Origin: Gelidibacter salicanalis
Lineage (GTDB): Bacteria > Bacteroidota > Bacteroidia > Flavobacteriales > Flavobacteriaceae
Assembly: GCF_016469035.1 (NCBI RefSeq)
Contig: NZ_JAEHJZ010000004.1
Span: forward strand, 235,173 to 299,172
Direction: 5' to 3'
Length of the DNA stretch: 64,000 bases
This document shows positions 1 to 64,000 of this stretch, in pieces (position 1 is the stretch's first letter; the number at the start of each line of letters is the position of its first letter). The notes below the pieces were generated by a model. It saw only the letters and a list, made by a program, of their open reading frames with translations, made no database searches and had not been told where the DNA came from. Both the position numbers and the translations under genes were made by a program.

Positions 1-347
1 CGGTTGACATATAAATGGATGTGTTTATGATCCTTGTCCCTATGCACAAAAGCGATGGCCTGACGCTCGCCCAATTTCATTTCGTGTATGAACCGTTTTG
101 ATATTTCTTCCAATTTACTTTTGTCCAATCGCTTTCCATCCTCTATCGTTGGACTTATAATAAATGACAAGGTGTTTTTGGTGCAATTGTGATTTTGGTC
201 CTGGAGCATTTTAAATTCTTGGGTGATTTCAGCTGGGGAATCCCCATGCAAAAATTCCTTCAGCACAATCTCAGCGTCTTTTTCTTGATCCCAACCATAG
301 GACATCGACGCCTTAGTGTGTGATATGCTTTTACCCTTTCCTATCAT
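1..347 (-). CDS. Relaxase/mobilization nuclease, N-terminal part (cut by window edge)
   Basis: The visible 115 residues are the N-terminus of a mobilization relaxase, the enzyme that nicks the origin of transfer and stays bound to the DNA end. The reading begins MIGKGKSISHTKASMSYGWD, which is typical of Bacteroidota MobB/MobP-type relaxases. A histidine-rich metal-binding motif, HKHIH (about residues 107-111), sits in a hydrophobic strand at the window edge, as expected for the HUH/HxH active site. The ATG overlaps the stop of the upstream mob gene in an ATGA arrangement, so the two are probably translationally coupled. The C-terminal part lies outside the window. Confidence 0.85.
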   Translation of the reverse strand, partial: MIGKGKSISHTKASMSYGWDQEKDAEIVLKEFLHGDSPAEITQEFKMLQDQNHNCTKNTLSFIISPTIEDGKRLDKSKLEEISKRFIHEMKLGERQAIAFVHRDKDHKHIHLYVN

Positions 348-856
348 TGTTGAAATTTTTTAAGATGTAACTTGATTTCATTGGCCAGGTCATAAACTGT
401 TTCCATTAATTTCGGATCTCGTTTTCTGTACATGTTGCCAATAGCCTTAAAATTGTTGTGGTATTTGATCAGCATTTTATAAAGTTGAATATGCTCTTCC
501 GTAAAACGTTCCGTGATTTCCTTTTCAAATACGGTTCGCCGTATATATTCGCTAAGTGTCATTCCGCTGCGCGTCGCTTTAATATTCAGGAGCTTCTTTT
601 CATAGATGGAACATCTAAACTTAACCAGATCACTTTTCCCCTTAAACACTCCTTTTTTTTCTTTGCGACCTTCGGGAGCAAACGAGAATGTGGCCACAGA
701 CACACATCTCGCAGTCCTATCCAGAATAATTTCCTTTTCATTTGAATCCATTTCCAGCTCCACTTCCAGGCTATCAGAATCCTTAAGTAATTCACTAGGA
801 ATCTTTAAATAATGCTGTCCTTTCTCTTTTGAATTAACATCAACTTTTTCTCTCAT
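344..856 (-). CDS. MobC-like plasmid mobilization relaxosome protein
   Basis: This 170-residue protein is the likely accessory relaxosome DNA-binding partner of the relaxase. Residues about 78-115 contain the ribbon-helix-helix-like stretch found in Bacteroidota MobA/MobC proteins (RCSIYEKKLLNIKATRSGMT followed by LSEYIRRTVFEKE). A charged helical C-terminus (KYHNNFKAIGNMYRKRDP) matches the conserved NNLNQIAR-like helix of the family in position, though not exactly in sequence. It overlaps the primase gene by 17 bases upstream and the relaxase by 4 bases downstream, so it belongs to a compact minus-strand operon. Its role is inferred from family resemblance and context. Confidence 0.8.
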   Translation of the reverse strand: MREKVDVNSKEKGQHYLKIPSELLKDSDSLEVELEMDSNEKEIILDRTARCVSVATFSFAPEGRKEKKGVFKGKSDLVKFRCSIYEKKLLNIKATRSGMTLSEYIRRTVFEKEITERFTEEHIQLYKMLIKYHNNFKAIGNMYRKRDPKLMETVYDLANEIKLHLKKFQQ

Positions 857-1694
857 GGCATAAAAAATTATTTAAATCTTTGTGGTTTTTATAGCCATCA
901 CTTTGATCATTTACGTGACTATATTTCTTTGTCAAATAAAGTGTTGCTTTTTGTCCTGCCGAATCATTATCTAAATAGAGATCGACTATTTCATAATCCG
1001 AAATATGCGATTCAATATTTTCAATAAATGCAATGGAGTTTAAAACCATGATATCTGAAACTTCTATTAAAGGGGCATTCAAAACGGCCAACGATAATAA
1101 GTCAAACATCCCTTCCAAAATGATCAGTTGTTTAGTGTTTCTTTGGAGATGGGTATATGTTTTTGGGCTGTTACTATTCTTAAAAATCTTATTCCGCAAT
1201 TCCCATCCGTTTTTGTTATTCTGTAAGCCAATAGCGAAAAATTTTGAGTTCTTAAAAGTGTACCATACCTCATGGCAATAGGCATTGGCAACGTGCAGTG
1301 GAATCCCTCTCAGGTTCAAATACTGGATCAATGCCGGGTGTTTGATTCTCTTAATTTTAAGTATAGTTAAACTTGTTTCATTTGGACTGAGATGTTGTGG
1401 CTGTTGAAAAGAAAAACAGAAACCATCTTCATCCAGAAATGTCAGAGCTTCCTTTACAGAACATTTCAAAATCCTACAGACCAAATCAATCACATTGCCT
1501 CCACTCCCTTCGCCATGGTCATACCATCGGTTCCTGGTTTTGGAAACTTTAAAAGAGGCTTGGGTTTCTGACCTGAAAGGGCTCAGAAACCAAGCTTCTT
1601 TTTCCGCTGTCTTTTGGGGAAAGTGCCCGAGTTTTGCCAGCGCCCTTCCGATGGGAAAAGCTCGGGCTCTTTCACAGTTTATTTTTCTTTTCAT
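840..1694 (-). CDS. Toprim-domain primase of the mobile element
   Basis: This 284-residue protein resembles the short DnaG-like primases of Bacteroidota mobilizable elements. The N-terminus carries the fold signature of a CHC2-type zinc domain (SPFRSETQASF, then WYDHGEGSGGNVIDLV), but the usual CPFHxEKTPSF ligands are replaced by Ser and Arg, so zinc binding is doubtful. The C-terminal half is a Toprim domain: LIILEGMFDLLSL supplies the catalytic Glu, and VDLYLDNDSAGQKA supplies the DxD-type acidic pair. It probably primes replication or conversion of the transferred strand. It precedes the mob genes and overlaps MobC by 17 bases. Confidence 0.8.
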   Translation of the reverse strand: MKRKINCERARAFPIGRALAKLGHFPQKTAEKEAWFLSPFRSETQASFKVSKTRNRWYDHGEGSGGNVIDLVCRILKCSVKEALTFLDEDGFCFSFQQPQHLSPNETSLTILKIKRIKHPALIQYLNLRGIPLHVANAYCHEVWYTFKNSKFFAIGLQNNKNGWELRNKIFKNSNSPKTYTHLQRNTKQLIILEGMFDLLSLAVLNAPLIEVSDIMVLNSIAFIENIESHISDYEIVDLYLDNDSAGQKATLYLTKKYSHVNDQSDGYKNHKDLNNFLCHERKS

Positions 1695-1750
1695 CAGCCA
1701 GTTTGTTTAAAACCCAGTATTTACAACCCATTTAGAGCTTAGTTTTTTTT

Positions 1751-1938
1751 GATGACAAAATGATGACAAAACGATGACAACCTAATCCCTTATATTTACT
1801 GGGCTTGATCACTATCTGTCATCGTTTCATCGAAATAAAACATAATATGCAGTGTGTTTTCTCTCTTCATCGGCAAATACTGTCGAAAATGATGAAAACT
1901 GTTTCTATGACCCATAAACATTGAAGTCCCTTGTCATC
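1751..1938. repeat. Iteron-like repeats GATGACA between primase and helicase genes
   Basis: The heptamer GATGACA occurs at 1751, 1762 and 1773, exactly 11 bases apart. The inverted form TGTCATC occurs at 1817-1823 and 1932-1938, and the related TTCATCG is seen between them. The patch fills most of the 264-base gap between two minus-strand replication genes. Helically phased copies of one word next to a primase and an SF3-type helicase are typical of a replication origin or of an operator controlling the primase-mob operon. The sequence does not distinguish between the two. Confidence 0.5.
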
Positions 1939-1958
1939 GAATCACGATATCATTTTTT

Positions 1959-3155
1959 CTAATCCTCTCCAAAGCGTTTTAATAAAAAATCTTTTTCTAT
2001 CGAATAATACCTTCCTTTGGCATCGGTAAACCCCATTCCTCCCTCCTGCCAAATCATCAATTTTTTATAGCCCATGGAATTATCCTGATTGGTCAATTTC
2101 CAGTCCTTTTTTAAAATATGCCGCAACTGGGTAAGATCTGTTCTGATCCGGGTCCGATTTAATAGGTGAAGGGCATCCAATGGGCATAATTGTATCTCTT
2201 CCTCCTCCAAGGTGTCCATGGCATTAAGAATAATGCTGGCCAATTCCTTTTCCACACGGTTTCTGTTGTTGGACATTAAATTTTCCAAAGCTTGGGTCCT
2301 GATCTGTGCTGGCGTGAACCACATGCGGGTCAATTGTGGACTGGTGAGTTCCTTGTGTTGCAAGTGATGTAGGAATGCCGGCAACTCTGCATCCAGATAG
2401 TCTAGAAACCTTGTCTCCTCCTTTTTAAGCGATGGGATCTTCAATACCCAAAAACGGGTCTCGTTACTGTCTATCTTAATAAAGTTGTCCTCGTTGTTGC
2501 TGCAAAGAATGAACTTCCCAAAAAATTCTATCTCTCTTTTATCCTTCCCCTTGGCTTCTACCTTATTGAAATTGGTCGTGCTCAAATACTTGATCCGTTC
2601 GGTGAGTTCTTCTTTGTTGAAAAGCACTTCGTCAATGCAGATCAGGAGCTTGTTCGCCCAATCTGTATTGAACTGGCTGCTGAAGCTGTCGTTGGTCAAA
2701 TAGGTCATGTTATTGTCGAAAAACATTTTGAGCCATTTTAGAAAGGTGGTCTTGCCCGTAGAACGCTCTTTGGACACCAAACAGAGAATGGGCAGGACCT
2801 GGATCGGCCGCTCAAACAAGAGCTGCAAATAATCGATACCCAAGTTCAACTGTCCACCGAAAATATGTTCCAATAGCCTTAAGGTGTACGGAAACTCTCC
2901 TTTCTTTGGTTGGTGGGGCAAGGGCGAATAGGTATTATAAAATCCGTGCCATTCCCTTACAAAGTTCAAGTGGCTGGGAATGCAGGTAAATCCATCATAT
3001 CTTTTGATCGTTCCGATAAAGTTTCTTCCGTGATCCTGCCGGATGGTCTCCATGTTCCAGGGCACAAGAGTCTCGTTGAACTTTCCGCCGATAGTTGGGA
3101 CATATACCAATTTATAGTAGACGGTACCAACCCGGATGTATGTTAAGTCTTCCAT
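1959..3155 (-). CDS. SF3-type primase-helicase (DUF5906-like) of the mobile element
   Basis: This 398-residue protein has a P-loop ATPase core of the DUF5906/viral primase-helicase type. Walker A is at about residues 128-137 (SKERSTGKTT) and Walker B at about 170-176 (LLICIDE). A sensor-like strand with two Asn residues (FILCSNNED) follows at about 213-221. These features fit a replicative helicase that unwinds the element's origin. The gene lies upstream of the primase and mob genes on the same strand. Its start overlaps the end of the HTH gene by 13 bases, which implies coupled expression. Family assignment is from motif pattern only. Confidence 0.82.
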   Translation of the reverse strand: MEDLTYIRVGTVYYKLVYVPTIGGKFNETLVPWNMETIRQDHGRNFIGTIKRYDGFTCIPSHLNFVREWHGFYNTYSPLPHQPKKGEFPYTLRLLEHIFGGQLNLGIDYLQLLFERPIQVLPILCLVSKERSTGKTTFLKWLKMFFDNNMTYLTNDSFSSQFNTDWANKLLICIDEVLFNKEELTERIKYLSTTNFNKVEAKGKDKREIEFFGKFILCSNNEDNFIKIDSNETRFWVLKIPSLKKEETRFLDYLDAELPAFLHHLQHKELTSPQLTRMWFTPAQIRTQALENLMSNNRNRVEKELASIILNAMDTLEEEEIQLCPLDALHLLNRTRIRTDLTQLRHILKKDWKLTNQDNSMGYKKLMIWQEGGMGFTDAKGRYYSIEKDFLLKRFGED

Positions 3156-3451
3156 GATCCGAATTTTTTATTGGTCAACAACTGTTTATTGAACTGCCGT
3201 TCTAAAAATTCGTCGGATAGATTAGGTTCTCCCAGAAGCCAGGCATCTATTTCAGCTTTATTAAAGAAGAGTTGTCTAATATGCGGATTGTTTCCAGCCG
3301 GTATCAGTTTTAGCTGCGAGAGTTTATAGATCTTACTTTTTGATAGCCCTGTGTAATTTACCAGGTCATCCATGTTGTATACTTTCTTGTTGTGGGAAAG
3401 CAGGCCTTTGATATCCTGCAACAAATCCACAACATGTTCTTGCTCATTCAT
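3143..3451 (-). CDS. Small helix-turn-helix DNA-binding protein (excisionase-like)
   Basis: This 102-residue protein contains a MerR/excisionase-type helix-turn-helix at about residues 27-52 (DLVNYTGLSKSKIYKLSQ, then IPAGNNPHIRQLFF). Proteins of this class sit at the head of replication-mobilization operons in Bacteroidota islands, where they act as transcription regulators or recombination directionality factors. Here it is the first gene of the minus-strand run. It overlaps the helicase gene by 13 bases and has an 18-bp perfect palindrome 28 bases upstream of its start. No integrase is adjacent, so a regulatory role is at least as likely as an excision role. Confidence 0.75.
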   Translation of the reverse strand: MNEQEHVVDLLQDIKGLLSHNKKVYNMDDLVNYTGLSKSKIYKLSQLKLIPAGNNPHIRQLFFNKAEIDAWLLGEPNLSDEFLERQFNKQLLTNKKFGSWKT

Positions 3452-3478
3452 AATCTTTTTATTTAAGAATTAATAATG

Positions 3479-3496
3479 AGTAAAAGGCCTTTTACT
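3479..3496. promoter_or_regulatory. 18-bp perfect palindrome upstream of the HTH gene
   Basis: AGTAAAAGGCCTTTTACT is a perfect 18-bp inverted repeat with no loop. It is centred about 36 bases upstream of the start codon of the small HTH protein. A symmetrical site of this size fits a dimeric regulator, and the HTH protein itself is the obvious candidate for autoregulation. Assignment as an operator is inference. Confidence 0.45.
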
Positions 3497-3609
3497 TTGA
3501 TTGTACACGGCAAACATATGACGATAGATGCAGTAAAAACAATAGGGAAATAACGATTGCTTTAAGATTGCTCTAAGTTTTCTTTATAAAAAGTTGAATT
3601 GTATAAATG

Positions 3610-4290
3610 TTAGAAGATACCTAATGCTTTTGAGATGTCCTTTCGCACATCATCATAATTACCTTCATGGGTAGCAGCGCACCATTTGGAGTAACTCGAA
3701 GGCAGCGTACCTGAATTGATTTCGGAGTTTTGAAACGTGAAACGTTCTGAGATAAGTATGTTTAAAGCCTCCTTGGGCTTTGTATCCATCCTAAATATGC
3801 CGCCACGAACAAGGAGATCCAAAAAGGTAAACAGAAACCGAATGTTTCCTGTCTGCTTGTTCTTAGGAGTTTCCCTGATTACAATCTTTTGCTCTGCAGG
3901 CAAACCATTTATCAAACGAAGAAGGTTCTCCACGTCATTACTGTCAAAACCAAAAAAGACGGTATCGATTCTGGACGGGGACAATAGCAAGAAAGAAAAA
4001 CCCTGAACATTATTCTTGAATAATTCCTCGGACTTGAACCAAGTAATTACCAGCAATAAGGACAAACCGAATAATAGTGATACAAAAATATAGCTCGCTA
4101 TGATTTGTGTTACGGAATAAATCGTCCCAGAAAGTAAAAAATAAAGGGTTAGCGGTAATATTCCGAAAATAATTATAACAAAAAGAGAAAGTCGGTTGGT
4201 GGTCAAAGCGCCGTGCTTTAACCATAATAGTTTAAACTCCCTTCGACTTTGATATAGCCAACTTGCAAATATTTCACTTAAGCGTTCCAC
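3610..4290 (-). CDS. Hypothetical two-helix membrane protein
   Basis: I do not recognise this 226-residue protein. A basic N-terminus (about 1-33) is followed by two hydrophobic helices at about residues 34-56 and 62-84, then a soluble C-terminal domain of roughly 140 residues with no obvious catalytic motif. The likely topology has both ends in the cytoplasm. It stands alone between the mobile-element operon and a tRNA gene, on the same strand as both. It may be cargo of the element or a neighbouring chromosomal gene; the sequence does not show which. Confidence 0.6.
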   Translation of the reverse strand: MERLSEIFASWLYQSRREFKLLWLKHGALTTNRLSLFVIIIFGILPLTLYFLLSGTIYSVTQIIASYIFVSLLFGLSLLLVITWFKSEELFKNNVQGFSFLLLSPSRIDTVFFGFDSNDVENLLRLINGLPAEQKIVIRETPKNKQTGNIRFLFTFLDLLVRGGIFRMDTKPKEALNILISERFTFQNSEINSGTLPSSYSKWCAATHEGNYDDVRKDISKALGIF

Positions 4291-4363
4291 AACTTAAAGA
4301 TAATAATAAATGAAAGCAAAAGAAAAATGAATTGTTGTACATATGTTGTACTGGTCCAAAAAC

Positions 4364-4389
4364 AAAAAACCTTTCAATTTCTTGAAAGG
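4364..4389 (-). terminator. Terminator of the CAT-anticodon tRNA
   Basis: On the minus strand an 8-bp stem (CCTTTCAA / TTGAAAGG, 4-base loop) is followed by a run of T residues (As at 4364-4369 on the plus strand). It starts 17 bases past the tRNA 3' end and is a typical intrinsic terminator. Confidence 0.7.
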
Positions 4390-4405
4390 CTTGTCTTTAC
4401 TGGTG

Positions 4406-4479
4406 TGGTCCCACCTGGGCTCGAACCAGGGACCACCTGATTATGAGTCAGGTGCTCTAACCAGCTGAGCTATAGGACC
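4406..4479 (-). tRNA. tRNA with CAT anticodon (elongator Met or Ile2)
   Basis: A 74-base cloverleaf reads on the minus strand with a 7-bp acceptor stem (GGTCCTA / TGGGACC with one G-U pair), discriminator A, a D-arm GCTC..GAGC, and an anticodon stem CCTGA/TCAGG around the loop CTCATAA. The anticodon is therefore CAT. The T-arm is CCTGG-TTCGAGC-CCAGG. The 3' CCA is not encoded. CAT can be elongator tRNA-Met or lysidine-modified tRNA-Ile2, and I cannot separate these by eye; it is not an initiator because the acceptor begins with a paired G-C. Its own terminator follows directly. Confidence 0.9.
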
Positions 4480-4528
4480 GGTTAAGAGGATGCAATATTA
4501 CTACTTATTTTAAAATCTTACAACATTT

Positions 4529-4933
4529 TTATGGCTTTATGTCTTGACATAATTCGATCAAAACACCATTTGTGCTTTTTGGATGTAAAAATGCCACTAA
4601 CTTATTATCGGCACCTTTTTTTGGAACTTTATTTAAGACTGTAAAACCTTCTTGAGTTAAGCGCTCTATTTCAACTTCTATATCATCCACGGCAAAGGCT
4701 ATATGATGTATCCCCTCCCCTTTCTTTTCTAAAAATTTAGCAATCGGACTGTCCGCCGATGTCGCTTCCAACAATTCAATTTTATTGGGACCTGTCTCAA
4801 AAAATGATGTCCGGACACCTTCACTTTCTACAGCCTCAATTTTATAATGCGGTACACCAAAAAGTGATCCAAAAAGCGCATTAGCGTCATCCAAATTTTT
4901 AACTGCAATACCTATGTGTTCAATCTTTTTCAT
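4529..4933 (-). CDS. mce: Methylmalonyl-CoA epimerase
   Basis: The 134-residue product belongs to the vicinal-oxygen-chelate (glyoxalase) fold and matches methylmalonyl-CoA epimerase, which interconverts the R and S forms in the propionate/succinyl-CoA pathway. The metal-binding residues are visible as His in KIEHIGIAVKNLD (about 5), Glu in NKIELLEA, His in GIHHIAFAVDDIE, and Glu in GVLIELCQD near the end. The length is that of the family. It is a single minus-strand gene after the tRNA. A methylmalonyl-CoA mutase partner is not in the window. Confidence 0.9.
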   Translation of the reverse strand: MKKIEHIGIAVKNLDDANALFGSLFGVPHYKIEAVESEGVRTSFFETGPNKIELLEATSADSPIAKFLEKKGEGIHHIAFAVDDIEVEIERLTQEGFTVLNKVPKKGADNKLVAFLHPKSTNGVLIELCQDIKP

Positions 4934-5134
4934 ATATGCCCGTCATGACGAGTATCTTATTTAGTAATTTCTATAATCCCGATGACACTTGGGAAGAAAT
5001 TTTATTAATTTTCAGCTAACATATCAGTAATAAGGTAATATAAATCTGTATAATTAGCTCTCCTTGCTCCTACTGTTATTATAACCGAAGCTCACTTTAG
5101 TTAATCAAAAATACAATAATCCTTAAATATGCTC

Positions 5135-5142
5135 TATTTTTG
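5135..5142 (+). promoter_or_regulatory. Predicted -7 promoter element for rbfA
   Basis: TATTTTTG matches the Bacteroidota primary-sigma -7 consensus TAnnTTTG and lies about 80 bases upstream of rbfA in an AT-rich gap. Confidence 0.45.
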
Positions 5143-5222
5143 CAGTTGATAAGCCACTAATGAGGCTTTTAAATACTAATTTAAATCAGAAATTAGCAAT
5201 TTTAGATTTATAAAAACGACAC

Positions 5223-5618
5223 ATGGAAGAAAGTCATAGACAAAAAAAAATAGGTGGAATATTGCAGGAAGACTTGGTTGACGTACTTCAAGGTGCAGCA
5301 ACTAAAGGCGGCATGCGCGGGATCATTATATCTGTAAGTAAGGTGAATGTGACGGCCGATTTGGGCTTAGCCAAAGTATATTTAAGTATTTTTCCTAATA
5401 AGGAAGCTGAAGAATTGTTAAAAGGGATCCGCTCAAACACACCTCTAATTCGTCATGAATTGGCACAACGGACCAGACATCAATTGCGCAGAATGCCTAA
5501 TTTGGAATTTTTTATTGATGATTCTCTAGAATATATTGAGCGCATCGATAAATCCTTGAAAGGCGAAGAAAATCCTATTAAGGACGCCGATTTATTAGAC
5601 AAACGTAAAAAATCGTAA
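5223..5618 (+). CDS. rbfA: Ribosome-binding factor A
   Basis: This 131-residue protein is RbfA, a KH-type factor that binds the free 30S subunit and helps mature the 5' end of 16S rRNA. The N-terminal HRQKKIGGILQEDLVDVLQG and the central VNVTADLGLAKVYLSIFPNK are characteristic, as is the basic IRHELAQRTRHQLRRMPNLE followed by FFIDDSLEY. The length is usual. The next gene begins directly after its stop codon, so the two form an operon. Confidence 0.93.
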   Translation: MEESHRQKKIGGILQEDLVDVLQGAATKGGMRGIIISVSKVNVTADLGLAKVYLSIFPNKEAEELLKGIRSNTPLIRHELAQRTRHQLRRMPNLEFFIDDSLEYIERIDKSLKGEENPIKDADLLDKRKKS

Positions 5619-6821
5619 TTGAACTTTACGCTCTACATCGCTAAGCGATACCTCTTTACCAAAAGTAGTAATAATGCCATTAATATCATGACCGTTATTG
5701 CTGCTTCAGGTGTGGTTGTTGCCGCTGCAGCCTTGTTTATAGTGCTTTCTGGTTTTGCGGGCCTAAAAGATTTTAGCCTCGAATTTTCTTCTTTTGTAGA
5801 TCCTGATCTCAAAATTACTCCTGCCCAAGGAAAATCGTTTTTGCTTACGGATAAGGATTCTACAGCCTTACAAAATATTGAAGGTATTGCATCCTATTCA
5901 AGAATCATTGAAGAGCGCATCATTATTGAATTCGACAATAAAAATTTATTGGCCTCTTTAAAAGGTGTTGATGATCAGTATTTAAAGGTCACCCATATTG
6001 ATTCTATGATCATCCAAGGACAATGGTTTGAAAAAGGGAGTGGCCAACTGGTTTCAGGTTGGGGAATTGCTCACAATCTCTCTTTTGGGGTCTTAGATTA
6101 TGGTAAAACACTTAGTATTTATGTGCCTAAACCAGGCGTCGGACAAATCAGTTCCATAAAAGGTGCCTTTAATTCGCTCAACATGGTCAATATTGGAGTT
6201 TTTGACGTCAATGAAGATTTAAACGCCTCGTATGTCTATACAGATATTGTCAATGCCCGTTATTTAATGGATTTTGCTGCCAACCAACTGAGCAGCATTG
6301 AAATTAAGCTACAACCTAACACCGACGAAAAATCGGTTAGAAACGCCATTTTAGAGCAATTTGAAACCGATGTGATCGTCAAAAACAGAGCGCAACTCAA
6401 TGATTCGCTTTACAAGATGTTGAACACTGAAAATTTGGTGGTCTATCTTATTTTTACCTTAGTCATCATCATTGCCTTATTTAATGTGATTGGAGCGTTG
6501 ATCATGATGATATTGGACAAAAAAGACTCCCTTCACACCCTTTATAATATTGGCGCTACCACCAAAGATATCCGACGGGTGTTTTTCCTTCAGGGCAGTT
6601 TAATGACTGTTCTTGGTGGATTTGTAGGGGTGTTAATAGGATTTATTCTGGTCGTATTACAACAGCAATTTGCGCTGGTCATGATTACCCCATCGCTTCC
6701 TTACCCTGTGACCATTCAAGTGATGAATATTGTGTTGGTGCTCGTCACAATTATTGTTTTAGGCTTGCTTGCCTCCAAGATTGCCTCAAGCCGGATTTCT
6801 GAGAAATTGGTTAGCAGTTAA
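5619..6821 (+). CDS. FtsX/LolE-like ABC transporter permease
   Basis: This 400-residue inner-membrane protein has the FtsX/LolC-E layout: one N-terminal helix (about 20-45), a large periplasmic domain (about 46-270), and three C-terminal helices (about 275-300, 325-350, 365-390). The family transports or releases lipoproteins, or moves other envelope substrates, together with an ATPase partner that is not encoded here. The N-terminal IAKRYLFTKSSNNAINIMT is typical of LolC/E-like permeases. The start is a TTG directly after the rbfA stop (TAATTG), and no ATG lies near the N-terminal signature, so TTG is the best choice. Confidence 0.88.
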   Translation: MNFTLYIAKRYLFTKSSNNAINIMTVIAASGVVVAAAALFIVLSGFAGLKDFSLEFSSFVDPDLKITPAQGKSFLLTDKDSTALQNIEGIASYSRIIEERIIIEFDNKNLLASLKGVDDQYLKVTHIDSMIIQGQWFEKGSGQLVSGWGIAHNLSFGVLDYGKTLSIYVPKPGVGQISSIKGAFNSLNMVNIGVFDVNEDLNASYVYTDIVNARYLMDFAANQLSSIEIKLQPNTDEKSVRNAILEQFETDVIVKNRAQLNDSLYKMLNTENLVVYLIFTLVIIIALFNVIGALIMMILDKKDSLHTLYNIGATTKDIRRVFFLQGSLMTVLGGFVGVLIGFILVVLQQQFALVMITPSLPYPVTIQVMNIVLVLVTIIVLGLLASKIASSRISEKLVSS

Positions 6822-6883
6822 ATTAGTGAAACTCAATTTTTAAAAGTTGCGAAGCAATGAATTAAAAATTGTTAGTTGAACTA

Positions 6884-6982
6884 ATCCCGCTTTTTAGCGG
6901 GATCCTTGGGTTTTATTCCCCGACGCTCTGCGTCGAAAGAAAAAGGAGCTTCTACTTGATACCTCGTACCCTTGGGTCGAGG
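6884..6982. terminator. Cluster of three hairpins after the permease gene
   Basis: The 200-base gap between the convergent permease and dusB genes contains three inverted repeats. They are an 8-bp stem ATCCCGCT/AGCGGGAT at 6884-6903, a 6-bp stem CGACGC/GCGTCG at 6921-6935, and an imperfect CCTCG/CGAGG stem at 6962-6982. The first is the best terminator candidate for the plus-strand operon, though its T-run is weak. Confidence 0.45.
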
Positions 6983-7021
6983 TTGTTCATTATCAGACTT
7001 CAAAATTTGGTCTTCCAGCGC

Positions 7022-8014
7022 TTATACAAACTCGTAACCAGAAAACACTTCGAGCACCTCATCAAACGCAGCAAAAACATCACCAGAGTCATCGCTGGTT
7101 ACCATTTTTGAACGGTATTCCTTAAAGTTAGGAATGCCTTTAAAGTAATTGGTGTAATGGCGTCGGGTTTCGAAAACACCTAGCTTCTCCCCTTTCCAAT
7201 CAATAGCCATTTGAAGATGTCTGCGGGCAGCATCTACACGTTCTTCTAAAGATGTAGGCGCCAAATGTTCTCCTGTATTAAAAAAGTGCTTCACTTGTTT
7301 AAAAAACCACGGATTCCCGATACTGGCGCGACCAATCATACAACCGTCCAATCCATATACGTCACGCATTTCCATAGCTTTTTCTGGGGTATCTACATCG
7401 CCGTTGCCAAACACCGGAATGTGCATGCGCGGATTGTTTTTGACCTCAGCAATCGGTCCCCAATCAGCGTTCCCCTTATACATCTGGGCACGTGTGCGGC
7501 CGTGAATGGAAATAGCTTTACAGCCTACATCCTGCAAACGTTCTGCAACCTCAACAATTCGGATAGAATCATGATCCCACCCCAAACGGGTTTTTACCGT
7601 AACAGGCAAATTGGTGCGTTTTACCATTTCAGCAGTTAACTGTTCCATGAGGCACACGTCTTTTAAAATACCGGCACCAGCACCTTTACTCACCACTTTT
7701 TTTACCGGACAGCCAAAATTGATGTCAATAATATCTGGATTGGATTTTTCGACAATGTCAATGGTTTGCAACATACTTTCCAAATTGGCTCCAAAAATCT
7801 GGATGCCAACCGGACGCTCCTTTTCATAAATATCTAACTTCATGATGCTTTTTGCAGCATCCCTGATCAAGCCTTCACTAGAGATAAATTCTGTGTATAC
7901 CACGTCAGCACCGTGTTCTTTGCACAAGGCTCTGAATGGTGGATCACTGACATCTTCCATAGGTGCCAAAAGCAAAGGAAAGTCCGGAAGTTGTATGTCG
8001 CCTATTTTAACCAC
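7022..8014 (-). CDS. dusB: tRNA-dihydrouridine synthase
   Basis: The enzyme reduces specific uridines in tRNA D-loops using FMN and NADPH. The TIM-barrel begins with LLLAPMEDVSDPPFR, the FMN-loop signature. The catalytic cysteine lies in DINFGCPVKKV, and FMN phosphate-binding features appear near VFGNGDVDTPE and MIGRASIGNPWFF. Reading back to a TTG at 8032 gives 336 residues, but that codon lies inside a TAATTTTG promoter-like element (8030-8037). The in-frame GTG at 8014, which gives the usual N-terminus VKIGDIQLPDF, is therefore preferred here. It is a single gene convergent with the permease. Confidence 0.9.
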   Translation of the reverse strand: MVKIGDIQLPDFPLLLAPMEDVSDPPFRALCKEHGADVVYTEFISSEGLIRDAAKSIMKLDIYEKERPVGIQIFGANLESMLQTIDIVEKSNPDIIDINFGCPVKKVVSKGAGAGILKDVCLMEQLTAEMVKRTNLPVTVKTRLGWDHDSIRIVEVAERLQDVGCKAISIHGRTRAQMYKGNADWGPIAEVKNNPRMHIPVFGNGDVDTPEKAMEMRDVYGLDGCMIGRASIGNPWFFKQVKHFFNTGEHLAPTSLEERVDAARRHLQMAIDWKGEKLGVFETRRHYTNYFKGIPNFKEYRSKMVTSDDSGDVFAAFDEVLEVFSGYEFV

Positions 8015-8029
8015 TGTTGAAATTTTCGA

Positions 8030-8037
8030 CAAAATTA
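8030..8037 (-). promoter_or_regulatory. Predicted -7 promoter element for dusB
   Basis: On the minus strand this reads TAATTTTG, a perfect TAnnTTTG match, 15 bases upstream of the preferred GTG start. Confidence 0.45.
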
Positions 8038-8136
8038 ATGCTTTTTCTGTAAATGTAATTATTTAAACCTCAGAGGTTTTAGTAAAGCGACTACTCTTTG
8101 TATGGCGGGATGCTGCAAAAAAATGTCTAAAAATCA

Positions 8137-10563
8137 CTAATTGTCAGACTTTTCTAAGCGTTCAATCTCTTGTTGTGATTTACGACGTTGGTTAGTCTCT
8201 AAATTGGTGTTTCCAAATTTGTATCGAAAACCCAATTTAATAAATCGTGTATCCTGATCATAATAGAGCGCGCTATTCTGATTTAAGTATCGGGAGCTGA
8301 TGTCAAAATTCTGGGTGTTGAACAGATCTGAAACGACCAAGGAAATACTGCCTTTGTTTTTAAGGACACTCTTTGAAACAGTCAACTCTGACGCCAAGAT
8401 ATCCTGAATTTCCCTAAACCCACTTATACTCTTACTGAGATAGGTCATATTGAAATTAACAATAAGGCTTCGGTCTTTTAAAAACGTAAAATCATTGCTT
8501 AAAACACTGTAGTTAGACCATTGATTTCGGTCTATTTTTGTGCCTTCAAATTCAGCTTCATCCTGAGTATTGTAAAATGAGGACACAAAATATACGGACC
8601 AATTGTTCAGGACATAGAAATAGGTAATAAAATCAAAACCAAATTCTATAGTCTTATCGAGATTGATTGGCGTATAAGTCAAAATATTAGTGGTATTGTC
8701 CTGAAATGGAAGCTCAAAAATATTATTGGTATAGGTTTTATAATACGCCTCAAAAGTATACATACCTTTACCTAAAGATGTACCTATGACAGCGTGATCA
8801 ACAATAACAGGTTGTAAATCAGGATTTCCGGTAACAATATTAAAATCGTTGAGATAAAATTGAAACGGATTCAAATTTTGATAATTAGGACGCTGGATAC
8901 TTTTTTTATAATTCGCGTATACAGACACCTCCTCTGAAACATTGTAGCTCAAGCTGGCGGTAGGAAACCAATCTAGATAATCCTGTGTTTTAGGAGTCAT
9001 ATCCACAACGGAATTACTTTCAACCGTGGTCTGTTCAGCCCGCAGCCCTGTTACCAGATTTAGCTTGTCCCAATCTTTGGAAAAATTGACATAGACTGCC
9101 ATAATAACTTCATCATAATCAAAGGCATCGGTATTATTTGGGTCGATAATTTCAGTTCCGTCAATTCGATTAAACTGAGTAAGATTGCTTGTACTTTTAA
9201 TATTGGAGCCTTTAGCCCCTACCTCTAAAGTTGAAGAGTCACTTAAAGGCAGGGTATAATCTGCCTTAACAGTATAGATATCTGTATTTTGGTGATTGTC
9301 CGTTCTAAATGCGGTGGTCTCTATAAAACTTCCATCAGCAAGAAAATAATCACTTTTAACATTTTGATTTCGATTATAATTGAAGGTTGTATAATGCGCA
9401 TTAACCGCTAGTTTTTCGCCAGCCTGTTTAAATTTATGAATGTAATCCACATCAAAACCTAAATTATACTTGTCATCATCAGAAAAATTGTTGGCTTTAA
9501 AAAAGTAATCCAAATCCTGATGGCTATCCAATACTTCAGTAGCAGTATTAATATGATACTTAAAATAAGGCATCAGAAGTATATTTGACGTTACACTCAA
9601 GGTATTGTTCTCATTGAGACTATAGTCAAAATTGAAATTAAAATTGTGGGTTTTAGACCAGGTATTTCTGTTGGTTTTGGATTTAAAAATTTCGTCTATG
9701 ACGTTATTCCCATCTAAATAATTGACCACTTCATCTTGATCCCTATTAATTTTATCCTGTGAATAACTATAGTTTGCAAAAAAATCAATATGATCATTTT
9801 TAAAGAAATGACTTGTGCCCGGATTGTAACGCGGAAAGGCACCCTGGGTAAAATTGGCAAACACATTACCTCTATATCCCGTAATTAAATTTTTGCTCAT
9901 TACAATGTTAATGACAGCACCACTAGAGGCATCATACTTTGCCGATGGATTGGTAATGACCTCCACAGACTTGATATTGTTTGCTGAAGACCCCTCCAAA
10001 AGCTGTATTAACTCTGCGGTGTTCAACTGGACCTTCTTATCGTTGATATAGACCGTTGGCTTGGAGTTTTTGACTTGGATCGTGTTATCCAAAACCAAAA
10101 TTCCGGGTGTGTTTTTCAACACCTCAAACATATTGCCTTCAATAAGCGCCGTATTTTCAATATTGAACACCAAGCGGTCTGCTTCTTTTTTGAAAGTGGG
10201 CTTTCTCACCAAAATATTGATTTCATCAAGTTCTTGTGAAGATGGATACAAGACCACGGTGCCCATTTTAAAAGGTTGATCTACCCTTATCTTATTGTAA
10301 ACATCTTTAAAACCAATAAAGCTGAACTTTAGCAAATAGTCATCTTCCTGGATTTTATCCATCATAAAAAGGCCTTTCTCATTGGTGGAAACCCCTTTTA
10401 TTAAAGTAGAATCCTGAGCTGTCATTAAAAGTACATTCGCAAATGCAATAGGTAAGCCTTCAGCATCGCCTACTGTTCCTGATATAAAATGATCCTGTCC
10501 AAAACTTAGTGTAGCTGAAAATAAGGCAAATAAGAGGTAGACAATTTTGATGGAGCGTGTCAA
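8137..10563 (-). CDS. TonB-dependent receptor-like outer membrane beta-barrel protein
   Basis: This 808-residue outer-membrane protein has a signal peptide (about 1-22, ending SFG-Q). A carboxypeptidase-regulatory-like beta-sandwich follows (about 25-110, with GTVGDAEGLPIAFANVLL), then a plug domain (about 120-220) and a long C-terminal barrel of the OMP_b-brl_3 type. The barrel shows alternating aromatic strands and repeated SxxNY-type turns. Such proteins import or bind large ligands with TonB, but no SusD partner is adjacent, so no substrate can be named. The apparent start is TTG at 10563, and no ATG precedes the signal peptide in frame. Confidence 0.88.
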   Translation of the reverse strand: MTRSIKIVYLLFALFSATLSFGQDHFISGTVGDAEGLPIAFANVLLMTAQDSTLIKGVSTNEKGLFMMDKIQEDDYLLKFSFIGFKDVYNKIRVDQPFKMGTVVLYPSSQELDEINILVRKPTFKKEADRLVFNIENTALIEGNMFEVLKNTPGILVLDNTIQVKNSKPTVYINDKKVQLNTAELIQLLEGSSANNIKSVEVITNPSAKYDASSGAVINIVMSKNLITGYRGNVFANFTQGAFPRYNPGTSHFFKNDHIDFFANYSYSQDKINRDQDEVVNYLDGNNVIDEIFKSKTNRNTWSKTHNFNFNFDYSLNENNTLSVTSNILLMPYFKYHINTATEVLDSHQDLDYFFKANNFSDDDKYNLGFDVDYIHKFKQAGEKLAVNAHYTTFNYNRNQNVKSDYFLADGSFIETTAFRTDNHQNTDIYTVKADYTLPLSDSSTLEVGAKGSNIKSTSNLTQFNRIDGTEIIDPNNTDAFDYDEVIMAVYVNFSKDWDKLNLVTGLRAEQTTVESNSVVDMTPKTQDYLDWFPTASLSYNVSEEVSVYANYKKSIQRPNYQNLNPFQFYLNDFNIVTGNPDLQPVIVDHAVIGTSLGKGMYTFEAYYKTYTNNIFELPFQDNTTNILTYTPINLDKTIEFGFDFITYFYVLNNWSVYFVSSFYNTQDEAEFEGTKIDRNQWSNYSVLSNDFTFLKDRSLIVNFNMTYLSKSISGFREIQDILASELTVSKSVLKNKGSISLVVSDLFNTQNFDISSRYLNQNSALYYDQDTRFIKLGFRYKFGNTNLETNQRRKSQQEIERLEKSDN

Positions 10564-10679
10564 ATAGTTTTTTTTAGTTGTGCAATATATAAATAGTTTT
10601 AGAATTATTTTTACGGTTTTTCCACAGATTTACTGCTATTTAGAAGCAATAAAAAAGAACCAAAAGCTAATAAATCGCT

Positions 10680-10687
10680 TATATTTG
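10680..10687 (+). promoter_or_regulatory. Predicted -7 promoter element for lepA
   Basis: TATATTTG, a match to TAnnTTTG, lies 20 bases before the lepA start codon. Confidence 0.5.
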
Positions 10688-10707
10688 CAAATTAGTTAGG
10701 CAGTTTT

Positions 10708-12504
10708 ATGAAAAACATTCGAAATTTTTGCATTATAGCACATATTGATCACGGTAAAAGTACCCTTGCAGATCGCTTATTGGATTTTACCGGAACTGTA
10801 ACCGAACGGGAGAAACAAAACCAACTTCTGGACAGTATGGACTTAGAGCGTGAGCGTGGTATTACCATAAAATCTCATGCCATACAAATGGATTACACCT
10901 ATAAAGGCGAACAGTATATCCTGAACCTTATTGACACTCCCGGCCATGTTGATTTTTCTTATGAGGTGTCCCGTTCCATCGCTGCGTGCGAAGGCGCGTT
11001 ACTGATTGTTGATGCTGCACAAAGCATTCAGGCACAGACCATTTCAAATTTATATTTGGCTTTAGAGAATGATTTAGAAATCATTCCCATATTGAATAAA
11101 GTAGATTTGCCAAGTGCAAATCCTGAAGAAGTTACGGATGATATTGTTGAGTTGTTAGGCTGTAAACCAGAAGACGTCATCCATGCCAGTGGTAAAACAG
11201 GTTTTGGAGTAGATAAAATTTTAGAAGCAGTTATTGAACGCATCCCGGCACCTAAAGGAAATCCTGACGCACCATTACAAGCCTTGATTTTTGATTCAGT
11301 TTACAACACCTTTAGAGGTATTGAAACGTATTTTAGAGTGTTTAACGGTGAAATCAAAAAAGGACAAAAAATAAAATTTGTCGCTACTGATAAAGAATAT
11401 TATGCCGATGAAGTAGGCACGCTAAAACTCACCCAAGTTGCAAAACAAAGTGTTAAAACGGGTGATGTTGGCTATTTGATAACAGGGATCAAAACTGCAA
11501 AAGAAGTAAAAGTTGGAGACACCATTACTGATTTTGCAAATCCAACCACCAATATTGTAGAAGGTTTTGAAGATGTGAAGCCTATGGTATTTGCCGGCAT
11601 CTATCCTGTAGATACAGAAGATTATGAAGAGTTGCGCAGCTCTATGGAGAAGCTGCAATTAAATGATGCGTCCTTGGTGTTTATGCCAGAAAGTTCAGCG
11701 GCCTTAGGATTTGGGTTCCGTTGTGGATTCTTGGGCATGTTGCATATGGAAATTATCCAAGAACGTTTGGAGCGTGAGTTTGATATGACAGTGATTACTA
11801 CGGTTCCTAACGTGTCTTATCACGCCTTTACCAATAAAAATCCTGATGTTGCCTTTATTGTCAACAACCCGTCTGATTTACCGGATCCATCTACCGTTAA
11901 TCGTGTGGAAGAACCTTATATTAAAGCTACAATTATTACTAAAGCTGATTTTGTTGGTAACGTCATGTCATTGTGTATTGAAAAAAGAGGCAATGTACTT
12001 AACCAAACCTATTTGACTCCAGAACGTGTGGAGCTCACTTTTGATATGCCCCTGGCTGAAATTGTATTCGATTTTTATGATAGATTAAAAACAGTTTCTA
12101 AGGGTTATGCCTCTTTTGACTACCATCCTATTGGAATGAAAGCGTCCAAATTGGTACGCTTGGATATTTTATTAAATGCGCAACCGGTAGATGCCCTTTC
12201 AGCGTTGATTCACGCCGATAACGCACAAAATATTGGCAAGAAGATGTGCGAAAAGTTGAAGGAATTGATTCCGCGTCAACAATTTGACATCCCGATCCAA
12301 GCCGCTGTGGGTGCCAAGATCATCTCTAGAGAAACCATTAAGGCACTTCGTAAGGATGTGACCGCAAAATGTTATGGGGGTGATATTTCACGTAAACGTA
12401 AACTTCTTGAAAAACAGAAAAAAGGTAAAAAACGCATGCGCCAAGTAGGAAATGTTGAAATTCCGCAACAAGCGTTTATGGCCGTGTTAAAACTGAATGA
12501 TTAA
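10708..12504 (+). CDS. lepA: Elongation factor 4 (LepA), translational GTPase
   Basis: EF4 acts on stalled or late-initiation ribosomes. G1 is AHIDHGKST (residues 11-19), G2/switch I includes the RERGITIKS region, G3 is DTPGHVDF, and G4 is NKVDLP. The LepA-specific C-terminal domain ends with the basic [20 protein letters not shown]. Its 598 residues are the standard length. A TAnnTTTG element precedes it and a strong 16-bp hairpin follows, so it is monocistronic. Confidence 0.97.
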
Positions 12505-12547
12505 GTCATAAATTTACTTTTTCTCTAAAAAAAAATTAAACTTAAAG

Positions 12548-12583
12548 AGAAGCTCCATAGAATCATAATTCTATGGAGCTTCT
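12548..12583 (+). terminator. lepA terminator hairpin
   Basis: A perfect 16-bp stem (AGAAGCTCCATAGAAT and its complement) encloses a 4-base loop, 44 bases after the lepA stop. The T-run is short, so termination is likely but not certain. Confidence 0.65.
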
Positions 12584-12652
12584 TAGTTTACTCACAATGC
12601 TATCCAAACTTGACCTAACGATTTATATAACATAAGTATCACTAAAAAAAAT

Positions 12653-12890
12653 AAAAAGTTTACAAACCCATTAATAGTAAGATGCGGCAGGAGATTTTAT
12701 AATGACGCCTTGCTTTTTGAAACCAGTTTAACTGAGATTTATAGGGCAAATTTAATCATGAATGTCCGGTAAAACAAGTAAAAAGTGTACAAACCCATTA
12801 ATAGTAAGACGCGGCAGGAGATTTTATAATGACGCCATGCTTTTTGAAACCAATTTCACTTAGAGGGATTAGGCAAATTTAATTTAGAAT
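12653..12890. repeat. Two tandem copies of a 127-bp noncoding repeat
   Basis: The words TACAAACCCATTAATAGTAA and GCGGCAGGAGATTTTATAAT, followed by ATGACGCC and GCTTTTTGAAACCA, recur at a spacing of exactly 127 bases (12661 and 12788). The copies diverge towards their ends. No open frame or transposase is present. The second copy runs directly into the dispersed repeat that is also found inverted near 36.1 kb. Confidence 0.8.
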
Positions 12891-13013
12891 AACGACTGTT
12901 TATCAATCAGTCATAATCAAGTCTTTGTTCTTTTCCCGATAGCCATCGGAACTATAAGCGCAGCGCCTGCCTGCCGGCGAGGCAGGATCTTAATTCTTTA
13001 TCAGACAATAATT
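12841..13013 (+). repeat. Dispersed repeat, copy 1 (with 21-bp palindrome insertion)
   Basis: From TTTTTGAAACCAATTTCACT to the CAGACAATAATT region, this stretch matches the reverse complement of 36092-36245 at most positions. It contains the CCCGATAGCCATCGG hairpin and, at 12966-12986, a 21-base insert with a 7-bp stem (CCTGCCT/AGGCAGG) that the other copy lacks. Together with the tandem repeat before it, it fills the 577-base gap between lepA and glgA; no gene is seen there. Confidence 0.8.
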
Positions 13014-13081
13014 ATTTTATTTTATATGTAGGTAATATGCTCAAATATTTTGTAGTTTTAAACAACTCATAAAATCAACCA

Positions 13082-14485
13082 ATGACCATATTCCATATCA
13101 GTGCAGAATGTTATCCTATTGCCAAAGTTGGTGGCTTGGGAGACGTGGTTGGCGCACTGCCTAAATATCAAAACAAACTCGGCGAAACCAGTAGTGTGAT
13201 CATGCCCTTTTATGATAACAAGTTTACCAATACACACGATTTTGAAAAAGTGTTTAGTGGCCGGTTCAATTTGGGCAGACCCTTCGCTTTTGATATTCTT
13301 ACCCTAGTAGATAATACACTGGGGTATGACCTTTATCTGGTGCATATTCCTGATCTATTGTACACAGATTATGTCTATTCTTCCAATGATACGGAGCGCT
13401 TTTTAGGGTTTCAAATAGCAACATTGGATTGGTTGGTGCAATTGGACCAACAACCTGACCTAGTGCATTGTCATGATCACCATGCCGGATTAATCCCGTT
13501 TATGATGGCTCAGTCTTATGCCTATCATAAATTACGGCGTACTCCAACGGTAGTGACCATCCACAACGGACAATATCAGGGTTGGTTTGGCCATAATAAA
13601 ATACACCTCATCCCTCCTTTCGATTTTTCTAAAGCAGGCTTATTAGATTGGAAACACCTGATCAACCCGTTAGCTTCCGCCATAAAGTGTGCATGGAAGG
13701 TAACTACCGTATCTCCCAATTATATGGAAGAACTCAAATATGCGGCTAACGGGTTAGAAGATTTGTTACGCTATGAAAGTGGAAAATGTGTAGGTATTTT
13801 AAATGGGATTGATGACAAGGTTTGGGACCCGTCTACAGATACGGACCTGATTAAAAATTATTCGTTAAAAACCGTTGCTTCAGGTAAAAAAGCCAATAAA
13901 GAATGGCTTTGTAAAGAGTTCAATCTCAACCCGAAGCTGCCTCTATTTGCATTTATTGGGCGCTTGGTTGATGAAAAAGGAGCCGATTTACTACCTGAAA
14001 TTTTCAACAATTCGCTCTATCATAAAAATATATCCATCATGATGTTGGGTTCTGGTGACACTGGTGTAGAACAACAATTAGACGATCTGAAACAACAGCA
14101 TGCGGGATTTTACAACACCTATATTGGTTACAACGAACGTTTGGCGCATATTCTATATGCTGCCGCAGATTTTTTACTCATGCCATCACGTGTAGAACCC
14201 TGTGGCTTAAATCAGATGTATGCCTTGCGTTATGGCACCGTGCCCATTGTTAATAAAGTTGGGGGTTTAAAAGATACCGTTGCGGATATTGACAACAACG
14301 GTTTTGGTGCGCTACATGATGGTGCAACCGTTCAAGAAGGCAGTTTTGCAATCTACAGAGCCATTAATTTTTATAATGATAGCGATAGGTTCAAAAAAAA
14401 TCGTAATTTAATCATGAAAATTGACCACTCTTGGGACGCTTCTGCGCAAGCGTATGTTAATCTTTATAATTCACTAATTCTATAA
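13082..14485 (+). CDS. glgA: Glycogen synthase (ADP-glucose type)
   Basis: GlgA transfers glucose from ADP-glucose to growing alpha-1,4-glucan chains. The N-terminal GT5 signature is visible as AKVGGLGDVVGALP (about residues 14-27). The C-terminal GT-B domain contains FIGRLVDEKGADLL and EPCGLNQMYALRYG, which hold the nucleotide-sugar and catalytic Glu contacts. At 467 residues it is of family length. glgC starts 2 bases after its stop, so the two are co-transcribed and make and use ADP-glucose. No branching enzyme is in the window. Confidence 0.95.
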   Translation: MTIFHISAECYPIAKVGGLGDVVGALPKYQNKLGETSSVIMPFYDNKFTNTHDFEKVFSGRFNLGRPFAFDILTLVDNTLGYDLYLVHIPDLLYTDYVYSSNDTERFLGFQIATLDWLVQLDQQPDLVHCHDHHAGLIPFMMAQSYAYHKLRRTPTVVTIHNGQYQGWFGHNKIHLIPPFDFSKAGLLDWKHLINPLASAIKCAWKVTTVSPNYMEELKYAANGLEDLLRYESGKCVGILNGIDDKVWDPSTDTDLIKNYSLKTVASGKKANKEWLCKEFNLNPKLPLFAFIGRLVDEKGADLLPEIFNNSLYHKNISIMMLGSGDTGVEQQLDDLKQQHAGFYNTYIGYNERLAHILYAAADFLLMPSRVEPCGLNQMYALRYGTVPIVNKVGGLKDTVADIDNNGFGALHDGATVQEGSFAIYRAINFYNDSDRFKKNRNLIMKIDHSWDASAQAYVNLYNSLIL

Positions 14486-14487
14486 CT

Positions 14488-15750
14488 ATGTACCACGACA
14501 GTGTAATTTCTATCATCTTAGGTGGTGGGCAAGGCTCCCGACTATATCCTCTAACCCAATCGCGTTCAAAACCCGCTGTGCCTATTGCGGGAAAGTACAG
14601 ATTGGTAGATATTCCCATTTCAAACTGTATCAACTCAGAAATCAAACGCATGTTTGTACTGACCCAATTCAACTCAGCGTCATTGAACAAGCACATAAAA
14701 AACACCTATCACTTTAGTTTTTTTAGTCAAGCCTTTGTGGACGTTTTGGCTGCTGAACAAACCATGTCCAACAATACCTGGTTTCAAGGTACTGCAGACG
14801 CCGTGCGCCAGAATATGCATCATTTTTTAAACCATGAATTTGAGTACGCCCTGATATTATCGGGAGATCAACTGTATCAAATGGATTTCAATAAGATGTT
14901 GGATGCACATAAAGAGAGTAACGCTGAAATAACCATTGCTACCTTACCTGTAAAAGAGAAAGAAGCGACGTCTTTTGGAATTTTAAAAACCGATGAGAAC
15001 AGCATGATTACCTCCTTTATCGAAAAACCAGATGCCAGTTTATTACCAGATTGGACCTCTCAAGTAAGTGATGGGATGAAAGCCGAAGGCCGTAATCATT
15101 TGGCTTCCATGGGGATCTATATTTTTAATAGAGACCTATTGATAGATTTAATGAACAATCCTGACACCAACGACTTTGGCAAGGAAATCATTCCACAGTC
15201 TATAGACAAACATAAAACCTTAAGTTATCAATTTGAGGGGTACTGGACTGATATTGGTAATATTGATTCTTTTTTTGAGGCTAACCTAGGTCTTACAGAT
15301 GATATCCCTGAATTTGACCTCTTCAACATTAAAAAACGAATTTACACAAGAGCACGCATGTTACCTACCACCAAAATAAGCGGAACCACGCTTAACAAGG
15401 CGGTCATTGCAGAAGGCTGTATTATTAATGCAGCTAAAATAGAGCATTCTGTTATTGGTATTCGTGCCCGCATAGGTCATGAGACGACCATTATTAACAC
15501 CTATATGATGGGAAGTGATACTTACCAAACCCTTGAGGAAGTGACTTCTACCACAAAAATACCCATGGGCATTGGAGAACGCTGTTTTATAAAAAATGCC
15601 ATCATCGATAAAAATTGCCGGGTTGGCAATGATGTGAGAATCCATGGCGATATCAACTCCAAAGACATCGAAACAGATACCTATGTTATCAGAGATGGGA
15701 TTGTAGTGCTCAGGAAAGGGGCAACCATACCTCACGGAACAGTTATTTAA
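14488..15750 (+). CDS. glgC: Glucose-1-phosphate adenylyltransferase
   Basis: GlgC makes ADP-glucose from glucose-1-phosphate and ATP, the committed step of glycogen synthesis. The nucleotidyltransferase loop GGGQGSRLYPLT is at about residues 12-23, followed by SKPAVPIAGKYRLVDIPISN. The substrate region FQGTADAVRQN and the motif SMGIYIFN are also present. A left-handed beta-helix domain fills the last ~120 residues, with hexapeptide-like repeats. The 420-residue length is usual. It is the second gene of the glgA-glgC operon and ends at a shared bidirectional hairpin. Confidence 0.95.
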   Translation: MYHDSVISIILGGGQGSRLYPLTQSRSKPAVPIAGKYRLVDIPISNCINSEIKRMFVLTQFNSASLNKHIKNTYHFSFFSQAFVDVLAAEQTMSNNTWFQGTADAVRQNMHHFLNHEFEYALILSGDQLYQMDFNKMLDAHKESNAEITIATLPVKEKEATSFGILKTDENSMITSFIEKPDASLLPDWTSQVSDGMKAEGRNHLASMGIYIFNRDLLIDLMNNPDTNDFGKEIIPQSIDKHKTLSYQFEGYWTDIGNIDSFFEANLGLTDDIPEFDLFNIKKRIYTRARMLPTTKISGTTLNKAVIAEGCIINAAKIEHSVIGIRARIGHETTIINTYMMGSDTYQTLEEVTSTTKIPMGIGERCFIKNAIIDKNCRVGNDVRIHGDINSKDIETDTYVIRDGIVVLRKGATIPHGTVI

Positions 15751-15854
15751 AGGGTTTTAACCTTCAAGGACATTACTTGTATCATACTCGATTATAAGCT
15801 TTTAAATAGCATCAAAATTGAACGGGACTTGCGATGTTATAGAGGCACTTATAT

Positions 15855-15899
15855 AAAATGAAGACGTTTTAAGCTTTTAGTCTGAAACGTCTTCATTTT
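15855..15899. terminator. Bidirectional terminator between glgC and the antiporter gene
   Basis: A perfect 15-bp inverted repeat (AAAATGAAGACGTTT and its complement, 15-base loop) has A and T runs on its two sides, so it can terminate transcripts from both convergent genes. It straddles the antiporter stop codon at 15877-15879, so the last residues of that protein are encoded in one arm. Confidence 0.75.
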
Positions 15900-17763
15900 C
15901 ATTTTCTTTTGTATTGGTTTTTTCCTTCTGAATTTTTTCAACATCATAAGGCTTCCCTAAATACACCAGTTTCCAGCCTTCAGTAAATTCTTCATCATCT
16001 TTGTCAATATTAGTAAGGATATGTAATTCATTAGATTCATCCTTTAAAAACAAAGGAATGATATCATAATCTCTACCGCTAAGATCAATCAGGTTTTCAT
16101 AGTGTTTTTTATCAGTGATGTCAATTTCATGAACCGCTGGATATCTTCGGGTGGTTTCTGTCAATGAAATAAAATCGTCTCTTTGAATGAAAATACTTTG
16201 TTTTGGTTGGTAATTGGGATCATTTAATTCTTCAGAAGTGATCAGTCTGAACGCACCATTTTCACCAAATTCTCCCTTAAATCTGTTAATCGCAAATTGA
16301 TTGATTTCAGAGTTGCCGGTCAATGCAATAATATAACCCACATCATTCAACTCAATATTATCGTCTAAAGAATCTGAATAAATATTGGTATTGATCGCTT
16401 CTAAACCCAATTCGGTGGCCTTGTTGATGTTGTTCTGATTGTTATCAATTAGCACCACATGGCGTCCATTTTCTTCTAAATAGTTTCCTATCAATCGCGA
16501 AGCTTTAGAGGCTCCTATAATCAGAATACCATTGGATTTCTTCAAAAACACACCCACCCATTGTGCTACATAACGCGCCGTTGTAGCATTTAATAGCACG
16601 GTACCTAACACAATCATAAACACCAAAGGGGTAATATATTCAGCATCTGGCACCCCATTTTTGGCTAATTTTAAGCCGAATAAGGACGCAATTCCTGCCG
16701 CCACGATCCCTCTAGGGCCGACCCAGCTTATAAATAGTTTTTCATTAAGTTGTAAAGAAGAATTATAAGTGCTTAAAAATACGCCAATAGGTCTTAATAC
16801 AAATACTACAATGGCAAATAAGACCACCGTATTCCAGTTAAATATAAGCAGGAGGTCTTCCATATTGATGTTGGCCGCAAGCAAGATAAATAAGATGGAC
16901 ACTAATAGGACACTCAATGATTCCTTGAAATATAACAGTTCCTTTAGGTAAGGCGAATTGGAATTACCCAAAACCATCCCCATGACCACAACAGCCAATA
17001 ACCCAGATTCATGCGCAAAGGTATCTGCCAACACAAAGACGCCCAACACACTGGCAAGTGCAAAAACATTAAGAAGATAATGCGGAATTAAACGCTTATT
17101 AATGATAAAATTGAGGCCGTGCGCAAAGGCAAATCCAAAGGTACTTCCGAACAACACAATCTTTCCAAATTCAATAAAGGCAGTTTTTGTAAAGGCACCA
17201 CCAGCATCTACACTAATAAATTCAAACACCAATACGGCCACCAAGGCGCCTATAGGATCAATAAGGATGCCTTCCCATCTCAACACCGCTGAAACATCTT
17301 GTTTTAAGGGAATATTACGTAAAATTGGCGTAATTACGGTAGGGCCCGTAACAATGATTAAGGCTGAGAATAGAAAGGACATTTCCCAACTTAAATAAAA
17401 TATGAAATGTGCTGCTACGGCGGCTCCAAAAAAAGTGACCAAAGAGCCAACCGTGATTAATTTTGAGATAACTGGACCTACGTTTTTTATCTCCTTGACC
17501 CGGAGCGTTAGTCCGCCTTCAAAAAGGATGATGCTAATGGCTAGAGACACAAAATAAAAGAGACTCTCTCCAGGAAATAGCCCTTTTTCACCATTATATA
17601 TCGGTTCTATCCATTTGGATCCGTCACTGGACAGATATTCTGCAGCAATAGGTCCAACTAAAAGTCCGATTAAAATTAATGGTAAAATAGCCGGAATTTT
17701 AAATTTCCATGCCACCCATTGCGCCAATATGCCGAGTATAACGATTCCTGCTAGTTCAATCAT
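15877..17763 (-). CDS. CPA1-type Na+/H+ (or K+/H+) antiporter with TrkA-N domain
   Basis: This 628-residue inner-membrane protein has about 12 hydrophobic helices over residues 1-400. The conserved exchanger features include the IIVTGPTVITPIL and WEGILIDPIGALVAVLVFEF segments, where the Asp of IDP is the probable ion-binding residue. A Rossmann TrkA-N domain follows at about 412-510 (GILIIGASKASRLIGNYLEE, then VVLIDNNQNN), with an acidic C-terminal tail. It exchanges monovalent cations for protons and may be gated by a nucleotide bound at the Rossmann domain. It is monocistronic and convergent with glgC. Confidence 0.9.
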   Translation of the reverse strand: MIELAGIVILGILAQWVAWKFKIPAILPLILIGLLVGPIAAEYLSSDGSKWIEPIYNGEKGLFPGESLFYFVSLAISIILFEGGLTLRVKEIKNVGPVISKLITVGSLVTFFGAAVAAHFIFYLSWEMSFLFSALIIVTGPTVITPILRNIPLKQDVSAVLRWEGILIDPIGALVAVLVFEFISVDAGGAFTKTAFIEFGKIVLFGSTFGFAFAHGLNFIINKRLIPHYLLNVFALASVLGVFVLADTFAHESGLLAVVVMGMVLGNSNSPYLKELLYFKESLSVLLVSILFILLAANINMEDLLLIFNWNTVVLFAIVVFVLRPIGVFLSTYNSSLQLNEKLFISWVGPRGIVAAGIASLFGLKLAKNGVPDAEYITPLVFMIVLGTVLLNATTARYVAQWVGVFLKKSNGILIIGASKASRLIGNYLEENGRHVVLIDNNQNNINKATELGLEAINTNIYSDSLDDNIELNDVGYIIALTGNSEINQFAINRFKGEFGENGAFRLITSEELNDPNYQPKQSIFIQRDDFISLTETTRRYPAVHEIDITDKKHYENLIDLSGRDYDIIPLFLKDESNELHILTNIDKDDEEFTEGWKLVYLGKPYDVEKIQKEKTNTKENENEDVSD

Positions 17764-17894
17764 ATAATTTGTGTATCCTTAATTTCGTTTTGCAAAGGTG
17801 GTAAAGTTATTTTTTTTGGAGTAATCCATCCTTAAAAATTATCATAAAATGAAAATAAGCGCAGGATGCGAAGCTTTCAATATCTACAATGTAG

Positions 17895-18248
17895 TTATTT
17901 GTCGCCGCCTTTCGACTCGAATTTGTAGTATAATTTTTTTAAGCTCTTTTTTAGTAAGGTAAAGCGATAGATCCCAATAATGAAGAAAATGGCACTAAAT
18001 ACTAAGGCCAACAACGCCAAATATCTAAAATCTTGAAAATTCTTCAATTGAAAAAAAGCAATACCTCCCAAAAGCAGGTAAAGTGAAGATCTGATGTAAG
18101 ATAGCAGTGTCCGTTCATTGGCCAAGCGTGTGCGTTCAATGGCAAGATAATCTCTTAAAATAATCTCTTGATCTGGCTTAAAATCACGACCAAACTTTAA
18201 GAGTCTCATTTTTTTGAGCCGCAAAGGCTCTGGTACGATTCTTTTCAT
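17895..18248 (-). CDS. DUF202 family membrane protein
   Basis: This 117-residue membrane protein has the DUF202/YidH signature LAIERTRLANERTLLSYIRS (about residues 49-68), followed by two hydrophobic helices (about 69-82 and 90-108). The molecular function of the family is not established. The N-terminal ~25 residues are basic. A later Met (residue 14) is a possible alternative start and would still retain the full domain. It stands alone between the antiporter and a divergent hydrolase. Confidence 0.8.
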   Translation of the reverse strand: MKRIVPEPLRLKKMRLLKFGRDFKPDQEIILRDYLAIERTRLANERTLLSYIRSSLYLLLGGIAFFQLKNFQDFRYLALLALVFSAIFFIIGIYRFTLLKKSLKKLYYKFESKGGDK

Positions 18249-18412
18249 AACACTTTTTTATAAAATTAGATTAATTTTAATAGGATTCAAATAATCTCCC
18301 CAATACTTATCGTAATTAAATGTTAAAATACAGCCAATATCAATGTGCAAAACCCACAAATTTTAAGTGATTTAGTAATTTGCAGGATTAATAAAGCCTT
18401 AAAATTGAAACT

Positions 18413-19276
18413 ATGCAACTATATCCTATTGAATCTGGAAATTTCAAACTCGATGGAGGTGCCATGTTTGGTGTTGTGCCTAAATCAATATGGCAACGCA
18501 CCAATCCTGCAGATGCAAATAACATGATTGATATTGCCGCGCGTTGTTTGCTGATAGAAGATGGAAACCGTCTGATTTTGGTGGATACCGGAATGGGAAA
18601 CAAGCAAAATGATAAATTTTTTGGGTATTATTATTTATGGGGAAATGATTCAATAGATAATTCTTTAAAACAGCACGGATTTCATCGCGATGACATTACT
18701 GACGTGTTTATGACGCATTTGCATTTTGACCATTGTGGCGGAAGCATTCAATGGAATAAAGACCGAACCGCGTACGAACCTGCCTTTAAAAACGCGAATT
18801 TCTGGAGCAATAAAGAGCATTGGGACTGGGCAACCCAGCCTAACAATCGTGAAAAAGCGTCCTTTTTAAAAGAAAATATCCTTCCGATGCAGGAAAGTGG
18901 CCAATTGAGGTTTACGGAACTTCCAGAAGATCGGCTGCTTAAAAATTCTGATCTGGGCTTCGCTATCTTTTTTGCCGATGGCCATACTGATAAACAAATG
19001 ATCCCACTCATCAAATATAAAGATAAAACCATCGCTTTTATGGCCGATTTACTTCCCACCGTGGGTCATTTACCCTTACCTTTTGTAATGGGTTATGATA
19101 CCCGGCCATTGTTGACCTTAGATGAAAAAGAAATCTTCCTAAAAACCGCCGCAGACGAAAATTATTATCTGTTTTTGGAGCATGATGCCCACAACCAAAT
19201 CATCACCGTACAACACACTGAAAAAGGTGTGCGCTTAGATCAAACCTATACTACACAAGACATTTTTACAAATTAA
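18413..19276 (+). CDS. MBL-fold metallo-hydrolase
   Basis: This 287-residue metallo-beta-lactamase-fold enzyme carries the two-metal motif HLHFDH at residues 102-107 and further ligands in FFADGHTDKQMIP and near FLEHDAHNQI. The NRLILVDTGMGNKQNDKFF segment and the overall size resemble the AHL-lactonase/quinone-signal hydrolase branch, but the substrate cannot be read from sequence. There is no signal peptide, so it is cytoplasmic. It lies 12 bases upstream of a subtilase and is probably co-transcribed with it and the M1 peptidase. Confidence 0.85.
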   Translation: MQLYPIESGNFKLDGGAMFGVVPKSIWQRTNPADANNMIDIAARCLLIEDGNRLILVDTGMGNKQNDKFFGYYYLWGNDSIDNSLKQHGFHRDDITDVFMTHLHFDHCGGSIQWNKDRTAYEPAFKNANFWSNKEHWDWATQPNNREKASFLKENILPMQESGQLRFTELPEDRLLKNSDLGFAIFFADGHTDKQMIPLIKYKDKTIAFMADLLPTVGHLPLPFVMGYDTRPLLTLDEKEIFLKTAADENYYLFLEHDAHNQIITVQHTEKGVRLDQTYTTQDIFTN

Positions 19277-19288
19277 TACATAGATCAC

Positions 19289-20905
19289 ATGAAATTATTT
19301 AAATCATTCGCTATTGCTGCTTTTGCGGCAACCACGCTTTTTAATTGTAGTTCTTCCACAGGTGTTGTTTCTACACCAATGGAAAATATAGACACACTAC
19401 CCTTAAAAACGTCTGAACTAACCGAGGCTGAAAAGCACCATTGGGGACATTTAGACCTTAAAAATGACACCATTCCTGGGATGAGTGTGGATAGAGCTTA
19501 CGATGAAATTATAAAAAACAGAAAAGGTACTACTACCATAGTTGCGGTTATCGATTCAGGCATTGACATTGATCATGAAGATTTGCAAGGAGCTATCTGG
19601 ACAAATACCAAAGAAATTCCTGGCAACGGAAAAGACGATGATAAAAATGGATATATTGATGATATCCACGGGTGGAATTTTCTGGGCGATGGGTATGATG
19701 AGCAATTGGAATATGTGCGTTTATTGGCAAGTGGTAATACAGCACACCCAAGATATGCAGAAGCAAAAGCAGAGCGTCAGTCAGAATATGACAAATATGT
19801 GGGCATCAAAACCAACTATGAGCAGTTTTTACAACAAATAAAAAATGCTGATGATGCCTTAGAAAGAGAAACAAAAAAGAGTAATTATACCAAAGCAGAT
19901 GTAGATGCTCTTAACACCAGTAATCAAACACTTCAACAATATATTGCTGTGGCAAAATATGTGTACAGTTTAGATTTCGATACGTTAAAAAAGGCTACTA
20001 AAGAGCTTACCCAAGGCTTGGTGGATATTACAGACCGTCTGAATTACAATCTGAATGTAGATTTTAAAGGTCGTAAAACAGGTGACAATCCTGATGACAT
20101 GACTGAAAAATACTATGGTAACAACAACGTAAAACCTGTAAAAGCTTCTGAAAGCCACGGGACACATGTGGCTGGAATTATTGCAGCTGTAAGAAACAAT
20201 GGAAAAGGTGGTAATGGCGTGGCCAACAATGTCAAAATCATGAGCATTAGAGCGGTTCCCAACGGCGATGAATATGATAAAGACATTGCTTTAGCTATAA
20301 GATATGCTGCAGATAATGGCGCAAAGGTAATCAACACCAGTTTTGGTAAATACTATTCGCCACACAGCGACTGGGTGAGAGAAGCGATTGTATACGCAGC
20401 TTCTAAAGATGTTTTAATTGTGAATGCAGCAGGAAATGAAGGGGCTGATTTAGATACCAAAGAGGTGTATCCCAATGATGCTATTGGCACAGGTCCTGAA
20501 GTTGCCGATAACTTTATCAGCGTGGGATCTTTAGACCCAAAATACGGTTCAGGTTTGGTGTCAGGATTTTCAAATTATGGAAAGATAAACGTTGATATTT
20601 TTGCGCCAGGCGGCGAAATTTACTCAACCTTTCCCAACAATGATTACAAAACTATCGGTGGTACCTCAATGGCGTCTCCAGGCGTGGCCGGAATTGCAGC
20701 GTTAATACGTTCTCAATATCCAAAATTAACCGCACCACAGGTTAAGAAAATCATTATGGATTCTGGTTTGGCATTAACTACGAAGGTGGTTGTAGGTGGC
20801 GATCCATCGCAAATAAAGCCCTTCAGCGCCCTGTCTAAATCACAAAAAATTGCCAACGCTTACAATGCTTTAATCTTAGCGGCACAAGTGGCAAAAAACC
20901 TTTAA
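19289..20905 (+). CDS. S8 (subtilisin-family) peptidase, predicted lipoprotein
   Basis: The 538-residue protein begins with a lipoprotein signal ending in LFNC (Cys20), so it should be anchored in the envelope. The subtilase triad is Asp89 (AVIDSGID), His290 (ESHGTHVAG) and Ser460 (GGTSMASPG). About 200 residues separate Asp and His, roughly three times the spacing in classical subtilisin. This insert includes a charged helical stretch at about 160-260. It sits 15 bases before an M1 peptidase gene, which suggests joint extracytoplasmic protein breakdown. Confidence 0.93.
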   Translation: MKLFKSFAIAAFAATTLFNCSSSTGVVSTPMENIDTLPLKTSELTEAEKHHWGHLDLKNDTIPGMSVDRAYDEIIKNRKGTTTIVAVIDSGIDIDHEDLQGAIWTNTKEIPGNGKDDDKNGYIDDIHGWNFLGDGYDEQLEYVRLLASGNTAHPRYAEAKAERQSEYDKYVGIKTNYEQFLQQIKNADDALERETKKSNYTKADVDALNTSNQTLQQYIAVAKYVYSLDFDTLKKATKELTQGLVDITDRLNYNLNVDFKGRKTGDNPDDMTEKYYGNNNVKPVKASESHGTHVAGIIAAVRNNGKGGNGVANNVKIMSIRAVPNGDEYDKDIALAIRYAADNGAKVINTSFGKYYSPHSDWVREAIVYAASKDVLIVNAAGNEGADLDTKEVYPNDAIGTGPEVADNFISVGSLDPKYGSGLVSGFSNYGKINVDIFAPGGEIYSTFPNNDYKTIGGTSMASPGVAGIAALIRSQYPKLTAPQVKKIIMDSGLALTTKVVVGGDPSQIKPFSALSKSQKIANAYNALILAAQVAKNL

Positions 20906-20920
20906 TAAAACCTTTCTCAA

Positions 20921-22810
20921 ATGAAATTTAGTGCTTTAACTCTTGGTTTTCTTTTGATGATGTCTTCTTTTAACGGACAATCCCAAAATAAAATAACTCC
21001 ATTCTCTAACCCCTATTATTGGCAGCAACATGTAGATTATACGATGGTTATTGATATGGATGTGGAGACCTACAAATATTCAGGAACCCAAAAATTAGTC
21101 TATACCAACAATTCTCCTGATGTATTGCACAAGGTATTTTATCATTTATATCCCAACGCTTTTCAACCGGATAGCGAAATGGATGCACGCTTAAAAAGTA
21201 TTGCAGATCCTGATGGGCGTATGGTCAATAATTTAGGAACCAAAGCAGATCCTATCTACGAAAGTAGAATCAGCAAGTTGGGTCCAGATGAATTTGGCTA
21301 TATCAAGGTAAACACTTTGCTTCAAAATGGTACACCAGTAACTCACGAAACTCAAGGCACCATTTTGATGGTCACCTTAAATGAACCCATTCAACCAGGC
21401 GAAAAGGTAACCTTTGATATGGTTTTTGATGCACAAGTGCCCTTGCAAATCCGCCGTTCTGGAAGAAACAGCAAAGAAGGGGTGGCCTTATCTATGGCGC
21501 AATGGTATCCTAAACTGGCAGAATATGATGATGAAGGTTGGCATGCCGACCCCTATATTGCAAGAGAATTTTATGGCGTTTGGGGCGACTTTGACGTTAA
21601 GATTACCATCGATAAAAATTATACCATTGGAGGCACAGGCTACCTTCAAAACCCTAACGACATAGGACACGGGTATGAAACCGAAAAGTTAAAAAAGGAA
21701 AAAGGAAAAACCTTAACCTGGCATTTTAAAGCGCCCAATGTACACGATTTTACCTGGGCAGCAGATACGGATTATATCCACGACAAACTTCAAATGGAAA
21801 ATGGACCCATGCTCCATTTTTTATACAAAAGTACCATGCCGGCAGAGAAGCTGGAAAACTGGAAAAAATTACAGCCCATTACACAGCAATTGATGGAATA
21901 TTTCAGCGCACATGTAGGTGAGTATCCTTATGATCAATATTCTGTGATACAGGGTGGAGATGGGGGCATGGAATATGGCATGAGCACCCTTATTGTGGGC
22001 GAAGGTACTTTAAAGGGGTTGATCAGTGTAACGGCTCATGAACTGGCACATAGTTGGTTCCAATTTGTATTGGCTAACAATGAAAGCAAACATTCTTGGA
22101 TGGACGAAGGGTTTACCAGCTATATTCAAGATAGAGCCTTAGACGCCATTAACGGTACCAACAGTGATAATCCGTTTGCGGGCTCATACCGCTCTTATAT
22201 TTCTTTAGCCAATTCTGACAGAGAACAACCTCAAGGCACGCATTCTGACCGTTATATATACAATCGTGCGTATTCTATTTCAGCCTACAGTAAGGGCACC
22301 TTATTTTTATCGCAATTGGGCTATATTATTGGTGAAGACAACCTTGATAAAACCATCAAGCGGTATTATAAAGAATGGGCGTTTAAACACCCAAAACCAT
22401 TGGATGTCATCAGAGTAGCTGAAAAAGTTTCAGGCCTTGAGCTCGATTGGTATTTGATGGACTGGACGCAAACTACCAACACGATAGATTACGCAATTAA
22501 AACAGTAGATTCAGAAGACGACAAGACCACAGTTACACTTGAACGCATAGGGTTAATGCCCATGCCTTTAGATATTGAAGTGACTTATGCCGATGGTACA
22601 ACCGCCCAATTTAACATTCCGTTGCGTATGATGCGTGGTGCTAAACCCGTAGCAACTACAACCACAGTATTGCCAAATTGGGCGTGGACACATCCAAATT
22701 ATACCTTTGACATTCAAAAACCTAAAAGTGCCATAACCTCGATTACCATAGACCCAAGAGGTTATATGGCAGATGTTAAAAGGGAAAACAACGTAATGAC
22801 CGTTAATTAG
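20921..22810 (+). CDS. M1 family metallopeptidase
   Basis: This 629-residue secreted zinc aminopeptidase-like protein has a signal peptide (about 1-21, MSSFNGQSQ cleavage region). The zinc motif is HELAH at residues 373-377, and the third ligand is Glu396 in WMDEGF, the canonical 18-residue spacing. The substrate loop GGMEYGMST takes the place of the GAMEN exopeptidase motif and retains its glutamate. It follows the subtilase by 15 bases and is followed by a terminator hairpin, so it closes that operon. Confidence 0.93.
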   Translation: MKFSALTLGFLLMMSSFNGQSQNKITPFSNPYYWQQHVDYTMVIDMDVETYKYSGTQKLVYTNNSPDVLHKVFYHLYPNAFQPDSEMDARLKSIADPDGRMVNNLGTKADPIYESRISKLGPDEFGYIKVNTLLQNGTPVTHETQGTILMVTLNEPIQPGEKVTFDMVFDAQVPLQIRRSGRNSKEGVALSMAQWYPKLAEYDDEGWHADPYIAREFYGVWGDFDVKITIDKNYTIGGTGYLQNPNDIGHGYETEKLKKEKGKTLTWHFKAPNVHDFTWAADTDYIHDKLQMENGPMLHFLYKSTMPAEKLENWKKLQPITQQLMEYFSAHVGEYPYDQYSVIQGGDGGMEYGMSTLIVGEGTLKGLISVTAHELAHSWFQFVLANNESKHSWMDEGFTSYIQDRALDAINGTNSDNPFAGSYRSYISLANSDREQPQGTHSDRYIYNRAYSISAYSKGTLFLSQLGYIIGEDNLDKTIKRYYKEWAFKHPKPLDVIRVAEKVSGLELDWYLMDWTQTTNTIDYAIKTVDSEDDKTTVTLERIGLMPMPLDIEVTYADGTTAQFNIPLRMMRGAKPVATTTTVLPNWAWTHPNYTFDIQKPKSAITSITIDPRGYMADVKRENNVMTVN

Positions 22811-22828
22811 CACCCGATCATAAATTAT

Positions 22829-22859
22829 AAAAAACCGTTTTTAATCAAGCGGTTTTTTT
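22829..22859 (+). terminator. Terminator after the M1 peptidase gene
   Basis: AAAAACCG pairs with CGGTTTTT across a 12-base loop and ends in a T7 run, 19 bases after the stop codon. Confidence 0.75.
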
Positions 22860-22871
22860 ATGAAACCTAAT

Positions 22872-22879
22872 TACCTTTG
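22872..22879 (+). promoter_or_regulatory. Promoter element abutting rnpA
   Basis: TACCTTTG fits TAnnTTTG and ends six bases before the rnpA ATG at 22886. Transcription would then begin at or next to the start codon, which predicts a leaderless mRNA. Confidence 0.4.
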
Positions 22880-22885
22880 GGTCCT

Positions 22886-23269
22886 ATGGAGCAGTCGTAC
22901 AAAAAAATAGAAAAGCTTAAAAGCGAGAAGCTTATTGAAAAGCTATTTGCTGAAGGTAAGTCTGTTGTTGCATACCCCTTACGACTTGTGTATTTAAAGA
23001 CCAGCTTTGATGATGCTGCAATTGTAAAGGCGGGCGTATCAGTAAGTAAACGGAATTTTAAAAAAGCAGTCCAGAGAAACAGATTAAAACGCTTGATGAG
23101 AGAGGCTTACAGGCTCAATAAATCAGCCTATTTTAACAACATTACGGAGCAATATGCGTTTATGATTTTGTATACGGGGAAGTCTGATAGCGATTTTAAA
23201 ACAGTTTCGAAAAAAATGAATACCTTGATGGATGCTTTCTTAAAAAAAGAATCACAGCCTAAACCCTAA
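22886..23269 (+). CDS. rnpA: Ribonuclease P protein component
   Basis: RnpA is the protein subunit of RNase P, which trims the 5' leader of tRNA precursors. The RNA-binding RNR-like helix is visible as VSVSKRNFKKAVQRNRLKRL with MREAYRLNK after it, and the N-terminal KIEKLKSEKLIEKLFAEGKS is typical. The reading frame can be extended to a TTG at 22877, but that codon overlaps a promoter-like TACCTTTG, so the ATG at 22886 is preferred. rpmH is not adjacent. The next gene follows after 18 bases. Confidence 0.93.
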   Translation: MEQSYKKIEKLKSEKLIEKLFAEGKSVVAYPLRLVYLKTSFDDAAIVKAGVSVSKRNFKKAVQRNRLKRLMREAYRLNKSAYFNNITEQYAFMILYTGKSDSDFKTVSKKMNTLMDAFLKKESQPKP

Positions 23270-23287
23270 ACTTTTGACCCTTAGATT

Positions 23288-24922
23288 ATGAAAAAGTTAT
23301 TGACAAAAAGAATAGTACTCCCTATTCTTATCGGTGTTTTATTTATAACCGGATCAGCATTTAAAGGTGATTTTTTTGAGATTGCCAAACAAATTGAAAT
23401 CTTCACCACTTTGTTTAAAGAGGTCAACATGAATTATGTGGACGACACAAATCCTGCAGAGTTGATGGATACCGCCATTAAAAGCATGCTTCAAGATTTG
23501 GATCCTTACACAAATTTTTACAATGAACAGGATGTAGAAGAATCTAGAATCAACAATACGGACGATTATACAGGTATTGGAGCCAGTGTGTTAACTTTAA
23601 AGGATAAGCTGGTCATCTTGGAGCCTTATAAAGATTTTCCTGCGGATAAAGCCGGATTAAAGGCTGGCGATGAAATTATAAAAATAGATCAAACCGTGGT
23701 GGCAGATTTTAATGATGATGCGGGCAATTTATTACAAGGTACCGCTGGTACATCCGTAGAAGTCACCTATTTGCGTCAAGGTAAAACACAAACGGCCAGT
23801 ATTCAAAGAGAAGCTGTAGAAATACACGCCGTACCCCATTATTCTATGGTTGATGATAAAACAGGCTATGTGGTGTTGCGAAAATTCAATGAAAAAGCAT
23901 CAGCCGAAACTATCAATGCGGTTCGGGTATTAAAAAGTCAAGGTGCCAAACAAATCGTTTTAGATCTTCGAGGTAATTTGGGCGGATTGCTCAATGAAGC
24001 CGTAAACATCACCAATATTTTTGTACCTAAAAATCAATTGGTGGTCACCACAAAATCAAAAGTTGATAAGTACAATAAAACCTATTATACCCAAAAAGAA
24101 GCCATTGACACTGAGATTCCATTAGTGGTTCTTATTGACGGTAGAAGTGCTTCTGCCAGTGAAATTGTTGCGGGTGCATTACAAGATTTGGATAGAGCAG
24201 TGGTAGTAGGGGCCAGAAGCTTCGGTAAAGGCTTGGTACAGCGTCCAAAAGCCTTGGTTTATGGTACCCAAATGAAAATTACCATCTCGCGGTATTACAC
24301 ACCTTCAGGACGCAGCATCCAATCTTTAGACTATTGGAATAGAGACGAATTTGGAAAAGCTACCCGTGTAAAAAAAGAAAATTACACCGCCTTTAAAACC
24401 AAACGAGGCAGAACTGTTTATGACGGCGGCGGTATACAACCAGATGTCGAGTTAGACATTACTAAATTAAGTCCGATTACGTCTGCCATTGTCAATGACT
24501 TTCTTATTTTTGACTTCGCTACAATGTATTATTATTCTCATGACGTTAAAGATTTAAATTCTTTCAAACTGACGGACGCTGATTTCAATGCTTTTAAAAC
24601 CTTTTTAAAGGATAAAAATTTCACCTTTGAAACCAAGACCGAAAAAGCATTTGACGATGCGCTAACAGTGGCAACTGATGAAGAGCTACAGAGTGTTATA
24701 GATACACAATATACTGACTTATTAAAGTCTTTGTCCGCTTATAAGACCAAAGCTATTGACGACAATAAAACCCAGCTTATGGGCCTATTGTCTGAAGAAA
24801 TCGTAAAACGCTATTTCTATAGAGAAGGGATGTATGCGTATTATATTTCAAACAATACAGAAATTAGAAAAGGGACAGACATCCTTAAAAGCCCTTCAAC
24901 TTATTTAGGCTATCTTCAATAA
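23288..24922 (+). CDS. S41 family C-terminal processing peptidase
   Basis: This 544-residue periplasmic Ctp/Prc-type protease has an N-terminal signal anchor (about 7-25), a PDZ domain (about 95-170, YTGIGASV with AGLKAGDEIIKID), and the Ser-Lys catalytic core. The Ser is in GRSASASEIVAGALQD (about 287-291) and the Lys in RSFGKGLVQ (Lys314). A helical C-terminal extension of ~150 residues follows. It degrades or trims envelope proteins. It lies 18 bases after rnpA and may share that transcript. Confidence 0.93.
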   Translation: MKKLLTKRIVLPILIGVLFITGSAFKGDFFEIAKQIEIFTTLFKEVNMNYVDDTNPAELMDTAIKSMLQDLDPYTNFYNEQDVEESRINNTDDYTGIGASVLTLKDKLVILEPYKDFPADKAGLKAGDEIIKIDQTVVADFNDDAGNLLQGTAGTSVEVTYLRQGKTQTASIQREAVEIHAVPHYSMVDDKTGYVVLRKFNEKASAETINAVRVLKSQGAKQIVLDLRGNLGGLLNEAVNITNIFVPKNQLVVTTKSKVDKYNKTYYTQKEAIDTEIPLVVLIDGRSASASEIVAGALQDLDRAVVVGARSFGKGLVQRPKALVYGTQMKITISRYYTPSGRSIQSLDYWNRDEFGKATRVKKENYTAFKTKRGRTVYDGGGIQPDVELDITKLSPITSAIVNDFLIFDFATMYYYSHDVKDLNSFKLTDADFNAFKTFLKDKNFTFETKTEKAFDDALTVATDEELQSVIDTQYTDLLKSLSAYKTKAIDDNKTQLMGLLSEEIVKRYFYREGMYAYYISNNTEIRKGTDILKSPSTYLGYLQ

Positions 24923-25000
24923 AATTCCGGTGGTCATTTGATAACCTTTGGAGAGATTCCAAAGGTGTGAAATTTTGGTTACTTGGGTTTCGCAAATTAT

Positions 25001-25444
25001 TCAGTCTTTTATCATCCCAATATGTGGAATACCATCCTCAAAATATACATCTCCAATTTCTTTAAATCCTAAAGTATTATAGAAGTTTTTTAAATGCGCT
25101 TGGGCTGAAATTTTAATTTTAGTTTCGTTATACCGCTTTTCAATTTCATTTATGGAAGCTTCCATAATAGTATATCCATATTTTAAATGGCGTTCTTCAG
25201 CTTTCACTAATACGCGCCCAATGCTCGCATGTTCAAAATAATCGTCGGGTTTAAAAATACGCGTGTACGCTACAATTTTATGATCTTTATACCCTAATAC
25301 ATGTAAGCCATTTTGGTCTTTATAATCGAGATCCTGATAGACACAGTTTTGCTCCACCACAAAGATCTCGCTGCGCAATTGTAAAATAGCATAAAGCTCA
25401 TCAATAGTGAGTTCTTTAAAGGTTTTAGTGCTAATAGTTAACAT
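25001..25444 (-). CDS. GNAT family N-acetyltransferase (ElaA-like)
   Basis: This 147-residue protein matches the ElaA-type GNAT acetyltransferases. LRSEIFVVEQNCVYQDLDYK forms the N-terminal signature, and SIGRVLVKAEERHLKYGYTI is the acetyl-CoA loop region. The C-terminal ends with FYNTLGFKEIGDVYFEDGIP. The acceptor substrate is unknown. It is downstream of the CDF transporter on the same strand with a 29-base gap. Confidence 0.85.
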   Translation of the reverse strand: MLTISTKTFKELTIDELYAILQLRSEIFVVEQNCVYQDLDYKDQNGLHVLGYKDHKIVAYTRIFKPDDYFEHASIGRVLVKAEERHLKYGYTIMEASINEIEKRYNETKIKISAQAHLKNFYNTLGFKEIGDVYFEDGIPHIGMIKD

Positions 25445-25473
25445 TTCTTGATGGTGTATTTTTAAATTATTTA

Positions 25474-26373
25474 TTAATCCTGGACAATAATTTCTTTAGG
25501 GTCTTTTTTATTGAATTCTGGTTGAATATTCACATGATTAATTTCAAATTGCTCATGCAGGACCGTTTCAATCTCATGTAAAATGGTATCAAATTCAGAC
25601 AAACTAATGTCTTCCTTAAATTCTAAATGTGCTTCCAAATGCAGTTCATCATCATTCAAACACCAAATATGTACATGGTGCAATCTATTCACCTTAGAAA
25701 GTTGATGGACCACTCTCACCACATCTTTAATATCAATATGGTCTGGCGTAAACAACATCAACATTTTTGAAGATTTGATGAGCAAATCAAACCCTACCCA
25801 AATTAAATAAAGCGCAATTAAAAAGGTAAGGACACTATCTACCCAAAACCACTCGTAAAACTTCATCAATAAACCACCAATCAATACGGCTACACTCGCC
25901 AACATATCGGTGAGCAGATGTAAGTAGGCCGAACGCATGTTCAAATTGCTCTGTGCATCTTTTTTAAGCAATAACACGCTAAAACCATTGGCTATAATAG
26001 CAATAAATGCCAGCCAAATTACTAAAGCTGTTTCAATGGGCTGCGGATTCTGGAACCGCTTAATAGCCTCTATTATTAATAGAATGGCAACAATAACCAA
26101 CGTAGAAGCATTGATAAAAGCGGCTAAAATCTCAGCGCGTTTATACCCAAAGGTTCTATGGAAAGAAGCTTTTTGTTTTGATAGTTTAGAAGCTACATAG
26201 GTAACAATTAAAGAAATAACGTCACTAAAATTATGGAGCGCATCACTTAATAAGGCCAAACTTCCTGAAAGTAAACCACCCACAATTTGTGCCGCGGTAA
26301 TCAGGATGTTCAGCAAAATAGAAATCACTAAATTTCTATGCTTCTTATCAGGATGTGAATGGTTATGGCCCAT
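25474..26373 (-). CDS. Cation diffusion facilitator family transporter
   Basis: This 299-residue inner-membrane protein exports divalent cations, most often Zn2+, in exchange for protons. It has a His-rich N-terminus (MGHNHSHPDKKH) and six predicted helices. The metal-site motifs are DALHNFSDV in helix 2 and HLLTDMLAS in helix 5. The C-terminal cytoplasmic domain (about 210-290) contains HHVHIWCLNDDELHLEAHLE, a typical metal-regulatory fold. rpiB ends 3 bases before its start, so the genes form one minus-strand operon. Confidence 0.92.
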   Translation of the reverse strand: MGHNHSHPDKKHRNLVISILLNILITAAQIVGGLLSGSLALLSDALHNFSDVISLIVTYVASKLSKQKASFHRTFGYKRAEILAAFINASTLVIVAILLIIEAIKRFQNPQPIETALVIWLAFIAIIANGFSVLLLKKDAQSNLNMRSAYLHLLTDMLASVAVLIGGLLMKFYEWFWVDSVLTFLIALYLIWVGFDLLIKSSKMLMLFTPDHIDIKDVVRVVHQLSKVNRLHHVHIWCLNDDELHLEAHLEFKEDISLSEFDTILHEIETVLHEQFEINHVNIQPEFNKKDPKEIIVQD

Positions 26374-26376
26374 GGA

Positions 26377-26811
26377 TTATTGATCCACAGGAATCTTTTT
26401 GATACGGTTTTCGTGACGTCCACCTTCAAAAGCGGTATTTAAAAATGTATCTACCATTTCAATGGCTTGTGGCAGGGCCGTAAAGCGGGATGGAATACTC
26501 AAAATATTAGCATTATTATGCTGTCGTGCCAACGCCGCAATTTCTTTACTCCAACATAACGCTGAACGCACCCCTTGGTGTTTATTTGCGGTCATATTGG
26601 CGCCGTTACCGCTACCGCAGATAATAATTCCAAAATCTACCGTCTTATCCTCAACATCCTTAGCTACGGGATGTACAAAATCAGGATAGTCTACACTATC
26701 ATTGGTATTGGTTCCGTAATTTTTAACCACGTAATCTTTCTTTTCTAAATGCTTCATAATAGCCTCTTTGTACTCCGTACCAGCGTGATCATTACCAATT
26801 GAAATTTTCAT
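26377..26811 (-). CDS. rpiB: Ribose-5-phosphate isomerase B
   Basis: RpiB interconverts ribose-5-phosphate and ribulose-5-phosphate in the pentose phosphate pathway. The N-terminal GNDHAGTEYKEAI and the catalytic-Cys loop IICGSGNGANMTANK (Cys about residue 66) are diagnostic, followed by RSALCWSKEIAALARQHNNA. At 144 residues it is full length. It is the first gene of a three-gene minus-strand operon and is divergent from rnr across a long AT-rich gap. Confidence 0.95.
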   Translation of the reverse strand: MKISIGNDHAGTEYKEAIMKHLEKKDYVVKNYGTNTNDSVDYPDFVHPVAKDVEDKTVDFGIIICGSGNGANMTANKHQGVRSALCWSKEIAALARQHNNANILSIPSRFTALPQAIEMVDTFLNTAFEGGRHENRIKKIPVDQ

Positions 26812-27531
26812 ATATGTTGTGTTTTGTTTCGTGGATAAAGTTACTAAATGCTCTTAAATAAAAGGATATATTTATACATCTATATAGTAGGACAGAACAC
26901 GTTGTTAACAACCCTCAAAGTTCTATTCATTACTTGTTAATATCTTGTAGCTAATTTCTAACATTAAAATTTTTATAAACCAGTTATTTTTACAACCAAG
27001 CTTACAAACATCAATTCCTAAAATTTAAGCCATTTTCTTCTGTTTACTTATCATTATCAAAAGAGGCTGCTGTAAACATAAAAATAGAATAATCTTATCA
27101 TGAAAAAGTAAGTATTTAGGGTTATCAACAGTTGTTAATAACAATGAAAATTAACCTTAAAATCAGCGTATTCGGATCAGATAACCTGTTAACTTCATCA
27201 TAACAAAATGTCAACTACAGACTTTCAAAGCAAAACCTAAAAAAGTTATAACGGCTATTAACATCCCATCATAACCATCATTATTTTTTTTAAATTTAAA
27301 GAAAAGCTTATTATAATATATACTATTGTGGATAACTGTTTTAAAACCCAAGTTTAGAGTTTGTAAAAAGTTGCAAGGATTGACTTTTCTTAAATTTGAT
27401 GTAAAGGAAACTTTCATTTAATATATAAATTGTAGTTTTGTAAAAACTTAATTACCAATCTTCTCCTTTAATTGAGTTACAAATAACAGAATTTCGTTTA
27501 ACTTTAGAAATTCAATATGATTACATTATAA
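26812..27531. other. Candidate chromosomal replication origin region
   Basis: This 720-base gap between divergent rpiB and rnr holds no plausible gene and is very AT-rich. It contains a perfect DnaA box in reverse (TGTGGATAA, 27327-27335) and one-mismatch boxes CGTGGATAA (26830-26838) and TTATCAACA (27122-27130). A 12-bp palindrome GTTGTTAACAAC lies at 26901-26912. Two parS-like palindromes lie 17-19 kb to the right. These features fit an oriC, but dnaA is not adjacent and no skew was computed, so the call is a hypothesis. Confidence 0.4.
27433..27440 (+). promoter_or_regulatory. Predicted -7 promoter element for rnr
   Basis: TAGTTTTG matches TAnnTTTG about 90 bases upstream of the rnr start codon. 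Confidence 0.4.
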
Positions 27532-29730
27532 ATGACAAAAAAAAGAAGAAAGGGATCGTCAAACAAGATCTCCAACCTAACAAATACAATTCTAAGTATT
27601 TTAAAAAAAGATAGAAACCAATCCTTTAACTATAAACAAATTGCTGCTAAACTTGAGGTTGATGATGCCTCCAGTAGAAATCAAATTATAAAGAAACTAC
27701 AGGAGTTACTAGTTAAAAAAGAAATAGAAGAAACAGAACGCGGTAAGTTTAAAGCTGTTGTAAATACAGAATATCATACTGGAATCCTCGATATGGCCGC
27801 CAGGGGATCAGGATACATTATCAGTGCTGATTTTGATGAAGATGTTTATATCTCTTCAAACAATATCAACAAAGCTTTAAATGGCGATGAAGTTGAATTT
27901 TACGTCTATAAACGTAGAAAGCAAGGCAAGTTTGAAGGTGAAATTACAAACATCATCAAGCGTGCTAAAAGCGAGTATGTTGGAGTCATTCAAATTCATG
28001 ACAATTATGCCTTTGTAGTGGTCAATGGGACTAAGATGTACACAGACATTTTTGTGCCAATCAATAAAATTAACAACGCTGAAAATGGCGATGTGGTATT
28101 GGTATCACTTGAAAGCTGGGAACAAAAAGAAGATTCGCCTAAAGGTGCCGTTATAAAAGTTTTAGGAAAGCCTGGAGAACACAATACAGAAATTCACGCT
28201 ATTCTGGCAGAATATGGTCTTCCATACGATTTTCCTCCGGAAGTCGAAGAATATGCCAATACGCTTGATACCTCAATTACAGATGCTGAAATTGCCAAAC
28301 GTCGCGATATGCGTGATGTACTCACCTTTACCATCGATCCAAAAGATGCTAAAGATTTTGATGATGCCTTATCATTTGAAATGCTAGATAATGGCTTGTT
28401 TGAAATAGGAATTCACATTGCTGATGTGTCGCATTATTTACAAGAGGGCACCATTTTAGATGATGAAGCTTATGAACGTGCAACCTCAGTATATTTGGTA
28501 GATAGGGTAGTACCTATGCTTCCAGAGGTGCTGTCCAACAATGCCTGTTCGTTACGTCCCAACGAAGAAAAATATACATTTTCTGCGGTTTTTCAAATGA
28601 ATAATAAAGCCGAAATTAAATCACAATGGTTTGGAAGAACAGTGACGTATAGTGATGCACGTTTTGCTTATGAAGAAGCACAATCCATTATTGAAACTAA
28701 AGAAACTCATATTCCTGAGGAGATTTCCATTACAGGAAAAGCATATGAAGTGGACCAAAAAGTAGCAGATGCTGTTTTAAAAATGGACGATTTGGCAAAA
28801 ATTATGCGTCGTGAACGTATGAAAGATGGCGCCATTTCATTTGATAAAGTAGAAGTAAAGTTCAATCTGGATGAAGAGGCAAACCCAATTGGGGTATTCT
28901 TTAAAACCAGTCAAGATGCCAACAAACTGATTGAAGAATTTATGTTGCTGGCCAATAAAAAAGTAGCACAATATATCGGCAAGCAATCGCCTAAAAAGAC
29001 CTTTGTATACCGTGTGCATGATGAGCCAGATGCTGCTAAGTTAGCGGCATTACAAGGTGTAGTATCTAAGTTTGGTTACAAACTTAATTTTAAGGATCGC
29101 AATAGCATATCGTCTTCCTTAAATGGAATGTTACGCGATGTTCAAGGTAAAGCAGAGCAAAATTTAGTCGATACCTTGACTATTAGAACGATGAGTAAAG
29201 CAGAATATACCACGCAAAACATCGGACATTACGGTTTAGCATTTGATTATTATACGCATTTTACCTCACCAATCCGTCGTTATCCTGATGTGATGGTACA
29301 CCGTTTGTTGCAACATTACCTCGATGGTGATAAATCAGCAAACGAAGCTATTTACGAAGAGAAGTGTAACCACTCCAGTAATATGGAAAACCTGTCTACA
29401 AAAGCAGAACGTGATTCGATAAAATACATGCAGATTAAGTTTATGGAAAACCATAAAAATGAAGAATTTGTGGGTGTTATTTCAGGGGTTACGGACTGGG
29501 GAATTTATGTAGAAATTGTCAGCAATAAATGTGAAGGTATGGTATCTGTCAGAGATATGAATGATGACCATTATGAATTTGACGAGACAGAATACGCTTT
29601 GGTTGGTAAAAAATCAGGCATAAGTTATCAACTTGGGGAAGAAGTAGTTGTAAAAGTTAAAAACACAGATTTAGTTAAGAAACACCTTGATTTTACGCTA
29701 ATTGGAAAACCACAGATTATAGAATTGTAA
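27532..29730 (+). CDS. rnr: Ribonuclease R
   Basis: RNase R is a 3'-5' exoribonuclease able to degrade structured RNA. The 732-residue protein has an N-terminal winged-helix-like segment (about 12-65), cold-shock domains (about 80-230), and an RNB catalytic domain starting with DPKDAKDFDDALSFE, whose Asp cluster binds Mg2+. A C-terminal S1 domain follows (about 640-725, FVGVISGVTDWGIYVEIVSN). The basic N-terminus MTKKRRKGSSNK is common in the phylum. It begins a plus-strand run of genes. Confidence 0.96.
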   Translation: MTKKRRKGSSNKISNLTNTILSILKKDRNQSFNYKQIAAKLEVDDASSRNQIIKKLQELLVKKEIEETERGKFKAVVNTEYHTGILDMAARGSGYIISADFDEDVYISSNNINKALNGDEVEFYVYKRRKQGKFEGEITNIIKRAKSEYVGVIQIHDNYAFVVVNGTKMYTDIFVPINKINNAENGDVVLVSLESWEQKEDSPKGAVIKVLGKPGEHNTEIHAILAEYGLPYDFPPEVEEYANTLDTSITDAEIAKRRDMRDVLTFTIDPKDAKDFDDALSFEMLDNGLFEIGIHIADVSHYLQEGTILDDEAYERATSVYLVDRVVPMLPEVLSNNACSLRPNEEKYTFSAVFQMNNKAEIKSQWFGRTVTYSDARFAYEEAQSIIETKETHIPEEISITGKAYEVDQKVADAVLKMDDLAKIMRRERMKDGAISFDKVEVKFNLDEEANPIGVFFKTSQDANKLIEEFMLLANKKVAQYIGKQSPKKTFVYRVHDEPDAAKLAALQGVVSKFGYKLNFKDRNSISSSLNGMLRDVQGKAEQNLVDTLTIRTMSKAEYTTQNIGHYGLAFDYYTHFTSPIRRYPDVMVHRLLQHYLDGDKSANEAIYEEKCNHSSNMENLSTKAERDSIKYMQIKFMENHKNEEFVGVISGVTDWGIYVEIVSNKCEGMVSVRDMNDDHYEFDETEYALVGKKSGISYQLGEEVVVKVKNTDLVKKHLDFTLIGKPQIIEL

Positions 29731-29772
29731 CAATTGTGCTCTAGGTTCTACTAATCTTTTAAACATCAACTT

Positions 29773-30069
29773 ATGATCCTCACTACCACCAACTCTATAG
29801 AAGGGTTTAAAATTTTGGAATATAAAGGCATCGTTTCCGGTATTTCCGTCAACGCTCAAAAAATGACCATGACCTTCAATGTTGAAAAATATTATGAAGG
29901 TGTTGGGGTGAGTATGAGTCAAGTAAAGGAGCAGGCCTTTCAACAATTGCAGGACAATGCCAGAAACCTTAATGCCAATGCTATTGTGGGCATAAAGGTA
30001 GATATTGAGGTTACTGCCAGTAATTACATAGCCGTTTCTGTTACGGGAACCGCAGTTTCTGTAGCCTAA
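29773..30069 (+). CDS. YbjQ/DUF74 family protein
   Basis: This 98-residue protein matches the YbjQ (DUF74) family of small pentameric proteins, sometimes annotated as heavy-metal-binding. Diagnostic segments are MILTTTNSIEGFKILEYKGI and the C-terminal ANAIVGIKVDIEVTASNYIA. The biochemical role is not known. It lies 42 bases after rnr and is probably co-transcribed. Confidence 0.85.
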   Translation: MILTTTNSIEGFKILEYKGIVSGISVNAQKMTMTFNVEKYYEGVGVSMSQVKEQAFQQLQDNARNLNANAIVGIKVDIEVTASNYIAVSVTGTAVSVA

Positions 30070-30177
30070 GTTTTAAGTTATATTTATCAGATGATTTAGT
30101 TAAAAAGTGCTTTCAAAGTATTAAATTGAGGGTAGTTTTTTAACTACAGTAGACTTTAAAAATATAAAACACTAATT

Positions 30178-30852
30178 ATGAAAATACTTGTAATGGTAAT
30201 GTCCCTATTTTTAGGTGTACAATCCATAGCCCAAGAGGGTATAGAAAAAAATATTGGAGATTTTGATGCACTGAAAGTTTACGATTTAATCAATGTGACT
30301 TTGGTGAAGGCTAATGAAAATAAAGCGATCATTTCCGGAGACCACAAAAGCGATGTGGAATTGGTTAACAAAAATGGTACCCTGAAAATAAAAATGCGCT
30401 TAGGAGAAAAATTTGATGGTAACAAAACTAATGTGACTTTGTATTATAGAAATATTAGGGTTGTGGATGTCAATGAAGGGGCCTATGTGAGTTCTGAAGA
30501 CACCTTTAAACAGCACAAAATGGAACTCAGAGCCCAAGAAGGCGGCATCATTAAATTGAAGCTGGATGTTAGTGAAAATGAAGTTAAAGCCGTTACAGGT
30601 GGTGAAGTACAAGTTTCTGGTAATGCCGTAAGACAGGATATTTCCATAAATACTGGTGGCATTTTCAATGGAAAATCTTTTGAGACAGAAGCTACACATG
30701 TATCCATTAGAGCAGCCGGAGAGGCCCATATTAATGCTTCAAAAGTGGCTGATATTAAAATAAGAGCTGGAGGTGATGTGTATATTTACGGAAATCCAGA
30801 ACAAGTAAATGAGAGCAAGGTGTTGGGTGGCCGTATTAAACGCATGAATTAA
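30178..30852 (+). CDS. Secreted DUF2807 (head GIN domain) protein
   Basis: This 224-residue protein has a signal peptide (about 1-18, cleaved near SIAQEG) and a DUF2807 beta-helix-like domain. The hallmark is the N-terminal FDALKVYDLINVTLVKANEN, followed by repeated short strands such as LRAQEGGIIKLKLDVSENEV and IRAAGEAHINASKVADIKIR. Such domains are common in Bacteroidota secreted proteins and have no established function. No partner gene is evident. Confidence 0.82.
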   Translation: MKILVMVMSLFLGVQSIAQEGIEKNIGDFDALKVYDLINVTLVKANENKAIISGDHKSDVELVNKNGTLKIKMRLGEKFDGNKTNVTLYYRNIRVVDVNEGAYVSSEDTFKQHKMELRAQEGGIIKLKLDVSENEVKAVTGGEVQVSGNAVRQDISINTGGIFNGKSFETEATHVSIRAAGEAHINASKVADIKIRAGGDVYIYGNPEQVNESKVLGGRIKRMN

Positions 30853-30973
30853 AAATCTCTTATGTTATAGGTGTTTGATAATGAACCAATGCCTATGATT
30901 GATCAGGTTTTTGAAAACCTCTGAGTACTATAAACACTAAAAATTTATGTAGCTTTGTTGAAACACAAGTTTT

Positions 30974-31660
30974 ATGTTTGACGACATTTTATCGGCTATC
31001 CCTTTCGGATTTATACTGGCATTTACAATCGGGCCAGTATTTTTTGTACTTCTGGAAACTGGTGCTACAAAAGGATTTAAAAGTGCCCTAATTTTTGATT
31101 TGGGCGTGATGTTGGCGGATATTTTATTTATTGCTGTGGCATTTTTTAGTACCAATAAATTATTGGATAAAATTAAGGATGACCCCAATTTTCTGGTATT
31201 TGGCGGTATGATTCTAGTGGTTTACGGCATTATTAGCTTTACAAAAACTTCAAAATCCTTCCGCTCCATTGTTCGAGAATACCATAAGGTGGAACTCCAA
31301 AAAAATTACGGTAAGCTTTTTTTAAAGGGATTTTTACTGAATTTTATCAACATCGGTGTACTGGTGGGGTGGGTAGGCTTTATCATCATTGCCAATTCAT
31401 TCACTGAAACCAAAGGCGGTGTTATTGTCTTTTTAAGTACCATTCTGGTGACCTATTTTATCATCGATATTTTTAAGATTCTTATTGCTAAGAAACTTAA
31501 GAATAAGCTCACCCCACGCCTTATTTTTAAGGCAAAAAAGATTATCGCTTTAGTGATCTTGGGTTTTGGAATTTTACTCCTTTCCCAGGTCTTCTTCCCA
31601 AAAGAAAAGGAATTGCTTAAAGACCAATTGGAACAAATCAACCCTTTTGACGCCGAATAA
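30974..31660 (+). CDS. LysE family transporter
   Basis: This 228-residue inner-membrane protein has six hydrophobic helices and the LysE/RhtB-type N-terminus FGFILAFTIGPVFFVLLETG with the conserved GP. The family exports amino acids or small metabolites; the substrate cannot be told from sequence. The helix-4 segment GFLLNFINIGVLVGWVGFI is also typical. It stands after the DUF2807 gene with a 121-base gap. Confidence 0.88.
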   Translation: MFDDILSAIPFGFILAFTIGPVFFVLLETGATKGFKSALIFDLGVMLADILFIAVAFFSTNKLLDKIKDDPNFLVFGGMILVVYGIISFTKTSKSFRSIVREYHKVELQKNYGKLFLKGFLLNFINIGVLVGWVGFIIIANSFTETKGGVIVFLSTILVTYFIIDIFKILIAKKLKNKLTPRLIFKAKKIIALVILGFGILLLSQVFFPKEKELLKDQLEQINPFDAE

Positions 31661-31717
31661 TCTGCAGGATCACGCAACCATTTCGAATTGGTTCCATCTA
31701 TTTAGAAACCTTATGTT

Positions 31718-32068
31718 ATGAAAAGCGTACTCATTCTCGTATTAGCTACGTTTATATTCACGGCTTGCAACTCTGACGACGATACTGTCGAAGCAGGAGA
31801 TTATCTTATTTTCGGTCATTTTTATGGCATGTGTGGAGGAGAAGAATGTGTAGAAATTTTCAAATTGACGGATTCAAAACTCTATGAGGATACCAATGAC
31901 AATTATACTTTAGATAATTTAAAATTCCGTGAGTTAGACCAAGCCACCTTTGATAAGGTAAAGGATTTTAAAAATGCGATTCCCGAACAATTACTAACAG
32001 ACGAAACTACTGTTTTTGGATGTCCAGATTGTGCTGATGGCGGTGGATTGTATATCCAACTCTCCTAA
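31718..32068 (+). CDS. Small predicted lipoprotein, apparently truncated by an in-frame stop
   Basis: I do not recognise this 116-residue protein. It has a lipoprotein signal ending TAC (Cys17) followed by an acidic SDDD sorting-like stretch. It also has Cys pairs in MCGGEECVE and FGCPDCADGGG that could bind a metal or form disulfides. The TAA at 32066-32068 is followed in the same frame by 38 good codons (including STWNLDQIKENVPEYLHNFI) to a TAG at 32183-32185, so the full protein was probably about 155 residues. A recent nonsense mutation or sequencing error is likely. Confidence 0.7.
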   Translation: MKSVLILVLATFIFTACNSDDDTVEAGDYLIFGHFYGMCGGEECVEIFKLTDSKLYEDTNDNYTLDNLKFRELDQATFDKVKDFKNAIPEQLLTDETTVFGCPDCADGGGLYIQLS

Positions 32069-32365
32069 AATGAAAAACTATCTACCTGGAACCTCGACCA
32101 GATCAAAGAAAATGTACCTGAATATCTCCATAATTTTATTGATGAAGTGAATCAAAAGATCGCACTTATCAACAATAAAGCATAGTTTTTTTGGTCTGAA
32201 TATTTAATCTTTCTAAAATATTAATATTCGCTTACCAGTTAATCAAGGTCGATAGCAGTCAAACCATTAGAAATTTGAGATAGAGAACTGGACTTTTTTT
32301 TAGATTGAATGTTCATCAAATCCGTATGAACATAGATATATGCGTTTTTTTATACTTTTTAAACC

Positions 32366-33439
32366 AAATAAATCAGCTCTGATCAGACAAATCGGCGTCA
32401 TCAGCGTTCCTTCGATTCAAACTTTAGAATAAAAAAACCCTCAACATAGTTGAAGGTTTCTTGAGGCATCAAGCGTCCCGATAGTTACCGGGAGAACCGC
32501 TGTAGAAGGTTTGATGGCTTTAATTAATTTTTCATAAAAATTTAGAATAAAATAAATAAATCAGCTCTCATCAGACAAATCCGCGTCATCAGCGTTCTTT
32601 CGATTTAAAATTTAGAATAAAAAAACCCTCAACTTAGTTGAAGGTTTCTTGAGGCATCAAGCGTCCCGATAGCCATCGGGAGCACCGCTGTAGAAGGTTT
32701 ATATGCTTTAATCAATTTTTTATAAAAATTTAGAATAAAATAAATAAATCAGCTTTCATCAGACAAATCGGCGTCATCAGCGTTCCTTCGATTTAAAATT
32801 TAGAATAAAAAAACCCCCAACATAGTTGAAGGTTTCTTGAGGCATCAAGCGTCCCGATAGCCATCGGGAGCACCGCTGTAGAAGGTTTATGTGCTTTAAT
32901 CAATTTTTTATAAAAATTTAGAATAAAATAAATAAATCAGCTCTGATCAGACAAATCCGCGTCATCAGCGTTCCTTCGATTTAAAATTTAGAATAAAAAA
33001 ACCCTCAACATAGTTGAAGGTTTCTTGAGGCATCAAGCGTCCCGATAGCCATCGGGAGCACCGCTGTAGAAGGTTTATATGCTTTAATCAATTTTTTATA
33101 AAAATTTAGAATAAAATAAATAAATCAGCTCTCATCAGACAAATCCGCGTCATCAGCGTTCTTTCGATTTAAAATTTAGAATAAAAAAACCCCCAACATA
33201 GTTGAAGGTTTCTTGAGGCATCAAGCGTCCCGATAGCCATCGGGAGCACCGCTGTAGAAGGTTTATGTGCTTTAATCAATTTTTTATAAAAATTTAGAAT
33301 AAAATAAATAAATCAGCTCTCATCAGACAAATCCGCGTCATCAGCGTTCCTTCGATTTAAAATTTAGAATAAAAAAACCCCCAACATAGTTGAAGGTTTC
33401 TTGAGGCATCAAGCGGATTCGAACCGCTGTAGAAGGTTT
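32366..33439. repeat. 188-bp tandem repeat array derived from the tRNA-Cys 3' half
   Basis: Five full units of exactly 188 bases (AATCAGCT word at 32371, 32559, 32747, 32935, 33123 and 33311) and a sixth partial unit fused to the real tRNA-Cys gene make up the array. Each of the first five units contains a minus-strand copy of tRNA-Cys from the anticodon loop to the 3' end (starting at 32463, 32651, 32839, 33027 and 33215). In each the T-loop is replaced by a CCCGAT/ATCGGG hairpin. Each unit also carries a copy of the tRNA terminator. The unit farthest from the tRNA is the most diverged. The 180 bases before the array hold nothing recognisable. Confidence 0.93.
33371..33399 (-). terminator. 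tRNA-Cys terminator (copied in each repeat unit)
   Basis: Minus-strand stem AACCTTCAAC / GTTGGGGGTT with a TAT loop and a T7 run begins five bases past the tRNA 3' end. Near-identical hairpins occur 188, 376, 564, 752 and 940 bases further down the tandem array. Confidence 0.8.
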
Positions 33440-33474
33440 TGCAGACCTCTGCCTAGCCACTCGGCCATGATGCC
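33404..33474 (-). tRNA. tRNA-Cys (GCA)
   Basis: A 71-base cloverleaf on the minus strand has the acceptor stem GGCATCA / TGATGCC, discriminator T (U73, a tRNA-Cys identity base), and D-arm GCCGAGTGGCTAGGC. The anticodon loop is CTGCAAA, giving GCA, and the T-arm is AGCGG-TTCGAAT-CCGCT. The 3' CCA is not encoded. Its terminator and the 188-bp tandem array lie immediately downstream. Confidence 0.95.
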
Positions 33475-33525
33475 AAATTTGGAAGTGCAAATGTAAAAAA
33501 AATAAACGTGGTAAGCTATATAGTT

Positions 33526-33888
33526 CTATTTTTTTCGGCTTTCACTCATTTTAATCGTCACTTTTTCCACATCGCCACCAATTGGAGGATTCAATTTACT
33601 CACAGAAACGGTCACTTTTGTAACCAACTGATCTTCCTTAAAAATCCGGTTTAAGATCCGTTTGGCTACGGTTTCAAGCAAATATGAAGGCACTTGCATT
33701 TCTTCTTTAATAATTTTGTTGAGTAACACGTAATCTACGGTATCACTCAATTTATCAGAGCTTGCAGAGGTTTGTAAATCGGCTTTTACCTTAAGATCTA
33801 TCCGATAATCACTCCCTATTTTTGTTTCTTCCTTTAAACATCCATGATGCGCAAACACCCTAATATTTTCAACTTTTATGACACCCAT
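33526..33888 (-). CDS. folB: Dihydroneopterin aldolase
   Basis: FolB cleaves dihydroneopterin to hydroxymethyl-dihydropterin in folate synthesis. The N-terminal IKVENIRVFAHHGCLKEE and the central DTVDYVLLNKIIKEEM carry the family pattern; the C-terminal KLNPPIGGDVEKVTIKM is also diagnostic. The frame opens at 33906, but an ATG at 33888 gives the usual MGVIKVEN start. A TATTTTTG promoter-like element (minus strand, 33906-33913) sits 17 bases before it, so the shorter form of 120 residues is preferred. Confidence 0.93.
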   Translation of the reverse strand: MGVIKVENIRVFAHHGCLKEETKIGSDYRIDLKVKADLQTSASSDKLSDTVDYVLLNKIIKEEMQVPSYLLETVAKRILNRIFKEDQLVTKVTVSVSKLNPPIGGDVEKVTIKMSESRKK

Positions 33889-33905
33889 AATTCTATTTAT
33901 AGCCA

Positions 33906-33913
33906 CAAAAATA
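33906..33913 (-). promoter_or_regulatory. Predicted -7 promoter element for folB
   Basis: The minus strand reads TATTTTTG, a match to TAnnTTTG, 17 bases upstream of the ATG at 33888. It overlaps the longer alternative start and argues against it. Confidence 0.45.
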
Positions 33914-33940
33914 AGGCATTTATAGAACTAAAAAAATCCC

Positions 33941-33948
33941 TAATTTTG
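33941..33948 (+). promoter_or_regulatory. Predicted -7 promoter element for glnS
   Basis: TAATTTTG matches TAnnTTTG, 60 bases before the glnS start codon. Confidence 0.5.
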
Positions 33949-34008
33949 CAATAGAATTCTTATTGCGCCTAAAAAAGCAACAAAGCACAAGAAATAAGCA
34001 CGAGTCCT

Positions 34009-36018
34009 ATGTCAGAAGAATCAAAATCCCTCAATTTTATTGAGCACATTATAGAAGAAGATTTAGCCAACGGAATGTCTAAAGATGACCTGAGATTCAG
34101 GTTTCCGCCGGAACCAAACGGGTATCTGCATATTGGGCACATCAAAGCCATTGGTATTAGTTTTGGTTTGGGTGAAAAGTATAATGCACCTGTAAATCTT
34201 CGGTTCGATGATACCAATCCAGCAAAGGAAGAACAAGAGTATGTAGACGCCATTAAAGAGGATATTTCTTGGTTGGGCTATACATGGGCTGATGAAGTGT
34301 ATTCTTCTGATTATTTTCAGCAGTTGTATGATTGGGCGGTTCAACTGATAAAAGATGGCAAGGCGTATGTCGATTCGCAGTCGTCTGAAGCCATGGCGGA
34401 ACAAAAAGGAACACCAACACAACCTGGTATAGATGGCCCGTATCGCAATAGAAGTGTTGAAGAGAATCTAGCACTTTTCGAAAAAATGAAAAATGGCGAT
34501 TGTGAGGAAGGTTCGCATGTATTGCGTGCAAAAATTGATATGAAGCATACCAATATGCTCATGCGAGATCCCATTATGTACCGTGTGTTAAAGAAACACC
34601 ACCACAGAACGGGTAACGATTGGTGCATTTATCCAATGTACGATTGGACGCATGGCGAGAGTGATTATTTAGAACGTGTATCCCACAGTTTGTGTTCTCT
34701 TGAATTTAAGCCTCATAGAGAGCTTTACGACTGGTTTTTGGACCAAGTGGTTGAATCAGATGAAATACGTCCTAAACAACGCGAATTTGCCCGTTTAAAT
34801 CTTAGTTATACCATTATGAGCAAACGCAAGTTGCTAAAATTGGTAGAAGAGAAGATTGTTTCCGGTTGGGATGATCCGCGTATGCCTACCATTTCTGGGT
34901 TGCGTCGTCGTGGGTATACACCAAATGCCATCCGTAAATTTGTGGAAACTGTTGGGGTTGCCAAACGTGATAATGTGATTGATGTGGCGCTTTTAGAGTT
35001 TTGCATTCGTGAAGATTTGAATAAAACTGCGCCTCGAGTCATGGCTGTTTTAGATCCAGTTAAATTGGTCATCACCAATTATCCGGAAGGAAAAGAAGAG
35101 TGGTTGGAAGCGGAGAACAACCAGGAAGATGAGGGTATGGGCTTTAGAAAAATCCCTTTTTCTAGAGAACTGTATATTGAAAGAGACGATTTTAAAGAAG
35201 AGGCAGGTAGCAAATATTTCAGATTGACGCTAGGGAAACAGGTACGCTTAAAGAATGCTTACATCATTAAAGGTGAAAGCGTTGTTAAAGATGCTGACGG
35301 AACTATCATAGAAATTCATTGTACCTATACTGAAGATACTTCTATAAAAGTTAAAGGGACGTTGCATTGGGTGTCTATTAAATACGCTGTAAAAGCAGAG
35401 GTTAGAGAATATGATCGGTTGTTTATGGATGCCTCTCCAGATGCGCATGCGGAAAAGGATTTTATGGAATTTTTAAATCCTGAATCGTTAAAAGTTATAA
35501 GTGCTTACGTGGAACCAAGTCTAAAAGATGCAAAAGTGGGTGAACGTTACCAATTTCAACGTTTGGGGTATTTTAATGTTGATAAGGATTCGACGGCTGA
35601 AAACTTAGTGTTCAATAAAACAGTGGGCTTACGTGATTCTTGGACTAAGGAATCGAATACTGCAAAAACTGAGCAAAAGAATACGCCACAGCAATCGAAA
35701 CCTAAAAATAATCAACCGCAAAGAAAAGCTATTGATATCATTCAGCAATTAGGGAAAAAATACACCAATTTGCCTGAAGAGAAACAGTTAAAAACCAAAG
35801 CAGAGATTCAAGAACTTGCAAAAAATGTGAGTTATGATGATTTGCAGCCCTGGTTTAATACAGCGGCTAAAAAAGTAGGGACGCGTATTGCAACCATGAT
35901 CACACTGGGTGTATTATTAGAGCAAGGCTTGGAACGCAATGAGGATATTGAGGCGTTTATCGCTTTAGGACTAGACGATAAAAATGAAGCCTTGTCGGCT
36001 GAGGCAAAAGCGCTCTAA
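34009..36018 (+). CDS. glnS: Glutaminyl-tRNA synthetase with C-terminal extension
   Basis: GlnRS charges tRNA-Gln directly, so this organism need not use the GatCAB route for Gln. Class I motifs are PPEPNGYLHIGH (HIGH at 41-44) and MSKRK (270-274). The core and the anticodon-binding beta-barrels end near residue 545 (VFNKTVGLRDSW). A further ~125 residues follow a Gln/Lys/Pro-rich linker and contain a helical block (AIDIIQQLGKKYTNLPEEKQ, then VGTRIATMITLGVLLEQGLE). The extension is absent from E. coli GlnRS and is unassigned here. Confidence 0.95.
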   Translation: MSEESKSLNFIEHIIEEDLANGMSKDDLRFRFPPEPNGYLHIGHIKAIGISFGLGEKYNAPVNLRFDDTNPAKEEQEYVDAIKEDISWLGYTWADEVYSSDYFQQLYDWAVQLIKDGKAYVDSQSSEAMAEQKGTPTQPGIDGPYRNRSVEENLALFEKMKNGDCEEGSHVLRAKIDMKHTNMLMRDPIMYRVLKKHHHRTGNDWCIYPMYDWTHGESDYLERVSHSLCSLEFKPHRELYDWFLDQVVESDEIRPKQREFARLNLSYTIMSKRKLLKLVEEKIVSGWDDPRMPTISGLRRRGYTPNAIRKFVETVGVAKRDNVIDVALLEFCIREDLNKTAPRVMAVLDPVKLVITNYPEGKEEWLEAENNQEDEGMGFRKIPFSRELYIERDDFKEEAGSKYFRLTLGKQVRLKNAYIIKGESVVKDADGTIIEIHCTYTEDTSIKVKGTLHWVSIKYAVKAEVREYDRLFMDASPDAHAEKDFMEFLNPESLKVISAYVEPSLKDAKVGERYQFQRLGYFNVDKDSTAENLVFNKTVGLRDSWTKESNTAKTEQKNTPQQSKPKNNQPQRKAIDIIQQLGKKYTNLPEEKQLKTKAEIQELAKNVSYDDLQPWFNTAAKKVGTRIATMITLGVLLEQGLERNEDIEAFIALGLDDKNEALSAEAKAL

Positions 36019-36091
36019 AGCGTACTATATTTTCTTGGTGTTTTTAACGCTTTTCAATCCGATAAATGGTGTTGAAATTCATACGACCAAA

Positions 36092-36245
36092 TCATTATTG
36101 TCCGATAAAGAGTTAAGATCGCTGCGCTTATAGTCCCGATAACTATCGGGAAAAGAACAAAGACTTGATTGTAGCTGAGTAATAAACAGTCGTTATTCTA
36201 AATTAAATTTGCCCAATCACTCTAAGTGAAATTGGTTTCAAAAAA
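36092..36245 (-). repeat. Dispersed repeat, copy 2 (inverted, without the 21-bp insert)
   Basis: Reverse-complemented, this matches 12841-13013 over GAAACCAATTTCACTTAGAG, AACGACTGTTTAT, the hairpin CCCGATAGTTATCGGG, and ACTATAAGCGCAGCG. It then passes straight to ATCTTAA with no palindrome insert. Weaker similarity to the 127-bp tandem repeat continues to about 36330. It occupies part of the 601-base gap after glnS. Confidence 0.8.
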
Positions 36246-36388
36246 AAAGTGTCATTTTTAATTTCTAGAACCAGATTATGTTTTAAAGGAGTTTGAAAAC
36301 TTTTCACCAGTTTTACCGGGCACTGATGCGATCAAATATATAAAGTAAACATTCAAGAGGCTATCTAAAAAGTCTGTTTTACATAAAA

Positions 36389-36461
36389 ATGTCATATTGA
36401 GCGCAGTCGAAATATTTTGATAGGAAACCGTTAGGGTTTTCGACTGGGCTCAAATAGACAT
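36389..36461. repeat. REP-like inverted repeat with TGAGCGCAGTCGAAA arms
   Basis: Two arms of about 25 bases (TCATATTGAGCGCAGTCGAA and an imperfect complement ending TTTTCGACTGGGCTCA) face each other across ~23 bases. The word GAGCGCAGTCGA is familiar from intergenic palindromes of Flavobacteriia. No associated transposase gene is visible. Confidence 0.65.
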
Positions 36462-36619
36462 AATACGAACAAGAGGTACATCACAAATTCCATTAGAATG
36501 GAGTGCATTGATTGCACATGATGTTTTCTTTAAAACAGATGGAAAATCTTAATATTAAATTAAATATTTTGTGGGCTTTGGTAATTTCAGTAACTTTTTT
36601 TTCTAAAAGCAGATAAAAG

Positions 36620-36829
36620 ATGGAACTATCACAAGAAATATTAGCAGAAATCACGCAAGTTACCAGAGCTATTGAAGATAATTATCCTGAACTTCAAAAG
36701 TATTTGGACGAAAATCCAATGACCCTTCCTAAGGGCGATAATAGTGATGTAGAAATGGATAACGAAGCTTTAAAGGAGTATCTAAATAGTTTGAAGGAAC
36801 TGGTCATAAAATATGAAAAAGAGCATTAA
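36620..36829 (+). CDS. Small acidic protein of unknown function
   Basis: This 69-residue, highly acidic, helical protein (MELSQEILAEITQVTRAIED through LKELVIKYEKEH) has no signal peptide and no recognised domain. The Pro-containing middle (NPMTLPKGD) divides two helices. A bidirectional terminator follows its stop directly, which supports a genuine gene. I infer a small soluble cytoplasmic protein; no function can be given. Confidence 0.7.
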   Translation: MELSQEILAEITQVTRAIEDNYPELQKYLDENPMTLPKGDNSDVEMDNEALKEYLNSLKELVIKYEKEH

Positions 36830-36834
36830 AAAAT

Positions 36835-36865
36835 AAAAAGCCCCTCATAACTGAGGGGCTTTTTT
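36835..36865. terminator. Bidirectional terminator
   Basis: AAAAAGCCCCTCA pairs perfectly with TGAGGGGCTTTTT around a 4-base loop between two convergent genes. It terminates in both directions. Confidence 0.9.
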
Positions 36866-36870
36866 AATAC

Positions 36871-37809
36871 CTATTGTTTTTTCAGATCATTATCTTTTTT
36901 CTTGTTTTTGGCTTCTTTCATAGCTTCACCAATCTGATTGCTTGCCGTAAAACTGGCTACCATATTGTTCAACATATCACTTCCGGCTTGTGGTGAATTA
37001 GGTAACAATATCAAGTTACTGTTAACATGTTCTCCAATAGATTGAAGCGTATCATAGTGCTGCGTTACCACAATTAATGCGGACGCTTCTTGAGAGTTGA
37101 TCCCAACTTTATTAAGTACTTCAACAGATTCTTCAAGACCACGGGCAATTTCACGACGTTGGTCTGCAATACCTTGACCTTGTAAACGTTTGCTTTCCGC
37201 CTCAGCTTTCGCACGTTCTACAATTAAAATACGCGCAGCATCACCTTCAAATTGTGCTGCAATTTTTTCACGCTCAGACGCATTAATTCTGTTCATCGCA
37301 GCCTTTACCTGAGCATCCGGATCGATATCAGTAACAAGCGTTTTAATAATGTCATAACCATAATCGGACATCGCATCATTCAGCTCGGTTTTAACGGCTA
37401 TGGCGATGTCATCTTTCTTAACAAATACATCATCCAATTTCATCTTAGGCACTTCCGCACGGACCACGTCAAACACGTAACTTGTAATTTGATCATGTGC
37501 ATAATCCAGCTTATAAAATGCGTCGTACACTTTTTCTGAAATGACCATAAATTGTACAGAAATCTTTAACCTCACAAAAACGTCATCTAAGGTCTTTGTC
37601 TCAACAATAACGTCAAGTTGCTGGATTTTAAGACTCATACGCCCCGCCACACGGTCTACAATTGGAATTTTCATCTGAAGGCCAGAATGTCTAATACTTT
37701 GAAATTTCCCGAAGCGTTCAATAATAGCTGCGGATTGCTGCTTAACGGTAAAAAAAGAAGAAATGACGATGATAAAGAGAATAACGGCGATAATGGGAAT
37801 AATAAACAT
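36871..37809 (-). CDS. SPFH/band 7 (stomatin-like) membrane protein
   Basis: This 312-residue protein has an N-terminal membrane helix (about 2-22) and an SPFH domain (about 24-190, with QQSAAIIERFGKFQSIRHSG and VRLKISVQFMV). A helical flotillin-like segment rich in Ala/Glu follows (about 190-240). Stomatin-like proteins form oligomeric membrane scaffolds and can control proteases such as FtsH or NfeD partners. No NfeD gene is next to it here. It is convergent with the small acidic protein and shares its terminator. Confidence 0.9.
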   Translation of the reverse strand: MFIIPIIAVILFIIVISSFFTVKQQSAAIIERFGKFQSIRHSGLQMKIPIVDRVAGRMSLKIQQLDVIVETKTLDDVFVRLKISVQFMVISEKVYDAFYKLDYAHDQITSYVFDVVRAEVPKMKLDDVFVKKDDIAIAVKTELNDAMSDYGYDIIKTLVTDIDPDAQVKAAMNRINASEREKIAAQFEGDAARILIVERAKAEAESKRLQGQGIADQRREIARGLEESVEVLNKVGINSQEASALIVVTQHYDTLQSIGEHVNSNLILLPNSPQAGSDMLNNMVASFTASNQIGEAMKEAKNKKKDNDLKKQ

Positions 37810-37977
37810 AACTTGGTTTTTAAGGGTTAGACTATGTAAAATACTAAATTAAACTATATTTACTCTGAAACTTGTATTTTATTCAAAAAGGGCGGTTTCA
37901 TAGTAATTGTTTTTCAATGAATTATGGAGTTTCTTAAATAAAAAAGCGAAATTTGTTTAAGGAACATCTCAATTTTT

Positions 37978-38655
37978 ATGAAAAATAAACTCGTCATTTT
38001 ATTAGTCGCTCTCAGTGTAGCATCCGTTACAGTTGCACAAGCACAACAACATATAAAAACAAACAACGATATAGGACTCTACGGTGGTTTCACACAATTT
38101 GATATCACTACAGACAACTTTATTACCACAAGTGGTCAGGGCTGGATAGGTGGTCTTGCAGCAAGTGTGGCCTTACCCCATAAATGGTATAACGTCAGTT
38201 ATACTATCCAAATTGCACAGAATTCTATGGGTATTATGGCAAAACCTAATCTTACTAGTGCGCAAGAAGAGGTAGATTTTAACATGATTACCGCTCAGGT
38301 AGCGTTTTTGGTCCATCTCAAAGTCATTCAGGAGTATCTCACTATTGATGTAGGCCCAATGATACAGTATACTGGTGATTTAGAGGTGGAAAACGAACGT
38401 CAAGGAAGTTATATCATAGAGAATTATACCCGCGTTACGGCTAAAGATATTTATAAAATCTCTCCGTTTAATATTAATGGTGCAGTTGGTGTGTCTGCTG
38501 GATTTCCATCATTCAAATTGAGAGGCCAATATATTTATGGGTTTACCAATATATTAAACCAACTTAATGATGAGAAGTTTGCTGGAGAGACCAATACGAG
38601 TAAATTTAAAGGTAATCAAAGCATGTTTGCATTAACCGCGATGATTATATTTTAG
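37978..38655 (+). CDS. Outer-membrane beta-barrel protein of unknown function
   Basis: This 225-residue protein has a signal peptide (about 1-22, VTVAQAQ) and alternating hydrophobic/polar strands ending in an aromatic residue (LTAMIIF). It is probably an eight- to ten-stranded porin-like barrel of the Bacteroidota outer_membrane beta-barrel type. No ligand motif is visible. It is followed by a strong terminator and is monocistronic. Confidence 0.8.
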   Translation: MKNKLVILLVALSVASVTVAQAQQHIKTNNDIGLYGGFTQFDITTDNFITTSGQGWIGGLAASVALPHKWYNVSYTIQIAQNSMGIMAKPNLTSAQEEVDFNMITAQVAFLVHLKVIQEYLTIDVGPMIQYTGDLEVENERQGSYIIENYTRVTAKDIYKISPFNINGAVGVSAGFPSFKLRGQYIYGFTNILNQLNDEKFAGETNTSKFKGNQSMFALTAMIIF

Positions 38656-38692
38656 TCCTATTCATTACAGTTAGAAAGAATCCTGAAATATA

Positions 38693-38730
38693 AAAAGGCT
38701 TAGTTATACGTGTTGGAAACTAAGCCTTTT
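38693..38730. terminator. Bidirectional terminator before gltX
   Basis: A perfect 13-bp stem (AAAAGGCTTAGTT and its complement) with a 12-base loop lies between convergent genes and ends in A/T runs on both sides. Confidence 0.85.
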
Positions 38731-38749
38731 ATAGAAATAAATTATAGAA

Positions 38750-40261
38750 TTATGTGGCCTGCACCAAATTGTCGATACGTTGTACGGTTTCTGCTTTTCC
38801 AATCATAAAAATGATTTCAAAAACATCCGGACCCTGCATGGCGCCAACCAATGCTAAACGCAACGGTTGCATGACTTTGCCAAACCCAATACCTTTTGTA
38901 TCAATCCAGGTTTTAACATCTGATTGAATATTATCTACTGTAAAATCTGAACTATGACTGATTATTTGGGCCAGTTCGTTCATTAGTTCACGTGTTTCGT
39001 CATTCATTATTTTTGCGAATGCCTTTTCATCATAGCTTTTAGGAACTTCAAAAAAGAATGATGATAAGTCCCAAAAATCAGAGATAAATATAGCGCGTTC
39101 TTTAATCATTGCAATAACTAAAGCGATGTAATTAACATCTATGGTTTCTAATTGAGGTTGACTGTTTTTAAAAGCTTCAGCCAGTTCATCATTATGTTGC
39201 ATTTGCATGTATTGATGATTGAACCATTTAATTTTGTCCGGATCAAAACGTGCACCTGATTTGTGAACACGTTCCAGTTCAAAAGCTTCTATAAGTTCAT
39301 CCATTGAAAACAATTCTTGTTCTGTACCTGGATTCCAACCTAAAAAGGCTAAAAAGTTGACCAAGGCATCATTAAAGTAGCCGTCTTCTTTATAACCACG
39401 TGAAACATCAGAAGTTTGTGGATCTTTCCATTCTAAAGGAAAAACAGGAAAGCCTAACTTATCACCATCACGCTTGCTCAACTTTCCTTTTCCGGTAGGT
39501 TTTAAAAGTAATGGTAAATGTGCAAATTGAGGTCTATCCCATCCAAAAGCATCATACAATTGATAATGGAGGGCTAGGGAGGGTAACCATTCTTCGCCAC
39601 GAATAACGTGGGTAATGTCCATTAAATGGTCATCCACAATATTGGCCAAATGGTAGGTGGGCATTCCATCACTCTTAAACAATACTTTATCATCTAAAAT
39701 ATTGGTGTCAATACTAATATCGCCTCTAACCATATCGGTCAAATGCAAGGTTTGGTCTTTAGGCGATTTAAATCTGATGACAAAATCTTCACCAGTATCC
39801 AATTTCTTTTGTGTTTCTTCTGCAGATAATGAAATGGAGTTTAATAGTAACTTTCTATTATGCCAATTGTAAATAAAGGTTTTCCCTTTAGATTCGTGGT
39901 CTTTTCTATGGTGTTCTAAACTTTCAGCAGTGTCAAACGCATAATAGGCGTTGCCAGAAGCAACCAATTGCTCCGCATAATCTTTATATAAATGTTTGCG
40001 TTCACTTTGTCTATAAGGAGCAAATTTTTCATTCTTTCCCGGGCCTTCGTCATAAGGAATATGACACCAGTTTAGAGCGTCAATAATATATTGTTCAGCC
40101 CCTTCAACATAACGATTTTGGTCAGTATCCTCTATTCTTAAAATAAAAGTACCATTATGTTTTTTCGCAAATAAATAGTTGAATAAGGCGGTACGGACAC
40201 CACCAATATGAAGTGGTCCTGTTGGACTTGGTGCAAAACGCACACGAACGTGATCAGTCAT
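38750..40261 (-). CDS. gltX: Glutamyl-tRNA synthetase
   Basis: GluRS charges tRNA-Glu. With the ATG at 40261 the protein has 503 residues and begins TDHVRVRFAPSPTGPLHIGG, the class I HIGH-type motif. The KLSKR motif is at about residue 259 (GKGKLSKRDGDKLG). The frame can be read 25 codons further upstream, but that stretch is not conserved-looking and a TATCTTTG promoter-like element (40281-40288) lies within it, so the internal start is preferred. It is a single minus-strand gene. Confidence 0.95.
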   Translation of the reverse strand: MTDHVRVRFAPSPTGPLHIGGVRTALFNYLFAKKHNGTFILRIEDTDQNRYVEGAEQYIIDALNWCHIPYDEGPGKNEKFAPYRQSERKHLYKDYAEQLVASGNAYYAFDTAESLEHHRKDHESKGKTFIYNWHNRKLLLNSISLSAEETQKKLDTGEDFVIRFKSPKDQTLHLTDMVRGDISIDTNILDDKVLFKSDGMPTYHLANIVDDHLMDITHVIRGEEWLPSLALHYQLYDAFGWDRPQFAHLPLLLKPTGKGKLSKRDGDKLGFPVFPLEWKDPQTSDVSRGYKEDGYFNDALVNFLAFLGWNPGTEQELFSMDELIEAFELERVHKSGARFDPDKIKWFNHQYMQMQHNDELAEAFKNSQPQLETIDVNYIALVIAMIKERAIFISDFWDLSSFFFEVPKSYDEKAFAKIMNDETRELMNELAQIISHSSDFTVDNIQSDVKTWIDTKGIGFGKVMQPLRLALVGAMQGPDVFEIIFMIGKAETVQRIDNLVQAT

Positions 40262-40280
40262 TTTGTTTGATTTAAGACTA

Positions 40281-40288
40281 CAAAGATA
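40281..40288 (-). promoter_or_regulatory. Predicted -7 promoter element for gltX
   Basis: On the minus strand TATCTTTG matches TAnnTTTG 19 bases before the preferred gltX ATG. Confidence 0.45.
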
Positions 40289-40551
40289 GATTTTTCCAAT
40301 GCAATCCGGAAGCTTCGGCGAAGGTTTAGAGTTCAAAAGTTTATTCAGATGATGCAGCTGCCACTACTAAACAACGGAAGGCTTGCTTAATGACGGAATC
40401 TTATGGGAGAAGAGGTAGATAAAGTTGATTTTTACTTCAAAACACAAGAAACCTTCTCTAAATTAACATAAGCTTATCTGATAAGGATAATTTTAGCTTA
40501 AAATAAAATCGTAATTTAGTAGGTTAGATAGCCAGTACTTCCAGACCTGAT

Positions 40552-43500
40552 ATGAACAATTTCAAGACCATACAAAACAAACTCGAGCAATTTATCAGAC
40601 GGTACTACACCAACGAGTTGCTAAAAGGCAGTATTTTGTTTTTCGCCATTGGTTTGCTTTATTTATTGATCACCTTGTTTATTGAATATATTTTGTGGCT
40701 GAACCCGACGGCTAGAGCTATTTTATTTTGGGTTTTTGTGGTGGTGGAAGTAGGGTTATTGGTGCGTTTTATTTTATGGCCATTATTGAAATTAGTCAAA
40801 CTTCAAAAAGGCATTAATTATGATAAGGCTTCTAAAATTATAGGAAGGCATTTCCCTGAAGTCAGTGATAAGTTGTTGAATGTGCTTCAGCTGCAAAGAA
40901 ACTCAGAACAGTCTGAACTGTTATTGGCGAGTATTGAGCAAAAATCGGCAGAGTTACAACCCATACCTTTTAAAAGGGCTGTGAATTTCAGGAAAAACAT
41001 GATCTATTTAAAGTATGCTGCGATACCCGTCGGAATTTTATTGCTAACTTTTTTAACCGGTCATTTTAATTGGTTTAGCGACAGCTACGAGCGTGTGGTC
41101 AATTATAAAACGGCTTATGAACCACCTGCACCGTTTCAGTTTTTTGTAGTAAATGATAATTTGCAGGCTGTAGAAAACAAAAATTTTAAATTGGTGGTAA
41201 AGACTGCGGGAAAAATTGTGCCTGAAAATGCGCAGATTCATTATTCGGGGGAAACTTATTTTTTAAGACAAACGGCACCTAGAGCTTTTGAATATGTTTT
41301 TCCGCAATTAAAGGATGCAATTTCATTTACACTTTCAGCAAATGAAGTGATCTCAAAACCGTATCACTTAAACGTGGTTATGGTGCCTACCTTGGTCAAC
41401 TTTGAAATGGTTTTAAATTATCCAGCATATACCAATCTAACTGACGAAGTTTTAAAAAGTACGGGAAACACGACAATACCTGAGGGCACGAACGTTACTT
41501 GGAAAATCAAGGCGCGCTCTACAGATCAAGTGGTCATGTATGCCGGTGATACCGTTGGTTTCGAGATGAAGAGCTCGGGTGAGTTTGAGACCTCTAAACG
41601 TCTATTCTCCAGATTGGATTATAACATTGCAACCAGTAACCAAGCGTTGAAGGATTACGAAAATATTGCTTACAGTATTCAGGTGATTAAAGATGGCTAC
41701 CCGGAGCTGAATATAAAGGTTGAAAGAGATTCCATTGATCAACAATCCCTTTATTTTTATGGTCAGGCAAGTGATGATTATGGTTTAAGTAAACTTCAAT
41801 TGGTGTATTATAATTCTGATAATGAAGACGATAAAAAGGTGGAACCTCTGCCTATAACGGCTTCAAATTTTGCTGAGTTTATCAGTGCTTTCCCTAATAA
41901 TTTAACCTTGGAAGAGGGGGTTAATTACGAATTATACTTCCAAGTGTTTGATAATGATGCTCTTCACAACTTTAAAAGCGTGAAAAGTAAAGTATTTTCT
42001 TACAGAAAACTTACTAAAGATGAGGAAGAGCGCAGGCAATTGCAAGAACAGAGTGAAACCATCAAAAATATGGACAACTCGTTTGAGAAGTTAAAACTTC
42101 AGGATTTACAATTGGAGGAATTGTCTAAAACCCAAAAGGAGAAAGAACAACTTAATTTTAGTGATAGGAAAAAGCTTGAAAATTTTATAAAGCGCCAGAA
42201 GCAGCAGGAGGAAATGATGCAGAATTTCAATCAGCAACTAAAAGAGAATTTGGAGGATTTTCAAAAAGAAAACAATGAACATGACCCGTTTAAAGAAGAT
42301 CTTAAAGAACGCTTGAAGGATAATGAAGAGCAGCTCCAAAATGATGAAAAGCTATTACAGGAACTGGAAAAACTCCAAGATAAAATCCAGAAAGAAGAAC
42401 TTACTAAAAAGTTGGATGAGTTGGCCAAACAAAATAAGAATAAACAAAAGAGTTTACAGCAATTATTGGAATTAACCAAGCGTTACTATGTAGCCAAAAA
42501 GACTGAAAAACTGCAACAGGAACTTGAAAAACTGGCAGACGATCAAGATCAATTGTCTAAAGAAGACATAGAATCAAACACCAAGGAAAAGCAGGACGAG
42601 TTGAGTAAGGAATTCGAGAAGTTCCAAAAAGAATTGGAAGAACTTCAAAAGGATAATAAGGCTTTAAAGAAACCTTTCGATGTGCCTCAGGATGTTGAAG
42701 CCGAAAAGGAGATCCAGAAAGATCAACAGGAAGCCTCTGACCAACTTGAAAAGAAAGAAGCCTCTGAAGAAAAAAAAGATCAAAACGATGCCAATCAAAA
42801 ACAAAAGGATGCGCAAAAAAAGCAAAAGGATGCTTCCAAGAAAATGAAAGAAATGAGTGCTAAGATGTCGCAATCCATGATGTCTGGGGGCAAAGAACAG
42901 TTACAGGAAGATGCGGCCATGTTGCGTCAAATTTTGGATAATTTAGTGCTATTTTCTTTTGGTCAAGAAGCTTTGATGAACCAATTTAAAAGCATTCAAA
43001 TCAATCATAATCAATATGGCAAATTTTTACGGAAGCAGAGTAGTTTAAGAGAGCATTTTGAGCATATAGATGATAGTCTGTTTGCGTTAGCGCTCCGTCA
43101 GCCTAAACTTTCTGAGCAAGTCAATACTAAAATTACAGAAGTGTTTTTCAATATTGATAAGTCTATGGGTCAGCTTTCAGAAAATTACTTATATCCTGGT
43201 ATAGCAACCCAACAATATACCATCACCGCTACTAACGACCTTTCGAGTTTTTTAAGTGACATTTTGGATACTATGGAATCTGACATGAATCCGGGTCAAG
43301 GAGAAGGCGCAGGAAAGGGCCTAGGGCAAGAGGGGGGTAAAGGCGGGATGCAATTACCCGATATCATCATGAGTCAGGAAGAGTTGAATAAGCAAATGGA
43401 AGAAGGGCTTAAAAAGGCTAATTCAGGAAAGTCAAAAGAGGGAGAAAGTGGTAATGACGGTGAAGGTAAAGAGGGTAAAGATGGGAAGGGTAAGTCTGGT

Positions 43501-43968
43501 GAAGGTTCTAATGGTGAAGGTGAAGGTGATGGCAAAGGATCCTCCGAAAGTTTGAATGGAGAGCTCTATCGTATCTATCAAGAGCAACAAAAGTTGCGTC
43601 AGGCATTAGAAAAAAAGTTACAAGAATTAGGTAAAAATGTACAAGGGGAGCAATTGCTCAAACAAATGGAACATATAGCATCGGATTTAATCAACAATGG
43701 GTTTACCAATCAAACTTTACAACGAATGATGAACTTGCAACATCAACTGCTTAAATTAGAAAATGCGACATTTTTACAGGGCGAAGAGAACAAAAGAGAG
43801 TCTCATACCAACAGGAAACAGTTTGACAATACTACCAATAATCAGATTCCTACGGCTAAAGAATATTTTAATACTACTGAAATATTAAATCGTCAAGCCT
43901 TACCTTTGCAGCAACTTTACAAAAAGAAGGTTCAAGACTATTTTAAAAAAGAGAATGATCAGCTTTAA
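40552..43968 (+). CDS. DUF4175-like large membrane coiled-coil protein
   Basis: This 1138-residue protein has two to three N-terminal membrane helices (about 24-80 and 150-166) and an extracytoplasmic beta-rich region (about 190-480). A very long Lys/Glu/Gln-rich coiled coil (about 485-790) follows, then a Gly-rich collagen-like stretch (about 920-1010, GQGEGAGKGLGQEGGKGG). The layout matches Bacteroidota DUF4175 proteins, whose role is unknown. It overlaps ybeY by 14 bases, so the two are co-translated; the mnmG promoter follows. Confidence 0.82.
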   Translation: MNNFKTIQNKLEQFIRRYYTNELLKGSILFFAIGLLYLLITLFIEYILWLNPTARAILFWVFVVVEVGLLVRFILWPLLKLVKLQKGINYDKASKIIGRHFPEVSDKLLNVLQLQRNSEQSELLLASIEQKSAELQPIPFKRAVNFRKNMIYLKYAAIPVGILLLTFLTGHFNWFSDSYERVVNYKTAYEPPAPFQFFVVNDNLQAVENKNFKLVVKTAGKIVPENAQIHYSGETYFLRQTAPRAFEYVFPQLKDAISFTLSANEVISKPYHLNVVMVPTLVNFEMVLNYPAYTNLTDEVLKSTGNTTIPEGTNVTWKIKARSTDQVVMYAGDTVGFEMKSSGEFETSKRLFSRLDYNIATSNQALKDYENIAYSIQVIKDGYPELNIKVERDSIDQQSLYFYGQASDDYGLSKLQLVYYNSDNEDDKKVEPLPITASNFAEFISAFPNNLTLEEGVNYELYFQVFDNDALHNFKSVKSKVFSYRKLTKDEEERRQLQEQSETIKNMDNSFEKLKLQDLQLEELSKTQKEKEQLNFSDRKKLENFIKRQKQQEEMMQNFNQQLKENLEDFQKENNEHDPFKEDLKERLKDNEEQLQNDEKLLQELEKLQDKIQKEELTKKLDELAKQNKNKQKSLQQLLELTKRYYVAKKTEKLQQELEKLADDQDQLSKEDIESNTKEKQDELSKEFEKFQKELEELQKDNKALKKPFDVPQDVEAEKEIQKDQQEASDQLEKKEASEEKKDQNDANQKQKDAQKKQKDASKKMKEMSAKMSQSMMSGGKEQLQEDAAMLRQILDNLVLFSFGQEALMNQFKSIQINHNQYGKFLRKQSSLREHFEHIDDSLFALALRQPKLSEQVNTKITEVFFNIDKSMGQLSENYLYPGIATQQYTITATNDLSSFLSDILDTMESDMNPGQGEGAGKGLGQEGGKGGMQLPDIIMSQEELNKQMEEGLKKANSGKSKEGESGNDGEGKEGKDGKGKSGEGSNGEGEGDGKGSSESLNGELYRIYQEQQKLRQALEKKLQELGKNVQGEQLLKQMEHIASDLINNGFTNQTLQRMMNLQHQLLKLENATFLQGEENKRESHTNRKQFDNTTNNQIPTAKEYFNTTEILNRQALPLQQLYKKKVQDYFKKENDQL

Positions 43969-44365
43969 CTACGAAACAGAATTTCAATTACAAAATGAAC
44001 CGGCATTGTCTCAGTGGATCTCAAATGCCATCATAAATGAAGGGTTTAATGAAGGCGAAATCAACTATATTTTTTGTGATGATGCCTACCTTTTAGATTT
44101 GAACATTCAATTTCTGGAACATGATACCCTGACGGACATCATCAGTTTCGATTATTCCCTTGGCAAACAAGTTAACGGCGATGTGTATATCTCAGTGGAA
44201 AGAGTTAGAGAGAATGCGGATGATTATGAGGTAAGTTTTGAGAACGAGATGAGCCGTGTTTTGATTCATGGTATTCTACACTATTGTGGCTACAAAGATA
44301 AGACTGAGGCTGACGGGGCTTTGATGCGCGAGAAAGAAAATTACTACATCTCGCAACTGGACTGA
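43955..44365 (+). CDS. ybeY: Endoribonuclease YbeY (rRNA maturation)
   Basis: YbeY is a zinc-dependent endoribonuclease for 16S 3'-end processing and ribosome quality control. The metal motif reads HGILHYCGYKD (His105 and His109); the third ligand, usually His in GYDH, is replaced by GYKD, a variant I associate with Bacteroidota. The strand LTDIISFDY matches the family. At 136 residues it is of normal length. Its ATG lies within the 3' end of the DUF4175 gene. Confidence 0.93.
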   Translation: MISFNYETEFQLQNEPALSQWISNAIINEGFNEGEINYIFCDDAYLLDLNIQFLEHDTLTDIISFDYSLGKQVNGDVYISVERVRENADDYEVSFENEMSRVLIHGILHYCGYKDKTEADGALMREKENYYISQLD

Positions 44366-44382
44366 GTTTCAGTAATTTCACG

Positions 44383-44390
44383 TATATTTG
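44383..44390 (+). promoter_or_regulatory. Predicted -7 promoter element for mnmG
   Basis: TATATTTG matches TAnnTTTG. It lies 127 bases before mnmG, giving a leader of roughly 120 bases that includes the parS-like palindrome. Confidence 0.5.
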
Positions 44391-44476
44391 CAGACTTTTT
44401 TATAAGGCCTTTAATTGAGAGGGTTGCATTTTGGGTTTCTGTTGTTAACGTGAGATCTTAATGGTTAAAATTAGAA

Positions 44477-44492
44477 TGTTCCACGTGGAACA
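44477..44492. promoter_or_regulatory. parS-like 16-bp palindrome upstream of mnmG
   Basis: TGTTCCACGTGGAACA is a perfect 16-bp palindrome. It differs from the B. subtilis consensus TGTTTCACGTGAAACA by one symmetric change and equals the GTTCCACGTGGAAC form known from Myxococcus. It lies 24 bases before the mnmG start. ParB binding is inferred. Confidence 0.7.
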
Positions 44493-44516
44493 TATAAGAA
44501 TTAAAATTTACAAACT

Positions 44517-46388
44517 ATGTTTGAAAATATATATGATGTGATTGTTGTTGGCGGGGGTCATGCTGGTAGTGAAGCTGCTGCGGCTGCGGCCAACATGGGG
44601 TGTTCGACCCTTTTAATTACCATGAATCTTCAAAATATTGCGCAAATGTCCTGCAATCCTGCCATGGGTGGAATTGCAAAGGGTCAAATTGTGCGGGAGA
44701 TTGATGCGCTTGGCGGTTATAGTGGGATTGTGAGCGATACGTCGGCTATTCAGTTTAAGATGCTGAACAAATCTAAAGGGCCTGCCATGTGGAGTCCTCG
44801 CGTGCAAAGTGACCGGATGCGATTTGCAGAAGATTGGCGATTGATGTTGGAAGGCACTCCTAATTTAGATTTTTATCAGGATATGGTGTCAGGTTTGATT
44901 GTGGAGAATCATCAAGTTGTTGGGGTGAAAACATCTTTAGGATTAGAAATTAAAGCCAAAACCGTGGTGCTTACAAATGGTACATTTTTAAATGGTTTGA
45001 TCCATATAGGCGATAAGAATTTTGGAGGTGGAAGAGCTGGGGAAAGGGCCGCAACTGGCATCACTGAGCAGCTTGTGCAATTGGGTTTTGAGTCCGGAAG
45101 AATGAAAACAGGTACGCCTCCAAGGGTGGACGGAAGGTCTTTGGACTATTCCAAAATGGAAGTGCAGCCAGGGGACGATGTTCCAGAGAAATTCTCTTAC
45201 TCTGATATTACAAAGCCCTTGACGCGTCAGCGCGATTGCCATATGAGTTACACAAGTCCGCTTGTACATGATTTATTGCGCGAGGGGTTTGATCGGTCAC
45301 CAATGTTTAATGGCCGAATTCAAAGTACGGGACCGCGTTATTGTCCGTCAATAGAGGACAAGATCAATCGGTTTGCAACTAAAGAACGGCATCAGTTGTT
45401 TGTAGAGCCGGAAGGTTGGAACACGGTTGAAGTTTATGTCAATGGGTTTTCAACGTCGCTTCCAGAGGATGTCCAATTTAAAGCCTTACGCTCCGTTGTA
45501 GGATTTGAAAATGTGAAATTTTTCAGACCTGGGTATGCTATTGAGTATGATTATTTCCCTCCTACGCAATTGAAGCATACGCTAGAAACCAAATTGGTAA
45601 AAGGTCTTTTTTTTGCGGGTCAAATTAACGGTACTACCGGTTACGAAGAAGCAGCGTCTCAAGGATTGATGGCGGGAATTAATGCCGCACTACAGGTTCA
45701 AGAAAAAGTGGAATTTATATTAAAACGCAATGAAGCTTATATTGGGGTTTTGGTCGATGATTTGATTACAAAAGGAACGGAAGAGCCTTATCGAATGTTT
45801 ACCTCTCGTGCCGAGTACAGAACTTTACTGCGTCAGGACAATGCCGATTTAAGGTTGTCACCTAAAGGTTATGAACTTGGCTTGGTAAGTGAAAAACGTC
45901 TGAAACGCATGGAAGATAAACATACCAAAGCGCAATCTTTTGTTGAATTTTTTAGAACCACAAGTGTATCATCTGAAGATATCAACCCTATTTTAAAAGA
46001 CAATGATTCCGCATTGGTAAATCAGTCGGGGAAGTTGTTTAAAATCTTTGCAAGACCAAATATTGCGATGGAAGACATAAGAAAAATAGAGAGTGTAGAA
46101 GCTTATATTCAGAAGCACGATCTCGATAAGGAGATTATTGAGCAGACGGAGATACAGGTAAAATACTCTGGATATATTGACAAGGAAAAGAATAATGCAG
46201 ATAAGTTAAACCGTCTGGAGGATCTCAAGATTCCGTCGGATTTTGATTATTCTAAATTGAAATCGATGAGTATTGAGGCTCGTCAGAAGTTAGAAAAAAT
46301 ACAGCCGCGAACTATTTCGCAGGCCTCTCGGATTAGTGGAGTGTCTCCGAGTGATGTGTCTGTGCTTTTAGTCTATATGGGACGATAA
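44517..46388 (+). CDS. mnmG: tRNA uridine-5-carboxymethylaminomethyl modification enzyme MnmG (GidA)
   Basis: MnmG with MnmE installs the cmnm5 group at U34 of several tRNAs, using FAD. The FAD-binding GGGHAG is at residues 12-17, followed by MSCNPAMGGIAKG. The mid-region GTFLNGLIHIG and RMKTGTPPRVDGRSLD and the C-terminal ISGVSPSDVSVLLVY are diagnostic. Its 623 residues are full length. It stands between two parS-like palindromes, which fits the common gidA location near the replication origin. mnmE is not in the window. Confidence 0.97.
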   Translation: MFENIYDVIVVGGGHAGSEAAAAAANMGCSTLLITMNLQNIAQMSCNPAMGGIAKGQIVREIDALGGYSGIVSDTSAIQFKMLNKSKGPAMWSPRVQSDRMRFAEDWRLMLEGTPNLDFYQDMVSGLIVENHQVVGVKTSLGLEIKAKTVVLTNGTFLNGLIHIGDKNFGGGRAGERAATGITEQLVQLGFESGRMKTGTPPRVDGRSLDYSKMEVQPGDDVPEKFSYSDITKPLTRQRDCHMSYTSPLVHDLLREGFDRSPMFNGRIQSTGPRYCPSIEDKINRFATKERHQLFVEPEGWNTVEVYVNGFSTSLPEDVQFKALRSVVGFENVKFFRPGYAIEYDYFPPTQLKHTLETKLVKGLFFAGQINGTTGYEEAASQGLMAGINAALQVQEKVEFILKRNEAYIGVLVDDLITKGTEEPYRMFTSRAEYRTLLRQDNADLRLSPKGYELGLVSEKRLKRMEDKHTKAQSFVEFFRTTSVSSEDINPILKDNDSALVNQSGKLFKIFARPNIAMEDIRKIESVEAYIQKHDLDKEIIEQTEIQVKYSGYIDKEKNNADKLNRLEDLKIPSDFDYSKLKSMSIEARQKLEKIQPRTISQASRISGVSPSDVSVLLVYMGR

Positions 46389-46396
46389 TTCCTAAG

Positions 46397-46434
46397 TTAA
46401 AACCAAACGTTCCACGTGGAACGTTTGGTTTTAA
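46397..46434. terminator. 38-bp perfect palindrome with parS-like core after mnmG
   Basis: The sequence is self-complementary over 38 bases with core CGTTCCACGTGGAACG (46408-46423), starting 9 bases after the mnmG stop. The arms end in TTAAAACCAAA and its complement, so the RNA can fold as a terminator-like hairpin. The core is also the second parS-like site of the window. The remaining ~300 bases before the next gene contain only a short TTCGC/GCGAA hairpin. Confidence 0.7.
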
Positions 46435-46699
46435 TTGTAATATGTTCGCTCAAATGGCGAATAGATATTTGTAAGCCTGACTAAAATCGAAGACAATACT
46501 TTATACTTAGATGGATTGTTTTGCGAAAAAAAAATGGCTTTACAACAGCTGAATTAGGTCAATATAGTATAGGGATCTAATACAACGTGTCTCCGTAGAG
46601 TTAATCATTTATAATTTTAAATGGCATGGGAGTGAAGTAACCAAAAAATTCCTCAGAAGAAGTTGCTGTTAATTGCGACAAAAAATGCTTTCTATTTCT

Positions 46700-46707
46700 T
46701 AAATTTG
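46700..46707 (+). promoter_or_regulatory. Predicted -7 promoter element for the methyltransferase gene
   Basis: TAAATTTG matches TAnnTTTG, 31 bases before the TTG start. Confidence 0.45.
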
Positions 46708-46738
46708 CTTACTTAATTCGCAAATAATAATTTTTATT

Positions 46739-47599
46739 TTGTCAAATTCAATTCATAAAAAAAACTATATAAAAGTAAAAGATCATTCAGTTTCTGGAGA
46801 GCATTTTGACTTGATGATGAATGCTGAATTGGGAATGCTCGAAACTTTTCCAAAGCCTTCTGACGAGCGGTTGCCGGAATATTATAAGAGTGAAGATTAC
46901 ATTTCTCATACAGACGCGAAGCGAAATGTTTTTGAAAAACTATACCACCTCATTAAAGGTGTCGCTTTAAAAAGGAAACTAAAGCTTATTGAGGAGCTTG
47001 TCACCAATTCAAAATCTCTGTTAGACGTTGGGTGTGGTACTGGGGATTTTTTACAAGTTGCTGCAAAAGCTGGATGGACAATTACGGGTATTGAACCAAA
47101 TATTAATGCCCGAGCAATAGCCAATAAAAAGACGCAAAATGCAGTTCATAATGCGGAACGGCTTTTTCAATTTAAGGCCAACACTTATGACGTTATAACC
47201 CTATGGCATGTGTTAGAACATTTGCCTAATCTGGAAGAACATATTTCAACTCTTAAAAATCTTTTAAAGCCAGGGGGTACCCTCATAATTGCCGTTCCAA
47301 ATTATAGAAGTTATGATGCGCAGCTGTACAAAGAATTTTGGGCTGCGTATGATGCACCACGACATCTTTGGCATTTTAGTCAGGATGCTATTAAAAATTT
47401 GTCCATTCGGGCGGATATGAACGTCATCGAAATATTACCCATGAAGTTTGATGCCTTTTACGTGAGCTTGTTGTCTGAAAAATATAAGTCAGGGAAAATG
47501 AATTATCTCAAGGGGTTTTGGAACGGGTGGCGCTCAAATGTTAAGGCACGGAGTTCGGGAGAGTATTCGTCATTGATTTATGTGATAAAGAAAGGCTAA
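46739..47599 (+). CDS. Class I SAM-dependent methyltransferase
   Basis: This 286-residue protein contains a Rossmann methyltransferase core: motif I LLDVGCGTGDFLQ (about 92-104), the acidic loop ITGIEPN, and LWHVLEHLPN as motif II/post-I. The N-terminal ~85 residues (including LMMNAELGMLETFPKPSDER) form a lid-like segment seen in flavobacterial homologues. The substrate is unknown. The best start is TTG at 46739, because the first ATG would delete the conserved HSVSGEHFDL region. Confidence 0.85.
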   Translation: MSNSIHKKNYIKVKDHSVSGEHFDLMMNAELGMLETFPKPSDERLPEYYKSEDYISHTDAKRNVFEKLYHLIKGVALKRKLKLIEELVTNSKSLLDVGCGTGDFLQVAAKAGWTITGIEPNINARAIANKKTQNAVHNAERLFQFKANTYDVITLWHVLEHLPNLEEHISTLKNLLKPGGTLIIAVPNYRSYDAQLYKEFWAAYDAPRHLWHFSQDAIKNLSIRADMNVIEILPMKFDAFYVSLLSEKYKSGKMNYLKGFWNGWRSNVKARSSGEYSSLIYVIKKG

Positions 47600-47783
47600 A
47601 AGCTGTTTGAGACGTTTTTAACGCGTTTTAATGCTTCGTAAGTGTATTGTCATGTAAATTTCGTAAGACTTTTTTAAATCGAGCGGTACGCGTGTGTTTC
47701 TGATTGATATAATTTATACAAAACTTAATTTTTATAATAAAAACCTATACTATATATTTTTGTTAATTTCCCGTTGACTTTAT

Positions 47784-47791
47784 TACATTTG
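47784..47791 (+). promoter_or_regulatory. Predicted -7 promoter element for the OmpH-like gene
   Basis: TACATTTG matches TAnnTTTG, 24 bases before the start codon. A TTG that could serve as the -33 element lies about 20 bases upstream. Confidence 0.5.
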
Positions 47792-47815
47792 CACAAATTC
47801 TAATAAACATAAATA

Positions 47816-48331
47816 ATGAAAAAAGGTTTTATCGCTCTACTAACTTTAGTGATGTTGTCATCATGTCAAGAGCAAACAAAAATTGGATTTGTCGATAACA
47901 GCAAATTGATTAATGATTACCAAAAGAAAAAAGACATTGAAGCAAAGTTCCAAGTAGAAATAGACGCCTTCAATAAAAAAGTTGATAGTATTGGTCAGTC
48001 TTTTCAAGCGCAAGCTGCAGAGATGCAAGCATCAGATCCTAATATGGCTCAAAAAGGCTCCCAAGAGAAATACCAAGCTTTAGCGCAACAATACCAGCGT
48101 TTCCAACAACAATTCCAAATGGAAGAACAACAAATACAAACTAAAAGTCAATCGCAAATAGATACGCTTATTAAACAAGTAAGAACTTTTGTGAAGAATT
48201 TTGGCGAAAAGAACGACTATTCTTATATTTTAGGAAGTAATGAGGCAGGAAGTGTCATGTACGGTGATGAAAGTAAAGACTTGACTAAAGAAATTCTAGA
48301 AGCACTTAATGCGGAAGGTAAGAAAGATTAA
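47816..48331 (+). CDS. OmpH/Skp-like periplasmic chaperone, predicted lipoprotein
   Basis: This 171-residue protein has a lipoprotein signal ending in SSC (Cys17). It then shows the OmpH pattern: a short strand IGFVDNSKLINDYQK, a long Gln-rich helical hairpin (about 40-125), and the returning strand NDYSYILGSNEAGSVMYGDE with the conserved LTKEILEALN end. Skp-like proteins hold outer-membrane proteins during export. The lipid anchor differs from E. coli Skp, which is soluble. It ends at a bidirectional terminator. Confidence 0.85.
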   Translation: MKKGFIALLTLVMLSSCQEQTKIGFVDNSKLINDYQKKKDIEAKFQVEIDAFNKKVDSIGQSFQAQAAEMQASDPNMAQKGSQEKYQALAQQYQRFQQQFQMEEQQIQTKSQSQIDTLIKQVRTFVKNFGEKNDYSYILGSNEAGSVMYGDESKDLTKEILEALNAEGKKD

Positions 48332-48383
48332 GCTACTATTGAAATTTGATGCGATTTGATCGACATCAATCTGCTATATGAAT

Positions 48384-48413
48384 AAAAAAAGCCAGTTTTT
48401 AACTGGCTTTTTT
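48384..48413. terminator. Bidirectional terminator overlapping the holB stop
   Basis: AAAAAGCCAGTT pairs with AACTGGCTTTTT around a three-base loop. It lies after the OmpH-like gene and overlaps the 3' end of holB (stop at 48399-48401). Confidence 0.85.
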
Positions 48414-49553
48414 ATGTAATAATCGCGTCAGTTTGATCGATAAATCCGTTAGGACTATTTTAGAATTACCATTGCGTTCTATATGGTAAATGGCATCTTC
48501 CAATTCTTGGCTGATGTCCATAATATTGCCTTCATGGATGAACGGCGCAAAATTCTCTAGTTTAAAATTCTTTGTTTTCGGCTCCATAAACACCAACGCA
48601 TCGGCATTGTAGTTCATCAAAAGTGCTTGTCTGAAAAAATCCAAACAAAATTGTAAAAACTGTTTTTGTGTTTCGCGACCGGTTTTGGCAATTTGCTCAC
48701 TCCAACTAATTAAATCGTGGATAGCCGTTTTATTGCCCTTTGCTTTAAAAGCACTTCTGATCCAGAATACAAACCATTCTTCAAATTGTAAATCTTCAGA
48801 ATCGTGGTATACTAAATCACAGGCTTTATTGTAGTTGCCATTAGATTGATGGGCTATTTTTGTAGCCGTAGCTTCGTCTAATTGGTAATTTCTTTGCAAT
48901 GCTTCAATAATGACGCCTTCTGCGAGAGGTGGAAAATGTAATACTTGGCAGCGGGACCGTATGGTGCTTATAATTTGCGATTCGTCTTCAGCAATCAAAA
49001 TAAAGACGGTTTTGGCTGGAGGCTCTTCTATTAATTTTAGCAATTTGTTTGCGGCAGAAGTGTTGAGCTTCTCCGCCATCCAGATAAGCATTATTTTATA
49101 CCCACCTTCATAAGATTTAAGTGACAGCGCCTTGACAATATGTAAGGCTTCATCAACACCAATTTGCCCTTGTTTGTTTTCAACTCCTAAGATGCGATAC
49201 CAATCAAAAAGGTTTCCATAGGGTTGCTCTTTAAGCAATTGGCGCCACTCTTCCATAAAATGGTTAGAAACGGGGTGCTTTTTAATCTTATCTGTAGTAG
49301 CCACCGGAAAAGCAAAATGCAAGTCAGGATGTGCAAAGTTTGCAAATTTTAGGTTGCAACTGTCATTACCACCAGTGTTTTCTGATTGCTTATTGCCACA
49401 AAGGATGTATTGGGCGTAGGCCATAGCCATGGCTAAAGTTCCAGAGCCTTCCGGACCCACAAATAACTGTGCATGCGGTATGCGCCCGTTGTCTACACTT
49501 TGGGTCAAATGATTTTTAAGATGATCTTGTCCTAATACGGTACTGAATTGCAT
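48399..49553 (-). CDS. holB: DNA polymerase III delta-prime subunit
   Basis: Delta-prime is part of the clamp-loader that puts the sliding clamp on DNA. The 384-residue protein has a RecA-like AAA+ fold with a degenerate P-loop (VGPEGSGTLAMA, lacking the Lys), as expected for the non-hydrolysing delta-prime. It has Cys residues of a zinc-like insert (YILCG and DSCNL) and the arginine-finger motif STIRSRCQVLHF. The helical C-terminal domain completes it. A TAGTTTTG promoter-like element ends only four bases upstream of the ATG. Confidence 0.9.
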   Translation of the reverse strand: MQFSTVLGQDHLKNHLTQSVDNGRIPHAQLFVGPEGSGTLAMAMAYAQYILCGNKQSENTGGNDSCNLKFANFAHPDLHFAFPVATTDKIKKHPVSNHFMEEWRQLLKEQPYGNLFDWYRILGVENKQGQIGVDEALHIVKALSLKSYEGGYKIMLIWMAEKLNTSAANKLLKLIEEPPAKTVFILIAEDESQIISTIRSRCQVLHFPPLAEGVIIEALQRNYQLDEATATKIAHQSNGNYNKACDLVYHDSEDLQFEEWFVFWIRSAFKAKGNKTAIHDLISWSEQIAKTGRETQKQFLQFCLDFFRQALLMNYNADALVFMEPKTKNFKLENFAPFIHEGNIMDISQELEDAIYHIERNGNSKIVLTDLSIKLTRLLHKKAS

Positions 49554-49557
49554 GGCA

Positions 49558-49565
49558 CAAAACTA
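49558..49565 (-). promoter_or_regulatory. Promoter element abutting holB
   Basis: The minus strand reads TAGTTTTG and its last base is four bases before the holB ATG, so a leaderless or nearly leaderless transcript is predicted. Confidence 0.4.
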
Positions 49566-49639
49566 TGTATTTTTTTCCATAAAAGAAGCTGGAATTCCAT
49601 TTCGTAAACGAATGGATTTTTTATCGTTTTAGAATTAGT

Positions 49640-49647
49640 TACATTTG
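49640..49647 (+). promoter_or_regulatory. Predicted -7 promoter element for pgk
   Basis: TACATTTG matches TAnnTTTG 26 bases before the pgk start codon. Confidence 0.5.
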
Positions 49648-49673
49648 TTTCCATTTTAACAAATTACATAACA

Positions 49674-50861
49674 ATGAAAACCTTAAACAACTTCAATTTT
49701 AAAGATAAAAAAGCACTTATTAGAGTAGATTTTAATGTGCCTTTAGACGATCAATTTAATGTGGCGGATGATACCAGAATTTCAGCAGCTAAACCAACCA
49801 TTATTAAAATTTTGGAAGATGGTGGCAGTTGTATCTTAATGTCACACTTAGGAAGACCAAAAGGTGTTCAGGAGGAATTTTCATTACAACATATTTTAAA
49901 CAATGTGGAAGAGATTATTGGGGTAGAAGCTATTTTTGTATCGGATTGTGTTGGTGAAGAAGCACAGACTGCTGCCAATAATTTACAACCAGGTCAAATC
50001 CTGTTGCTGGAAAATTTAAGATTTTACAAAGAAGAGGAGGCAGGAGATAAAGATTTTGCTGAAAAGTTATCAAAACTTGGAGACATCTATGTCAATGATG
50101 CTTTTGGTACCGCCCATAGAGCACACGCTTCCACTGCTGTTATTGCGCAGTTTTTCCCAGAAAAGAAATGCTTTGGCTATTTGATGGAGCAAGAAATTAA
50201 TAGCATTAAAAAGGTAATGGAGACGGGAGAAAAGCCTGTATTAGCGGTTCTGGGTGGCGCAAAAGTGTCCTCAAAAATTACTATTATTGAGAACATATTA
50301 GATAAGGTGGACCATTTAATCATTGGCGGCGGCATGACGTATACCTTTGTCAAGGCTCAAGGGGGCGCTGTTGGCGATTCGATATGCGAAGATGATAAAA
50401 TGGAATTGGCACTTGAAATTTTAAAACAAGCCGATGCCAAAAACGTAAAAATTCATCTTCCGGTAGATGTTGTGGCTGCAGATGACTTTAGCAATGATGC
50501 CAACACGCAAATTGTTAAAGTGGATCAGATACCAGAAGGGTGGCAAGGTTTGGATGCGGGTCCAGAATCTATCAAAATTTTTCACGATGTGGTCCAACAA
50601 TGCAAAACCATTTTATGGAACGGACCTTTAGGCGTTTTTGAAATGGAAAATTTTGCTAAGGGTACTATTGAACTTGGAAATTCAATTGCCAAAGCTACCA
50701 AAAATGGCGCGTTTTCTTTAGTAGGTGGGGGCGACTCAGTTGCTGCCGTTAAAGAATTCGGTTTTGAAGATAAAGTAAGCTATGTGAGCACAGGGGGCGG
50801 TGCCATGTTAGAAAGTTTAGAAGGCAAAACACTCCCAGGAATTGCAGCCATATTAGAATAA
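49674..50861 (+). CDS. pgk: Phosphoglycerate kinase
   Basis: Pgk transfers phosphate between 1,3-bisphosphoglycerate and ADP in glycolysis. The substrate-binding RVDFNVPL (about 17-24) and SHLGRPKG, and the nucleotide-binding GGAKVSSKI and [17 protein letters not shown], are intact. At 395 residues it is full length. It is monocistronic, followed by a long inverted repeat. Confidence 0.97.
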
Positions 50862-50886
50862 TAGTATATTCTCCATAATGTATAGC

Positions 50887-50970
50887 AAAATGATGGTATA
50901 GACCACAAGTAGTATTTATCCGATGAAACGCATTGGTTTGTGTTAAATTGTTGTTTTATACCATCATTTT
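50887..50970. repeat. 14-bp perfect inverted repeat with 56-base spacer after pgk
   Basis: AAAATGATGGTATA (50887-50900) and its exact complement (50957-50970) bracket 56 bases between pgk and the transglycosylase gene. It may be a large stem-loop in the pgk 3' region or a small MITE-like remnant. No T-run follows, so it is not a standard terminator. Confidence 0.6.
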
Positions 50971-51026
50971 AAATATTATTGTACGATTTTTATCTACAAA
51001 TCGTTGATTTATAAAATACCATACCA

Positions 51027-52604
51027 ATGAACCAAAAAATAGTATCTCTAACTTTTGGCGCCTTATGTGTATGTGGCCTTAGCTTTTCTCAAGTTCAAAA
51101 GCTAAAAAAGGACACTGACCTAGCACCAAATAAAACTGTTTCAGTTCAAATGGATTCCATTAGTGATGGAAAAAACTTGGCCGTGAAGGAGATAGAACCC
51201 GTTGCTGATTCTTTACAATCTACCAAGATTGAAGATTTGCTGATAGCTTCTGAAATTGACCAAAAATGGCTTGATGAGCTTTATGGAAACGAATTGTTTG
51301 ACAGTATTTATGAATCTGTTACGGATTTAAAATATGACGCTGTTGATTATCCTGAGTTGCCTACTGATACATTAAAAGTCCGACTTAAAAAATTAAGCGC
51401 TAGGACCCCTTTTAATATTGAATATAATGAGTCGTTAGAAAGTGTTATCAAATCGTATTTGAAGCATAGACGTCACTCTATGGAACGTTTAATGTCCTTA
51501 AGTGAGTATTACTTCCCTTTATTTGAAAAGGAATTGGACAACTATAATATTCCTTTGGAGATAAAATATTTGGCCATTGTAGAATCGGCTTTAAAACCTA
51601 GGGCAAAATCACGTGTTGGCGCCACCGGATTATGGCAGTTTATGTACGGCACCGGTAAAATGTATGGATTAGATGTAAGCAGTTATGTAGATGAGCGAAG
51701 TGATCCAATTAAATCCACAGAAGCAGCCAGCAAATATTTGGCGAAACTTTACGAGATTTTTGGCGATTGGGATTTGGCTCTTGCCGCCTACAATTCTGGT
51801 CCGGGTAACGTCAGTAAAGCCATCCGTCGTTCTGGAGGTTATGAAAATTATTGGAATATCAGACCTCATTTGCCACGTGAAACAGCAGGGTACCTCCCCG
51901 CCTTTTTAGCCACCATGTACATTTTTGAATATGCTGAAGAGCACGGTTTCAAAAAACATAAACCAAACTTTAGGTATATGGAAACTGATACGATCCACGT
52001 GAAACAGATGATCAGTTTAGATCAAGTGTCCGAATTGTTGGAATTACCAATGGAAGAGCTTCAGTTTTTAAATCCTTCTTATAAATTGGACGTCATTCCT
52101 TTTGTTGAAGGCGAAAACTACACATTAAGATTACCAAAACATGCCGTTGGTAAATTTGTGAATAATGAAACAAGTATTTACGAATATGTTACTAATGAAT
52201 TGAACAAACGTGAAAAACCAATCGTTCAAATTTTAGATTCTAAGTCTAAATCCACCTATAAAGTGCGGTCAGGAGATAATTTAGGTAAAATTGCGCGACA
52301 ATATGGGGTGAGAGTCTCAGATTTAAAAGCTTGGAATGGATTGCGAAGCAACAATCTTAAAATCGGGCAACGCCTTTCGGTTTATAATGCTCAGCCCTCA
52401 AAATCTATAAGTACGGTTGCTAACAATTCTAGTATTAAGAACACTGCTTCCAATGGTTCAAAAACCTATAAAGTGAGGTCTGGAGATTCATTATGGAGCA
52501 TTTCTAAAAAATTTCCTGGCGTTTCCATTCAAAATATCAAAGATTGGAACGATATTAGTGGTGCTAATTTAAAAGTAGGTTCAACACTTAAAATTTCACG
52601 TTAA
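51027..52604 (+). CDS. MltD-like lytic transglycosylase with two LysM domains
   Basis: This 525-residue secreted enzyme cleaves peptidoglycan glycan strands. After a signal peptide (about 1-22) and a ~100-residue linker comes the SLT domain, whose catalytic Glu is in AIVESALKPRAKS (Glu186) with ATGLWQFM and AAYNSGPGNVSKAI downstream. Two LysM modules follow at about 410-453 and 478-523 (TYKVRSGDNLGKIA and TYKVRSGDSLWSIS). The DUF4837 gene follows after 25 bases in the same operon. Two parS-like words lie inside the coding region. Confidence 0.93.
   Translation: MNQKIVSLTFGALCVCGLSFSQVQKLKKDTDLAPNKTVSVQMDSISDGKNLAVKEIEPVADSLQSTKIEDLLIASEIDQKWLDELYGNELFDSIYESVTDLKYDAVDYPELPTDTLKVRLKKLSARTPFNIEYNESLESVIKSYLKHRRHSMERLMSLSEYYFPLFEKELDNYNIPLEIKYLAIVESALKPRAKSRVGATGLWQFMYGTGKMYGLDVSSYVDERSDPIKSTEAASKYLAKLYEIFGDWDLALAAYNSGPGNVSKAIRRSGGYENYWNIRPHLPRETAGYLPAFLATMYIFEYAEEHGFKKHKPNFRYMETDTIHVKQMISLDQVSELLELPMEELQFLNPSYKLDVIPFVEGENYTLRLPKHAVGKFVNNETSIYEYVTNELNKREKPIVQILDSKSKSTYKVRSGDNLGKIARQYGVRVSDLKAWNGLRSNNLKIGQRLSVYNAQPSKSISTVANNSSIKNTASNGSKTYKVRSGDSLWSISKKFPGVSIQNIKDWNDISGANLKVGSTLKISR
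51869..52006. promoter_or_regulatory. Two degenerate parS-like words inside the transglycosylase gene
   Basis: TTTGCCACGTGAAACA (51869-51884) and CGATCCACGTGAAACA (51991-52006) each match 14 of 16 positions of TGTTCCACGTGAAACA, with intact CCACGTGAAACA halves. They lie in codons for ordinary residues, so coincidence is possible. Confidence 0.25.
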
Positions 52605-52629
52605 GTGTTTTCATCTTAAAAACGACACC

Positions 52630-53601
52630 ATGAAAATTATTTACGCTCTTGCCTTTTCTTTACTCCTGTTCACTTCCTGCAACAATGGTAAAGGCCAACG
52701 AATTATTTCAGGATCTAATGGAAACATTAATAGCCTGTTAATAGTGGTCGACAATTTATTGTGGGAAGATAGCGTAGGTGAAACCATCAGAGATGTTGTG
52801 GCTGCATCAGTGCCAGAATTGACTCAATCTGAGCCCCTATTTTCACTAAGTCAAATGCCTCCAACTGTATTTGATGGATTTGCCACAAAGAGTAGAACCA
52901 TTCTTAAAATTGAAAAGGGAGGGCCCGCAGGTATGGTCATTAAACATGATGTCTATGCAAGACCTCAAACTGTAGTGGTTATTTCTGGTAAAACCGACCA
53001 GGAAATCAGTGAGCAACTCATAAATAATGGCGATGAAATTATTGCCGCCTTTAAAAAGGAAGAGCTAAAAGAGAATCAACGCCGCATTAAAATTTCATTG
53101 GTAGACGACAAACCACTACAAGAAACGTTGGGTGTCAAATTGAATTTCCAAACCGCCTATAGAATAGCCAAACAAGATAACGATTTCTTTTGGATTCGAA
53201 AAGATCTTCCTACAGGTACCATGGATATTTTGGTATATGAGGTGCCATTGAACACTATAAAGAATGGAGATAGTACTATTGTGGATATTGTGAGAATGAG
53301 AGATTCCATCGGAAAAGTCCATATTCCAGGGCCTGTAGAGGGCTCTTATATGATTACTGAAGAATCTTACACGCCCTATATGAATGAGACGAAGCTTGAT
53401 GGCAAATTGACCTATGAAACCAAAGGTATTTGGGACGTTAAGAACGCTTTCATGTCTGGACCATTTATCAATTATGCTATTGAAGATGTTGCGAATGATC
53501 GTTATGTGGTGATAGAAGGTTACGTTTTTGCGCCATCGGTTGAAAAACGAAATAATATCTTTGAGCTCGAGGCCATCATAAAATCCATCAGAATTCTATA
53601 A
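52630..53601 (+). CDS. DUF4837 family lipoprotein
   Basis: This 323-residue protein has a lipoprotein signal (LLLFTSC, Cys17) and then the DUF4837 pattern, including LLIVVDNLLWEDSVGETIRD and EPLFSLSQMPP. The family is found in Bacteroidota and has no known role. Its position directly after a cell-wall hydrolase and before tatA and an M23 peptidase suggests a part in envelope maintenance, which is inference. A terminator follows. Confidence 0.85.
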   Translation: MKIIYALAFSLLLFTSCNNGKGQRIISGSNGNINSLLIVVDNLLWEDSVGETIRDVVAASVPELTQSEPLFSLSQMPPTVFDGFATKSRTILKIEKGGPAGMVIKHDVYARPQTVVVISGKTDQEISEQLINNGDEIIAAFKKEELKENQRRIKISLVDDKPLQETLGVKLNFQTAYRIAKQDNDFFWIRKDLPTGTMDILVYEVPLNTIKNGDSTIVDIVRMRDSIGKVHIPGPVEGSYMITEESYTPYMNETKLDGKLTYETKGIWDVKNAFMSGPFINYAIEDVANDRYVVIEGYVFAPSVEKRNNIFELEAIIKSIRIL

Positions 53602-53694
53602 ACAAAAAGAAAGTGTCTCCATTCTTCCTAAATCCTTTTAAGAATGGAGTATTTTAAGGGCACTCCCATACGGGGAGTCTGCGAAGGGATCTAA

Positions 53695-53730
53695 AAAAAG
53701 CCGTTTCATATAGTATTGAAAAGGCTTTTT
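53695..53730. terminator. Bidirectional terminator after the DUF4837 gene
   Basis: AAAAAGCC pairs with GGCTTTTT, extended by TTTCA/TGAAA inside, and is flanked by A and T runs between convergent genes. Confidence 0.8.
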
Positions 53731-53756
53731 GTTGTTTTTATAAGCTAAAAGGGCAA

Positions 53757-53951
53757 TTAGCGATTTTTATCTGTAGATGTGTTTGGTTCATCTCCATCTT
53801 CTTTGCTGGCATCTTTAAATTCTTTGATCCCGCTTCCCAAACCTCTCATCAGTTCTGGAATTTTCTTTCCACCAAATAGCAATAATACCAATACAACTAC
53901 AACTACTATTTGCCATGCTCCAATTGCTAAAAAAATACTTGCTGTTATCAT
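53757..53951 (-). CDS. tatA: Twin-arginine translocase subunit TatA/E
   Basis: This 64-residue protein has the TatA layout: a short N-terminal membrane helix ([20 protein letters not shown], about 13-32), a hinge at [10 protein letters not shown], an amphipathic helix ([14 protein letters not shown]), and an acidic tail. TatA forms the variable-size pore for folded proteins. tatC is not in the window. It is on the opposite strand to its neighbours. Confidence 0.93.
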
Positions 53952-54050
53952 AACATTTAATTTGAACTACAAATTTAATAATTAAACTTCAAATTAAACG
54001 TTAAAAACAAACTTTAGATGAAAGACCTAAAAGATTGCTTTAATTTTATT

Positions 54051-54058
54051 TAATTTTG
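54051..54058 (+). promoter_or_regulatory. Promoter element abutting the M23 peptidase gene
   Basis: TAATTTTG matches TAnnTTTG and ends six bases before the preferred ATG at 54065, predicting a leaderless transcript. Confidence 0.4.
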
Positions 54059-54064
54059 TTGCGC

Positions 54065-54931
54065 ATGACAACTAGAAAAAAAGAGAAGAAATTCGCAAGG
54101 AAATTACTTCATAAGTACCGTTTGGTCGTGCTTAATGAAGATACATTTGAAGAACGGTTCGCTATTAAACTGACCCGGTTAAACGTGTTTGTTATTGTCT
54201 CCTTGTCTACTATTTTATTAGTGGCAGCAACCACCTTTTTAATTGCATTTACACCGCTTAGGGAGTTTATACCGGGATATTCTTCAGCAAAATTAAAAAA
54301 GCAAGCTACAGAGCTTAGTTTTAAGACAGACTCTTTACAACAGATTATTGATGTAAACGATAAATATTTCAATTCTATAAAACGTGTGTTAACTGGTGAT
54401 GTTAAAACTGTAGATTTTAACAAGGACTCTATTTTAAACGCTGCCAATGAAGAAATTGCACAAATATCTGTAAAACCAACCAAGCAAGATTCGTTGTTGC
54501 GAGACAAAGTAGACAAAGAAGATAAGTACAATCTTTTTGAATCGGCTATCTCTGCTTCCAATTTTGTGTTGTTTCCTCCAGTAAACGGGACTATTTCAGA
54601 AGGTTATAATGTAAAGGAAAAACATTATGCGGTAGATATTATCGTCGCTAAAAATACGCCTGTAAAAGCCACTGCCGATGGCACAGTGATTTTCGCAGAA
54701 TGGACTACTGAAACAGGCTATGTGGTCATTATTGAGCACAGTTATGAATTGATCTCCGTGTATAAACACAATGCCTCTATAACCCAAGAGCAAGGCGATA
54801 TCGTTAAGGCAGGAGAAGTCATTGCAATGGCCGGAAATAGTGGCGAATATACCACAGGACCACATTTGCATTTTGAATTATGGAGTAAAGGCTATCCCAT
54901 CAATCCAACTAATTTTATAGATTTTAAATAA
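54065..54931 (+). CDS. M23 family metallopeptidase (membrane-anchored)
   Basis: This 288-residue protein (ATG at 54065; the frame opens three codons earlier at a TTG) has a basic N-terminus, one membrane helix (about 44-65), a helical linker, and a C-terminal LytM domain. Zinc ligands are His and Asp of HYAVD and the HLH of GPHLHFEL. It is likely to act on peptidoglycan cross-links or to activate other hydrolases. Its stop overlaps the start of the GH3 gene by one base (TAATG), so the genes are coupled. Confidence 0.92.
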   Translation: MTTRKKEKKFARKLLHKYRLVVLNEDTFEERFAIKLTRLNVFVIVSLSTILLVAATTFLIAFTPLREFIPGYSSAKLKKQATELSFKTDSLQQIIDVNDKYFNSIKRVLTGDVKTVDFNKDSILNAANEEIAQISVKPTKQDSLLRDKVDKEDKYNLFESAISASNFVLFPPVNGTISEGYNVKEKHYAVDIIVAKNTPVKATADGTVIFAEWTTETGYVVIIEHSYELISVYKHNASITQEQGDIVKAGEVIAMAGNSGEYTTGPHLHFELWSKGYPINPTNFIDFK

Positions 54932-56433
54932 TGTTTTCAGTAAAATCTGCACTAGCCAAACCCTTTGCCTTCTTTATTAAAAGATCCGTGTTAAAATGGG
55001 CCAATAATCCAGTAGACACCCAAAATGCCGTGTTTAAAAACCTGATCCATGAGGCAAAAGATACGCAGTTTGGTAAGGATCATGATTTTTCAAATATACT
55101 GTCTCATGCAGACTTTGTGTCTCGGGTTCCCGTACGCGATTATGAAGATTTGAAGCCTTATATAGAACGCGTTGTTGCTGGAGAACTCGATATTTTATGG
55201 AAAGATAAGCCTATCTATTTTGCCAAAACCTCTGGCACAACCTCTGGAGCTAAATACATTCCCATTACTAAAGAGAGTATGCCAACGCATATTGAAGCGG
55301 CTAGAAATGCCATTCTGATGTACATTGCAGAAACCGGCAATGCCGATTTTGTAGACGGAAAGATGATTTTTCTTCAAGGAAGTCCAATTTTAAATGAGCA
55401 GAACGGGATTCAATTGGGCCGTTTATCTGGTATTGTGGCACATTTTGTTCCTAAATATCTACAGAAAAATAGAATGCCCTCTTGGGAAACCAATTGCATT
55501 GAAGATTGGGAAACCAAAGTAGAAGCCATTGTTGACGAAACCTTAGCAGAAAATATGACAGTAATTTCTGGAATTCCTTCGTGGGTACAGATGTATTTCG
55601 AAAAGATCAATCAAAAAACCGGTAAAAAAGTTGGGGATGTGTTTAAGAATTTCAACCTTTTTATTTTTGGAGGGGTCAACTACGAGCCTTATCGGGCAAA
55701 ATTTGAAAGTCTTATTGGGCGAAAGGTTGATAGTATTGAACTTTATCCCGCCAGTGAAGGCTTTTTTGCCTATCAAGATCAGCAGAATGAAAAAGGCATG
55801 CTCCTGCAATTGAATTCAGGTATTTTTTACGAGTTTATTAAAGCCGAAGATTTTTTTGAGGATCAGCCCCAACGGATTACTATTAAAGATGTGGAGTTGC
55901 ATACCAATTATGTAATGATTATTTCTTCCACGGCGGGTCTTTGGGCGTATAATATTGGAGATACCGTGGAGTTTACCTCATTGTCACCTTATCGTGTAAT
56001 CGTTTCGGGACGCATCAAGCACTTTATTTCTGCGTTTGGTGAACATGTGATTGGCAAAGAAGTGGAGCAGGCTTTAAAGGCGGCGGTAGAAGGTACAACG
56101 GTTCAGGTCTCAGAGTTTACAGTGGCACCAGAAATTAATCCTCCAAACGGATTGCCTTACCATGAATGGTTTATAGAATTTGAAAACGAACCTGAAAATC
56201 TAGGCCACTTGGCAGATAAAATTGAGGCAGCCTTGCAAGCCCAAAACAGCTATTATGTTGATTTGATTGGAGGTAAAGTACTTCAACCATTAAAAATTAA
56301 GGTGGTAAAAAAGAACGGTTTTCAAGATTATATGAAATCCATAGGAAAATTGGGAGGCCAAAATAAGATTCCAAGACTTTCCAACGATCGGAAGATAGCG
56401 GACATTTTGATCGCGAAAAATTTAACTAAATAA
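54931..56433 (+). CDS. GH3 (auxin-responsive promoter) family acyl-acid-amido-synthetase-like protein
   Basis: This 500-residue protein is a bacterial GH3 homologue. Plant GH3 enzymes adenylate acids and conjugate them to amino acids. The ANL-type motifs are KTSGTTSGAKYIPIT (P-loop-like, about 88-102), YPASEGFFAY, and GLWAYNIGDTVEF. The bacterial substrate is unknown. It is coupled to the M23 gene upstream; the DUF6909 gene follows after a promoter-like element. Confidence 0.9.
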   Translation: MFSVKSALAKPFAFFIKRSVLKWANNPVDTQNAVFKNLIHEAKDTQFGKDHDFSNILSHADFVSRVPVRDYEDLKPYIERVVAGELDILWKDKPIYFAKTSGTTSGAKYIPITKESMPTHIEAARNAILMYIAETGNADFVDGKMIFLQGSPILNEQNGIQLGRLSGIVAHFVPKYLQKNRMPSWETNCIEDWETKVEAIVDETLAENMTVISGIPSWVQMYFEKINQKTGKKVGDVFKNFNLFIFGGVNYEPYRAKFESLIGRKVDSIELYPASEGFFAYQDQQNEKGMLLQLNSGIFYEFIKAEDFFEDQPQRITIKDVELHTNYVMIISSTAGLWAYNIGDTVEFTSLSPYRVIVSGRIKHFISAFGEHVIGKEVEQALKAAVEGTTVQVSEFTVAPEINPPNGLPYHEWFIEFENEPENLGHLADKIEAALQAQNSYYVDLIGGKVLQPLKIKVVKKNGFQDYMKSIGKLGGQNKIPRLSNDRKIADILIAKNLTK

Positions 56434-56436
56434 TCC

Positions 56437-56444
56437 TATATTTG
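56437..56444 (+). promoter_or_regulatory. Predicted -7 promoter element for the DUF6909 gene
   Basis: TATATTTG matches TAnnTTTG, 17 bases before the start codon. Confidence 0.5.
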
Positions 56445-56461
56445 TAGGCTAAACACTAAAT

Positions 56462-58150
56462 ATGAGTAATAAAAAGCATCATGCCAGAACGCGGGCTCAA
56501 GAGAGCTCAAATGCTATTGAAAGAATGTATATTACCATGCGCCATTTGTTTAATCGCGGGTTTTACAAACCTATGGGCATTTCTGGTGAAACCCTTCGTG
56601 AATCTTTATTGCTATTAAGACCAGAAATTTATGGTTCAATTGGCGAGGAAAAAGCAGAATTGGAAGGCTTGCTCTATGTTGTTGATCGCTTACCCTATGG
56701 CATTGAAGAGTGTACATTTATTAACCTTACCAGTGATGAAGGATATACCAATTCTCATTTTAAAGCGATTATTCCTCCAAAAAGAAGACGTAATTGTTTC
56801 CGTATTGATGACGAGCAAATGAACATTGAGATTACTCGTGGTCGTTCAGAAATTTATGATATTTTAACCCACCTGACCTTCATGTTTGTTGAATCCCATA
56901 AAATCAGTAAACGTGTGCTGGTGGATGAGCAAGGCACCACCACCCGAGATTGGATAAAATTAGAGAAGGCAGTGCTTTCCAATGAAGAGTTATCTCAAGA
57001 AGATAGAGAGGTTGCCATTACGCATACCGCTAATATTTTAGGCAGAACTTTTAACGAATTGACTCAAATGTATAGTGCCTTTGCGTTACCTAATCAACCT
57101 GAACGCCTATTGCATTTAGTGTACTGGCTTGGTAAACTTGCTATTGAAGAAGTGGTCAATAACAACAGACGTACGGTAACCTTTAGTCCGGTGCTAAGAG
57201 AACGACTTGGGCATCATATTCATGGCGAAATTTGGGCTAACACAATTAAGGATGCGCTTTTAAAAAACGGCCTTATAGAACGCCCTATCCATATTATCAG
57301 CGCGAACATGCACAGTGTGATGAATTCTCTGTTTGCACCGCAAGCACTCAAAACACTGGCTGCTAAGAAGAATATGTTTGAAGTTTATGAAGCTTTAAGC
57401 CAGAAAGAAAATCAGGAATTGCGAAATAAAGTGACTAAAGAAGCTTTACAGCGCGGGATGATCTATATTCCAGACACGTCAGGAACAAACATTGACGTGC
57501 AGATTTTTGATACCGCTAAGATTGATTTTCTAAAAACAGATCTTGAAGGCTATAAAATTCTGGATGATTCAGAAAAACCGGTAATCTTTGTGATGGATTA
57601 CGCATTTGGAGAACAAGCTTATGAGACCATTGATGAATTGTTAAAACCGCTTAAGAGTAATGACCAGCAAATCCTGCTCAATGTGGATTCAATTTCTATA
57701 ATGGGTAAAGCCGGAATTTTAGAAGGTGGAAAAGGAGATATCATGATTCCGTCAGCACATATCTTTGAAGGCACGGCAGATAATTATCCCTTAGAGAATG
57801 AACTTTCAAAGTCTGATTTTGATGGTCATGGCATTGCTGTTTATGAAGGATCTATGATTACGGTTTTAGGAACATCGCTTCAAAATAAAGAGATCTTAAA
57901 ATTCTTCTTTAACTCCACCTGGAATGTTATCGGGTTGGAAATGGAAGGCGCACACTATCAGAAAGCCATACAGGCGGCTTCAAAGGTAAGGGGTAGTATC
58001 AATCCAAACGTTAAAGTAAGATATGCGTATTACGCCAGTGATAACCCTTTAGAAACCGGAAGTACATTAGCCTCAGGCGGATTGGGAACATCAGGGGTAA
58101 AACCGACCTATCTCATAACGAGAAAAATATTACAGCAAATATTTAGTTAA
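56462..58150 (+). CDS. DUF6909-like conserved protein with nucleoside-phosphorylase-like C-terminus
   Basis: This 562-residue soluble protein looks like the conserved Bacteroidota family I know as DUF6909, without a known function. The C-terminal third contains features that resemble the PNP/MTA-nucleosidase superfamily: FVMDYAFGEQAYETIDELL, GKAGILEGGKGDIMIP, and VIGLEMEGAHYQKAI, where MEGA is the typical substrate-binding Glu motif. The N-terminal half is helical with ISKRVLVDEQGTTTRDWIK. I infer a nucleoside- or nucleotide-related enzyme, with low certainty. Confidence 0.75.
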   Translation: MSNKKHHARTRAQESSNAIERMYITMRHLFNRGFYKPMGISGETLRESLLLLRPEIYGSIGEEKAELEGLLYVVDRLPYGIEECTFINLTSDEGYTNSHFKAIIPPKRRRNCFRIDDEQMNIEITRGRSEIYDILTHLTFMFVESHKISKRVLVDEQGTTTRDWIKLEKAVLSNEELSQEDREVAITHTANILGRTFNELTQMYSAFALPNQPERLLHLVYWLGKLAIEEVVNNNRRTVTFSPVLRERLGHHIHGEIWANTIKDALLKNGLIERPIHIISANMHSVMNSLFAPQALKTLAAKKNMFEVYEALSQKENQELRNKVTKEALQRGMIYIPDTSGTNIDVQIFDTAKIDFLKTDLEGYKILDDSEKPVIFVMDYAFGEQAYETIDELLKPLKSNDQQILLNVDSISIMGKAGILEGGKGDIMIPSAHIFEGTADNYPLENELSKSDFDGHGIAVYEGSMITVLGTSLQNKEILKFFFNSTWNVIGLEMEGAHYQKAIQAASKVRGSINPNVKVRYAYYASDNPLETGSTLASGGLGTSGVKPTYLITRKILQQIFS

Positions 58151-58162
58151 CACTAGTAAGAT

Positions 58163-59215
58163 ATGAATAAAGATTTGCCACCATCACAACCCTCTGAGGA
58201 AGTCGATTTAGGACAATTATTTAAATTAATTGGGAATGTTTTTGACCGTTTCTTCCGATTTATAGGCCGTATTTTTACAGGCATATTTGGGGTGATCCTC
58301 TTGTTTCTGTTTTTTATCCAAAAGCATTTTTTGAAATTTATTATTGTTGTTGTTGCAGGGGTAATTATAGGTGCAATCATAGATATAAAGAAGGAGCCTG
58401 AGTATATTTCCACTATGGTCATAGAACCAAACTTTAATAGTGTTCAACAACTCTACAATAACATTGCTTTTTACAATGAACTAGCAAAAGCCAACGATTT
58501 TTTATCTCTTTCTGAAGCCTTAGATATCACTGATGAAGAGGCCTTGTCTATTAGGGAATTTAGTGTGGAATCCTATTCTGATGAAAATCAGAAAATCATA
58601 TTATTTGATCAATTTGTACGCAGTTTGGATTCTACAACCCAAAAAGCGATAGATATGAAGGCCTATCTTGAAAACTTCAATTCACTTGATGCGCGTTTTC
58701 ATACTATTTCAGTTATAGCAAGTGACAATACTGTGGCAAAAAAAATTCAGCCTGCCATTATCTCCTCCATATCAAATAATAGCTATTTCAATTTACAAAA
58801 GGACATTAGTGACAGTAATATTAAATTACAGGATAGTCTTTATAAAAAGCAAATTACAGAGATAGATTCTTTGCAGCTATTATACAAAAGAGTGATGCTT
58901 AGAGAGGCCGAACGTGCGGTACAAGGCACAAATATTAGTCTTGGAGAACAGGGTACACAGAATAATAAAGAACTTTCATTGATCAATAAAATGGAAGAAT
59001 TGAAATTAGGACTGGTAGAACTCAACGAAGAACGTGGTAATAAGTCCAGCATTTTAAACGTGATTTCTGATTTTCCTAGAAAAGGTGTTCGTGAAAAGGG
59101 TCTTTTAAAAAGCTATAAATTCTTGGTGCCTGCCATACTTTTAATCCTAACGGTTTTGACGTTGTTATTGGTGTCTTTGAATACATATTTGAAGAATTAT
59201 AAAAGGGAATTATAG
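58163..59215 (+). CDS. Chain-length-determinant-like membrane protein
   Basis: This 350-residue protein has an N-terminal hydrophobic pair (about 27-72) and a C-terminal helix (about 316-338) around a large extracytoplasmic coiled region. That is the topology of Wzz/PCP polysaccharide copolymerases. The Wzz N-terminal sequence signature is weak and the C-terminal Wzc-type tyrosine kinase domain is absent. It directly precedes the polysaccharide locus, which supports a role in chain length or export; this is inference. Confidence 0.6.
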   Translation: MNKDLPPSQPSEEVDLGQLFKLIGNVFDRFFRFIGRIFTGIFGVILLFLFFIQKHFLKFIIVVVAGVIIGAIIDIKKEPEYISTMVIEPNFNSVQQLYNNIAFYNELAKANDFLSLSEALDITDEEALSIREFSVESYSDENQKIILFDQFVRSLDSTTQKAIDMKAYLENFNSLDARFHTISVIASDNTVAKKIQPAIISSISNNSYFNLQKDISDSNIKLQDSLYKKQITEIDSLQLLYKRVMLREAERAVQGTNISLGEQGTQNNKELSLINKMEELKLGLVELNEERGNKSSILNVISDFPRKGVREKGLLKSYKFLVPAILLILTVLTLLLVSLNTYLKNYKREL

Positions 59216-59860
59216 GAAAAGGAGTGATTGCAAGTGGCACAAAATTTATTGAGACGCATGTAATAAGATTATTACTCAATAATTAGCAGTTTGTGATATT
59301 TATAATTTTAGCGGTTCTAAGCACGCCCGAAGCTTAGAGAATTTGAAAAGACTTAAACCACTTATAAATCAATGTTCATAAAGGGCACTATTAAAGATAG
59401 GACTTGTAAAAAAATAATTTAAATCCCTATAGATTTTAGTGTGGCCATTTAATTGACTACTGAGACCCTTTTGGACAGGAGGATATAAAGCCCTTGGGCA
59501 TAATTAAAGACTAACATCAGAGGGGGTAATTATGCTTAAAACGGCAATATAAAATTAGGTATAAATTAAAATCCGAAGGTCCTCTTATCACTGTAGTTTT
59601 TGAAATAAAAAATTCCCTATGGAGTGTTATTTCATGACGCCAAATTGAAAATGTCACTGTGACTATATAGTATCATTTAGTATGATTTGAAAATGTCTAA
59701 TTTATCTTAATTTCTATTCATAATATAAGCATGTTGTTATTACGCTTAATCGTCGAAAATTGTAGAAATAAATAAGTATTATTCCTCGTTAAATCTTCAA
59801 TATATTCTATTTTTGTCCTAGCTTACCGTGTATGGTCATTCAATTACAAAATTTGTAAAA
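59216..59860. other. 645-base noncoding gap at the head of the polysaccharide locus
   Basis: No gene is supported here. The stretch is AT-rich, has a CTAAGC/GCTTAG hairpin near 59315-59337, and a word ATGACGCCAAATTG near 59635 that weakly recalls the 127-bp repeat. It ends in the promoter element for wecB. It could hold a long 5' leader or a regulatory RNA; nothing in it shows which. Confidence 0.5.
59808..59815 (+). promoter_or_regulatory. Predicted -7 promoter element for the polysaccharide operon
   Basis: TATTTTTG matches TAnnTTTG, 45 bases before the ATG at 59861. Confidence 0.45.
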
Positions 59861-60990
59861 ATGTTTAAAAAAAAAATCTAATTATTTTTGGTACTCGTCC
59901 TGAAGCCATTAAGATGGCACCATTAATTAAAGCATTTCTTAAGGAAAATTCATCATTCGAAACCAAGGTTTGTATTACAGCACAACACAGAGAAATGCTT
60001 GATCAAGTATTGGGGTTTTTTGAAATTGTACCAGATTTTGATTTAGATGTAATGACGCCTAACCAAAATCTATATTCACTGACGGCTGATATAATTACCA
60101 AGTTAAAACCGGTTTTGGAAGACTTTAAACCTGATTTTGTTTTTGTTCATGGTGATACCTCAACTACAATGGCGGCAAGTATTGCGGCATTCTACTCCGG
60201 CGCAAAAGTGTGTCATGTTGAAGCGGGTTTAAGAACCTTCAATAAACGCTCTCCTTTCCCTGAAGAAATCAACAGAAGCATTACTGGTCGTATTGCTGAC
60301 TATCATTTTTCTCCAACAGGCATTTCACAGCAGAATTTGATTGATGAAAATATTTCAACGAAAAATATTTTAGTTACTGGCAATACTGTTATTGATGCGC
60401 TTCAGTTCAGTATTAAAAAAGTAAATGCAGAAGATTTTTTTGATGAGGAAATTGAAATGCTCAAATCAATAATCGATTCTAAGAAAAGATTAATTTTAGT
60501 TACAGGACACAGGAGGGAGAACCACGGGCAAGGTTTTATTAATATTTGCAAAGCACTCAAGCAAATTGCATTTCATAATCAAGATACTCAAATTATTTAT
60601 CCTGTCCATCTTAACCCGAATGTTCAGAAACCAGTTTATGAACAGCTTGAGAACATACAAAACATACATCTCATAAATCCGCTTTCCTACCCCGCTTTTG
60701 TATGGCTAATGGATAATTCATATTTGATAATTACAGATAGTGGTGGGGTGCAGGAGGAAGCGCCAAGTTTAGGGAAACCTGTATTGGTAATGCGTGATAC
60801 GACAGAACGTCCGGAAGCGGTAGATGCCGGTACAGTTGTTCTTGTGGGAACAGATCCTGATAAAATATACTCAGAAACCAAAATTTTACTGGACAACGCA
60901 GAGGCTTATGATGATATGAGTAAGTTGCACAATCCATATGGAAATGGAAATGCATGTGAGAAAATTGTAAATTTCATGTTGGATCTTTAG
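59861..60990 (+). CDS. wecB: UDP-N-acetylglucosamine 2-epimerase (non-hydrolysing), start out of frame
   Basis: WecB makes UDP-ManNAc from UDP-GlcNAc for surface polysaccharide. The body (59914-60990, 358 residues) has the epimerase pattern, including FVHGDTSTTMAAS, EAGLRTFNKRSPFPEE, TGHRRENHGQG and DSGGVQEEAPSLGKPVLVMR. The obligatory N-terminus, LIIFGTRPEAIK, is encoded just upstream but is in the -1 frame relative to the only ATG (59861). The ATG is followed by TTT and a run of ten A (59867-59876), then a stop. Eleven As, or a -1 slip, gives MFKKKNLIIFGTRPEAIK and a normal 376-residue protein. Confidence 0.85.
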
Positions 60991-61001
60991 TGTAACAATT
61001 T

Positions 61002-62294
61002 ATGAAAAGACTAATAGGCTTAGTAAAAGCTAAGGCGAATGTACAAACGTTTGGAACTATTGCATTAAGAGGAGCTGGAGTTCTATTCCTATTTGGAATT
61101 TCAATTTTGATGACTAATAATTTTCCACCAACAGTAGTGGGAGAATATGAATTTATTCGTGTTTTTTTATTGGTTTTTGGAAGCTTATGTTTATTAGGAA
61201 CGGATGTTTCTATTCTCTTTTTTTCGGGAAAATTAAAAGCATTACATAGTTTCGAAGAAATTAAGAATATTTACTTTACAATAATTAAAATTATAAGTGC
61301 GAGTTCAATACTTTGTTTTGGAATATTTTTTGTATTTTTTTCTAAAGCGCAAGTTGATTCTTTTTTTGAAGAAGGGTTTTATGAAATAATTTTTAACAGC
61401 CTTTTAGTGCTATCATTTTATGTCATCTCCTTATTTAATATCGAAATTCTCAGGGCCATTGACAAGCCAATTTTATCTGAACTTTTTAGAAATGTTTTCA
61501 AGTACCTTCCATTAGGAGTAGGCATATTTATTCATATAATTTATATAGAATTTTTAACGCTATATCAATATTATATTTATGGATTTATAATTTTATTTAT
61601 CGCCTCTCAATTAACCGTATGGTATTGTTTTAGGGCAATTCAAAACTCACGCACGCAGTCATTTTCAACTAAAGAAATTATCAAAATATCCTTACCAATG
61701 GGGGTAAGCAATTTAGTAATGTTTCTATTACTTAGCATAGATGTCTTTTTGCTTAAAAAATATTACGGGAGTGATTATGTCGCATTTTATGCAATCGGAA
61801 TAAAACTAATTACTATATTATCTGTAGTTATGATAAGTTTTAACATCAACGCTTCTCAACAAATTGCTGAATTTTTTGCGTCTGGCACTAAACAACAGAT
61901 ACAGGTGTTAACAAGGAAAACGGCAAAAAAGATTTTTTTGATCAATTTAGGTATTTCAGCTTTTATTGTAGTTTTTCTCAACGAAATTTTAATGACTTTT
62001 GGAGAAGCATATCTCTATATCAAAGAAGCCATTTATGTGCTGTTATTTGCACAGCTTTTTGCTTCTGCATTTGGAATGGTACCAGTATATTTGAACATGA
62101 CTGGAAGAGGTAACATATATCAGCTAATTTTATTAGTAGCCCTGTTACTTAATGGTGCATTGAACATGATTTTAATTCCTAAATTTAATGTTATGGGCGC
62201 TGCATATACATTTGCTTTGACTGTTATGTTTTGGAATATAATTGTGACTTTATACGTTTATAAAAAAGATAAAATAAATTTATTTCTACATTGA
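61002..62294 (+). CDS. Polysaccharide flippase (Wzx-like, MATE/MVF superfamily)
   Basis: This 430-residue protein has about 12 hydrophobic helices and the layout of a polysaccharide biosynthesis (Wzx/RfbX) flippase that turns lipid-linked repeat units across the inner membrane. Helix 1 (about 21-40) is preceded by a basic N-terminus, and the mid-region LPMGVSNLVMFLLLSIDVFL is a usual conserved stretch. It lies 11 bases after wecB and is clearly co-transcribed. Confidence 0.88.
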   Translation: MKRLIGLVKAKANVQTFGTIALRGAGVLFLFGISILMTNNFPPTVVGEYEFIRVFLLVFGSLCLLGTDVSILFFSGKLKALHSFEEIKNIYFTIIKIISASSILCFGIFFVFFSKAQVDSFFEEGFYEIIFNSLLVLSFYVISLFNIEILRAIDKPILSELFRNVFKYLPLGVGIFIHIIYIEFLTLYQYYIYGFIILFIASQLTVWYCFRAIQNSRTQSFSTKEIIKISLPMGVSNLVMFLLLSIDVFLLKKYYGSDYVAFYAIGIKLITILSVVMISFNINASQQIAEFFASGTKQQIQVLTRKTAKKIFLINLGISAFIVVFLNEILMTFGEAYLYIKEAIYVLLFAQLFASAFGMVPVYLNMTGRGNIYQLILLVALLLNGALNMILIPKFNVMGAAYTFALTVMFWNIIVTLYVYKKDKINLFLH

Positions 62295-62437
62295 AATTGC
62301 AGATGTAATGATTTCTAATAAGGTGTTTTTATTAGACATTTTCTAAATTGCAAATCAATCATTATTGTAATTTTATATAGTTTACAAGTCCGATATATGC
62401 TTCAAAATCTTAAAATTTCATAATAACGACGTACCTC

Positions 62438-63175
62438 ATGATACCTAAAAAAATTCATTATTGTTGGTTTGGAAGAAAACCATTACCAGCATTAGCATTA
62501 ATGTGCATAGAATCATGGAAAAAATTTCTTCCCGATTATGAAATCATAGAATGGAACGAAGATAATTTTGATGTTAATCTTTATCAATATGCAAAAGAAG
62601 CTTACCATATGAAAAAATATGCTTTCGTTTCTGATGTATGTAGATTGTATGCGTTGAAAGAAATAGGAGGTTTGTACATGGATACTGATCTGGAAGTTCT
62701 TAAACCTTTAGATGCATTTCTACATCACAATGCGTTCTCCGGTTATGAAAGTAATGGTTATATCCCTACTGCCTTAATGGGTAGTAAAAAAAATGGTGAG
62801 TGGGCAACCGATATGCTTGCATACTATGATAATAAATCTTTTATTTTAAGTGATAACGCTTTAGATATGTCAACCAATGTTGAAATTATCACTAAACTTA
62901 TGCAACCTAAAGGTATAAGGCTCGATAATACATTTCAAGAAATAGAAGATTATATAGCTTTTTACCCGAGTGAATATTTTTGTCCAAAGGACTATATTAG
63001 TGAACAAATTATCATAACCGAAAATAGTCATTGCATACACCATTTTGCAGGTTCTTGGTATCCACCAAAAAGAAAATTCTTCAAGAGCTCTAAAAAAATA
63101 CTCATCAATTTTTTTGGATTTAATAATGTCAGAGGTTTGATATTTTTTATGAAACGAATGAAAAATAAAAAGTAG
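62438..63175 (+). CDS. Glycosyltransferase with DXD motif (GT32/OCH1-like)
   Basis: This 245-residue enzyme begins IPKKIHYCWFGRKPLP, the typical N-terminus of the capsular polysaccharide/OCH1-like GT32 family. The donor-metal DXD motif is YMDTDLEVLKPL (about residues 79-90), and the HHFAGSWYPPKRK segment near the end is also characteristic. The sugar and linkage are not inferable. It follows the flippase by 143 bases in the same direction. Confidence 0.88.
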   Translation: MIPKKIHYCWFGRKPLPALALMCIESWKKFLPDYEIIEWNEDNFDVNLYQYAKEAYHMKKYAFVSDVCRLYALKEIGGLYMDTDLEVLKPLDAFLHHNAFSGYESNGYIPTALMGSKKNGEWATDMLAYYDNKSFILSDNALDMSTNVEIITKLMQPKGIRLDNTFQEIEDYIAFYPSEYFCPKDYISEQIIITENSHCIHHFAGSWYPPKRKFFKSSKKILINFFGFNNVRGLIFFMKRMKNKK

Positions 63176-63201
63176 AAAAAAATACTAAGCGCCATTCAAT
63201 A

Positions 63202-64000
63202 ATGAAAATATCAAAATCAAATTTAGTTTTTTACGCATTACTAGTATTTGGTATTTTCGTTTCTGTAATTAGTTTTTACATCTTGCCGGATCATTTTTAT
63301 AATGATACGAGAACATTAGTTTTTGACGAATTTAATGAAATTGGTTTGGTGGGAAGTTATCCATTTACTATCTGGTTTTATAACTTCACAGGCTTAAAAC
63401 ATTTGCATTTTATTCTTATTGGTATCATACAATATGTCATTGCTCTATATATGTTGTTTAAGGTTGGTATTCCTGAGCGTTTTTATAGGTTAACCATTAA
63501 AAACTTACTTGTATACTTTGCTATTGTTATGGTTGCCATTTTTCTTTCCATGCCAAGCAAAGAATTTATCAATTTCATATTTATCTTTATAATTGTCAGA
63601 TTGTTTAAAAAGCAAGAAAGAGGATATCTATCAACCATTGTTATTGTTCTAACCCTATTACTTTTCTTTGGATACTTTTTTAGGCCTTACTATATTTTAA
63701 TAGCAATACTAAGCGTGGTGCTTTTTCTTGTAAGTAAGGTTAATTTTAAGAATAAAAAAATCACAACCTTATTTTATGGAATTCTAGTGGCAATAATAAT
63801 GTCCCTGAGTTACGGTTTGGTTAAAGGGAAATTTATATCTCAAAAAACAAGGGAAGATTTAAATGAAACAAGAATTGGCGGTGAACAGTCTGCAAATTCA
63901 GCAATTGTTTCACCATTAGACTCTAGTACATGGTATGGGGAGTCTTTTGGGATAGTTTACGGGTTTTTCTCTGTAAATATACCCGTCAATGGGTTGAGGC
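63202..64000 (+). CDS. Predicted O-antigen/capsule polymerase-like membrane protein (partial)
   Basis: This frame is open from ATG 63202 to the window end, giving 266 residues. It contains multiple hydrophobic helices, with a loop of charged and polar residues (KGKFISQKTREDLNETRIGG) at about 215-235. The gene starts 27 bases after the glycosyltransferase stop. Position and topology suggest a Wzy/EpsG-type polymerase, but no decisive motif is present in the visible part. The C-terminus is outside the window. Confidence 0.6.
   Translation, partial: MKISKSNLVFYALLVFGIFVSVISFYILPDHFYNDTRTLVFDEFNEIGLVGSYPFTIWFYNFTGLKHLHFILIGIIQYVIALYMLFKVGIPERFYRLTIKNLLVYFAIVMVAIFLSMPSKEFINFIFIFIIVRLFKKQERGYLSTIVIVLTLLLFFGYFFRPYYILIAILSVVLFLVSKVNFKNKKITTLFYGILVAIIMSLSYGLVKGKFISQKTREDLNETRIGGEQSANSAIVSPLDSSTWYGESFGIVYGFFSVNIPVNGLR

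Follow-up and report, generated by a model that had tools for sequence, protein, structure and literature searches.

A tandem array of palindrome-tagged tRNA-Cys halves in Gelidibacter salicanalis as a possible member of a proposed class of tRNA-anchored elements

Downstream of the tRNA-Cys gene in a 64,000-nucleotide stretch of the Gelidibacter salicanalis genome (hereafter the window) lie five tandem copies of a tRNA 3′ half in which a palindrome has taken the place of T-loop bases. We interpret this array, with a probability of roughly 0.6, as a tandemly amplified member, lacking an open reading frame (ORF), of a proposed class of Flavobacteriaceae elements that sit beside tRNA genes, the units being homogenised by recombination with the tRNA gene. 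Broken tRNA halves of this sort, some of them accompanied by a GIY-YIG gene, may constitute mobile elements, anchored on tRNA genes, of a kind not yet described; among the literature matches listed, no title or abstract deals with tRNA halves that bear a palindrome tag, or with GIY-YIG elements linked to tRNAs, in Bacteroidota. If this reading is correct, i) it would show that mobile elements can land on essential tRNA genes that are nonetheless preserved, with a palindrome marking the discarded half; ii) it would account for the tRNA fragments and tRNA-linked GIY-YIG ORFs of Bacteroidota genomes; iii) it would supply a candidate enzyme for some of the dispersed palindromes of these genomes; and iv) it would offer a testable case of rtT-like arrays as selfish-DNA debris rather than regulatory RNAs.

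The source of the copies is an intact tRNA-Cys (GCA) gene at 33403–33474 on the minus strand, the only one that ARAGORN and Rfam (RF00005, 61.6 bits) find in the window, in agreement with the preliminary description. Upstream of it, also on the minus strand, TACATTTG at 33488–33495 is of the form TAnnTTTG and presumably represents the Bacteroidetes-type −7 motif; downstream, a terminator-like hairpin with a 14-bp stem in the predicted fold runs into a U tract (33370–33402, minus). The whole array, five 188-bp periods on the minus strand, occupies 32366–33402. That the units are five and exactly 188 bases long, as had been proposed, is borne out both by TRF, which reports a tandem repeat at 32366–33415 with period 188, 95% matches, and 0% indels, and by the recurrence of GCTTGATGCCTCAAGAAACC at 33414 (in the tRNA), 33226, 33038, 32850, 32662, and 32474, which gives five spacings of exactly 188.

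Each unit reads, in order, AAACCTTCTACAGCGG, the palindrome, the T-stem and acceptor 3′ strand CGCTTGATGCCTC, the terminator-like hairpin of tRNA-Cys itself, and an AT-rich spacer that contains a dispersed repeat (first copy at 33304–33359, minus, from sequence searches). Since AAACCTTCTACAGCGG directly follows the anticodon, the tRNA-derived part does begin within the anticodon loop, as the preliminary description had it. Alignment and palindrome search place the pseudo 3′ halves of tRNA-Cys, all on the minus strand, at 33215–33264 (unit 1, tag 33228–33245), 33027–33076 (unit 2, tag 33040–33057), 32839–32888 (unit 3, tag 32852–32869), 32651–32700 (unit 4, tag 32664–32681), and, with a genome sequence search in addition, 32463–32512 (unit 5, imperfect tag 32476–32493). 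Unit 5, the farthest from the tRNA, is also the most diverged, as the preliminary description had noted, with 91% identity to a query unit of the array compared with 97–98% for the others. Two earlier claims survive in part: a tRNA 3′ half is present in every unit but is not intact, a T-loop palindrome that had been overlooked occurring in all five; and folding supports the intrinsic terminator as a strong hairpin leading into a U tract, but a consensus terminator scan called none in the region of the array and tRNA-Cys, a probable reason being that its T run is tied up in A/T pairs.

The array sits between convergent genes. A Pfam scan of nine neighboring ORFs (27.5–38.7 kb) identified RNase R-like, LysE-like, FolB, and glutaminyl/glutamyl-tRNA synthetase-type products, left two ORFs without a family, and found no recombinase among them. 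The window genome is a 5.16-Mb draft of 682 contigs, which leaves the precise number of units in doubt; three single-contig genomes (G251, G188, and G199) have arrays as well. Elsewhere in the window, at 12643–12883, TRF reports a 127-bp unit repeated twice in tandem with 88% matches.

Alignment shows that the T-loop bases GAATC of tRNA-Cys are absent from all five units and are replaced by TCCCGATGGCTATCGGGA, or by TCCCGGTAACTATCGGGA in the distal unit; by palindrome search the tag is perfect in four units and imperfect in the distal one. The array units are thus tagged and presumably disabled tRNA halves. Nor are they recognized as tRNA or other RNA genes: the search for tRNAs within units suggested by the preliminary description yielded no call inside the units with either ARAGORN or Rfam, both of which detect real tRNAs alone, and Rfam at its gathering threshold matches only the window's two tRNAs and no other RNA family. 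We infer that the palindrome disables the copy, so that it would no longer work as a tRNA or would no longer be a site for a nuclease. The perfect palindrome TCCCGATnnnnATCGGGA occurs at 78 sites in the genome, four of them inside the array (0 for the backward-read control). Tagged tRNA halves were sought among these sites, and the flanks GGTTC/CGCT were seen in none of the 30 that we viewed by eye. At loci L009–L018 and L268–L287 of the same genome, TCCCGATnnnnATCGGGA often lies within a longer repeat, ..GCGCTTATAG-palindrome-AAAGAACAAAGACTTG.., which is perhaps another mobile repeat.

When the outer pair of the tag was left free in the search pattern (Y and R), the 84 matches listed from Flavobacteriaceae genomes comprised 61 C-G, 20 T-A, 3 T-G, and 0 C-A pairs, corresponding to 21, 13, 2, and 0 among 36 distinct strings (Fisher p = 4.5e-8, a value that is merely indicative because the strings are related by descent). 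These counts show that the palindrome is maintained; they do not tell whether this happens at the level of DNA or of RNA.

Among 60 genomes searched, including the window genome and nine congeners, the number of units at tRNA-Cys ranges from 0 to 6 within the genus. At the corresponding position, G005 carries 6 units, each about 117 bp long and devoid of the dispersed repeat. Two units are present in G001, the tag of one being degraded, two with a different insert in G003, and two degraded ones in G006; G007 has a single unit, and G002, where the contig ends, at least one. No units were seen downstream of tRNA-Cys in G004, G008, and G009. Copy number therefore does vary among relatives, and the refutation that the preliminary description tied to a fixed copy number does not take effect. 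In a wider set of 129 distinct tRNA-Cys loci, mostly from Flavobacteriaceae and in many cases fetched for their likeness to the unit, 25 have copies of their own 3′ half in sense orientation within 1 kb downstream; there were no antisense and no upstream copies. The 25 include two cases that are no arrays, namely a second tRNA-Cys (L171) and an isolated weak match (L035). Where loci were chosen by the tRNA alone (L140–L190), 4 of 51 were positive and 3 of these genuine, a proportion that leans low because genera already fetched were left out. The T-loop of the copies is intact at L054, L058, and L062; hairpins occupy it at L043, L063, L071, L072, L076, and L147; and L028, L053, and L073 have an insert of another kind or in another place. 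Given such inserts and the untagged copies at L058, L062, and tRNA-Leu-TAG (see below), the tag is dispensable.

In 17 of the 25 positive tRNA-Cys loci we compared the acceptor-terminator stretch of the units with that of the tRNA: within Gelidibacter, the best match of a unit is the terminator of its own tRNA in 14 of 15 cases, and of the 40 units in all 17 genomes, 26 are uniquely closest to their own terminator, 7 are tied, and 7 are closer to that of another genome. Among the 12 arrays with at least two units, 10 have a first unit that is more similar to the tRNA than their last (L067 and L073 are the exceptions), and the rank correlation is negative in all six arrays with three or more. 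These comparisons are consistent with units close to the tRNA exchanging sequence with it while those farthest away decay. Expansion and homogenisation would both occur by unequal exchange in the acceptor-terminator-spacer stretch; as this stretch is common to the intact tRNA, fresh or corrected material would be supplied at the tRNA end and old units would decay distally.

Tagged halves also occur at other tRNAs. Of 397 Flavobacteriaceae genomes from 237 genera, 30 genomes (25 genera) contain a pattern for one type of T-loop tag, compared with 0 for the reversed pattern as control; a slightly longer version of the pattern was found in 2 of 395 Bacteroidia genomes. The window genome itself scores 0 with both, because four units read GGTGC before the tag and the palindrome of the fifth is imperfect. 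At the 30 tag loci, one per positive genome, an intact tRNA lies on the same strand within about 1.5 kb in 28 cases, the 12 nt after the tag match the neighboring tRNA at 9 or more positions in 22, and exactly five T-loop bases have been replaced in 21 of these 22, the left border GGTTC being imposed by the pattern and the right border free. The other eight places were set aside as lacking a matching tRNA: L323 and L345 have no tRNA, and L326, L337, L338, L339, L341, and L349 match at fewer than 9 of 12 positions.

A scan of all tRNAs likewise rejects a phenomenon confined to tRNA-Cys, since other tRNAs have downstream copies in all three genomes scanned: 3 of 30 tRNAs in the window genome (Cys, Thr-TGT, and His), 4 of 31 in G251, and 2 of 33 in G005. 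Antisense controls gave 0, 0, and 1 (a weak 66% match at the tRNA-Cys of G005), and upstream controls 0, 3, and 2, in the window genome, G251, and G005, respectively. In the window genome, the copied part at tRNA-Thr-TGT (L090) and tRNA-His (L106) is exactly the last 18 nt plus the terminator, and each copy is headed by the palindrome-like repeat TGAGCGnAGTCGAAG. Beyond the tRNA-His copies, L106 contains different tandem repeats of 147 bp (34–570 and 709–1098). Two G251 loci (L205 and L207) carry tRNA-Ile followed by tRNA-Ala, the order found in rRNA operons; behind each tRNA-Ile its last 18 nt occur a second time, together with a palindrome-like repeat. At L109 and L309, a tRNA-Pro-like pseudogene behind tRNA-Ser has palindromes (TCACGC..GCGTGA) in its D and T arms and adjoins a GIY-YIG ORF.

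Seven of the 30 tag loci (L322, L330, L334, L335, L336, L340, and L343) have a GIY-YIG ORF beside the tag, located between tRNA and tag or next to or between tags; all seven ORFs match PF01541, and such an ORF is present at 7 of the 9 tRNA-Phe tag loci. Both Bacteroidia tag matches also follow a small GIY-YIG ORF, in one case behind an intact tRNA-Asp (L289) and in the other at a locus in which no tRNA was found (L288). None of the 7 tRNA-Cys loci among the 30 adjoins a GIY-YIG ORF, and a profile that recovers all 7 positive-control loci detected none of the tRNA-linked type in the 1 kb downstream of any of the 129 tRNA-Cys genes, our own included; the GIY-YIG link to the Cys array is therefore one of shared architecture, and the role of the enzyme is one that we infer. 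In two genera (L053 and L069), an antisense ORF of another GIY-YIG type lies beyond the Cys copies, scoring 23.6 and 18.9 bits at a cut-off of 22.6. When 30 GIY-YIG loci were fetched by score, a tRNA was present in 5 and none was in reach for 25, so that only a subset of GIY-YIG genes is meant here.

Mirror-image elements carry the 5′ half. At tRNA-Asn of the window genome, a tagged 5′ half with a palindrome in the D-loop is followed by a GIY-YIG ORF and then by the intact tRNA; at tRNA-Ala of the same genome two such 5′-type units stand in tandem; and at tRNA-Arg of G100 two near-identical units lie 314 bp apart. Comparison with G005 reveals filled and empty sites: i) at tRNA-Asn, the window genome has a 359-bp insertion, and in G005 the upstream sequence is aligned to the start of the tRNA; ii) at tRNA-Leu-CAA, G005 has a 333-bp insertion with a GIY-YIG ORF, and the site is empty in the window genome; iii) at tRNA-Leu-TAG, a 74-bp half copy, without ORF and untagged, distinguishes the window genome from G005; and iv) the tRNA-Ala element is found in both. 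The sites at Asn, Leu-CAA, and Leu-TAG indicate that whole units have been gained or lost within the genus; presence/absence insertions were seen at Asn and Leu, and at tRNA-Cys only variation in copy number. The nuclease reading is weakened by the intact tRNA of the ORF-bearing elements, which keeps its T-loop: an enzyme that simply cleaved T-loops would attack the very DNA that carries it.

A unit of the proposed class would consist of a duplicated tRNA half with its flank, to which a small ORF for a free-standing GIY-YIG nuclease may be added, and a palindrome would often replace or split one loop of the copy, the T-loop in the 3′ type and the D-loop in the 5′ type; since the unit adjoins an intact tRNA, tRNA function would be kept. 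The tRNA-Cys unit would be such a tagged 3′ half with terminator hairpin and spacer, repeated five times. The array has the duplicated half beside an intact same-strand tRNA and the loop palindrome, and lacks the GIY-YIG ORF; within the class the palindrome is frequent, not universal, and the GIY-YIG ORF belongs to the autonomous form only. Duplication or movement may be set off when DNA is cut by the GIY-YIG nuclease or, in trans, by one of its relatives, and the Cys array may descend from ORF-bearing elements. We put forward only tentatively, at somewhat less than even odds, the stronger proposal of a class of selfish elements in which a GIY-YIG nuclease duplicates half of a tRNA gene and leaves the functional tRNA intact, the spare half bearing a palindrome as its mark; amplified arrays without an ORF would then be non-autonomous members, and the nuclease may read the palindrome instead of the tRNA. 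Ssn is a family of GIY-YIG single-strand nucleases and forms no part of the evidence.

The array might instead have arisen passively, by slippage of the tRNA 3′ half and terminator, landing of a dispersed palindrome, and unequal crossing-over, with no element or enzyme at all. We consider this unlikely: the replacement of five T-loop bases in nearly all parent-matched halves, at different tRNAs and in different genera, the D-loop tags of the 5′-type copies, and the GIY-YIG ORFs that accompany tagged halves all speak against it. In its favor, recombination would suffice to homogenise the units and let the distal ones decay, the palindrome is commonly found dispersed in the genome, untagged copies occur, and none of the 129 Cys loci has a tRNA-linked GIY-YIG ORF. 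Still less probable is a role of the array as relic tandem att sites of integrative elements whose tyrosine recombinases use tRNA 3′ ends. The extent of the copies, from the anticodon loop or T-loop to the 3′ end, and the repetition of exactly the last 18 nt at Thr, His, and Ile are what such sites would look like, and att-like sites had been suggested at the outset; against them stand the nine neighboring ORFs without a recombinase, the mirror-image 5′ copies, and the palindrome tags and GIY-YIG ORFs, which are not att features.

It seems improbable to us as well that the array works through RNA, its read-through transcripts supplying hairpins, additional terminators, or decoys for the processing of tRNA-Cys or the regulation of cysteine. 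TAnnTTTG is found within 60 bp upstream of 113 of the 129 tRNA-Cys genes and is absent from the sense strand of the 1038-bp array, so that, should transcription depend on this motif, read-through would be the sole source of unit RNA. This absence, the destroyed T-loop, and the restriction of Rfam matches to real tRNAs leave little support for the tandem small RNAs or working decoys of the preliminary description, and a copy number of 0 to 6 in one genus and a position between convergent genes also speak against them; on the other side, the unit folds into a tag hairpin and a terminator hairpin better than shuffled sequences (z −2.9), the pairing of the tag is maintained, and a similar layout yields an RNA in Escherichia coli. 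There, the tyrT locus has 178-bp repeats and gives rise to rtT RNA; as had been pointed out, these share with our array a layout of tandem repeats that directly follow a tRNA gene and all include part of its 3′ end. A VNTR is tabulated beside rtT RNA (PMC2658671). The array differs from tyrT/rtT in its longer tRNA part, T-loop palindrome, GIY-YIG relatives, occurrence at several tRNA types, and phylum (Bacteroidota); having no RNA family match, it resembles tyrT/rtT in layout and is not filed there.

Returning to the tRNA-anchored class that we favor, three other known systems share some of its features. Free-standing GIY-YIG homing endonucleases also pair a small ORF adjoining a conserved gene with filled and empty sites between relatives, but in the present class the tRNA is intact, the half is often palindrome-tagged, tandem units and ORF-less forms occur, and cleavage is only putative. 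Integrative elements in tRNA genes likewise duplicate the tRNA 3′ end and leave the tRNA intact, whereas here no recombinase lies beside the array, 5′ types exist, and the insertions measure 74 to 359 bp. REP/BIME sequences, with their RAYT (Y1_Tnp) proteins, are comparable as dispersed palindromes and tandem mosaics, but our units carry a tRNA half and a terminator. A RAYT was considered as the source of the tag and rejected: PF01797 (Y1_Tnp) has 8 matches in G000, 1 each in G001 and G003, and 0 in G005 and G007, two congeners with tagged Cys units.
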